Below, in pieces: positions 1 through 42,042 of a stretch of 42,042 nt of DNA. Source of the stretch: Candidatus Saccharimonadota bacterium (GTDB lineage: Bacteria; Patescibacteriota; Saccharimonadia; Saccharimonadales; JAICHO01); the NCBI GenBank assembly GCA_025924835.1, contig JAICHO010000005.1:1-42042 (forward strand), written 5' to 3'. Position 1 is the stretch's first letter. Every line of letters begins with the position of its first letter. A program made the position numbers and the translations under genes. Under the pieces are notes generated by a model. The model did not search any database. It had not been told where the DNA came from and was given only the letters and a program-made list of their open reading frames with translations.

Positions 1-275
1 ATCTGCTGCTGAAGCGCATTGATCTGATTCTGTAACTGGTTGATGGCATCCTGGTAACTGCTGGCTTGTACCTGCAGCTGATTTACTGACTGTTGTTTGG
101 CACTGTTGTCAGCTTGGATTTGCTGTATTTGTTGATTTAGCTCCTCTATGGTGGCACCCTGCGCGAAAGGCGCAATTACAAAACTAGCCCCCATAAGCCC
201 AGTTATCATGAATAACGACAAAACACGGCCGGCGTGTTTAACAAGGGTAATATTTTTTTGTTTTTGTTTTTTCAT
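1..275 (-). CDS. Secreted coiled-coil protein, N-terminus only (probable murein hydrolase activator / PcsB- or EnvC-like); truncated by window edge
   Basis: Reverse-strand reading gives MKKQKQKNITLVKHAGRVLSLFMITGLMGASFVIAPFAQGATIEELNQQIQQIQADNSAKQQSVNQLQVQASSYQDAINQLQNQINALQQQ: signal peptide plus Gln-rich coiled coil, directly downstream of ftsEX. Start could be 275 or 290. Confidence 0.65.
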   Translation of the reverse strand, partial: MKKQKQKNITLVKHAGRVLSLFMITGLMGASFVIAPFAQGATIEELNQQIQQIQADNSAKQQSVNQLQVQASSYQDAINQLQNQINALQQQ

Positions 276-430
276 TACCATAAGCATCATACCACAACCC
301 CGCTAAAACTGCAAGCCAAGGATTCCAGGACCTTTTTTAGACAAGCCCTTGTTTGCGAAGTCAGCGAATCGCAGAAACTGTTAATAGTGTACCCTCACTT
401 ACTGGTTGGTAGTTTTTAGAATGGTAGTTT

Positions 431-1375
431 CTATTTGCTTGACTTAAATTTCAGATACCGCCGCGTAGCCACTGTCGAAGAAACGGCTCCAATTAGTATA
501 CCAATAACTAGCTGGGATGCCAAAATTATCCAGAAACGATCACGGAAATAATTGTTTGCAAATCCAATGTCCAGTAGGCCAAAATTGCTGGCGGCAAAGG
601 CAGAGCCAGATACTACGAAGAGGGAGTTTATGACGGTGACAGATATGATGGCCGAAACGATACCGTAGATAATAGTTTCCACCACGAACGGTCCCCTGAT
701 GTAGGAGGTGGAGGCACCCAACAAACGCATAATTTGCAGCTCGTCACGCCGGTTAAATATGGCCATGCGAATAGTATTAAAGATAATCAACATGGAAACG
801 ATGGCAAAAATAAGCACGCCAACAAGTCCAGCCTCGCGCAAAAACTTAGTACTCTTGGTGATGTTATCCAGGGCCTTTTTCTTGTCGCCGGAGTATGTGG
901 TTTTGCTGGATTGCAGGGCTTGTATTTCTGGTTTTTCAAGATAGTTTTGGATACTTTGCAGCTTGTTCGGATCATTCGGCTTAACATGAATGGTAGCCGG
1001 AAAAGGATTGTCTATTTGGGCCAGCGCTAATTGCAAGTCCATGTTTTCGTCAGTGGGTTTTTGCTGTTGTTTTAGTACGTCCTCTTTGCTTTGATATTCT
1101 ACGCTTTTGACGTTATCGGTGCTGCGCAAGTCGCTCAGCAACTTGTCACGCTGCGCCGGTGTAACGGTGTCTTTTAAGAAAACCGACACGTCAATTTTGT
1201 CGGTTATTTGCTGAATGGTGTGACTAAAAGCAGCATTGGTAACAATAGAAAATAATACGATAGTAAGCGTAATAACCATGACGGCGATAGCGGCGATGGC
1301 CAAGGTAGCATTGCGCATAAAATTCTGGGCGCCGGCCCGTATGATCCGCCCCAGGGTAATCAGACGATGGTTCAT
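431..1375 (-). CDS. ftsX: Cell division protein FtsX (ABC permease)
   Basis: ORF 314 aa; N-terminal TM, extracellular loop, three C-terminal TMs, 'RRDELQIMRLLGAS' motif; overlaps ftsE by 4 nt. Confidence 0.93.
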   Translation of the reverse strand: MNHRLITLGRIIRAGAQNFMRNATLAIAAIAVMVITLTIVLFSIVTNAAFSHTIQQITDKIDVSVFLKDTVTPAQRDKLLSDLRSTDNVKSVEYQSKEDVLKQQQKPTDENMDLQLALAQIDNPFPATIHVKPNDPNKLQSIQNYLEKPEIQALQSSKTTYSGDKKKALDNITKSTKFLREAGLVGVLIFAIVSMLIIFNTIRMAIFNRRDELQIMRLLGASTSYIRGPFVVETIIYGIVSAIISVTVINSLFVVSGSAFAASNFGLLDIGFANNYFRDRFWIILASQLVIGILIGAVSSTVATRRYLKFKSSK

Positions 1376-2067
1376 ATTTTGGAAGTCCCGGGGTTGTACT
1401 CTGCGTTAGCCCGGTCGCTGACAATCCGGCCGTCTTTAATTGTTATGACACGGCGTTTTAGTTTGTTAACAATATCCTGGTTGTGCGTGGTGAGCAGCAC
1501 CGTGGTACCGTAGCGATTAATCTTTTCCAAAATCTTAATGATATCCCAGGCATATTTTGGGTCTAAGTTCCCTGTCGGCTCATCCGCAATTAAAATCTTC
1601 GGCTGGCGCACAATAGCGCGCGCGATGGCCACACGCTGGCGTTCACCGCCGGAAAGTTCCATAGGCATGCGTTTTTCTTTGCCTTTTAACCCCACAATAT
1701 CAAGTACACGCGGCACGGTGTGCTTGATTTCGTTATTGCCGTAACCCACGATTTCCAGCGCGAACGCCACGTTCTCGTACACGTTTTTATTGGGCAGTAG
1801 TTTGAAATCCTGAAACACTACCCCAATCTTGCGGCGCAATATCGGAATGTTTTTGTCCTTTAGTTTGTCGTAGTCAATGCCGCCGATGACAATTTTGCCG
1901 CTGGTTTGGCGCTCCTCACGTGTAAGGAGCTTTAGCAGCGTACTTTTTCCCGCGCCGCTGGCGCCGATAATAATTACGAACTCCTTAGGCTCGACGTGTA
2001 AGGAAATGCGGTCCAGCGCCGTGGAGTTGCGGTTATATACCTTAGTTACCCTATCCAGTAAGATCAT
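1372..2067 (-). CDS. ftsE: Cell division ATP-binding protein FtsE
   Basis: Walker A GASGAGKST, signature LSGGERQR, Walker B ILIADEPTGNLD; adjacent to ftsX. Confidence 0.95.
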   Translation of the reverse strand: MILLDRVTKVYNRNSTALDRISLHVEPKEFVIIIGASGAGKSTLLKLLTREERQTSGKIVIGGIDYDKLKDKNIPILRRKIGVVFQDFKLLPNKNVYENVAFALEIVGYGNNEIKHTVPRVLDIVGLKGKEKRMPMELSGGERQRVAIARAIVRQPKILIADEPTGNLDPKYAWDIIKILEKINRYGTTVLLTTHNQDIVNKLKRRVITIKDGRIVSDRANAEYNPGTSKI

Positions 2068-2117
2068 TCTTATTAGTATAGCAAAACTTCTTAAGTTGCT
2101 TTAGATGACCGTCCTAC

Positions 2118-3206
2118 TTAGTCTTCAACACCTAAGTTGAATTCCAGATAAGACTGGATGAAGGGTTCCAGTTGGCCGTCCAATGTGGCGTCGGCGTCGG
2201 AGGTTTCGTAACGGGTTCGGAGGTCTTTAACTTGTTTGTAGGGATGCAAGACGTAACTGCGAATTTGGTTGCCCCACGCCGCTTGTTCATTGGGGCCTTT
2301 TAGCTGGCGTAAGTCGTCGGCGTGTTGTTCCAATTGTAGTTGGGCTAGTCGCGACCTGAGGATAGTCATGGCCGTTTCTTTATTTTGCAGCTGGGAGCGT
2401 TCGTTTTGGATGGCCACCGTTATGCCCGTGGGGATATGAGTAATGCGTACGGCAGAATCTGTGGTGTTGACACTTTGACCGCCCTTGCCGCCACTGCGGT
2501 AGACGTCAATTTTAAGATCTTTTTCGTCAATGGCAATATCGTCAGGCTGGTCAATTTTAGGCATGATTTCCACCTTGGCAAAGCTGGTTTGGCGCAGGTT
2601 GTCGGCGTTAAACGGGCTCAGGCGCACCAATCGGTGCACTCCGTGTTCGCCCTTGAGTTTTCCATATGCGAACAAGCCGCTTAATTCAAACGTCACGCTT
2701 TTGATGCCGGCTTCTTCCCCGTCCGACTGTTCGATAGTGGCAACAACAAAGCCAGATTGTTCGGCGTAGCGAATATACATGCGCAGCAACATCTGCGCCC
2801 AGTCCTGTGCGTCCGTACCACCGGCACCGGCGTGAATACTAACAATTGCGGCGTGATTATCATAGGGACCGCTAAATAATAGCTCGGTTTTTTGACGATC
2901 ATACCGTTTCTGCGCCTCGTCCAGCTGCTTTTTTAAATCGGCTTCCAGCGAGCTGTCATGGGCAGCTAGCAGTTCTTTGACGTCATTAACCGACTGTTCC
3001 AACTGGCGCCACATGGAAATTCGGGCCTCGGTGTCTGACTGCTGTTTCATAAGGGACTGAGCGCGAGCTTGATCTGCCCAGAGGTTCGGATCGGCAGTTT
3101 GTTGTTGCAGCGCGCTCAAACTACGTTCAAGGTCGGCAATTTTGAGCCTTTGTACCGCATCCGCGATGGCGGCGGCTAGCTCATCGGCCTGTTTTTCAAT
3201 GTCCAT
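2118..3206 (-). CDS. prfB: Peptide chain release factor 2
   Basis: GGQ motif ([21 protein letters not shown]) and RF2-type SPF motif (RLSPFNADNLRQTSFAKVEI); in-frame without frameshift. Confidence 0.95.
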   Translation of the reverse strand: MDIEKQADELAAAIADAVQRLKIADLERSLSALQQQTADPNLWADQARAQSLMKQQSDTEARISMWRQLEQSVNDVKELLAAHDSSLEADLKKQLDEAQKRYDRQKTELLFSGPYDNHAAIVSIHAGAGGTDAQDWAQMLLRMYIRYAEQSGFVVATIEQSDGEEAGIKSVTFELSGLFAYGKLKGEHGVHRLVRLSPFNADNLRQTSFAKVEIMPKIDQPDDIAIDEKDLKIDVYRSGGKGGQSVNTTDSAVRITHIPTGITVAIQNERSQLQNKETAMTILRSRLAQLQLEQHADDLRQLKGPNEQAAWGNQIRSYVLHPYKQVKDLRTRYETSDADATLDGQLEPFIQSYLEFNLGVED

Positions 3207-3221
3207 ATTAGATAGTATAAG

Positions 3222-4511
3222 TTACTTCTGCCATAGGGTTGCCAGGGTTCCGGTGAGTTGCTCGCGCAATTCTTTGGTAGCTGAGCCCAGGAACCCTACG
3301 CCCCACTGGGATTTGTCAAAAAAAGCGTTTGTGATATCCACAATCTGTTCTTTGGTAATAGCACCGATACGGTCCGGTATTTGATAATAATCGTCTATAT
3401 AATCGTCAAAGAAGTAACGGCCACTATACCCAGCGGCGGTCCCGGCCACTGTCTGGCCGCTGCGCTGAAAACGACCTAGTAAATACTGCTGAGCACTAGC
3501 AATATCCCCGGCCGTAACTTCGCCGTTACATATTGAACGGATTTCCTTGGCAATAATCGTAAATAAGGCTTGGGCGTTAGCGGGTGTGATTTGGGCGCCA
3601 AACCACCAGTTGCTGGCACATTTGGTCTGCAAATAATTTGAACTCATATGGTAGACCAAGCCTTTTTCACGGGCTTCGCCCAAAATACGGGAGTGGAGCG
3701 TTTCGGTGAGCATGGTATTAACCAGTCCCAAAGCGTCAGATTCTTGTTCGTTTAATCGGCGACCAATAAACGTATCCATATAAAAGTGCATGTTTTCTAC
3801 GGTGCGATTGGCGATATACAAAGGCTCTTTGAGACCCACCGGGGCTTCGTCAGGCATATCAATGCGGGCCTTGCCTTCGGGCAGTTCCATGCCTTCCAGC
3901 AGCTCCACTAGTCTGGCCTGCCGGGCCGCAGTTATTTTTCCGGCGATTACAAAACGCATATTTTGGGTCATGTGAGTCTTGTTGTAATGCCGACGAATAT
4001 CATCAATTTTGACGTTGGGCATTTGCTTTAAGCGTTCCTGGTCGGTTAAGACTTTGTAGCCATATGCCTGCCTCAGTGCTAGGCTAAGGTGCCGGAAGTG
4101 ATTGTTTGAACGGCTTATCATTTCCTCGCGGACATTGCCAAACTCCGCCTGGAATTCATCCTCTAAAAATAGCGGCTTACTAATCGCCAAAAGCAGCAGA
4201 TCGGCAATACGCTCCCATTCAAAATCGGCGCATTCAGCCTCGTACGTAATATCGTAACTGCCTGTGCTGGCATTGCAGTATGCGCCGTTTTTTTCAAATT
4301 CCGCCTGAAACGAGCGAGCCTTGCGGATAAGCTTATTAGCACCTAGCAGCAAATGCTCCATAAGGTGGGCAGTTTCCCATTTGCCGGGAGGAGTCAAGAA
4401 GTCGCCAGCCCGGAAATTGATCTCTAGGCTCATAACTGTCGCGTCAGGTGTGTGGATGAACAAGCCTTTGGCACCGTTTTTTAATGTAAGCTCTTCTACT
4501 GTATGTCGCAT
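3222..4511 (-). CDS. M16-family (insulinase/pitrilysin-like) zinc peptidase
   Basis: HLMEH = HxxEH zinc motif near the N-terminus, M16-like overall sequence; SD AAGGAG upstream. Confidence 0.88.
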   Translation of the reverse strand: MRHTVEELTLKNGAKGLFIHTPDATVMSLEINFRAGDFLTPPGKWETAHLMEHLLLGANKLIRKARSFQAEFEKNGAYCNASTGSYDITYEAECADFEWERIADLLLLAISKPLFLEDEFQAEFGNVREEMISRSNNHFRHLSLALRQAYGYKVLTDQERLKQMPNVKIDDIRRHYNKTHMTQNMRFVIAGKITAARQARLVELLEGMELPEGKARIDMPDEAPVGLKEPLYIANRTVENMHFYMDTFIGRRLNEQESDALGLVNTMLTETLHSRILGEAREKGLVYHMSSNYLQTKCASNWWFGAQITPANAQALFTIIAKEIRSICNGEVTAGDIASAQQYLLGRFQRSGQTVAGTAAGYSGRYFFDDYIDDYYQIPDRIGAITKEQIVDITNAFFDKSQWGVGFLGSATKELREQLTGTLATLWQK

Positions 4512-4519
4512 GAAACTCC

Positions 4520-7120
4520 TTATTTATGTTTTTTATGTTTAGCTTTAGTCTTGCGCTGACGTTCGGCTTTACGGGCTTTCTTGATTCTGGTTTTCTGCTG
4601 TTTCTGAGCAGCCACGGCCATCTTGGCTGGCACAAAGTCTGTTTCTTTAAATTCGTCGACTTCAACAATCTGGTCGGCATTGTCCACGGACTTGCGCGCC
4701 GCGCGGGTAAGTTCGGTCTCAATGGGCTCATCGTTAACAACTGGCTCGGCACTGAATAAGGCGCGCACGACTTCGTGACGAAGCGTATCCTGCATTTGCT
4801 CGAACATGTGTTGCGCTTGGCGGCGATATTCTACTAACGGATCACGCTGGCCCACACTGATCCAGTGGATCCCTTCGCGCATATGATCCATGTTTTCCAG
4901 ATGCTGCATCCAGAGGTTGTCCAGAACTTGCAGGTAAATGTCCCGCTCGACTTTGCGCATAAGTTCCGGCGTAAAAGCGGCCTCGCGCGCTTCGTAAAGT
5001 TCCATAGCCTCGGTGCGCAGAACTTTGCCAAATTGATTGGCGTCGCTATCAAACAAGCGATCAAGCGTCTCGTCGTCAAATGGGAAGCTTTCCGCTACGA
5101 CTGACTCGTATTGATCCGACGTCAGCAACGGTGACGAAGCCAGTGCTTTTACTTCTTCTTCAATGAAAGCCTTAATACGTTTCTGAATATCGGCTTGCAG
5201 TAGAATTTCGCGGCGCATGGCGTATGTGGCCTTGCGGTGGCGGTTCATGACATCATCGTATTGGACCACGTTTTTGCGGGTATCAAAGTTATAGCCTTCG
5301 ACCTTTTTCTGGGCGCCCTCCAGGCTTTTACTGATAACCCTGTTTTCTATGGGAGTTTCATCGTCCACGCCCAAACGGTCCATGATAGCGCCAATGCGCT
5401 CACCGCCAAAGATACGCATCAAGTCGTCTTCGGTACTGACAAAGAACTGCGTGATACCCGGGTCGCCTTGTCGTCCGGAGCGACCGCGTAGCTGATTATC
5501 AATACGACGCGATTCATGACGCTCGCTTCCTAGTACAAACAAACCGCCCAGTTTTTTGGTCTCGTCATCCAGAACGATATCTGTGCCACGACCGGCGATA
5601 TTAGTAGCCAGGGTGACAGAACCTTTTTGGCCCGCTTTGGCGACAATGGCAGCCTCGCGTTCGTTGTTTTTGGCGTTAAGCACCTGGTGCGGTACTTTTG
5701 CTTTGGTAAGCATGTTGCTGAGCACTTCGTTCTTTTCAATGGATACAGTCCCCAACAATACCGGCTGGCCTTTGTGATGTAACGTAGCAACTTCACGCAC
5801 GATTGACTTAAATTTTCCCTGTTCTGTACGATAAATACGGTCGGTACGGTCTTCGCGCACGACGGTCCGGTTGGACGGTACCTGGATTACATCCAATTTA
5901 TAAACCTGATGGAATTCTTCACTTTCCGTTTCGGCGGTTCCGGTCATACCGGCTAGCTTTTCATACAGGCGGAAATAGTTTTGGAAAGAAATAGTGGCCA
6001 AGGTCATGGATTCTTCCTGCACTTCCACGCCCTCTTTAGCTTCAATGGCTTGGTGCAAACCCTCGTTGTAGCGGCGACCTTTTAGTAGACGACCGGTAAA
6101 GTCATCAACAATTACAACTTCGCCGTCGTGCGTTACCACATAATCTTTGTCGCGGTGGAATAGCGCTTGGGCTTTTAGCGCTTGTTCCAGGTGGTAAATG
6201 GTGCGAATATTGTCGGTGCCGTACAAACTGTCTAGGCCAAGAATTTTTTCGACATGTTCCACGCCTTTGTCAGTCAATACGACGGCTTTGCGTTTTTCAT
6301 CGGTTTCATAATCTTCGTCTTTTTTGAGCTGGCGGGTAACCTTGGCAAATTGGGCATAGGCAGTTCCGCTGGTAACGCTTGGCGCGCTGATAATCAAAGG
6401 CGTACGGGCTTCGTCAATCAGGATGGAGTCAACCTCGTCCACGATGGCGTAATGCAGTTCGCGCTGGCGCAGTTGGTCTGTTTCGCGCACCATGTTGTCA
6501 CGCAAATAATCAAACCCGAACTCATTGTTGGTGCCATAGGTAATATCGGCGCCATAAGCCTCCTGGCGGGTAACGGGCTTAAGCACCTGCATGCGTGGAT
6601 CGTCGTGGTTTTTGTTCTTAAACGATTTGTCATACATGTACGATTCATCGGCAATAATAACGGCCGTTGTAAGTCCCAAAAAATCATACACCTGGCCCAT
6701 CCAGCCAGCGTCACGCTGGGCCAGATAATCGTTAACCGTCACTACGTGTACGCCCTTGCCGGTCAGACCGTTCAAATAAACTGCCAATGTCGCTACCAGC
6801 GTCTTGCCTTCGCCGGTTTTCATCTCGGCCACTTTGCCCTCGTGTAATACCATGCCACCGATAAGTTGTACATCAAAGTGACGCTGGCCCAGTGTACGGC
6901 GGGCAGCCTCACGTACCACAGCGAAGGCATCGGGGAGAATTTTGTCCAGGGTTTCTTTCTGCAGACGGTCTTTGAGCTTTTGAGTCTGTGACTGCAGTTG
7001 TTTGTCGGTCATTTTTTTGTATTTTGGCTCGGCGGCATTAATCTCGCGCACACGGCGGCGCATGCGCCTGAGCGTTTTAGCCTGCGGGTCCCCAAGTACA
7101 CGTTTAAATACTTTGTTCAT
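4520..7120 (-). CDS. secA: Preprotein translocase ATPase SecA
   Basis: MKTGEGKTLVATLAVYLNGL, VHVVTVNDYLAQRDA, GRAGRGTDI-like IAGRGTDIVLD, QLRGRSGRQGDPG; 866 aa. Confidence 0.98.
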   Translation of the reverse strand: MNKVFKRVLGDPQAKTLRRMRRRVREINAAEPKYKKMTDKQLQSQTQKLKDRLQKETLDKILPDAFAVVREAARRTLGQRHFDVQLIGGMVLHEGKVAEMKTGEGKTLVATLAVYLNGLTGKGVHVVTVNDYLAQRDAGWMGQVYDFLGLTTAVIIADESYMYDKSFKNKNHDDPRMQVLKPVTRQEAYGADITYGTNNEFGFDYLRDNMVRETDQLRQRELHYAIVDEVDSILIDEARTPLIISAPSVTSGTAYAQFAKVTRQLKKDEDYETDEKRKAVVLTDKGVEHVEKILGLDSLYGTDNIRTIYHLEQALKAQALFHRDKDYVVTHDGEVVIVDDFTGRLLKGRRYNEGLHQAIEAKEGVEVQEESMTLATISFQNYFRLYEKLAGMTGTAETESEEFHQVYKLDVIQVPSNRTVVREDRTDRIYRTEQGKFKSIVREVATLHHKGQPVLLGTVSIEKNEVLSNMLTKAKVPHQVLNAKNNEREAAIVAKAGQKGSVTLATNIAGRGTDIVLDDETKKLGGLFVLGSERHESRRIDNQLRGRSGRQGDPGITQFFVSTEDDLMRIFGGERIGAIMDRLGVDDETPIENRVISKSLEGAQKKVEGYNFDTRKNVVQYDDVMNRHRKATYAMRREILLQADIQKRIKAFIEEEVKALASSPLLTSDQYESVVAESFPFDDETLDRLFDSDANQFGKVLRTEAMELYEAREAAFTPELMRKVERDIYLQVLDNLWMQHLENMDHMREGIHWISVGQRDPLVEYRRQAQHMFEQMQDTLRHEVVRALFSAEPVVNDEPIETELTRAARKSVDNADQIVEVDEFKETDFVPAKMAVAAQKQQKTRIKKARKAERQRKTKAKHKKHK

Positions 7121-7226
7121 TCACTATCTCCCTAACTGTCAGTGACAGATATATCTGCAATATATGATATTGTACCGCATCAGAGGTGATTTATGCTACG
7201 TAATTTTGCCAACACCTAGCGGGTCA

Positions 7227-7763
7227 TTAGTCACGCGCTTGACGCCGGGCCAAATATGCAAGCCGAGCTTCCCGGGCCAGTATATGCATTTTGATTCCCG
7301 AATTAAGGTATGTTGGGTAACCATGGCCGTTTACTATACGATCAATTTCCTGCCCATCGACCAAAAAGTCAGTGACAGCTACTGTTTCCACGCCATCGCT
7401 ACTTAGTCTAACCCTAACTTCTTTTCGACGCTTCCACCCTAAGCTGATAAGCTCCCAATCCTCCATCAGCTCATTGGCTAACGGGGACAGTTGCAAAATA
7501 TAAGCATCTATAGACTCGCCCTCATGCTCTATTCCTACATACGACTCACCGTCTGGCCCCCAGTTTGGAACTAAAATGTCCCTGGGAGTAGGTAGCCCAG
7601 GGGCAAGTGGCGTATCAGGTGTCTGGTCCATCCGCTGGACCGCTAATGCAGTATCTAAGATAGCGGCGCGTCCTACGAGGCGCGCCCGCTCGCCGGTTAT
7701 GGCATGTATCATCGCCGGATCACTATTAGGGCCATAGGCGGCGTATACAATAAACTCGTTCAT
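7227..7763 (-). CDS. Gamma-glutamylcyclotransferase-like (AIG2/GGCT fold) protein, hypothetical
   Basis: N-terminal VYAAYGPNSDPAMI resembles the YFAYGSNL motif followed by a GR..ILD..LA segment; motif-level similarity only. Confidence 0.5.
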   Translation of the reverse strand: MNEFIVYAAYGPNSDPAMIHAITGERARLVGRAAILDTALAVQRMDQTPDTPLAPGLPTPRDILVPNWGPDGESYVGIEHEGESIDAYILQLSPLANELMEDWELISLGWKRRKEVRVRLSSDGVETVAVTDFLVDGQEIDRIVNGHGYPTYLNSGIKMHILAREARLAYLARRQARD

Positions 7764-7823
7764 TATTAATATTATAACAGGAATTGTACTAAAAGCAATA
7801 AGTGTTAAGCCTGCTACATTAGG

Positions 7824-8192
7824 TTAAATGTCAGAGGGGTCGCGCTTGAATTTGTTGATTAGACGCTGGCGCAGGTGCGGATTGTCGTGAGTTTCTTTGT
7901 ACTTTTTGAGCTGATTTTTTAGCTTCTGTTCCACGATATCTATGGCGGCATACATATTGATAGTTGATTCTTTAATGGTGATCACCTCGTGCGGCAAATG
8001 CATGATGACTTCGCAAATACAATTTTTTTTGGTTTTTAATACTTCTTCTTTGAGAATAATTTCGCCGTGTAGGCTGCTGCGGGCATGGCGTGATACATAG
8101 GTGTCCAGCTTGCCGATTTTTTTGGTCGCGTAGGTAAATAGTTTGGCGTCAATATGCATGTGGACACCACGAACGTCAAGTTTCTCGATCAT
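7824..8192 (-). CDS. hpf: Ribosome hibernation promoting factor / sigma-54 modulation family
   Basis: 122 aa; typical IRGxxhxIdakL..Y..kKigkL..y and YAAIDxxxxKLxxQLkKYKe motifs. Confidence 0.88.
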   Translation of the reverse strand: MIEKLDVRGVHMHIDAKLFTYATKKIGKLDTYVSRHARSSLHGEIILKEEVLKTKKNCICEVIMHLPHEVITIKESTINMYAAIDIVEQKLKNQLKKYKETHDNPHLRQRLINKFKRDPSDI

Positions 8193-9484
8193 ATTGTTGT
8201 TTTCCCTCCCATATAAGATTGTAAGACATCCGGTACGCGGACACTGCCATCGGCGTTTTGATAATTTTCAATGATGGCGGCTAGTGGTCGTTCTGAAAAT
8301 GCCGTGGCGTCATTTGTGTGTACCAGCTGAATGGAACCATCACCGCGGCGAACTTTGGTCTGCATACGGCGCGCTTGGTAATCGGTAATGTAATCAGCGG
8401 TGTGGGTTTCGCGGTATTTGCCCTGCCCTGGCAGCCAGGCTTCTATGTCAACGCCGCGGGCATTAGGGCCGCCAATGTCTGCCGTACATTTTGTCAATAC
8501 CTGGTAGGGTAAACCGAGTTGTTGCATCAGATATTCCTGAATAGCAACCATAAAAAAGTGCTCATGCAACGAGTGCTCGGGAAGATTAAAGCTTTCCATT
8601 TCCAGTTTATTAAACTGGTGCAGCCGGATGATACCCTCCATATCCTTACCGTATGTGCCTGCCTCGCGTCGGAATGCGGTCGTGTAGCCAACGTACCGCA
8701 GCGGAAATTCTGCTTCGGGCAGAGTTTCACCCATATACATGGGCGCCATGGTGTGTTCGGCACTGGCATTGAGCCACAGATCTTCGTCTTCCAGCTTGTA
8801 GGTTTGCTCCTCTTTGTTCAGCCGGCCCGTGGCTTCAAAAACTGATTTTTTGGCAACGGCTGGTGGCAAAACCGGTATAAAGGGCTTGGAGCTAACATCT
8901 AGGTTATTGTCCTGGATGATTTGTTTAAGGACAGCTTCATCAGTTAAATGGCCAAGCGCGAACTGCCACAAGGCAAATTCCAGCAAAACCAAATCGCCCT
9001 TTAGATAGACAAACCTGGAGCCCGCAATTTTGGCGCCCCTTTCTTTGTCAAGCCAGCCCTTGGCCTCGGCAATTTCGGCATGGTTTTTCGGCTCGTAATC
9101 AAACTGCGGCTTATCACCCCACTGCTTACTGACGACATTGTCGTCCTCGCTGGCACCTATTGGCACGTCATCCAGCGGCATGTTGGGGACTTTTTTAAGC
9201 AGTGTCAAAAAGGTGTCGTTTACGGGCTCTAAAAGCGCTTCGGCCTCCGTCACTTGCTGTTTAACCTCACGGCCACGTTCAATCTGTTCTGCCGATGGGT
9301 TGCCGCCCTTTAAGGCATCCGCCAACTGGTTGCGTTCGGCACGCAAGGTTTCTATTTTTTTGGTCAGCTCACGCCGCTCCGCATCGGTTTTTAAAAGGTC
9401 GCTTACGCTTACGTCGTAGCCTTTTTGCTTGCTCTTTGCTTTGACCAAATCGGCATTGTCCCGAATAAACTGGATATCTAGCAT
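8189..9484 (-). CDS. serS: Seryl-tRNA synthetase
   Basis: N-terminal coiled-coil arm, class II motifs (FRREAGTYGKDMEGIIRLHQFNKLE; TAFSERPLAAIIENYQ); stop TGA overlaps hpf start. Confidence 0.97.
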   Translation of the reverse strand: MLDIQFIRDNADLVKAKSKQKGYDVSVSDLLKTDAERRELTKKIETLRAERNQLADALKGGNPSAEQIERGREVKQQVTEAEALLEPVNDTFLTLLKKVPNMPLDDVPIGASEDDNVVSKQWGDKPQFDYEPKNHAEIAEAKGWLDKERGAKIAGSRFVYLKGDLVLLEFALWQFALGHLTDEAVLKQIIQDNNLDVSSKPFIPVLPPAVAKKSVFEATGRLNKEEQTYKLEDEDLWLNASAEHTMAPMYMGETLPEAEFPLRYVGYTTAFRREAGTYGKDMEGIIRLHQFNKLEMESFNLPEHSLHEHFFMVAIQEYLMQQLGLPYQVLTKCTADIGGPNARGVDIEAWLPGQGKYRETHTADYITDYQARRMQTKVRRGDGSIQLVHTNDATAFSERPLAAIIENYQNADGSVRVPDVLQSYMGGKTTI

Positions 9485-9516
9485 ATAAAATAGTATACCG
9501 TATTACGTATACTGTA

Positions 9517-10311
9517 TTACGCTAAAGACTTCTTGTTTTTGATCGCAGCCAGGGTTAGTTCGGTGCGTTGGCGGGCGTAGGTGCAGTAATCACAGTCACC
9601 GCCCATAGCCGCGGTACCGATTGCCGGCATGTCACCTTCCAGGCATTCTTTCATTTTAATTAGCGTTGATTCTATCCAGCTATCGTTTCCGACATAAGGG
9701 ATGATTTTGGTGCGGAATTCAACGCGGTCGTTGAAGCCATCCATATCCAAACGGCCATTAGTATACACAAAGTAGCCGGTATCGCTGACCTTAAAGCCAT
9801 TGGCACGCAGTAGCCACTGGTACACTTCCATCTGCCGCTTGTAGCTGATCTGCCAATCGGCGTCCAGGCTTACATCGGCCTGTTTGGCGGTAGCCTTATA
9901 GTCCACGACGATGAGTTCACTGGTGTCATTGACCCAAATGTCATCTACCGCCCCAAATACATGCAGATTAGTCGGCTCGTGTACAGTTGCTACCCCTGTA
10001 AAATTGGCTCGCCATGTGTCCATATTGTCATGCGCGAATGGCACGGCCTTAATCTTGAATTCGGTCATCATAGGATGCGGCTGTCCTTGGGCACGGTAAA
10101 CATCAAACTCTTTTTTGAAGAGTTCGTCTATGGCTTTGTTGATCTGGAATGGTGGCCCGTCAGGGCGCTTGATTTTAAGCCGGGCGTCCAGCCAAAAACA
10201 GCGCGGGCACTGCATAAACAGCTCGATCTTGCTTCGGCTAACTTTAAACACCTCCTTTTGCCCAGGCGTATAAGGTTTGTTGCGCTCCCTCCAATAATTA
10301 TTCCCTGCCAT
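9517..10311 (-). CDS. PD-(D/E)XK (RecB/Cas4-like) nuclease-family protein with paired cysteines
   Basis: SRSKIELFMQCPRCFWLD, GAVDDIW, ELIVVDYKAT, QMEVYQWLL, and C-terminal GGDCDYCTYA. Confidence 0.8.
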   Translation of the reverse strand: MAGNNYWRERNKPYTPGQKEVFKVSRSKIELFMQCPRCFWLDARLKIKRPDGPPFQINKAIDELFKKEFDVYRAQGQPHPMMTEFKIKAVPFAHDNMDTWRANFTGVATVHEPTNLHVFGAVDDIWVNDTSELIVVDYKATAKQADVSLDADWQISYKRQMEVYQWLLRANGFKVSDTGYFVYTNGRLDMDGFNDRVEFRTKIIPYVGNDSWIESTLIKMKECLEGDMPAIGTAAMGGDCDYCTYARQRTELTLAAIKNKKSLA

Positions 10312-10317
10312 ACCTGA

Positions 10318-11013
10318 TTATTGTATCAGTTTTGTGACCGCTGCTATGCAGGCGGTTTCGGCCCGGAGGGTGAAATCATGAAGGTTCAGATGTTTTACGT
10401 TGGCTTTGATAAATGCTTCTTTTTCTTTGTCTGACCAGCCACCCTCCGGGCCTATCAATATCGCGATTGCGTTTAGGTCGGACGCAAGTTCGTCTGCACC
10501 CTCTTGTTCACAAATATAGAGCGGTACCTTGTCTTTAAAATCAGCTAACGCGGTTGCGATAGTCATCGGTTCCCGCACGACCGGGATGTCGCTGCGACCG
10601 CATTGTTCGGCCGCCTCTATAACAATTTTAGCGGCGCGTACGATATTAAAGCCGGTTTTTTCTGATCGGTCAGCCAGCAGTGGCACAAAATGGCTGACAC
10701 CTAACTCAGTACATTTTTGCAGCACCCAGTCATTTTTGTCTTTTTTAAGCAGGCTCCAGAACAAATAAATTTCTTTGGACGGTGTTTTGCGAACATAATC
10801 GGTAATCAGCTGCAAATGCGCTTCTCTGTCGGTAAGTTCTGCCAGTTTATATAGCCGCTCACTCTCATGTCCATCAAACAACACAACCTCTTGGCCGGTC
10901 GTAAATCGCAGAACATTGCGCCACTGATGAATCAGCCGCTCATCATGCAGCCAAAAATCATGCTTTAGTTCAGTGCCGTCAGCGGGGTCAATGTAAAAAC
11001 GGTGTACGCGCAT
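10318..11013 (-). CDS. rsmE: 16S rRNA (uracil1498-N3)-methyltransferase
   Basis: RFY....HW.NVLR...G, LLKKDKNDWVLQKCTELGV, EQCGRSDIP, LIGPEGGWSDKE, LRAETACIAAV. Confidence 0.93.
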   Translation of the reverse strand: MRVHRFYIDPADGTELKHDFWLHDERLIHQWRNVLRFTTGQEVVLFDGHESERLYKLAELTDREAHLQLITDYVRKTPSKEIYLFWSLLKKDKNDWVLQKCTELGVSHFVPLLADRSEKTGFNIVRAAKIVIEAAEQCGRSDIPVVREPMTIATALADFKDKVPLYICEQEGADELASDLNAIAILIGPEGGWSDKEKEAFIKANVKHLNLHDFTLRAETACIAAVTKLIQ

Positions 11014-11045
11014 AAGTCGAGCCTAGCAAGCTTTGCGGATTAACG

Positions 11046-11933
11046 CTAATTAAGACTAATTTTGGTATAGAGCGAACCGTTGTCCAGGGTCGCAGCCAAA
11101 GTGTAAAATGTACACTCGTTACCAGTTTTATTGTCACACGGCTTATTGGCACTATCGGAAACGGCATAGCTATAGGAGTTTTTGGTTGCGGCGGCCGTAA
11201 GCACATAACCTGTCCCCTTCGGATCACGTAAAGCCTCTTTATCCAGGCCTTTCATATTAGTCGACCGCCAAGCACTGTCATTCAGATTAGCAAGAGTCGG
11301 ATAGTAACCGTTCTGAGCATAATAGGCTTCAACCTGGCCGTGCAGCGCGTTAATGTCGGCCTTGCGCTCTGTATCATTTGCATTAAATACTTGGCTTGTA
11401 CCGGCACTACCACAAAGGCCTCCATCACATATCGGACCATATGGGTCATTAGATGGCTTATTGTATTGGTCGTAGTAGTTATAGGTCTGGACCGTTTGGC
11501 AGGTTTTGCCGGCTTTGTGTGTGTAGGGCAAATACAGGCTGCTGGGCGTATAGCTACTGTTGTCCGCGCTAGGATAATTGTCATATCCGCCATCGCCGTA
11601 AAGCTGCCCTTGCAGGCTTCCGGTCAGAATTTGTGTCAGACCGACCGAATCGTAATCGCTGCCTGCGTGTTTATACGTAACACAGAATTCGTACTTGTCA
11701 GTGTCTTTTTTGGTATACGTAATCGTACTAGGCACGTCTTTAATATTCGCGTCCGCTAGGGATTCAGGAACGCCATTCGTGGCCACGAAATTATTTAGCT
11801 TAGCGGAAATATCCTGAGCTCTTTGACTTGTGTGGGTGTCTTGTTTAGCTGACGAGGCCTGGAACACTGTAAAACCCGTGAGACCAAGTGTGACAAGGCC
11901 GATGATGATGAGACCAATGTAATATTTTTTCAT
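11046..11933 (-). CDS. Membrane-anchored pseudopilin-like protein with two pilin-like modules
   Basis: N-terminal single TM; 'RAQDISAKLNNFVATNGVPESLADAN' and 'RKADINALHGQVEAYYAQNGYYPTLANLN' resemble pseudopilin alpha1 / YP segments. Confidence 0.55.
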   Translation of the reverse strand: MKKYYIGLIIIGLVTLGLTGFTVFQASSAKQDTHTSQRAQDISAKLNNFVATNGVPESLADANIKDVPSTITYTKKDTDKYEFCVTYKHAGSDYDSVGLTQILTGSLQGQLYGDGGYDNYPSADNSSYTPSSLYLPYTHKAGKTCQTVQTYNYYDQYNKPSNDPYGPICDGGLCGSAGTSQVFNANDTERKADINALHGQVEAYYAQNGYYPTLANLNDSAWRSTNMKGLDKEALRDPKGTGYVLTAAATKNSYSYAVSDSANKPCDNKTGNECTFYTLAATLDNGSLYTKISLN

Positions 11934-11950
11934 ATTTTCGTGCCAATCCT

Positions 11951-12601
11951 TTAGCGACCCTTATGTTCATCAAACCAATAATAGGCCAGGATGCCTCCGG
12001 TGATAAGAAGCACGATGCCTATATTGATTGCCGCCTTGCCTATAGAAACGTTACCGGTTCCACCAATTTTACTCATGATTACATATACAAAGCCGACAAT
12101 ATTAAACAGACAGATGATAAATGCAACAATTTGGGTGATTTGGGACAGTCGACGCTTGGAAGCTTCGTAGCGTAAGGCGGGGTTAGCCAGCTCCGCTCTG
12201 CGTAAACGAATAAAGAAAAGCGCGAATATTGGTACGCTAACCAGCAATAACGAAACTGGGAAAGCCAGCATAGCAAAACTGTTCTGTTTGTTTACAAGTG
12301 CCAACAAACACCAGAGCAAGGCGCCGGCCGCAAACCACAAAGCAAGTGTCATCATCGTGTATTCCACGCCCCTGACACTGAGCACATGCACTACGGGAAC
12401 GGGCGTGTCACTTGTCGTGGCAGCCAGTGAATTAGGCGATAGCCCGGCTTTTTCATCAATAGTTGTTACTTTGGCCGGTTCCGGCTCTGGGGATCCGGCA
12501 AATCCTTTAACCGCACCGGGATATACGCCGTAAGTAGGCGTCGAATCACCACTACCCTCTTCAGCCTCATGATCAGGCTGGCTGGAATGTTCGTTTTCCA
12601 T
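11951..12601 (-). CDS. Multi-TM membrane protein with acidic N-terminal tail, hypothetical
   Basis: 216 aa ORF, SD GAGGAGA before ATG, several hydrophobic helices. Confidence 0.7.
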   Translation of the reverse strand: MENEHSSQPDHEAEEGSGDSTPTYGVYPGAVKGFAGSPEPEPAKVTTIDEKAGLSPNSLAATTSDTPVPVVHVLSVRGVEYTMMTLALWFAAGALLWCLLALVNKQNSFAMLAFPVSLLLVSVPIFALFFIRLRRAELANPALRYEASKRRLSQITQIVAFIICLFNIVGFVYVIMSKIGGTGNVSIGKAAINIGIVLLITGGILAYYWFDEHKGR

Positions 12602-12684
12602 GTAATCTCCTCTTTTACCCTAGGAACTTATACGTTACCAGCAGTATACTTCACAGTTATTTATAAGCACAAGCAAATAATGTT

Positions 12685-13932
12685 TTAAAGCGTTAATATC
12701 GCCAGACTTTCTATGTGGGGCGTACGCGGGAAGAAGTTATAGCCTTCCATAATTTTAATCATGTATATATCTTGCAGCAGTGCCAGGTCCCTTGCCTGGG
12801 TAATAGGATTACAGCTAAGATACGCGATTGTCGCGGGGCGCGCGTCACGGATTCTCTCAACTACCTTTGGGTGTAGGCCAGCTCTGGATGGATCGACAAT
12901 CAAGGTACCACCTCCAGGGATGTACTCCAGCGCAGTTTCGGCGGTTGCCGTGATGACTTCAATTGGGCGTCCGCCAACGTTTCGTTTGGCAAATTCAATA
13001 TTGCGCGGTTCGCTTTCTATCAGGGTAATTGCACCGACCGATATGCCAATTGCGCCAACACCGCTATAAAAATCCGTTTTTGGGATGGGACCATCGCAAA
13101 AATGACTAATGCGCTCCAGCGCTTGCTCAAATACCGGCACATTGACCTGGAAAAAGGAACTTACATCGTACGTTATGTTAGTCCCTCTAATCTCATCTGT
13201 CAGTGTAATATCCCCAAACTGATAGAGCTCCCGGGTTATTACGCTCGCGGGACTTTTCGGATCAGAGTAATAAACGGCTATACCCTTACACACACGGTCA
13301 AGCTGAACAATGTCTGGGAAATCCTGGTCCTTTACAAAAATGGCGGCCGCACAATTACCGGCTTGGTCACAGCGTACGATTACCGTTTTGAGCTGACTGC
13401 CGCGGATACCGGCGTTTTGCAATATGGAGCAGATTTTATTGGCTACATCGTCAATTTCCGGCCGGGCTATGCTGCTGCCCTTAACGATACGCTTGCCGTG
13501 GCTACCCCGGTGGAACAAGGCCAAGTGAAGGCCATTGTCATCAGCCCAAAAACTGTATTCCATTTTGTTGCGATAATGCCACTGCTGTTCGGACGCGCAA
13601 AAATCAATCGTCTTTGGAACATGTACTTTTTCACGGGCAAAAGTTTCGACCAGAATTTCTTTTTTATATTCGTTTTCGGCCTCATAGGTCATGATCTGCC
13701 AGGGGCTGGTGCTTAAATATGCCTCATCCCTAGGCTCTATTCTTGCCTTGGATGGCTTCAGGATATCTTCTGCAATGCCTTCGGCATATTTGTTTTTGCT
13801 TTTGGTCAGACGCACATTGACGGTTTCGCCAGGTAACGCGTTCCACACAAATACTCGCCGGCCGTCAGGCAACGATCCCAGAGCCTGGCCGCCATGAATT
13901 AACTTATCTATTAGAACGGTATAAGGAGGCAT
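12685..13932 (-). CDS. RlmD/TrmA-family RNA (uracil-5)-methyltransferase
   Basis: TRAM-like N-terminus, SSFFQVN, DFYSGVGAIG, VDPSRAGLHPK, YLSCNP motifs. Confidence 0.9.
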   Translation of the reverse strand: MPPYTVLIDKLIHGGQALGSLPDGRRVFVWNALPGETVNVRLTKSKNKYAEGIAEDILKPSKARIEPRDEAYLSTSPWQIMTYEAENEYKKEILVETFAREKVHVPKTIDFCASEQQWHYRNKMEYSFWADDNGLHLALFHRGSHGKRIVKGSSIARPEIDDVANKICSILQNAGIRGSQLKTVIVRCDQAGNCAAAIFVKDQDFPDIVQLDRVCKGIAVYYSDPKSPASVITRELYQFGDITLTDEIRGTNITYDVSSFFQVNVPVFEQALERISHFCDGPIPKTDFYSGVGAIGISVGAITLIESEPRNIEFAKRNVGGRPIEVITATAETALEYIPGGGTLIVDPSRAGLHPKVVERIRDARPATIAYLSCNPITQARDLALLQDIYMIKIMEGYNFFPRTPHIESLAILTL

Positions 13933-14865
13933 CTAGCCTTTTATAAGACCCGTGATCAGAATGATGGCAAACGCAGCCCGGACCAGAATATTGATGAGCT
14001 GGTAATTGCGCTCGGCAACCTCATAATTGGCCATTCTACCTTTGGCACGCAGCTGGTTACCCAAATTAATTGCCGTAGCCACAAAGCCAGCTAAAAGCGT
14101 GCCGTAAAGCGCGTATACAAACCAGGAGCTTCGAACCATGCCGTAAAGCGGTGTCGCGACAGCATACATGCCTATTAGCAACCAAGGCAATGCCCCAGTA
14201 ACAATACTTAAAACATACGTCCCCTTGCCGGACGACGCATCTGCTGCGGCGTTTTGTTTCTCTGCCATCCAGGCTAACACGCCGCTTACGACGACCAGGC
14301 CGCCAACCAGCTTGAGCGTCATCAGATCTTGAACACCGCTAATAAGAGCGACGGTCTCTACCATCAGCGCGCCAATTACTGCCATGTCTATCCAGCGCCA
14401 CAGGTGTACTCTATTCACCAAGCTAGCCTGATAACGGCGGCGGAGGCGGGTCGCGAACAGCAATGGCAAAATAGCCGATAGTACCATAATTGATACGACC
14501 GCCCAGCGCAGTTCAATATCATATATAGAATGTATAGCCGGCACAAAGACCGTCGATGCCTTGCTGGCCAGTTCATCCCTGGTAAGCAGGCCAGTAAACA
14601 GCTGGTAACTTCTTTGATTCATGAACAAACCAGCCATTACCGCCAGACCCACTGAAAGCACCGCCATAATCAGATTCAACTGCATTAGCAATCTAATCCT
14701 ATTGCGTGGAGCTGCTGTTTTTCTATCCGGTGCTTTAACTGCTTTTGCCGACACTGATTTTGCCGATGCGGTTTGTTTGGTAGCCCGGGCAGCCCGAGCG
14801 GTCTTTGCTGTAGGTTTTTTGGTAGTTTTGATTTTTGCCTTGGTTGATTTCTTAGTTGTAGCCAT
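13933..14865 (-). CDS. Multi-TM membrane protein with Lys/Ala/Thr-rich histone-H1-like N-terminal tail
   Basis: ORF track extends to 14958; start re-assigned to MATTKKSTKAKIKTTKKPTAKTARAARATK at 14865, just downstream of TGCTATACT. Confidence 0.75.
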   Translation of the reverse strand: MATTKKSTKAKIKTTKKPTAKTARAARATKQTASAKSVSAKAVKAPDRKTAAPRNRIRLLMQLNLIMAVLSVGLAVMAGLFMNQRSYQLFTGLLTRDELASKASTVFVPAIHSIYDIELRWAVVSIMVLSAILPLLFATRLRRRYQASLVNRVHLWRWIDMAVIGALMVETVALISGVQDLMTLKLVGGLVVVSGVLAWMAEKQNAAADASSGKGTYVLSIVTGALPWLLIGMYAVATPLYGMVRSSWFVYALYGTLLAGFVATAINLGNQLRAKGRMANYEVAERNYQLINILVRAAFAIILITGLIKG

Positions 14866-14942
14866 GACAGGAGTATAGCAAAACATGTAAAGTAGCCAAA
14901 ACACATATTGAGATGATAGTCTGGCTGACATACACTGGAGAT

Positions 14943-15482
14943 ATGCAGTCAACCGCAACTTTGGGAGGTGGATGTTTCTGGTGTTTTGAGGCCATTTACC
15001 AGCAAGTAGAGGGTATTCACTCTGTTATTTCAGGTTATAGCGGCGGTTCATTAGACAACCCGACCGATCAAGATATCTATTATAAAAATACCGGGCATGC
15101 CGAGGTTGTGCAGCTTACATACGACCCGGACATTATCAGTTACCGTGATATTTTAGAAATTTTTTACGTTATGCATGACCCGACCACGTTAAACCGCCAG
15201 GACTATGATGTCGGCGATGAATACCGCTCTGTAATTTTTTATCATGACGAAGATCAGCACAAAATCGCCGAACAAATGACCAAAGAATTCGCGCCTACGC
15301 TTTGGGATAATCCCATCCTTACCCAGATCCTACCTTTCACCAAATTTTGGCCAGCCGCCGATTACCATCAAGATTTTTATAACAAGAATGCAGAAGTTGG
15401 TTACTGCCAAATCATCATCAACCCCAAGCTCCAAAAATTCCGCCAGAAATACGCAGCCCGACTCAAAACTAACCCATCTTAA
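14943..15482 (+). CDS. msrA: Peptide methionine sulfoxide reductase MsrA
   Basis: GGGCFWCFEAIYQQVEGI...GYSGG, YHDEDQ; ORF track start 14913, but MQSTATLGGGCFW at 14943 preferred. Confidence 0.95.
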   Translation: MQSTATLGGGCFWCFEAIYQQVEGIHSVISGYSGGSLDNPTDQDIYYKNTGHAEVVQLTYDPDIISYRDILEIFYVMHDPTTLNRQDYDVGDEYRSVIFYHDEDQHKIAEQMTKEFAPTLWDNPILTQILPFTKFWPAADYHQDFYNKNAEVGYCQIIINPKLQKFRQKYAARLKTNPS

Positions 15483-15488
15483 TCATCG

Positions 15489-16568
15489 TTAGCTAAACTG
15501 GGCATCAAACCGATGGCCCGACACGGGTACGTATATTAACTGGTCTTCGCCAATTTCAACCGCGTCGATTGTCGGACGATCGGGGTCAATCGCTAGACAC
15601 AAGCCAGCTTTACCATCATAGAGATCTCGTGTTTTTCTAAATGGCCCTTGGTTCAAACGCGACCATTCAACACTATCCAAACCAACACAAACACCACCGA
15701 TTGCAACCGGGATTTGACGCTTGCGTATAACGTGCAGGCCATCTCTGCCACCATACGGTATATAAATACGGCGCGTCGTGCCAACACGGCCATCTTTTCT
15801 TTGTACCCTTACGACATCATCAATAGTTGGCTCAGTGAACCCGATGCTTACATACTTATCTTGCACCTGGGAAGCTTCTTCTGCCATCTTAATTAGCACC
15901 CGTATATTGTCCTGCTGTTGTCTAAGAGGCATCCGACGAAAGGCTCTGGAATGTAACATACGCACAAGTTCATCTGAATATTCATCAATGATTTTAGCTA
16001 TTTCTTCAGAGCTTAGTTCTTGGTCACTTATCCCGTGCCTTAATGAACTTTCTATCTCGTCAGTCGGCTGAATAGTGGTGTCATACTCAAAATATCCTCT
16101 TAAAATATCCCTTGTCTCCCGTGTCCCGCGGCCTACAATTCTATTCATATAACCAAGGACGACTTTCTGGCGTATTCTGTATTCCTTGCCAAACTCACCG
16201 TCAAATTCGTGTACTACCAAACTTTCATAAACCCCGCTCACGCCCTCAACTCTTCCATATGTCGTATCGTCATCGTTGTTTTGCAAAACCGCCACCGGGG
16301 ACATGTTGCCTCGGAATTCATCCCTGTCCTCAACCGTATTCATATCAGGCATCAACGCTAAGCCACTTAAACACACTGGCTCGCCCAGGTAAGGACAAAG
16401 TAGTTCCAATTCATCAATTATCTCAGCCGCAAAATTATACAAGTCCATTCCGTCTAGGGTTATTGCCGCAATGTTTAAATCACCCTGTCTTTGTTCGATA
16501 CGTTCCCTGAATACAGCTGCAGCAGCGTAGCGCTCGGGTCCCCATTCTGTAACGATCTGCTCGCTCAT
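15489..16568 (-). CDS. Hypothetical protein
   Basis: Long ORF (389 aa if started at 16658; MSEQIVTEWGPER at 16568 looks more natural); no family recognised. Confidence 0.6.
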   Translation of the reverse strand: MSEQIVTEWGPERYAAAAVFRERIEQRQGDLNIAAITLDGMDLYNFAAEIIDELELLCPYLGEPVCLSGLALMPDMNTVEDRDEFRGNMSPVAVLQNNDDDTTYGRVEGVSGVYESLVVHEFDGEFGKEYRIRQKVVLGYMNRIVGRGTRETRDILRGYFEYDTTIQPTDEIESSLRHGISDQELSSEEIAKIIDEYSDELVRMLHSRAFRRMPLRQQQDNIRVLIKMAEEASQVQDKYVSIGFTEPTIDDVVRVQRKDGRVGTTRRIYIPYGGRDGLHVIRKRQIPVAIGGVCVGLDSVEWSRLNQGPFRKTRDLYDGKAGLCLAIDPDRPTIDAVEIGEDQLIYVPVSGHRFDAQFS

Positions 16569-16630
16569 GTTAGTTGCATAATAATAGTACGGCGGCTTAA
16601 CCGCAATAGCGTTGCGTATTAAATATGGGC

Positions 16631-16933
16631 TTAGTCGTTTACTTGGACGTCGCGCCAAAAGGCTACGTAGTTGCTAAAGTCTTTTTTGACCGTGTCGATG
16701 GCACTGGGCTTTGGTTCAGGATAGCTCCAGGCTACATCTTTACTCCAATTGTCCCCTTCGCCAACGTCAAAATACTGGCAAACGCCCTTCCATGGGCAGG
16801 TATATGGGGTATCGCTTTTTTTCAAGAACTCTTGTTTGACGCTGCTGGGTGGAAAGTACCAGTTACTTTCAATAAAAATTAAGTCTTCTTTGTCCGCTTC
16901 CGCGATAATCTTATCATTCCAAACTGCTTTCAA
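16631..16933 (-). CDS. DUF427-family protein
   Basis: MKAVWNDKIIAEA...SNWYFPPSSVKQEFLKKSDTPYTCPWKGVCQYFDV...VAWSYPEPKP...YVAFW; starts at TTG with SD AGAGGG. Confidence 0.9.
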   Translation of the reverse strand: MKAVWNDKIIAEADKEDLIFIESNWYFPPSSVKQEFLKKSDTPYTCPWKGVCQYFDVGEGDNWSKDVAWSYPEPKPSAIDTVKKDFSNYVAFWRDVQVND

Positions 16934-17017
16934 AATAGTTCCCTCTTACATTTGTACTTTATAGTATAAACTACTCAGCATCTACGTTACGAGATTCTGA
17001 TAATCTATGCTCTTCGC

Positions 17018-18055
17018 TTAGCTAATTTCGCCAACAAAGCTTTCTTGCATGGCAGCCTGAACATCCTGAGGAGTGTGCAAGCCCTGACCCATGAGCCACG
17101 CCAGTTTAACATCAGTCGCTACGTCCGTCATGTCTCCTGCCAGGCAAGCACCTGCATTTATGGCCGCTTGGCCAGTTTCGTACATGGTCTTGGCGGCTTT
17201 TCCACCTACGAACTTTGTGGCCACAATTACAGGCTTCCCTGCACTAACCGTTTCTTCTATGACAGGTATTAAAGAATATGGCCCTTCTGACGGGACAATC
17301 CCTGCACCGTAAGAGCGAAGTATAATCGCGGCACAATGCGGAGAGTTAGCCACTTCACGAACTAACTCAGGATCCAGCCCGGGTTTAGTATCTATAGTCA
17401 TAATATTTGTAGCGAATTCGCTTTGCGGACTAATCTTGGTAGGCAAAAGTTGAGCATTGGATAACCGTGTTGCTGCCGAAATAAATGAGATCTCCGTAGC
17501 GGTAATTACCGCAAGATTTGGAAAGGCTGGCGACTCAAATGCGTCAAAACTAGATTCGCTCTTTTTAATTGCACGAACTGCCCGAAGTATTTTGTCTGAA
17601 AACACTATCATGACCTCGTTGATCCTATCATCTATGGCTTGTAATACTACTTTCATAGATCGTTCCAAATTTACTCTGGCGTCTGTGCTTAACTCCGATA
17701 TTGGTGCTTGGGCGCCGGTAAAAACAACCGGCTTTGCCAGTTGTCTGCTGAAGGCGAATGCTACGGCAGTAGCCGTGTGCGCCATAGTATCTGTACCGTG
17801 GGTAATAATAAAACCGTCATAGTTCGCATAAATTTCGGCAATTTTATTAATTAATAATTGCCAGTCATCTGGATTTAAATTAGTGCTATCCTTGTTTTGC
17901 AATTGGATAACGTCAAGTTGAGCGTCTATTTCTTTTAATAATGGCGCTTGGGCAACCAACTCTTCAGCCGTTTTTGCTGGTGCCAAAAACCCCTTTTCGT
18001 TAGGCACCATGGCTATAGTGCCACCAAATCCAATCAGCGCTATTCTTTTAGTCAT
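17018..18055 (-). CDS. L-asparaginase
   Basis: GFGGTIAM and GFIITHGTDTMAHTA motifs. Confidence 0.93.
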   Translation of the reverse strand: MTKRIALIGFGGTIAMVPNEKGFLAPAKTAEELVAQAPLLKEIDAQLDVIQLQNKDSTNLNPDDWQLLINKIAEIYANYDGFIITHGTDTMAHTATAVAFAFSRQLAKPVVFTGAQAPISELSTDARVNLERSMKVVLQAIDDRINEVMIVFSDKILRAVRAIKKSESSFDAFESPAFPNLAVITATEISFISAATRLSNAQLLPTKISPQSEFATNIMTIDTKPGLDPELVREVANSPHCAAIILRSYGAGIVPSEGPYSLIPVIEETVSAGKPVIVATKFVGGKAAKTMYETGQAAINAGACLAGDMTDVATDVKLAWLMGQGLHTPQDVQAAMQESFVGEIS

Positions 18056-18170
18056 AATATTATGATAGACCTTAATGTGAACTTTAGACAGGTGTGGTAA
18101 TTACTAGCCCCGAGCTCCTAGCTGCTTCAGGATGTTGCCCGGGAGTTTTTGCGGGCATAAATAATTTCTT

Positions 18171-18518
18171 CTAACTCCTTGGATCTTCAACAGTAGGAGG
18201 TAAATACTCTACAGCAGAGTTTCTATCTACAACATTCTCCGCAGTATCCAAGGGGGGTTCGGCTGTCACACCTAATACCATGGCGGATACCGTCAAAAGT
18301 CGTTCAGTGGCATTATCTAAGGTGGTTTCGCCTTGCTCAGCAGTTACCCTATCTAGAGCCTCCATTATTTCACGATGTTGAGCAGGAGTGGTCTTGACCC
18401 TTACAAAAGCCCAGCTAGCAGGGCTTCCTTCTCTTGTGGGATCACCCCATCCAACAAAAGCTTCATCTCTGAATTCTTCAAAATAGGTTACGCGTGGCCC
18501 TTGCATCATGCTTGACAT
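18171..18518 (-). CDS. Hypothetical protein
   Basis: 115 aa ORF preceded by TATAAT; no homology recognised. Confidence 0.5.
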   Translation of the reverse strand: MSSMMQGPRVTYFEEFRDEAFVGWGDPTREGSPASWAFVRVKTTPAQHREIMEALDRVTAEQGETTLDNATERLLTVSAMVLGVTAEPPLDTAENVVDRNSAVEYLPPTVEDPRS

Positions 18519-18571
18519 AATAGTAGCTATTATACACCTTTTTGTATTTTTTGCAAGCGTTTTGAGCTGTT

Positions 18572-19948
18572 TTACTCGGTGCGGAGGGCTTGGATGGGGT
18601 CTAGCTTGGCGGCTTTGCGGGCTGGGAGGAGACCGGCAATGGTGGCAATGACAATTAACATAACTATGAGCAAGATAATCTGAAGTGGCTGATATATGAG
18701 CAGCCTGTTGGTGCCGAGGTCTAGCTTTTTAGTTATGAGCGGATTAAGGACTAATCCTGCCAGTACGGCTAGTACCGCGCCTATGGCACCACCCAAGAAA
18801 CCGATCCAACCGGCTTCCAGCATAAACAGACGGCGGATATCACGCCGGCGCATTCCAAGGGCTTTCATAAGCCCAATCTCACGCGTGCGCTCCAGGACAC
18901 TTATGTACTGCGTATTAACAACCCCAAATACGGATGCAATGAGAGTAATAACGCCAAATACGCTAACAATGCTCTGCATGATATCAATAAATTGGGTGAT
19001 TTGTTTTTGGGTGTCTTTGACGCTTTGGACACTAAAACCCTGGGATTTAAGTTGATCTTGAACCTTTGTCAGTTGCTGCGGGTCGGTGCCGTTTTTGACA
19101 CGAGCATAGACATATATGAACTTTTGGTAATCTGCCGTGCCCTTGGTAGTGTATTCGTTCAGGATTTGGGCATCTGATTGATTGAGCAGGATTGGCCGGG
19201 CGCCAATATTAAAGCTAGTGGCCGGTTTTTTAGTCACCCCGCTAACGGTGAATGTTTTGGTCTGTGTCTGGAAGGTGGGCTGCGGCTGGGTATTTTGAGC
19301 TTTGCCGCTGGCAATCTGGGCGGCCAGACTTTGGATGTCGGTGGTACTAAAAGGTTGGCGAACCGTGACGGTAATAGATTTGCCTACCGCGTCCTGTGCC
19401 GATGTAAACCCGAGCGGGCCCAAATAATCATCTGGCAGCAAAACCGTACCGGCGGCTATGTCATCACTACCAGGAGTTGAGCCGGCTTTAAGCTCGGGTT
19501 TTTGAGCTGAATTATAAGCTTCGCCGCTGGCGGTATAGCGTTTCTGCCCTTGGCGGGTTATGTATTGGATGGTTACTTGGTAGTTTTCGCGGACTTTTTC
19601 AATCGAAGGGTTTTGCCGTAGTTTGGCGATATCGTCAACGCTCATGCGCTTAAACTGCAGGTTGGCACCGCCACCATTGCTAAGAGCAGTAATGGATTCA
19701 TCATATTCTTTAGGTTTGGAAGAGGTTTTATTCGTAAACAGATCGGGATCTTTGCCAACTAATAATTCTGATGGGTCAAAGTTACTTGCAATCAGATTAT
19801 TGCCATAACTGCGTGCGCCATTGCTGGCAGCAAGTGTCAGGGTCAATGTAAAACCACCGACCGCGATTGCCAAGGCTGTTAATATAGTCCGGGCCTTAGC
19901 CGATCGCAATGACCTGCCGCTGCGGCGCACAACATCAAGTAATTTCAT
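18572..19948 (-). CDS. MacB-like ABC transporter permease (FtsX/MacB_PCD family)
   Basis: N-terminal TM, large extracytoplasmic domain, 'ISVLERTREIGLMKALGMRRRDIRRLFMLE', 'AARKAAKLDPIQALRTE'-type C-terminus. Confidence 0.92.
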   Translation of the reverse strand: MKLLDVVRRSGRSLRSAKARTILTALAIAVGGFTLTLTLAASNGARSYGNNLIASNFDPSELLVGKDPDLFTNKTSSKPKEYDESITALSNGGGANLQFKRMSVDDIAKLRQNPSIEKVRENYQVTIQYITRQGQKRYTASGEAYNSAQKPELKAGSTPGSDDIAAGTVLLPDDYLGPLGFTSAQDAVGKSITVTVRQPFSTTDIQSLAAQIASGKAQNTQPQPTFQTQTKTFTVSGVTKKPATSFNIGARPILLNQSDAQILNEYTTKGTADYQKFIYVYARVKNGTDPQQLTKVQDQLKSQGFSVQSVKDTQKQITQFIDIMQSIVSVFGVITLIASVFGVVNTQYISVLERTREIGLMKALGMRRRDIRRLFMLEAGWIGFLGGAIGAVLAVLAGLVLNPLITKKLDLGTNRLLIYQPLQIILLIVMLIVIATIAGLLPARKAAKLDPIQALRTE

Positions 19949-19949
19949 G

Positions 19950-20666
19950 TCACTTTCCCACTTTTCCCAAATTTAATGACCCAGAATTTTGTTTTTGGGT
20001 ATTGGTTACTGTCTTGCCGTCCTTCATAACAACTTGGCGCTGGCACCGGGCGGCCAGCTCGTGGTCGTGCGTCACTATGATGAGCGTGACCCCGAGTGAC
20101 TTATTAAGGCCGAAGAGCAGATCCATAATTTTTTGGCCGGTGGCACTGTCCAAATTACCGGTCGGCTCGTCCGCGAAAATGATTTGGGGTTTGTTGACTA
20201 TTGCCCGTGCAATTGCCAGGCGTTGCTTTTGGCCGCCAGATAAATTGCCTGCTTTGGTGTTGACTTTATCGGCTAGTTCAACCTGGGTCAGCGCGGCCAA
20301 GACAGCCTTTTTACGTTTAGATATAGGCAGCCCACTGATTTCCAACGGCAGCATAACATTTTGCTGACAGGTTTGGTTCGCCTCTATAAAAAAGGATTGA
20401 AAGATAAAACCCATGCCAGTAGCACGGAAGTTATCCATATCTTTGCCTTTAAGTTTATGCAGTTCCTTGCCGTCAATAACTACGCTGCCGGTGGTTGGCC
20501 GGTCTAGGCCGCTCATAACATGCATGAGCGTACTCTTGCCCGAACCACTTTTGCCCACGATTGCCACGGTCGCGCCGGTAGGAATAGAGAAAGATATGTC
20601 GTCTAGGGCTACAAACGCATTTTCTTTTTTGCCGTAAACCCTGCCAACATTTTTAACCTCAATCAT
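19950..20666 (-). CDS. ABC transporter ATP-binding protein (MacB/LolD type)
   Basis: GKSGSGKSTLMHVMSGLDRPT, LSGGQKQRLAIARA, IIFADEPTGNLDS. Confidence 0.95.
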   Translation of the reverse strand: MIEVKNVGRVYGKKENAFVALDDISFSIPTGATVAIVGKSGSGKSTLMHVMSGLDRPTTGSVVIDGKELHKLKGKDMDNFRATGMGFIFQSFFIEANQTCQQNVMLPLEISGLPISKRKKAVLAALTQVELADKVNTKAGNLSGGQKQRLAIARAIVNKPQIIFADEPTGNLDSATGQKIMDLLFGLNKSLGVTLIIVTHDHELAARCQRQVVMKDGKTVTNTQKQNSGSLNLGKVGK

Positions 20667-20724
20667 TTCTAAAGTATAGCAGCTATGGTCACCGAGCAGC
20701 CGTAAAGCTATACTGAGCTTATAT

Positions 20725-20979
20725 ATGGAAGGTGATGCACAGATCTTTGGTTCTCCAAACCGTCAGCAGCTGTTTGCTGATTTAATTCGACATGTAGAAA
20801 CCCAGTTGAGAAGTCAAGGAGATGAAAGACCCGCGCTAGCAGACGATGCCGTTGATGAAATCGCTGCATTTATAGCAGGCTTTCCGGACGCGGATGAGCG
20901 TGATATAGAGATGTGGCTCACATTAACGGGAGCGATCCAGGATGTCATAAGTGATGGTTTTGACCACCCTCAGACATAA
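20725..20979 (+). CDS. Hypothetical protein (84 aa)
   Basis: Short ORF preceded by TATACT (20709-20714); convergent with lysA with 8 bp between. Confidence 0.5.
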   Translation: MEGDAQIFGSPNRQQLFADLIRHVETQLRSQGDERPALADDAVDEIAAFIAGFPDADERDIEMWLTLTGAIQDVISDGFDHPQT

Positions 20980-20987
20980 CTCCCTAG

Positions 20988-22163
20988 CTAATCAATAAAG
21001 ACTTCTTTAGCACTAGGAAAACCATTGTAGTCGGTGGCGCTCATGGTGGCCGAATAGCCGCCAACGCCGCCAATCAGGACAAAATCATCAATTTCCGCCT
21101 TATTCAGGGTCCGTGGCATTAATACTTCAGGGTCACCGGGTGCGGGCGTTAGCAAATCGGCTGATTCGCAGTTGTGCCCGACCACAACGTAGTCGTGCTT
21201 CTCAGAGCTATCACTTAGTACTGCTATAGGGTGCTGTGAACCGTACATAGCGGGCCGCATAAAATCATTCATACCGGTATTGAGTTTGATAAAGGTATAG
21301 CCTTCCGGTCCCGTATCCGTAATATCATCAATACGAGCAATGAGTAAGGCGATGTTGCCAACCATAAAGTGCCCAGGCTCTAGCTCCAGTTTGAGTTGCC
21401 GGCCAGTGGTCTCCGCAAAATGGGTAAGCTCACGGGAGATAATTTTTCCTATTTCTGACATATCCGCACCGTGCTCTTCTGGTACGCGAGCGATTTTAAA
21501 ACCACCACCTAAATTAATGATCTCAGCGTCTGGAAAATTTTTGATAAGTTCTAGACTAATCCGAGCTGCCTCTTGCCACACTTGCGGATCGCTTCCAGAA
21601 CCTATATGGGTATGCATTCGTTTAACCGTCAAGTTGTATTTTTTAAGCAATTCATGGACCTGTGGGATATATTCATGCCAGATACCAAAGCTGCTGGTCG
21701 GGCCGCCTACATTTACCTTAACCGAGTGCCCCGAACCAATGCCAGGGTTGATACGTATGCTAGCTTCACTACCCGGAAAAGATTTACCATAGATTTCCAG
21801 CTGTCGGAGTGACGTAGCATTAAAATGAACACCTAGTTTGACCAGCTCGGCAAGGTTATGGGCTAATTGTTGGCTAGTGAGTACAATTTTGGCTGGTTCA
21901 AAACCGGCAGCAATGGCCTGCTCAGCCTCATAGCCAGAACTAGCATCAATGCCGACCCCTAGCTCTTTCAAGACATGTAATATTTCAAGATTAGGGTTGG
22001 CTTTCATGGCATAATAAATTTGCACTCCATACGGAGCTGGCATATCTAACATTGCTTTGGCCTGCTCGGTTAGTTTTTCGCGGGAATACACAAACAACGG
22101 CGTTCCGTATTGCTTTGCCAATAGATTCACTTGGTCGTTACTTAAAAAGTTAGTACTAAACAT
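20988..22163 (-). CDS. lysA: Diaminopimelate decarboxylase-like PLP enzyme (fold III)
   Basis: YYAMKANPN (PLP Lys), HTHIGSG, NLGGGF, HNCESADLL catalytic Cys motif. Confidence 0.88.
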   Translation of the reverse strand: MFSTNFLSNDQVNLLAKQYGTPLFVYSREKLTEQAKAMLDMPAPYGVQIYYAMKANPNLEILHVLKELGVGIDASSGYEAEQAIAAGFEPAKIVLTSQQLAHNLAELVKLGVHFNATSLRQLEIYGKSFPGSEASIRINPGIGSGHSVKVNVGGPTSSFGIWHEYIPQVHELLKKYNLTVKRMHTHIGSGSDPQVWQEAARISLELIKNFPDAEIINLGGGFKIARVPEEHGADMSEIGKIISRELTHFAETTGRQLKLELEPGHFMVGNIALLIARIDDITDTGPEGYTFIKLNTGMNDFMRPAMYGSQHPIAVLSDSSEKHDYVVVGHNCESADLLTPAPGDPEVLMPRTLNKAEIDDFVLIGGVGGYSATMSATDYNGFPSAKEVFID

Positions 22164-22170
22164 CTGCTGA

Positions 22171-24138
22171 TTACTGAAATAATTGGAAGTTTTTAGTTAG
22201 TTGGTCGGCTTGGTCGTTGGGGGCTAAAAGAGTTATGCCGTAAAAAGTGGTGTCGCTGATAGATTGGTCTTGCAGCCGCTCGGTTATTTCTTGGTCGTTG
22301 GTGGTATCCTGCATTTCTTTTATAAAAACATGGTATGGAATGCCCGTCTTTTGGACTTCTTGGTATAGCTTGTGGAGTTCTTTATCGTCCGCACGTTTGA
22401 TAATTATGGCGTACTGCGGGTTGCGTGGAATCATTTGACCGTCACTGCTGACAAAGTAATCACCGCTGACTAGCTGTTCTTTTTTAACCTTGTTGCCGAT
22501 AATGGCGGACATATGGGCCACGGCATTTGTTGCCCGCCACGGTTCCAGCTCTTTATTAACCACGGCGACGATTTTTTTGGTAAAGTCCTGCGGGCGGGAA
22601 GCGTTAATGGCGCCCCTGGACTTAGCCTGACCGGCAAAAACTTCCGAATAAATCTCCTTGGTAATTTCATCCGTTTCGGCACGCAATTGCGGAAAGATTA
22701 CTCCCTCACGGGCTGTAACACCCTCAAAAAACCAAAAGTACCTCTCTGAGTAGCTGTAGCCGCAAGTGGGCGGCATGCCATATTCGAGCATTTCTACAAA
22801 ATCTATGTCCAGCATTTGGGCTTCTGCGTCGCCCGCATCCCTTAGCGCCTGTTGTTCCAAAAACCGATTTAGCTGGTCCAGGGGATCATTTAATTCTGAA
22901 TAGCCATTACCAAGCTCAGACCCGGCGATAACCGGATGAAACCGCTCTGAAACCCTGGGGTCTTCCTGCGATGCCTTGGCCAAGGGCGAAATTGCGGTCG
23001 GCTCCTGCACTAGCCAAAAAGGTCCCGGCTCCCCAGCCCGAATAATTTTCCAAACACCATCTAGCGCGCGGTTAACGTTCATCTCATCGGTCACGTACGC
23101 CTTGTGCTCCTTTAGAATACTCTTTAGTTGAGCTAAGTCAGGATTAAAAACATCCACCCCCATTTTTTCGCGCATAATATCCGCATATCTGACGACTGGC
23201 CACTTTTGGTCCAGGTTAACCTCAAAACCTCGTACATTAAATTGCAGTTTACCCCACGTTTCGTACGCTACATGCTTCATCATGGCTTCATAGAGCTCAA
23301 TACCCTGCTCGTAGTTCATATATGCGGCGTAGCTTTCAAAGGCGACGTGCTCCGGCAGGTGCTCGTCGCTGTAGTTTTCGTTCCTAAAGCGGGGGCCGAT
23401 GTCATAAACCCGTTCATAACCACCGCCGATGAGGCGCTTTAGCGGCAATTCATGGCTGATTCGCAAGTAAAAATCCTGGTCCAGGGCGTCCATATGCGTC
23501 ACAAACGGGTTGGCATCGGCGCCCCCCGTAGTGTGTTCTAGCACAGGCGTGTTAATCTCGGTAAAACCGTTTTGGTTTAAAAAGTCACGGGTGGCTTGCC
23601 AGAACTTGCTGCGGCGGATAAACCGCTCATAGACATCTTTATTAACATTAGTGTCCACATAACGGCGGCGCAGACGCTCCTCTTTGTTCGTCAGACCAGA
23701 CTGATCCGTGGGCATGGGTCGCAAACTCTTGGCTAGTAGCCTTAATTGCTGGACTTCTATGGATATCTCCCCTGTTTGGGTTTTAATGACCGGTCCACTT
23801 GCTTCTATAAAATCACCCGGGTCTAACAAATTAAGCTCTGCCATACCTAGATGGTTCTGGACCGGATCCAGAGGCTGGACAGTATCCTGCTTTAGGAACA
23901 GTTGCAGTTCGCCGCTAGCGTCCTTGAGTACAATGAACGCGATTTTGCCAAATTTACGTATGCTTTTAATCCGACCAGTGACGGTAACTGTTTGATCCTG
24001 TATGGTGTCAAATTGATCTGTTATTTGCTGAGTGACATGTGTTCGATTAGCTTTGGCTGGATATGGATTAATGCCAAGTTTTTTTAATTCATCCAATTTG
24101 CGCAATCGTTCGTCACGCAGTTCTTTAAGCGTAGCCAT
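22171..24138 (-). CDS. lysS: Lysyl-tRNA synthetase class II with C-terminal DUF2000-like extension
   Basis: OB-fold N-terminus, RRRYVDTNVNKDVYERFIRRSKFWQATRDFLNQNGFTEINTPVL, FRNENYSDEHLPEHVAFESY; extra ~136 C-terminal residues. Confidence 0.93.
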   Translation of the reverse strand: MATLKELRDERLRKLDELKKLGINPYPAKANRTHVTQQITDQFDTIQDQTVTVTGRIKSIRKFGKIAFIVLKDASGELQLFLKQDTVQPLDPVQNHLGMAELNLLDPGDFIEASGPVIKTQTGEISIEVQQLRLLAKSLRPMPTDQSGLTNKEERLRRRYVDTNVNKDVYERFIRRSKFWQATRDFLNQNGFTEINTPVLEHTTGGADANPFVTHMDALDQDFYLRISHELPLKRLIGGGYERVYDIGPRFRNENYSDEHLPEHVAFESYAAYMNYEQGIELYEAMMKHVAYETWGKLQFNVRGFEVNLDQKWPVVRYADIMREKMGVDVFNPDLAQLKSILKEHKAYVTDEMNVNRALDGVWKIIRAGEPGPFWLVQEPTAISPLAKASQEDPRVSERFHPVIAGSELGNGYSELNDPLDQLNRFLEQQALRDAGDAEAQMLDIDFVEMLEYGMPPTCGYSYSERYFWFFEGVTAREGVIFPQLRAETDEITKEIYSEVFAGQAKSRGAINASRPQDFTKKIVAVVNKELEPWRATNAVAHMSAIIGNKVKKEQLVSGDYFVSSDGQMIPRNPQYAIIIKRADDKELHKLYQEVQKTGIPYHVFIKEMQDTTNDQEITERLQDQSISDTTFYGITLLAPNDQADQLTKNFQLFQ

Positions 24139-24172
24139 TGACTATTCATTATCCGTTAAAGCTGATCTGTTA

Positions 24173-24955
24173 TCAAGCAATATCCTCTGCCATACTCCAT
24201 AAGCTTTGAAATTGGGCACAAAATAACTGAGCCGCCGCCGGATTATCTGTCAAAATACTGAGCCGATTTTCCGTGTCCTCCGGACTACTAAATGTAATGC
24301 AAACTCTGGTATGATCGATGACAAAAAAATGAAACCCGCGTGCTTGTTTATAGTATCGTAGTCGTACACCAATGCGTTGCCATTTGCTGATAATATGCTG
24401 GTTACTAATCTTGTGCTGTTGGACAATGTGTTTGACACTTACCCCACGCTTAATTGTTGCCCGCTGGGTGCTTTCCAGCTTTTCAGAGAAGGCAATGCCA
24501 ATAGAATAAAGCCAAATCTCATGTTTTGCTTGATTAGCTAGCCGCAGATACGCGTCATATAACGCCTGCCGCCCAATAATAATTTCTAATTGGTCAGTTG
24601 AACCCTTCTGCGATATAACACTATGAATAAGTTGCTGCAGGTCTTTTTCTGTAGCTTGAAAAGAAGATTTTAAACCGGTGGATAATGGCAACGCCTCAAA
24701 AGCCCGTGGTCGTCCAGGCAAGCGACGCACCAAACGGTGTTTTTCCAAATCATAAAATAGTCGATACTCAGCCGAAGGAAAATCGTACGTATAGCTGGCT
24801 GCCCGTTGGGCAGTTAACTTGCCTTTTTGATGAAGCAGCTCATACAAATGAACGGCCTGAACACTAAGTCCAATTCGCCGTAAATACTCCTGTTCTTCCA
24901 GGCTGAGCCTGAACTTCTTGCTCGCCACAACTATTTCTTTCTGATTCTTCTGCAT
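24173..24955 (-). CDS. TrmB-like transcriptional regulator (HTH plus PLD-like sensor domain)
   Basis: EEQEYLRRIGLSVQAVHLYELLHQKGKLTAQRAA...YRLFYDLEKHRLVRRLPGRPRAFEALP resembles TrmB HTH; C-terminal part PLD-like; start MQKNQ at 24955. Confidence 0.65.
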   Translation of the reverse strand: MQKNQKEIVVASKKFRLSLEEQEYLRRIGLSVQAVHLYELLHQKGKLTAQRAASYTYDFPSAEYRLFYDLEKHRLVRRLPGRPRAFEALPLSTGLKSSFQATEKDLQQLIHSVISQKGSTDQLEIIIGRQALYDAYLRLANQAKHEIWLYSIGIAFSEKLESTQRATIKRGVSVKHIVQQHKISNQHIISKWQRIGVRLRYYKQARGFHFFVIDHTRVCITFSSPEDTENRLSILTDNPAAAQLFCAQFQSLWSMAEDIA

Positions 24956-24988
24956 ATATATTTTAACAAACAAATGTTAAAATATATA
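24955..24988. promoter_or_regulatory. Perfect 14-bp inverted repeat TATATATTTTAACA-AACAAA-TGTTAAAATATATA, candidate operator
   Basis: Arms 24955-24968 and 24975-24988 are exact reverse complements; lies between divergent regulator and methyltransferase genes. Confidence 0.75.
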
Positions 24989-25062
24989 ATAAAATTATTT
25001 ACTACTAAAAGCAACAGCGTTATACTCGGTTACGGTGAGATTACTTGGGCTGGCTTAAGGCT

Positions 25063-25068
25063 TATAAT
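25063..25068 (+). promoter_or_regulatory. -10 box TATAAT of the methyltransferase operon
   Basis: TATAAT, possible -35 TTACTT at 25041-25046; SD GAGGAG then ATG at 25088. Confidence 0.5.
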
Positions 25069-25087
25069 TAACGAGGAGAATCTAACA

Positions 25088-25957
25088 ATGACAAAAACTA
25101 CGCTCGACAATACATCTTACGCTTGGAAGCAAATATCGGAAAACTGGCAGACTTATTTCTTCCCGCCAAGCCGCCCTTCCGAACAAGAAGTTGCTACCTA
25201 CATGGAATGGTTAACGGAAATATCTGCTGGCAAGCCAGGTTTAAAGGCGCTCGTACTGGGAGCGACACCTGAATTACGCGATGCTTTAAATCAGCTCCAC
25301 TTCACAACCCACGCCATAGATATCAATATGGAGATGATTTTAGCTCTGAACGGCCTAGTGGAACACAAGAACCCGGAAGAAGTGCTCATACGCGCGAATT
25401 GGCTTGATAACCCCCTGCAGGAATCATATTTTGATGTCGTACTAGGTGATGCTGTGTTTGCGAACGTGCCGTGGGAAAAGCGCAAAGACTTTTACGAAGA
25501 AATCGTCAGACTACTAAAACCCGGGGGTTATTATCTTAGCCGTACCTTTTATGCGCCTGAAAAAAGGCGTTATGAAAACATTGATGATATTTTGGCGGCG
25601 TTTGCTAAAAAGAAAGCCTCAAACCGTACGGCTATAGAGCTTGTATTTGAACTACAGCTGTTTACGCATGATCCCACAGACCGTCTAGGATCCATGGAAA
25701 AAGTGCGTGGCGTCATGGAAAAAATCCATGGAACAGATGGCTTTGCATTTGATAGCCAAGATCTTAATCAAACACTTGAGATTGTTTGGAGCTATTGGGT
25801 GGGCGATGCCCTCTCCAAAAAGGTGTGGATTTATCCCTTTCAAAAAGAGGAAGAAGAAGAATATAAACGATACTTCAGCACAGAAAGGAAGTTCTCGGCC
25901 ACCGACCAGCCATATGGAGAACTAACACCAATGTATTTACTCAAAGAAAAGGATTAA
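25088..25957 (+). CDS. Class I SAM-dependent methyltransferase
   Basis: ALVLGATPELRDAL..HAIDIN, FDVVLGDAVFANVPW, EIVRLLKPGGYYLSRTF; start re-assigned from 24974 to MTKTTLDN with SD. Confidence 0.85.
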   Translation: MTKTTLDNTSYAWKQISENWQTYFFPPSRPSEQEVATYMEWLTEISAGKPGLKALVLGATPELRDALNQLHFTTHAIDINMEMILALNGLVEHKNPEEVLIRANWLDNPLQESYFDVVLGDAVFANVPWEKRKDFYEEIVRLLKPGGYYLSRTFYAPEKRRYENIDDILAAFAKKKASNRTAIELVFELQLFTHDPTDRLGSMEKVRGVMEKIHGTDGFAFDSQDLNQTLEIVWSYWVGDALSKKVWIYPFQKEEEEEYKRYFSTERKFSATDQPYGELTPMYLLKEKD

Positions 25958-25964
25958 GTTCCAC

Positions 25965-26858
25965 ATGGCTGATAAGGCAGTTACAGAAGATAGCCCCAGT
26001 AATGCCCTTCTTGGGCAACTCGTTAGAATTCCTACATCTGACGGGCTTGAGCTTCAGGGACTTTTATATAAGCCATCACAAAAAACAAATAAAATTTTAG
26101 TACATTTACATGGCTGGACCGGGAATTTTTATGAAAATGTCTTTTTAGATTACATTGCACGGGCATGTCTGGCTCAAGGTTATTCATTTTTAAGTTTTAA
26201 CACTAGAGGTGCAGGATTTGTGCAAGAGTTTTTGAAGAAGAAGGATGGCACGGTAGAGTACATAAAAATTGGCGGTAGTCTAGAGAGGTTTGAAGACTGC
26301 TTGATTGACATTGATGCAGTCATCAATTTTTTAGAAGCAGAAGGTTATAGCCAATTTATACTAGAAGGACACAGTACGGGATGCCAAAAAGCCGCCTACT
26401 ACACTGTTAACTCTCATAATCCTCATGTGAAGGGTTTAGTATTTTTAGAACCCGCTGATGACCCATCTATAGTTAAAAAAATACTTGCTGACCGGTATGA
26501 AGAAGCAATGAAGTACGCCAGAAGCGTCCTACCAGACCAGCCCATGCCGGACTGGATACCATTTGGCGTTAGGTTAAGCGCACAAAAATTTTTAAGCATT
26601 GCCGATCCGCACTCTACCGAAGGAGGTATACTACATCTACCTGCTGACCTTGGTTTTATACAAAATTTAGTTTGCCCGCTGTTGGCTATATCCGCGGAGA
26701 ATTCTGAGTACCAAGAAGCGACCACGATGCAAAAACGGTTGTGTGAAGTCGTAAAGGCGACTGAAACGCATATAATCCCAGACTCGGGACATTGGTTTTT
26801 TGACCATGAAAAAGAAACGGCAGACCTAATTGGTGACTGGTTGGTAAATTTACCCTAG
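25965..26858 (+). CDS. Alpha/beta-hydrolase (DUF1749/serine aminopeptidase-like)
   Basis: VHLHGWTGN oxyanion segment, ILEGHSTGCQKA nucleophile elbow GHSTG, PDSGHWFFD histidine. Confidence 0.85.
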   Translation: MADKAVTEDSPSNALLGQLVRIPTSDGLELQGLLYKPSQKTNKILVHLHGWTGNFYENVFLDYIARACLAQGYSFLSFNTRGAGFVQEFLKKKDGTVEYIKIGGSLERFEDCLIDIDAVINFLEAEGYSQFILEGHSTGCQKAAYYTVNSHNPHVKGLVFLEPADDPSIVKKILADRYEEAMKYARSVLPDQPMPDWIPFGVRLSAQKFLSIADPHSTEGGILHLPADLGFIQNLVCPLLAISAENSEYQEATTMQKRLCEVVKATETHIIPDSGHWFFDHEKETADLIGDWLVNLP

Positions 26859-26919
26859 CTTATTTCAATTTAGACCAAGCATTGGCTTTAATATTACCGC
26901 TCAAACTAACTTCAATATG

Positions 26920-27384
26920 CTAGGAAATGTGGGTGATTTTGTAGGTTGTAGTGTCCGTTGGTATACGGATTTCTACTTCTTCGCCGACTTTTTTACCAAG
27001 GAGTATCTGACCAATAGGAGATTCGTCTGATATTTTGCCATTTAATGGATCGGCTTCTACTGTGCCTACGACCTGAAATTCTTTGGTCTTACCGCTGGTT
27101 TCGCTCTGGAGCTTAACGATGCTGCCGATCTGGACCTTGCTATCGCCAGTGGGTTTTTTAATGATTTCCACGTTTTGCAAAATGTGTTCAATTTCGCTGA
27201 TGCGGTTTTCCAAGCGTTCGTGTTCCTGGCGGGCTGATTGATATTCGGCGTTTTCTGCCAAATCACCAAATTCACGAGCTGTCTTGATGTTTTCGGCGAC
27301 GGGGCCACGCTGCGCGGTTAAATCGGCCAGTTCTTTTTGTAGTTCGGCTACCCCGTCTTTGGTAAGTAAAAAGGACTTTTTCAT
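26920..27384 (-). CDS. greA: Transcription elongation factor GreA
   Basis: LTKDGVAELQKELADL, REFGDLAENAEYQSARQEH; GTG start at 27390 also possible. Confidence 0.95.
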   Translation of the reverse strand: MKKSFLLTKDGVAELQKELADLTAQRGPVAENIKTAREFGDLAENAEYQSARQEHERLENRISEIEHILQNVEIIKKPTGDSKVQIGSIVKLQSETSGKTKEFQVVGTVEADPLNGKISDESPIGQILLGKKVGEEVEIRIPTDTTTYKITHIS

Positions 27385-27445
27385 AGGCACCTTGTTTATA
27401 CTCCTTAAATTAACACAAACAGATCTAGGTCACTCGGATGCGCTG

Positions 27446-27451
27446 ATTATA
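27446..27451 (-). promoter_or_regulatory. Extended -10 (TGGTATAAT) for greA
   Basis: Reverse strand GGCTGGTATAAT in the proS-greA gap. Confidence 0.5.
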
Positions 27452-27463
27452 CCAGCCAATTTT

Positions 27464-29161
27464 TTAAGTCGCTAGGGTTTTTATTATTTCGTCGGCGCTC
27501 ATCATCATTACTTCCGGTTCGGTGCGTTTTTTTATCTCATACAGAGTATGTTCTAGCGTTTTATCACTAACGACAACTCTGTATGGGATGCCCAACAGAT
27601 CCGCGTCTGCAAACTTTTCGCCGGCTCTGACGTCACGATCATCATATAACACGCTAACGTTTTGTGTCTGTAATTTTTCGTAGAGCTCGTCGGCTGCTTG
27701 TATCACGCCGGGGCTTTCCCCTAATCGTGCCAAATATACTCTTGCCGGCGCGATATTTTCTGGCCAGATTATTCCTCTTTCATCGTGATGGGCTTCCACG
27801 ACGGCTGCCATGCTGCGGCCAATCCCAAAACCGTAACAACCCATATAATACTTTTGCTTTACGCCCTTTTCGTCGGTATATTCAGCTCCCTGCATTAAGT
27901 TTGTGTAATGATAGCCAAGCTGAAAAATATTACCGACTTCAAAGCCTCGTTTTTCAACTAACTTGCCTTTGCCTTCCAAGGCTTCATAGCCAGGTTTAGC
28001 CAGCGCAATGTCATAAAATTGTTCCGGCTCAGGGACATCGCGGCCAAAGTTCACATTAATGGTGTGAAAGTTTGTATGGTTAGCTCCAACTTCAAAGTTT
28101 TTACGTCCGCGGACGGATTCATCAAGTATTATTTTTACTTCTTTGGGAAGATTAAGAAAACCAGCATATCCAACATCTGCCTTGGTAACACGCTTGACTG
28201 TTTCTGGAGAGGCTAATTGAAAATCTACACCTCCTAAAATATGTCGTAGCTTGGTTTCGTTGATGTCGTATTCACCCATGACTGCGGCTGCAATAACTTC
28301 GCCGGTAATTGTTTCAAACAGGATGGTCTTGGTTGTTTTTTCTACTGGAATATTAAGAAATTTGGCCAGCTCTTCAACACCAATTATGCCTTTGCCCTCT
28401 ACTTCTTCCATTGGCTTGAGCTCTTCATCACTATCTTCCTGATATTTGGCAAATGTAGCGATGTCTTCATGCGCCGTGTATGTGCCATCTTCGCTTACAA
28501 AATAGCGGCTTTCACCGTTATCACCGGCCGCAATGAATTCGTGACAGTACTCACCGCCGATATAGCCGTTATCGGCTGCTACAACATCAAACTGCAGGCC
28601 GAGTTCTTCGCAAATAGCGCTGTAAGCATCCCACATTTTTTGGTATATCTCTTGGAATTGAGCTTCTGTACTAAAACTGTACGCGTCTTTCATGACAAAT
28701 TCACGTACTCTGAGCAAGCCCCCACGAGCGCGGGCTTCATCACGGAACTTCATGGCAAACTGGTACATGTTAAACGGCAAATCTTTGTAGCTAATGTTAA
28801 ACTTGCGCACCAGGTCTACGGCCATTTCTTCGGCCGTCCCCCCTAGAGCAAACTCGGCTTCGCGGCGGTCTTTAATTTTCATTAATTCAAATCCCGTCGT
28901 ATTGGTGCGGTTGGTTTCTTTCCAGAGCTCAAGAGGGTGCAAGACCGGCATTAGCAACTCCTGGGCACCCGATGCATCCATGTGCTTGCGCACAATTTCA
29001 ATAATCTTATCGTGAACTTTAAGGCCAAGCGGTAATAAGTAGTACCGCCCGGCGGTGGACTCCCTGATATAGCCAGCCTGCGTCAGTAGCCGATGAGACG
29101 GAATAACGTAATCTGTCCCTTCCGTTTTTGAAGTTCGTCCGAATAGCTTTGATAGTCTCAT
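27464..29161 (-). CDS. proS: Prolyl-tRNA synthetase (bacterial type with INS editing domain)
   Basis: ESTAGRYYLLPLGLKV, GGTAEEMAVDLVRK, FRDEARARGGLLRVREFVMKDAYSF; internal YbaK-like segment. Confidence 0.97.
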   Translation of the reverse strand: MRLSKLFGRTSKTEGTDYVIPSHRLLTQAGYIRESTAGRYYLLPLGLKVHDKIIEIVRKHMDASGAQELLMPVLHPLELWKETNRTNTTGFELMKIKDRREAEFALGGTAEEMAVDLVRKFNISYKDLPFNMYQFAMKFRDEARARGGLLRVREFVMKDAYSFSTEAQFQEIYQKMWDAYSAICEELGLQFDVVAADNGYIGGEYCHEFIAAGDNGESRYFVSEDGTYTAHEDIATFAKYQEDSDEELKPMEEVEGKGIIGVEELAKFLNIPVEKTTKTILFETITGEVIAAAVMGEYDINETKLRHILGGVDFQLASPETVKRVTKADVGYAGFLNLPKEVKIILDESVRGRKNFEVGANHTNFHTINVNFGRDVPEPEQFYDIALAKPGYEALEGKGKLVEKRGFEVGNIFQLGYHYTNLMQGAEYTDEKGVKQKYYMGCYGFGIGRSMAAVVEAHHDERGIIWPENIAPARVYLARLGESPGVIQAADELYEKLQTQNVSVLYDDRDVRAGEKFADADLLGIPYRVVVSDKTLEHTLYEIKKRTEPEVMMMSADEIIKTLAT

Positions 29162-29188
29162 AGTTTTCCTTTCTTACATAGTACCGGT

Positions 29189-29950
29189 TTATTTCTTAGC
29201 CTCAAAATGCGTTCCGGCCTTTCCAATGAGTACATCTTGAAGTGATTGATTGGCGGCGGCAATATGAACATCAATGCCAGCTTTGGCGGCTTGGGTTGCT
29301 GCATGCACCTTACTCAACATACCTCCGCGTCCTTGCCGGCTTATGTCGACCCTGATGCAAGCCTTGGCCATTTCCCATGCTTTTTGATTAGCCGCGACGC
29401 GCTTTACTAATTGGCCTTGCGCCAGTAATCCATGTTGATCTGTTAAGAGCAGTAAGATTGAGGCTTTGACGATTATGGCAATGTGCGCCGCTAGCCCATC
29501 ATTGTCACCTCCATAAGATAATTTGGCCAATTCGGTATCACTAAGAGCGTCATTTTCATTCACGACACTGATAATGCCATGCCGCAAATTACCTTCTAAG
29601 GCTGCCCGCAAGCTGAGGCCCTCAGTGGGGTCATCAACCTCGCGGTGCGTAACCAGCAACTGTCCGCCAATAAGTCTATAGCGCCATAAAGCCACCTGCC
29701 ATGCGCTAAACGCGGTGGCACTACCAATCATGGCAAGTGTCCGACTGTCGGCTAATGTTTGCTCTGCTTTTTGCTTGTGCCATATGTATTTGCCTGCTGC
29801 CACAGATCCAGAGCTGACTATTATGATGTCGTAGTTACCATAGATAGTTACCAAAGCAGCGGCGTAGCGACGCAGGCCTGCCATATCCATTCCTTGCCTA
29901 TTTGCCACCCCCGAAGAACCGTATTTCACAACTATTACTTCTCTCTTCAT
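29189..29950 (-). CDS. proB: Glutamate 5-kinase-like amino-acid kinase
   Basis: VVKYGSSGVAN, IIIVSSGSVAAGK, VVNENDALSD, GGDNDGLAAHIA, GRGGMLSKVHAA; start MKREV at 29950 with SD AAGAGG. Confidence 0.88.
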   Translation of the reverse strand: MKREVIVVKYGSSGVANRQGMDMAGLRRYAAALVTIYGNYDIIIVSSGSVAAGKYIWHKQKAEQTLADSRTLAMIGSATAFSAWQVALWRYRLIGGQLLVTHREVDDPTEGLSLRAALEGNLRHGIISVVNENDALSDTELAKLSYGGDNDGLAAHIAIIVKASILLLLTDQHGLLAQGQLVKRVAANQKAWEMAKACIRVDISRQGRGGMLSKVHAATQAAKAGIDVHIAAANQSLQDVLIGKAGTHFEAKK

Positions 29951-29980
29951 TTTATATTTCCTCTTCATTAGCATCAGCAC

Positions 29981-30002
29981 AAAAAAAACGGCCCGGAGGC
30001 CG
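29981..30002 (-). terminator. Attenuator terminator: CGGCC-UCCG-GGCCG hairpin followed by U8
   Basis: Reverse-strand CGGCCTCCGGGCCGTTTTTTTT, 30 nt upstream of proB ATG. Confidence 0.85.
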
Positions 30003-30037
30003 CTTTATTGCTGATTGTTTCTTTAATTTAGGTAGAT

Positions 30038-30106
30038 TTAACAAAGCCTCCGGTGACAAATCGGGGCTGGCGGCAAGTTGAAGTAATCTTTCTGAGCTAA
30101 ACTCAT
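30038..30106 (-). CDS. Candidate proline leader peptide MSLAQKDYFNLPPAPICHRRLC
   Basis: Reverse strand ATG AGT TTA GCT CAG AAA GAT TAC TTC AAC TTG CCG CCA GCC CCG ATT TGT CAC CGG AGG CTT TGT TAA; promoter immediately upstream. Confidence 0.65.
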   Translation of the reverse strand: MSLAQKDYFNLPPAPICHRRLC

Positions 30107-30113
30107 AAATGCT

Positions 30114-30142
30114 ACTATAACATTATTTAAAATACTGAACAA
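30114..30142 (-). promoter_or_regulatory. Promoter TTGTTC-N17-(TGT)TATAGT for leader/proB-proS
   Basis: -35 at 30137-30142, -10 at 30114-30119, predicted TSS within 1-2 nt of the leader ATG. Confidence 0.65.
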
Positions 30143-30899
30143 CATTAAACAATAATACAAAAGCCAAGCCGTTTTTGATCATATGGATACCTATGCCCGG
30201 CCAGAGGCTGCCGGTTTTTTCCCTGACATAACACAGGACCACAGAGAGGATAAAGGTATCTATGGCTGCTATCCATAACAAACCGCTCTTGCCACCCTCC
30301 CCCAAGTGAGCGGCTGCGAATAACGCGCTGGTAATCAGCGCCGATAAACCGACCGTTAGTTTGGTTTTAAGCCCACTGTATAAAAAGCCGCGCATGACAA
30401 TTTCTTCCGCTATTGGGGGCAGGATTACCAGACTAATAAAAATGGGCAGCAGATCAATGCCTTTGGTAGCGGTATTAAAACCCAGCTCTTGTTTTTGGTC
30501 AGTATTTAACCCCGGCCACAGTTTAGTGGCAATTATGAGGCCGACGATGTACAAAACAAAGTATAGCCCAAATCCCGTTAAAGCACGGAATATATAGCCC
30601 AGTTTGGGCTTATCTAAACCAATGTCTCTAAAGCCAGCTTGGCGATGTTTTAAGAATTTGTACACTAACCATAAGGCTAGGGTCTCGGCGATAGCGACGA
30701 ACAAAAATTGTGCCCAAACGTTATCATTGAGCCAAGCGTCGGCATGTTTCGGGGTCCAGCGCAGCAGGCCGGGAATAACCGCCAGCAAGACTCCGGCCGA
30801 AATTTGCGAGCCAAAATAAATACCGACCGTGATAATAACGGCAGCCCACGGACCATAAAGTCTGGGCCGGGCGTCCGAAGCGTTATGGACATCCTCCAT
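30123..30899 (-). CDS. CPBP-family intramembrane (CAAX-like) metalloprotease
   Basis: PPIAEEIVMRGFLYSGL (EExxxR) and ALFAAAHLG motifs, multi-TM. Confidence 0.9.
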   Translation of the reverse strand: MEDVHNASDARPRLYGPWAAVIITVGIYFGSQISAGVLLAVIPGLLRWTPKHADAWLNDNVWAQFLFVAIAETLALWLVYKFLKHRQAGFRDIGLDKPKLGYIFRALTGFGLYFVLYIVGLIIATKLWPGLNTDQKQELGFNTATKGIDLLPIFISLVILPPIAEEIVMRGFLYSGLKTKLTVGLSALITSALFAAAHLGEGGKSGLLWIAAIDTFILSVVLCYVREKTGSLWPGIGIHMIKNGLAFVLLFNVVQYFK

Positions 30900-30901
30900 A
30901 C

Positions 30902-32026
30902 CTAAAAGAACCTGTGAATATCCACTACCGTGATCAAAACAAACAATACCATCAGCGCCAAAAAGCCCGTGCCATGTATCAGGTCCTCGGTACGTGGCTT
31001 AAGGGGTCTTTTAAGCAGACGGAATAACATAGTCACAAACAGTCGGCCGCCGTCAAGCGCCGGGATGGGTAGTACATTCATGATGGCTAAGGTTAAGGAA
31101 ATAATGGCGATAATCATGAGTATAAACTGGTAGCCCAGTAGGCTGCCTTCTTTAAGTAATACAAATATGCCGACCGGCCCCGATACCTGGGCACTGGCTT
31201 GCGCCGTATTACCTGTGAACAAGCCGGCCAGAGCCGTTCCAAGTCCCTTAAAGGTAAGCACGGTGACTTGCTTAATAAAACCAGCTGCAACCAATGGTGC
31301 TGACCAGCCAGAGCGTTGAACTATGTATTCCGTGGGCGAGATCCCCAAGTATCCGTGCGGTTTAGCTGTTTTTTTGCTGGCTTCTACATCATCACGCGTC
31401 CGTAGACTTGCGTCCACTGTTTTTAATTCGCTGTTTCGTTTTATATTTAGGCGTACGTTTTGACCGGCAAATGCCGATGTAATGGTTGGCAAACTATCCG
31501 CGCTGTCTATAGTAACAGTCTTATCGTTCTGACTAATACTCAGCAGTTGGTCGCGCGGCTGCAAACCAGCCTGGGCAGCCGGACTCCCCGGTTCAATATA
31601 TCCCACTAGAACTTCCTGGCGAACAGTATGCGTATCGCTGCCCGTGGTATATTGATGTTCAATCAGTTTGGGCATGCCAATAAGCGCCAGTAGCGTTAGC
31701 AGTACAAATGCGGTCAGCAGATTCATAAAAACACCAGCCAACATAATATAAACTTTGGTTTTAAGACGTGCCGAGCCATAACTACCGGGTGATTTTTCGG
31801 CGTCATGCTCGCCTTTAAGTTTGACAAAACCACCTAGCGGTAACCAGTTGAGTGTATATGTCGTCCCTTTTCGCTTGGCCAGAATCTTGGCGCGCGGTGG
31901 GAAACCCAGCCCAAATTCTTCTACGTCTACGCCGCTTCGCCTGGCCGTAATAAAATGACCAAACTCGTGCACGACTACCAAACCAATAAATAAGACCAGT
32001 CCCAAGATCAACAGCAATACTGACAT
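30902..32026 (-). CDS. rseP: Site-2 protease RseP/RasP (M50) with PDZ domain
   Basis: VVHEFGHFITARRSGV (HExxH), FGLGFPPR, PDZ domain, NVLPIPALDGGRL; start re-assigned from 32059 to MSVLLL with upstream AAAGGAG. Confidence 0.94.
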   Translation of the reverse strand: MSVLLLILGLVLFIGLVVVHEFGHFITARRSGVDVEEFGLGFPPRAKILAKRKGTTYTLNWLPLGGFVKLKGEHDAEKSPGSYGSARLKTKVYIMLAGVFMNLLTAFVLLTLLALIGMPKLIEHQYTTGSDTHTVRQEVLVGYIEPGSPAAQAGLQPRDQLLSISQNDKTVTIDSADSLPTITSAFAGQNVRLNIKRNSELKTVDASLRTRDDVEASKKTAKPHGYLGISPTEYIVQRSGWSAPLVAAGFIKQVTVLTFKGLGTALAGLFTGNTAQASAQVSGPVGIFVLLKEGSLLGYQFILMIIAIISLTLAIMNVLPIPALDGGRLFVTMLFRLLKRPLKPRTEDLIHGTGFLALMVLFVLITVVDIHRFF

Positions 32027-32027
32027 G

Positions 32028-32723
32028 TTAGGCCCCAAATCTCCTTTGACGTTTAGCAAAATCCTGCAATGCGATTTTCAGATCATTCGGCGTGAATGCC
32101 GGCCATTCCGGTTTGGCAAAATAAAGCTCCGTGTACGCCATACGCCATAACATAAAGTTGCTGATGCGCTGCTCCCCCGACGTTCTGATGGCAAAGTCCA
32201 CGGGTGGAATGTCGGGCTCATACAGATTACTGGCTATGACTTCCGGCGTAATATCTGACGCGGACAATGTACTGCCGATAATCCGTTTAACGGCATCGGT
32301 TATTTCTTGCCAACCGCCATAATTAAGACATAGGGCCAGGGTAGCACGGGTGTTGTTTTGGGTCTTTTCCTCTGCCTGGTCTATAGCCTGTAAGATCTCC
32401 GAATTTAAACGCTCCCTACTGCCCAAGAAGCGGATGCGGATATTTTCTTTATCAAAGATTTTAACCTCATTTTTAGCGACCCAAAGCAGTAATTTCATTA
32501 AATAATCCACCTCTTCTTTTGATCTGTCCCAGTTTTCGGTTGAAAACACAAAGGCCGACACATATTTGATACCAGCGTCAAACGCGGCGCGCGCTATTGT
32601 CTTGAGATTTTCATAGCCTTTGCGATGCCCTTCCAACGGCGGCAAACCCTGGGCAGCGGCCCACCTGCGGTTGCCGTCTAATATAAAACCTACATGAATA
32701 GGCAACGCTAATGTCTCTGGCAT
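32028..32723 (-). CDS. uppS: Isoprenyl (undecaprenyl) diphosphate synthase
   Basis: HVGFILDGNRRWA, FSTENW, RTSGEQRISNFMLW. Confidence 0.96.
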   Translation of the reverse strand: MPETLALPIHVGFILDGNRRWAAAQGLPPLEGHRKGYENLKTIARAAFDAGIKYVSAFVFSTENWDRSKEEVDYLMKLLLWVAKNEVKIFDKENIRIRFLGSRERLNSEILQAIDQAEEKTQNNTRATLALCLNYGGWQEITDAVKRIIGSTLSASDITPEVIASNLYEPDIPPVDFAIRTSGEQRISNFMLWRMAYTELYFAKPEWPAFTPNDLKIALQDFAKRQRRFGA

Positions 32724-32739
32724 GTTTAATTATTATAGC

Positions 32740-33303
32740 TTAAACCGTGAGAATTTCGGTCTCTTTGGTTTTGGCAAATGCCTCAACTTCGGCTTTGGCG
32801 TTGTTCATACTGTCGTCTACTTGCTTCTCGTAACGCTTAGCGTCGTCTTCGCCGATGGTCTTATCTTTTTTGGCGCGGTCTATAGCGTCTTTGGCGTCGT
32901 GACGGATGTTGCGTAATGAAATCATACAATCTTCGGTTTTGCCGTTCAGGATTTTGACGATCTCGCGGCGGCGCTCTTCATTGAGCGGCGGCACCGGTAC
33001 CCGGACCACCCGGCCATCATCGGATGGGTTCATGCCAAGACTTGGATTGTCCCGGATAGCGGCGGAGATTGCCTGTAAATTAGCTGGGTCAAACGGAGTT
33101 ATCTGGATCAACTGGGCCTCAGGTACCGTTACCGTTGCCACTTGTATCAGTGGCATAGGCGTACCGTAAGCGGTCACTATTATTCCATCTAACATACCGG
33201 CATTGGCCCTACCTGTACGCAATTTTTTTAGTTCATCCCGAAAATGTTCGGTGGCCTGTTGAAATTTGGCTTTGGCTTGGCTAACAACTTGGTCTGGATT
33301 CAT
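32740..33303 (-). CDS. frr: Ribosome recycling factor
   Basis: KLRTGRANAGMLDGI, YGTPMPL, DNPSLGMNPSDDGRVVRVPVPPLNEERR. Confidence 0.97.
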   Translation of the reverse strand: MNPDQVVSQAKAKFQQATEHFRDELKKLRTGRANAGMLDGIIVTAYGTPMPLIQVATVTVPEAQLIQITPFDPANLQAISAAIRDNPSLGMNPSDDGRVVRVPVPPLNEERRREIVKILNGKTEDCMISLRNIRHDAKDAIDRAKKDKTIGEDDAKRYEKQVDDSMNNAKAEVEAFAKTKETEILTV

Positions 33304-33329
33304 AGAGAACTCCTGCTCGTAATTTTATA

Positions 33330-33932
33330 TTACTCACTGACTTCGCCTAAAGCCATACGGCTAAAGCGACGGACAACTATGTTCTCACCTAATTTGGCTA
33401 TATTCTCTTTAACATAATCACCTACAGATTGATCGGGATTTTTAACAAATGGTTGTTCGAGCAAAATACGCTCGGCAAAATATTTGTGCACCATACCGCC
33501 AGCAATGTTGTCGAGCATGTTATCTGGCTTACCTTCGCTTTTGGCTTTATCCTTAAATTCTGCTATTTTGGCGTCATGAATCTCGGCTGGTACATCTTCT
33601 TTAGATACAAATTCCGGATTGCTGGCAGCAATGTGCATGGTTAGGTCTTTGACCAAACTGGTAAATAGCTCATTGCGGGCCACAAAGTCGGTCTCGCAAT
33701 TAACCTCGACCAGCACACCGATGCGTCCGTCGTGGTTATAGGTACCAATAACTCCGGCACGGGCCTCGCGCTCACCGCGTTTTTCGGCTTTGGTCAGGCC
33801 TTTTTTGCGCATGGCGGCCAAAGCCGTGTCAAAATCTCCGTCGGATTCAACCAACGCGGCCTTGGCATCCGTAATGCCAACACCGGTTAGTTCGCGCAGC
33901 CGCTTTATTTCTTCAATACTAATCTCTGCCAT
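33330..33932 (-). CDS. tsf: Translation elongation factor Ts
   Basis: IKRLRELTGVGITDAKAALVESDGDFDTA, VNCETDFVARN. Confidence 0.97.
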   Translation of the reverse strand: MAEISIEEIKRLRELTGVGITDAKAALVESDGDFDTALAAMRKKGLTKAEKRGEREARAGVIGTYNHDGRIGVLVEVNCETDFVARNELFTSLVKDLTMHIAASNPEFVSKEDVPAEIHDAKIAEFKDKAKSEGKPDNMLDNIAGGMVHKYFAERILLEQPFVKNPDQSVGDYVKENIAKLGENIVVRRFSRMALGEVSE

Positions 33933-33966
33933 ACATAACCCCTTAATTTACGATTTTTTAAACTAG

Positions 33967-34734
33967 TTATTCTTTTTCAGTTTTTTCTGGCTTGGCTTCT
34001 GTTTTGCTGTCTGCAGTAGACTGCTGACTATCGGCTTTTTTCTGGTGCTTGGCTTTGCCGGCTTCAATGGCGGATTGAATATAATCAGCTATCAGTTTGA
34101 TGGTCTTAATGGCATCATCGTTAGCTGGGATCGGGTAATCTATGAGAGTAGGATCGGCGTTGGTGTCTACGATGGCTACGACTTTTACGCCTAAACGCCG
34201 AGCCTCGCGCACGGCATTTATATCATTCTGAACATCTGTTACAAAGACGGCGCCAGGTTTGGCAGCAAGATTTTTAATACCACCATAAATATGATTCATG
34301 GCGTCAATTTCTTCCTGGTAGCGCTGGACTTCGAGCTTGCTGTATTTAGCTGCCAGAGCGCCGTTTTCCATCCTTTCTTCGGTGTCTTTGAGATGTTTGA
34401 CCCGGCCACCAATGGTGTTGCGATTAGTCAGCATGCCACCCAGCCAGCGCTCTACGACATAGGGCATGTCGGTATTTAACGCTAGCTCTTTGATAATATC
34501 GTGGGCCTGGCGTTTGGTACCGACCAGCAAAATCTGTTTACCCTCACCGGCTGTGTCTTCTATAAAGTTCAATGCCTTTTCCAGTTGCTCAACCGTTTTG
34601 GTTAAGTCAATAATATGGGTGCCTTCGCGTTTGCTATGGATAAACGGCGCCATTTTGGGGTGCCAGCGGCTGGTTTTGTGACCAAAATGCGCGCCGGCTT
34701 CTAATAGTTTCTTAATGTCTACATCTGTAGCCAT
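33967..34734 (-). CDS. rpsB: Ribosomal protein S2
   Basis: LLEAGAHFGHKTSRWHPKMAPFI, WLGGMLTNRNTI, VDTNADPTLIDYPIPANDDA. Confidence 0.98.
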   Translation of the reverse strand: MATDVDIKKLLEAGAHFGHKTSRWHPKMAPFIHSKREGTHIIDLTKTVEQLEKALNFIEDTAGEGKQILLVGTKRQAHDIIKELALNTDMPYVVERWLGGMLTNRNTIGGRVKHLKDTEERMENGALAAKYSKLEVQRYQEEIDAMNHIYGGIKNLAAKPGAVFVTDVQNDINAVREARRLGVKVVAIVDTNADPTLIDYPIPANDDAIKTIKLIADYIQSAIEAGKAKHQKKADSQQSTADSKTEAKPEKTEKE

Positions 34735-34758
34735 GAGTAGTATGATCCTTTCTCTTCG

Positions 34759-34853
34759 TTCAGGTGCCTGAATGGTCCGCTAGAGTGGACCACAAAGGAG
34801 GATGATTTCCCGAACTGCTTAATAGTAATCCAGTAACTTTAGCAGATTACTGG
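34759..34853 (-). promoter_or_regulatory. Structured rpsB leader with three hairpins
   Basis: TTCAGGTGCCTGAA (34759-34772), TGGTCC/GGACCA (34773-34792), CCAGTAA/TTACTGG (34830-34853). Confidence 0.5.
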
Positions 34854-34873
34854 GTTATCTGCAAATACTCTAG

Positions 34874-35296
34874 TTACTTGCTCAGTGCAACTATAAGACC
34901 GCTAGCTGCGTCTGCTGCGGCTTGTATCCGGTCCAAAACCAGCTCAGGGTCACTACATGGCATGCCAGTAGTGCCATCGGTTAACACATCTGGGGATGCG
35001 ACATAGCTTTCTAAAACTACTCCCGCGCCATGCGTCAAGGACCAGCCGATTTGAATTGTATATTCTTCGTCTGGTGAGCCCGGTATACCGCCACAATCAA
35101 TACGCATAGATTGGGTAAACTCATCTTTACCAGGCTGCTCTGGTTGATACATAACTAAGCTTGTACCACTAACAAGCAGGTCAGCGATGGCGCCAGCTAC
35201 AGGTATACGATCAGCCAGCTTGCTCGTGCATAAATCAGTAATTACTTCCGATGGTCTTACTGTCTCGGCAGTCCTTGCCGGCATTGTTATACTCAC
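34874..35296 (-). CDS. Hypothetical protein (140 aa)
   Basis: ORF with GTG start, SD GAGGA, and near-consensus promoter upstream. Confidence 0.6.
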   Translation of the reverse strand: MSITMPARTAETVRPSEVITDLCTSKLADRIPVAGAIADLLVSGTSLVMYQPEQPGKDEFTQSMRIDCGGIPGSPDEEYTIQIGWSLTHGAGVVLESYVASPDVLTDGTTGMPCSDPELVLDRIQAAADAASGLIVALSK

Positions 35297-35324
35297 AGAC
35301 GTGTCCTCACCATATTATTGAAGG

Positions 35325-35353
35325 ATTATAGCATATAATGTCTTGTAAGTCAA
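35325..35353 (-). promoter_or_regulatory. Near-consensus sigma70 promoter TTGACT-N17(TGC)-TATAAT
   Basis: -35 at 35348-35353, -10 at 35325-35330 (reverse strand), exact 17-nt spacer with extended -10. Confidence 0.8.
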
Positions 35354-35470
35354 TTAAGTTTCCTTGAAAGCTTGACCAGATCATAACAGAGGCGTATACT
35401 CGTCCAGATATCAGCTGACTGCAGTAAGCTCGCTGTTAACCAGTTATAATTAAGCAGCTAAGGATACTCC

Positions 35471-35827
35471 ATGAAAAAAGATTTGCACCCCAAGAACTAC
35501 CGCCCTGTAGTTTTTCAGGACCTCAATAACAACGAGACGTTTTTGACCAGATCTACGGTTGCTACGGATGATACCATTACGCTTGATGGCACCGAATATC
35601 CTTTGGTCAAAGTACATATCTCCTCGGCATCTCACCCATTCTTTACCGGCCAGGAAAAGATGATTGACATTGAAGGCCGCGTTGACAAGTTCAAGGCTCG
35701 TCAGGAAGCAGCCAAAAACCGTGCTGAAGCCATGAAAAAAGCGGCTACCAAGACTCGCATCAAGGCCGACAAACCGGAAGACGAAGAACCGCAGAAGATT
35801 GGCACACTGAAACCCGGCAGCCGCTAA
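35471..35827 (+). CDS. rpmE2: Ribosomal protein L31 (type B, Cys-free)
   Basis: [17 protein letters not shown]...[23 protein letters not shown] plus charged C-terminal tail. Confidence 0.92.
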
Positions 35828-35837
35828 CCATACGCAT

Positions 35838-35876
35838 AAAACCACCTATACTTTATTGATATAGGTGGTTTTCTTT
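35838..35876 (+). terminator. Rho-independent terminator after rpmE2
   Basis: AAAACCACCTATA-CTTTATTGA-TATAGGTGGTTTT, perfect 13-bp stem with U-rich tail. Confidence 0.88.
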
Positions 35877-35883
35877 ATATACT
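35856..35883 (+). promoter_or_regulatory. prfA promoter TTGATA-N16-TATACT nested in the terminator
   Basis: -35 35856-35861, -10 35878-35883, SD GAGGAAAG, ATG 35895. Confidence 0.6.
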
Positions 35884-35894
35884 GAGGAAAGATT

Positions 35895-36947
35895 ATGGAT
35901 AAAAAAGAGCAACAATTCCGAGACGAGCTGGGCGCCCTGCAAACCCAATTGCAAGATCCGGCTATTTTCGCCTCCAGGGATTACCCTAGGCTGGCCAAGC
36001 GTCAAAAAGAATTAGAGGATATATTATCTCTATTTGACGACTTGCATCGTATCCATAAACAAACCGCTGAGGCTGAAGATCTGGCTACCACGGGTGGTGA
36101 GCTTGCCGAAATGGCTCAGTCAGAATTAGAAGAACTAACCCGCCAAAAAATTGAGGCCGATCAAAACTTAAATGCCGCCATCACGCCCAAAGATCCTAAT
36201 GACGACCGCGACGTTATTATAGAAATACGGGCGGCGGCGGGCGGCGATGAATCCGCCTTATTTGCCGGTGAATTGTACCGTATGTATATCCGTTGGACGG
36301 AAACCCACCATTACAAATCAGAGCTTATTAGCGAAAGCCCCAGTGAAAGCGGTGGCTTTAAGGAGATTATCTTTGCTGTACGAGGGCCAGACGCGTATCG
36401 CAACTTAAAGTTTGAGGCCGGAGTCCACCGTGTGCAGCGCGTACCCGTTACCGAAAGCCAGGGACGGATCCATACCAGCACGGTTACAGTAGCCGTCATG
36501 CCCGAGGCAGAAGAAACCGATGTTGAAATTAAAGATGCTGACCTGCGGATTGATGTATTCCGTTCCGGTGGGCACGGTGGCCAGTCAGTTAATACGACTG
36601 ATTCGGCGGTGCGTATTACCCATCTGCCTTCCGGCTTAGTGGTGGCTAACCAGGACGAAAAGTCGCAGATCAAAAACAAGGCCAAGGCTATGAGCGTGCT
36701 CCGTTCCCGCTTGCTGCAGATAAAACTGGACGAAGAGGCTAAGCAACTCAGTGACGATCGCAAAAAACTGATCGGTTCCGGCGACCGCAGCGAAAAAATC
36801 CGTACCTACAACTTCCCGCAGGACCGCATTACCGACCACCGCATCGGCTACTCCCGCAGCAACATCCCTGCTGCGCTAAACGGCGAAATCGACGACTTGA
36901 TAGAAAAACTCCACGCCTATGAACACGAACTCCTTGCTAACGAGTGA
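35895..36947 (+). CDS. prfA: Peptide chain release factor 1
   Basis: GGQ ([21 protein letters not shown]) and RF1-type PVT motif ([15 protein letters not shown]). Confidence 0.96.
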
Positions 36948-37812
36948 GGCGTGGCTAAGAAACGCCGAGTCCCGCCTGCGAAGTGCAGCTGTGCCTAACC
37001 CGCGATTAGATTGTTTAGTCTTGCTGCAGGATGTTCTACAAAGAGACAAATCACATATCTTGGCCCACCCGGAATATATACTGCCGTCTCGCATGCTCGA
37101 ACTTCTGAATAAGCAAATTTCACGTCGTGCGAATCATGAGCCATTGGCATATATTCGCGGCAAGTCAGAATTTTACGGGCGGGAATTTATTGTCAGTGCC
37201 GATACCTTGCAGCCCCGTCCGGAAACGGAGACAATGATTGATCTCGTGAAAGAGCTTGTCAAAAAATCACAAAAATCCTTCCTGTTACAGAGCGGTCCTG
37301 TAACAGATGATGGAAATGTGAGGTGGATAATTGTGGATGTGGGAACGGGATCGGGGTGTTTGGCGATTACGGCCAAGCTGGAGTTTCCGGAGGCGGAAAT
37401 TATTGCTACCGACATCAACCCGGCATGTCTTAAAATTGCCAGACAGAATGCTAAAAACTTGGATGTGGATATTAAATTTTATCAAGGCGATCTGTTGCAG
37501 GCTTTACCATCCACCACGTATCATCTACCACTTATCATTCTCGCTAACCTGCCCTACGTCCCAGACAGCCATACAATCAACCGGGCAGCTATGCACGAAC
37601 CACCAACTGCTATTTTTGGGGGTGCCGACGGATTAAAGCTTTATAGAAACATGTTTGAACAAATAGGAATGCTGATTCAAAAGCCGCATTACGTATTAAC
37701 AGAGAGCCTACCCTTCCAGCATGAAGACTTGGCAAAAATCGCTTTACGCTCTGGCTATCAACAAAGTGATAATGAAGATTTTATTCAAGTTTTTATGGCA
37801 ACAGACTTTTAG
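36919..37812 (+). CDS. prmC: Release factor glutamine N5-methyltransferase PrmC
   Basis: [44 protein letters not shown]; overlaps prfA by 29 nt. Confidence 0.93.
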
Positions 37813-39038
37813 GTCTGCGGGGCGGCTTCTAGTTTGACCTGTACTGTTTGCTCTTTGCCGTCGCGGTTGATAGTTAACGTTACCTCGTCACCGACTGACT
37901 TGCGACCCATTAATGATGTAAGGCTGTTATTTTCATCAAGGTTAATGCCGTCAATTTTGGTGATGATATCCTTTTCTTTTAGACCCGCCTTATCAGCCGG
38001 GCTGCCGGGGATTACTGATGGACTGCGCCCGTTACTGGGGACAATGTATGCACCGCGTTTTACATTCAAATTGTACTGATACGCGTAGTCGTCAGTGAGA
38101 CTAATGTAACGAATACCTAAGTAAGGGCGCTCAAACACGCCCTTGTTAAGGACACTTTTGATAAGACCTTGCACGTCGTTAATGGGGATAGCAAAACCGA
38201 TGTTCTGCGCACCCTGTCCGGCAATGGCCGTATTAATGCCGATAACCTCGCCGCTGATATTTACCAGTGGGCCACCGGAATTACCTTCGTTGATGGCTGC
38301 ATCCGTCTGGAAAAGATTTTGTAAAGTTTCGCTGCTGCCGCTGCCGTCACTAGCCTGCACGCTGCGGCCAAAACCAGAGATAATACCATCCGTAACAGTG
38401 TTTTGGAATTGCCCTAACGCATTACCTATTGCCACCACGCGGTCCCCCACCTGTACTTTGCCGGAGTCACCTAATGTAGCTTTTTGCAGTTTTTTGCCCT
38501 TGGTATCTTTTATTTTAAGTATGGCTATATCCAGCGAATCAGTTTCGTTAGTTCTACCGACTACCTGGACATTGTCCAGCTGCGTCCCATCAGATAGCGT
38601 AACACTGACATTGCTGGTACCTGCCGGAACAACGTGCCGGTTAGTTACTATGTAACCGTCATCGCTAATGATGATACCCGTTCCGGCGCTTCGCTGCTGG
38701 CTGCCCCCGGCGCTAAAGCCAAAGAAATCCGGCGTAGCAGCCGCCTGGCTGATAACGTCCACCGACACGACGCTGGGTGAAACATTTTTAGCAATAGTAT
38801 TAATTAGTTGGCTTTCGTTTAGCACAACCTGCTGGTTGGCTTTACTAATAACCGACGTCCCACTCGACTCATCAAGACGATTTTTTGACCCGATGTAGCC
38901 ACCCCCAAACCCGGCGGTCGCGCATATTAAAACAAGTAATATCAGAGCGGCTGATTTGCGGCGAGCTTGATCGGATAAAGCTGTCCTATAGTTAAAACCG
39001 GCTACACTAGGTTGTTCTGTGGGATTTTTTGGTTCCAT
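37809..39038 (-). CDS. HtrA/DegP-like trypsin-type serine protease with PDZ
   Basis: VTNRHVV (His), SLDIAILKI (Asp), GNSGGPLVN (Ser), C-terminal PDZ; start MEPK at 39038 preferred (SD AAGGA), alternative 39050. Confidence 0.94.
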   Translation of the reverse strand: MEPKNPTEQPSVAGFNYRTALSDQARRKSAALILLVLICATAGFGGGYIGSKNRLDESSGTSVISKANQQVVLNESQLINTIAKNVSPSVVSVDVISQAAATPDFFGFSAGGSQQRSAGTGIIISDDGYIVTNRHVVPAGTSNVSVTLSDGTQLDNVQVVGRTNETDSLDIAILKIKDTKGKKLQKATLGDSGKVQVGDRVVAIGNALGQFQNTVTDGIISGFGRSVQASDGSGSSETLQNLFQTDAAINEGNSGGPLVNISGEVIGINTAIAGQGAQNIGFAIPINDVQGLIKSVLNKGVFERPYLGIRYISLTDDYAYQYNLNVKRGAYIVPSNGRSPSVIPGSPADKAGLKEKDIITKIDGINLDENNSLTSLMGRKSVGDEVTLTINRDGKEQTVQVKLEAAPQT

Positions 39039-39110
39039 ATTATCCTTCATTTAATAGTACGATACTTAAGATTGGCTGAGACGCCTTTTAGGTTTTGACG
39101 CACAGATTCA

Positions 39111-39863
39111 TTAGACAACCTTGTCTCCCCAATCGGAAAAAACCAACACAACCATGATAACCGCGATCATGATAAAGATAATTTCACGTCGCAGTAAAAC
39201 CGATAAGCGATCGGACTCGTGCAGATAATAAAGCCCGCCCAGGCCAAATCCTAAAACTGTCAGTAAGAGTGTCGGCTGGGCCACCACGACATAAAACAAC
39301 AGCCAGTGAGCGCAAAGCCAGGCCAAGGCGGCCGCAAAGTAACCCCATGTATGAGAATACAGGGATATGTAAGGCTCATCAAAAGCGGTCAAGAAGTGGC
39401 GAGCCGCTAAGTAACAGATAGCCCAAACACCTAGAACCAATATCAGGATGGACGAGTCGGGCCAAGCCAAAAATAACGCCATAAGTCCGTATGTTTGTCC
39501 CACCAAAGCCTGAAGCGAAATTTTGAATACGCTGCGGCCGGGCTTAATAGCTACCTGCCAGACCATATATAACAGCGCCCAGGCCAGTTGCAATGACGCG
39601 CTGTGTGTTCGCATCATAATGACCACGGTAGACAAGCCGACAATTATGTCTACAGCGTTAGCGCGGACAATTGCCGGCCAAAACCGCGGCCGCACCGCGA
39701 ACATCCGCCATTTAGTGATAAGGACAACCGCGACAGCGCCCTGCGGTACGCGTAAGCGAATAAAAATGTAAACCAAAGCGGGCATAAGCGCGCTGAGTAA
39801 AATATGAAAAACATGAGCATAGCCTCGTACCGGCTTTAACTTGCCACCCAACAGTTTCATCAT
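39111..39863 (-). CDS. Multi-TM membrane protein, hypothetical
   Basis: 250 aa hydrophobic ORF overlapping the LCP gene by ATGA. Confidence 0.75.
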   Translation of the reverse strand: MMKLLGGKLKPVRGYAHVFHILLSALMPALVYIFIRLRVPQGAVAVVLITKWRMFAVRPRFWPAIVRANAVDIIVGLSTVVIMMRTHSASLQLAWALLYMVWQVAIKPGRSVFKISLQALVGQTYGLMALFLAWPDSSILILVLGVWAICYLAARHFLTAFDEPYISLYSHTWGYFAAALAWLCAHWLLFYVVVAQPTLLLTVLGFGLGGLYYLHESDRLSVLLRREIIFIMIAVIMVVLVFSDWGDKVV

Positions 39864-41470
39864 TGTCCTAGTATTATAACAAAGTCAGCGGCACCTGGAT
39901 TAATGGACGTATCAGGTAGTGATCCGACTGCCGTAACTCCTAAACGCTGCTCAAGATAGTGCTTGGTGTACTTTTTTTGCCCGTTGCGCAAATCGGTCAA
40001 AACGGTTTTTTGATAGGTTTTAGTAGGCGCATCCGCAATAGTGATTACATTGTAGCCATATGATTTGAGTTCAGCCGCTTTGCGGGTGGCTAATCCCGGA
40101 GTTTCGGTACCGTTATATATAGCTATGCTGGCGTTTTCATTGGCTATAAACCCATCTTTAAGCGCGTTTCTAATGTAGCTTTGGATTTCTGAAAAGTCAT
40201 CAATGCCAGCCCGTGGCCGTACGATAGAAATACCGTTAACGTTGTCTGTGGTTACATAATTATTAGGGCTGTCGGCTAAACCAACTGAAGCAACGGACGA
40301 GCTATCAATGCCTTTACCTATATCGTACAACCGCATAACTTCCTGAATACTTAGATTTGCCTGGACATGGTTACCAAAGGCATCAATCAATTGCGATATT
40401 TTAGCCGGGTTAGAAAATGTTCCTAGTGATAGGATCTTGTCTTTGAGCGCCAGCATGATTTTACGCTGTCGTTCAGTACGATCAAAGTCGCCGCGTGCGC
40501 TGGTATGACGCGAGCGGGCATAAAATAGCGCGCGTTGGCCGTCAAAGTGTTGCTGCCCCTGTTTTACATCCAGCGTGTAGTGTTTGCCTGTAGACTCGTC
40601 ATATAACACTTCGTAAACCGTCTCGCTGGCCGCTACATTGATATCAACGCCGCCAACCGTATTAATAGCCTGTTCAAACGCATTGAAGTCAACCATGACA
40701 TGGTAATGAATTGGTATGCCAATATCAGTTTGAATTTCTTTTTCTATCGCGTTTAAACCAGCCTTTTCGGCGTCGTCTTTGGACTGTTTTTTAGCCAGTG
40801 CCGCGTATTTGGCATTGGCATATACGGCATTGATCTTTGTGTGTCCACTGGAGCCTTCGGGCTGAACCCACAAATCGCGCGGGATACTAAGCAGGGCTGC
40901 CTTCTTTTGAACCGGATCAATACTGGCAATTAAGATCGTGTCTGTAAGATCAGGGCCGTCATGACCTTCGCCGCCCTTGCCAAGCAATAAGATATTAACC
41001 CTGCCATCACCTTCGCCCCGCAACTTGCTGGGATCAACATTATCCTCAAGAGCGGCCGCGCCCTGAGCGCCACCTTTAAAAATCTGGTGCAATTTTAAAT
41101 AGCCCTTACCGAATAAAAATCCCACCATCACCACTAGTAATACCGCAATACCGGCAAAGCTCCGAAGTACCAGCTTTTTACGATTGCGTTTTCGTCGTGG
41201 TTTGGCAGGAGCTGGTGGCAACGTCAGGTCAATCAGACCATCAGGCCCACGGCGTAGAGGCTGACGGCCGGTATTCATAACCGGCTGTTGCGCCGCATGA
41301 AAGCCGTCGCTGGCACGAAAATTATTCAAACTATTCCTGGTTAGCAAACCGTTGTTTGCGTTAGATGGCCCATGGTACGCACTGCCGGCCCCAGCCTTAA
41401 GGTCCGGACGAATTACGCCATCAAACGAGGGGCGAGACTTTTTGGCTTGATTATTTCTAAAGTTATCCAT
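39860..41470 (-). CDS. LytR-CpsA-Psr family protein with LytR_C domain
   Basis: VNILLLGKGGEGHDGPDLTDTILIASIDP..LLSIPRDLWV, YARSRHTSARGDFDRTERQ; C-terminal IAIYNGTETPGLA. Confidence 0.93.
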   Translation of the reverse strand: MDNFRNNQAKKSRPSFDGVIRPDLKAGAGSAYHGPSNANNGLLTRNSLNNFRASDGFHAAQQPVMNTGRQPLRRGPDGLIDLTLPPAPAKPRRKRNRKKLVLRSFAGIAVLLVVMVGFLFGKGYLKLHQIFKGGAQGAAALEDNVDPSKLRGEGDGRVNILLLGKGGEGHDGPDLTDTILIASIDPVQKKAALLSIPRDLWVQPEGSSGHTKINAVYANAKYAALAKKQSKDDAEKAGLNAIEKEIQTDIGIPIHYHVMVDFNAFEQAINTVGGVDINVAASETVYEVLYDESTGKHYTLDVKQGQQHFDGQRALFYARSRHTSARGDFDRTERQRKIMLALKDKILSLGTFSNPAKISQLIDAFGNHVQANLSIQEVMRLYDIGKGIDSSSVASVGLADSPNNYVTTDNVNGISIVRPRAGIDDFSEIQSYIRNALKDGFIANENASIAIYNGTETPGLATRKAAELKSYGYNVITIADAPTKTYQKTVLTDLRNGQKKYTKHYLEQRLGVTAVGSLPDTSINPGAADFVIILGQ

Positions 41471-41561
41471 ACGTTAACACGTCATCTTAGTATAGCGCTT
41501 AAGATTGGTATTAAGAAATCGGTGCTATTTGGTACTAATTAGGTTATAGTAATTGCCTGTA

Positions 41562-42042
41562 ATGCAACAAGAACCGAGTATACCATCCGCTTCTTCTGAC
41601 GCAAGTGACTCCACGTATGTTGGTGACGGCAGTAAAACGCCGGGCAAATGGCGTGGAGTCGTATCAACAATCGCCATTTTGATCGCCGCGCCGGTATTGG
41701 CCTTGATCCTTACGGCTTTTGTGTTTCAATCCTATGAAGTTGACGGGCCCAGTATGGAAACGACTTTGCAAAACCGTGACCGACTCATCGTATGGAAAAC
41801 TCCCCGCACCGTCGCACGCCTGACCAACCATGCATACGTACCGCACCGCGGCGACGTCATTGTATTTATCAAACGTGGGTTATACGAGCCGGGCAGCGGT
41901 ACCCAGGAAAAGCAACTTATCAAGCGAGTTATCGGCCTGCCGGGTGATCGGGTGGTGGTAGAAGAAAACCATATTACCATTTATAACCAACAGCACCCGG
42001 AGGGGTTTAACCCTGACATCAATCATGATTTTTCGGCTAATA
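41562..42042 (+). CDS. lepB: Signal peptidase I, 3' truncated by window edge
   Basis: VFQSYEVDGPSMETTL (catalytic Ser) and KQLIKRVIGLPGDRV (catalytic Lys); ATG at 41562. Confidence 0.93.
   Translation, partial: MQQEPSIPSASSDASDSTYVGDGSKTPGKWRGVVSTIAILIAAPVLALILTAFVFQSYEVDGPSMETTLQNRDRLIVWKTPRTVARLTNHAYVPHRGDVIVFIKRGLYEPGSGTQEKQLIKRVIGLPGDRVVVEENHITIYNQQHPEGFNPDINHDFSAN

Follow-up and report, generated by a model that had tools for sequence, protein, structure and literature searches.

A lysyl-tRNA synthetase fused to a DUF2000 domain of predicted PTH2 fold in Saccharimonadota and other Patescibacteria, with a possible role in tRNA(Lys) editing

Architecture of the fused synthetase

The window, by which we mean the whole 42,042-nucleotide stretch of a Saccharimonadota contig analysed here, carries a single uninterrupted open reading frame for a 655-aa protein in which a flexible linker joins a class II lysyl-tRNA synthetase (LysRS) to a complete DUF2000 domain at its C-terminal side (Table 1). 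The initial annotation had proposed a LysRS with a C-terminal DUF2000 domain at 22171–22581, and both the architecture and the interval, which contains the profile match, hold: PF09391 matches the protein with E=2.9e-25 and a score of 89.2 bits (cut-off 25), placing the domain within the family.

Table 1 Features of the LysRS-DUF2000 locus in the window.
Feature	Coordinates	Strand	Residues of the 655-aa protein	Basis or remark
lysA (diaminopimelate decarboxylase-like)	20988..22163	-		7 nt downstream of lysRS-DUF2000; TIGR01048 E=2.5e-74, below equivalog cut-off
LysRS-DUF2000 frame	22171..24138	-		Single frame
DUF2000 domain, PTH2 fold	22177..22578	-	521-654	PF09391, AF2 model, Foldseek
LysRS-DUF2000 linker	22597..22692	-	483-514	pLDDT <50 at 483-513, full-length model
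Class II LysRS core (OB-fold + catalytic domain)	22678..24138	-	1-487	Pfam/NCBIfam matches and signatures
OB-fold PF01336			51-135	Pfam match
Catalytic domain PF00152 (class II)			152-483	Pfam match
TrmB/PLD-like gene	24173..24973	-		Upstream of lysRS-DUF2000, probably same transcript; weak Pfam matches

Signatures and a full-length alignment identify the protein as a predicted bacterial class II LysRS. The core contains RFRNE (residue 250), ISPLAK (383), NGYSELNDP (411) and the motif 3 sequence GYSYSERYF (460); NGYSELNDP and ISPLAK are intact, and together with RFRNE we take them to be the lysine-binding signatures of the bacterial class II enzymes. Identity to three unfused orthologues is 64–67% over the full-length alignment, and two NCBIfam lysine--tRNA ligase models score the first 487 residues just under their curated thresholds (464.8 bits for a threshold of 468, and 423.1 for one of 427.6). 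The fused enzyme is the only LysRS found in its genome (G000; 1.0 Mb, 95% complete), where neither a second class II LysRS nor a class I LysRS exceeded its cut-off. As had been supposed from the sequence, LysRS otherwise ends after motif 3: the 24 unfused relatives inspected have no additional domain and terminate roughly 15–40 aa past the 'FP' of motif 3. The extension is strongly similar to PF09391 and is not a generic C-terminal variant of LysRS.

In the full-length model (overall pTM 0.53) the linker is predicted with very low confidence, and DUF2000 appears as a tethered autonomous domain whose placement relative to LysRS is undefined. The AlphaFold2 model of the isolated domain is confident (pLDDT 94.9, pTM 0.87), and at E<=0.001 its only Foldseek matches in the PDB were Atu0240 (2gax; E=1.1e-11, TM 0.82/0.85) and archaeal PTH2 enzymes (E=5e-5 to 5e-4); named matches among viral models were also mostly PTH2. 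Together with an hhalign comparison of the DUF2000 and PTH2 profiles (E=1.5e-5), these models bear out the PTH2-superfamily-like fold that the initial annotation had suggested. Atu0240 shares both sequence family (E=3e-25 to Pfam DUF2000) and fold with the window domain, but is free-standing and uncharacterised, whereas the latter is fused to LysRS. The likeness to PTH2 itself (PF01981; 1xty, 2zv3, 1wn2, 1q7s) is more remote, with a TM of 0.55–0.58 by query length; His28 and the C-terminal Thr134/Leu139 of DUF2000 align with PTH2 invariants. The window domain differs from PTH2 in being fused to a synthetase, in occurring alongside a canonical Pth and in falling below the curated PF01981 cut-off of 23 bits (12.6 bits, E=0.16, for the full protein; 17.4 bits, E=0.005, for the domain alone).

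A further difference concerns the Lys, Asp and Thr that we take to be the catalytic residues of PTH2, which appear not to be conserved in DUF2000. The Lys position is R/K/Q21, the Asp position is, by our reading of the alignment, E94 in one DUF2000 subtype (EM) and T94 in another (STM), and the Thr is not kept; the alignment is remote, making this mapping moderately certain. Across 84 DUF2000 sequences the one invariant residue is Asn24 of the domain (N538 of the protein), and no universal acid/base pair was found. All other invariants are subfamily-specific sets, comprising, with N24, W20, H28 and D101 in the EM type (D101 in 53/53). Asp101 as a general rule of lysine recognition is weakened by STM-type domains that are without it and also sit on LysRS (L113, L114). 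The strict invariance of W20/N24/H28/D101 within a subfamily also bears on whether DUF2000 is a non-catalytic tRNA-binding or structural appendage. Synthetases often acquire tRNA-binding domains, and a flexible tether, 9–43 aa long in directly fused relatives where measured, would suit such a role; that invariance and the existence of free DUF2000s with operons of their own argue against it, and we consider it improbable.

Distribution and repeated origin of the fusion

Within the same order, DUF2000 occurs in 6 of 196 genomes, in every case on LysRS. Across 380 genomes of the phylum 35 have it, and in about 18 of these it lies in a long frame that also encodes LysRS; one frame-shifted case can be added (L089, where the LysRS-DUF2000 of G532 is broken by an apparent frameshift). 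All long-frame cases are LysRS by sequence, 10 of them confirmed by Pfam, and no other synthetase fused to DUF2000 was found in the 380 genomes. The fusion is thus recurrent across the phylum and, because it is found in independent genomes, an artefactual fusion, read-through or assembly error is ruled out. GTDB contigs were scanned for the EM-type domain with an 8-row alignment as query, a broader one of 20 rows being too diverse. The 36 loci returned come from Patescibacteria or are unnamed, with a single exception in a MAG assigned to Chlamydiia. The DUF2000 of this MAG (L156) is placed among CPR sequences, pointing to transfer or contamination. Two scans of viral contigs and a phage search yielded nothing to indicate a viral source. 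Seven genomes of the same order (G001, G005-G008, G010 and G014) are without class II LysRS and have a strong class I LysRS match (PF01921), a class I/II replacement within the order.

Two DUF2000 subtypes are found on LysRS, EM (the window, with FIKEMQDTTND) and STM (G125, G012), which fall in different well-supported clades. The fusion likewise occurs on two types of LysRS core, saccharibacterial and generic bacterial (L129, L093, L097), and although it spans both, the DUF2000 domains of L127 and L129 are sisters (98/86). The window DUF2000 is sister to that of G046 (support 100/99), whereas the two LysRS cores are placed apart: the window core has that of G013 as its sister, and the G046 core falls within a group of unfused enzymes. 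On well-supported branches the fused label changes at least 4 times in the core tree and at least 5 times in the domain tree, each change being a gain or a loss. These label changes and the discordant placement of the window and G046 rule out a single vertical origin. Because domain and core trees disagree and two subtypes and two core types are involved, fusion must have been repeated, with at least two separate events (EM and STM) needed.

Partners and neighbours of DUF2000

Pfam annotation of CPR LysRS revealed further architectures: LysRS-DUF2000-HD, LysRS-HD-DUF2000, LysRS-HD-B3/4-DUF2000 and LysRS-DUF2000-AlaX, the AlaX part of the last retaining its HxxxH and CxxxH motifs. At L107:4853-7861 a single 1002-aa frame joins LysRS and DUF2000 to an intact AlaX-like editing module, and in G012 an AlaX-like gene lies 11 nt after lysRS-DUF2000. 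HD-domain proteins recur adjoining or fused to LysRS-DUF2000 or LysO, sometimes with NIF3 (L137, L150, L151, L182, L090, L092, L095). The synthetase editing domains AlaX/tRNA_SAD, B3/4 and YbaK/INS are thus genomic partners of DUF2000 and are, like it, appended to or placed beside synthetases, but their folds differ from that of DUF2000. To our knowledge, standard descriptions give class II LysRS no such domain, and the enzyme is considered to have no domain for post-transfer editing. Mycobacterial LysX, a LysRS joined to a lysylphosphatidylglycerol synthase, likewise carries an extra functional module; in LysX, however, this module is unrelated, N-terminal and of the membrane, and the match of LysX to the window protein spans the LysRS part only.

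The order lysRS-DUF2000 to lysA seen in the window recurs in G125, where an aspartokinase-like gene (by eye), lysRS-DUF2000 and lysA are consecutive, and a gene similar in appearance (by eye) to the TrmB/PLD-like gene lies upstream of lysRS-DUF2000 in G046. The window's genome has the lysA-like gene but lacks a dihydrodipicolinate synthase (PF00701), leaving an isolated final step that perhaps works on scavenged diaminopimelate. It also has a second DUF2000, free and of the STM type (L003:6371-6811, contig C21), which ends 7 nt before leuS.

Among free DUF2000s in CPR, LysO is the most frequent neighbour family, in small samples with no background rate behind them. LysO exceeds its cut-off in 5/380 genomes and directly adjoins a DUF2000 in three of the five; genome-level co-occurrence has P=0.006, a measure that ignores adjacency and kinship. 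At L091, L094, L105, L145 and L182 LysO is split between two neighbouring genes, one coding for a short half (~90–117 aa) and the other for a half of ~200 aa. Other CPR neighbours include EamA transporters, LeuRS, ValRS, an AlaRS-like gene and an AlaX-like gene, and in G465 an AlaX gene precedes the free DUF2000. A conserved ORF of ~215 aa lies divergent from DUF2000 or lysO-DUF2000 (L105:4856-5533, L134:6720-7361, L131:5468-6118 and seven more); it has no Pfam match over cut-off and a weak ACT-like signal, and may be an amino-acid-responsive regulator.

Proteobacterial plasmids carry DUF2000-LysE (four records: two Paracoccus, Azospirillum and Rhodovulum), DUF2000-AzlC-AzlD and an Lrp/AsnC gene divergent from DUF2000, whereas several annotated plasmid records show no telling neighbour. 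The plasmid samples, too, are small; they were not selected by neighbours and have no measured background. DUF2000, YbaK and AlaX genes are consecutive on Legionella plasmids, and a B3/4 gene lies near DUF2000 in Pantoea. A bacilysin-type gene set accompanies DUF2000 on a Pseudomonas plasmid (L163, P. aeruginosa pNY8709), where DUF2000 lies ahead of genes for AMP-binding, branched-chain transaminase and BacA-like proteins, possibly a pathway for a non-proteinogenic amino acid with self-protection. Free DUF2000 is linked by operon, and fused DUF2000 by fusion, to synthetases and known editing factors. The neighbours share a theme: export of amino acids or their analogues, synthetases, and hydrolysis of mischarged tRNA. 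Such surroundings point to quality control of amino acids and tRNA.

Two readings other than editing draw on these neighbourhoods. In one, the main rival, DUF2000 would be a regulatory domain that senses lysine or an analogue, binding the free amino acid and tuning LysRS where the two are fused and, at other loci, exporters or regulators. The exporters LysO, LysE and AzlCD, the divergent Lrp/AsnC or ACT-like genes and the subfamily-specific invariants, which around one invariant Asn resemble a ligand pocket, are consistent with such a sensor; it leaves unexplained the joint fusion with B3/4 or AlaX and the YbaK-AlaX operon, we know of no amino-acid sensor with a PTH2 fold, and we rate it as rather unlikely. 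In the other, DUF2000 would recycle N-blocked aminoacyl- or peptidyl-tRNA(Lys) in the manner of Pth, kept beside the recharging enzyme. Its fold would fit, GNAT acetyltransferase genes lie near DUF2000 in Legionella and Pantoea, and E. coli that loses Pth starves for tRNA(Lys). A canonical Pth (PF01195) is nevertheless kept in all eight genomes tested, six of them with the fusion, which rules out replacement of Pth by DUF2000 and disfavours a Pth-like role, as does the apparent lack of conservation at the PTH2 catalytic positions; we regard such recycling as quite improbable.

A candidate editing domain for tRNA(Lys)

We propose, with about an even chance of being right, that the fused DUF2000 is a tethered post-transfer editing or deacylase domain acting in cis on tRNA(Lys). 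The proposal starts from the observed fusion, fold, LysRS-only recurrence and gene associations, from which we infer tRNA binding, hydrolysis and substrate. After charging, the domain would act at the aminoacyl end of tRNA(Lys), binding a wrongly charged molecule at its 3' end and hydrolysing the ester; the wrong residues might be lysine analogues (thialysine, ornithine) or small amino acids (Ser/Thr).

We favour editing because known PTH2-fold enzymes hydrolyse tRNA esters, because B3/4 or AlaX, known aminoacyl-tRNA editing domains, share a LysRS polypeptide with DUF2000, and because every synthetase fusion is to LysRS and has arisen repeatedly. The neighbourhoods argue in the same direction: AlaX in G012 and G465, YbaK-AlaX in Legionella, B3/4 in Pantoea, leuS beside the free DUF2000 of the window's genome, and the exporters. 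There are also precedents. CtdA, a free B3/4 protein, deacylates canavanyl-tRNA(Arg) and adjoins canavanine-use genes (PMC10018355), LysO exports both lysine and thialysine (PMC8498466), and ProXp-ST1/2 clear Ser/Thr-tRNA(Lys) (PMC11295145).

The strongest argument against editing is residue conservation, since Asn24 alone is invariant and a universal acid/base is missing; the changed Lys, Asp and Thr positions of PTH2 add to it. PTH2 enzymes act on N-blocked rather than free aminoacyl-tRNA, the exporter and Lrp/AsnC neighbours would suit a sensor equally, and most relatives in the order have no DUF2000. The hydrolysis or editing linked to tRNA that the initial annotation put forward is backed indirectly by the AlaX, YbaK and B3/4 fusions or operons and the restriction to LysRS, but not by the catalytic residues. 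More broadly, and with somewhat less confidence than an even chance would warrant, DUF2000 may represent a novel type of deacylase for aminoacyl-tRNA that combines a PTH2 fold with an altered catalytic site and was fused repeatedly to LysRS in Patescibacteria as a cis post-transfer editing site; free forms would serve together with exporters in resistance to amino-acid analogues.

DUF2000, PF09391 and COG4954 went unmentioned in the literature searched, which was open-access and did not extend to subscription papers and preprints. The recurrent fusion to LysRS alone, in polypeptides shared with editing domains, gives this domain of unknown function a specific and testable role, and its neighbours elsewhere suggest a device for proofreading or lysine homeostasis. 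The fusion also shows that bacteria with reduced genomes continue to devote resources to accurate or controlled decoding of lysine.
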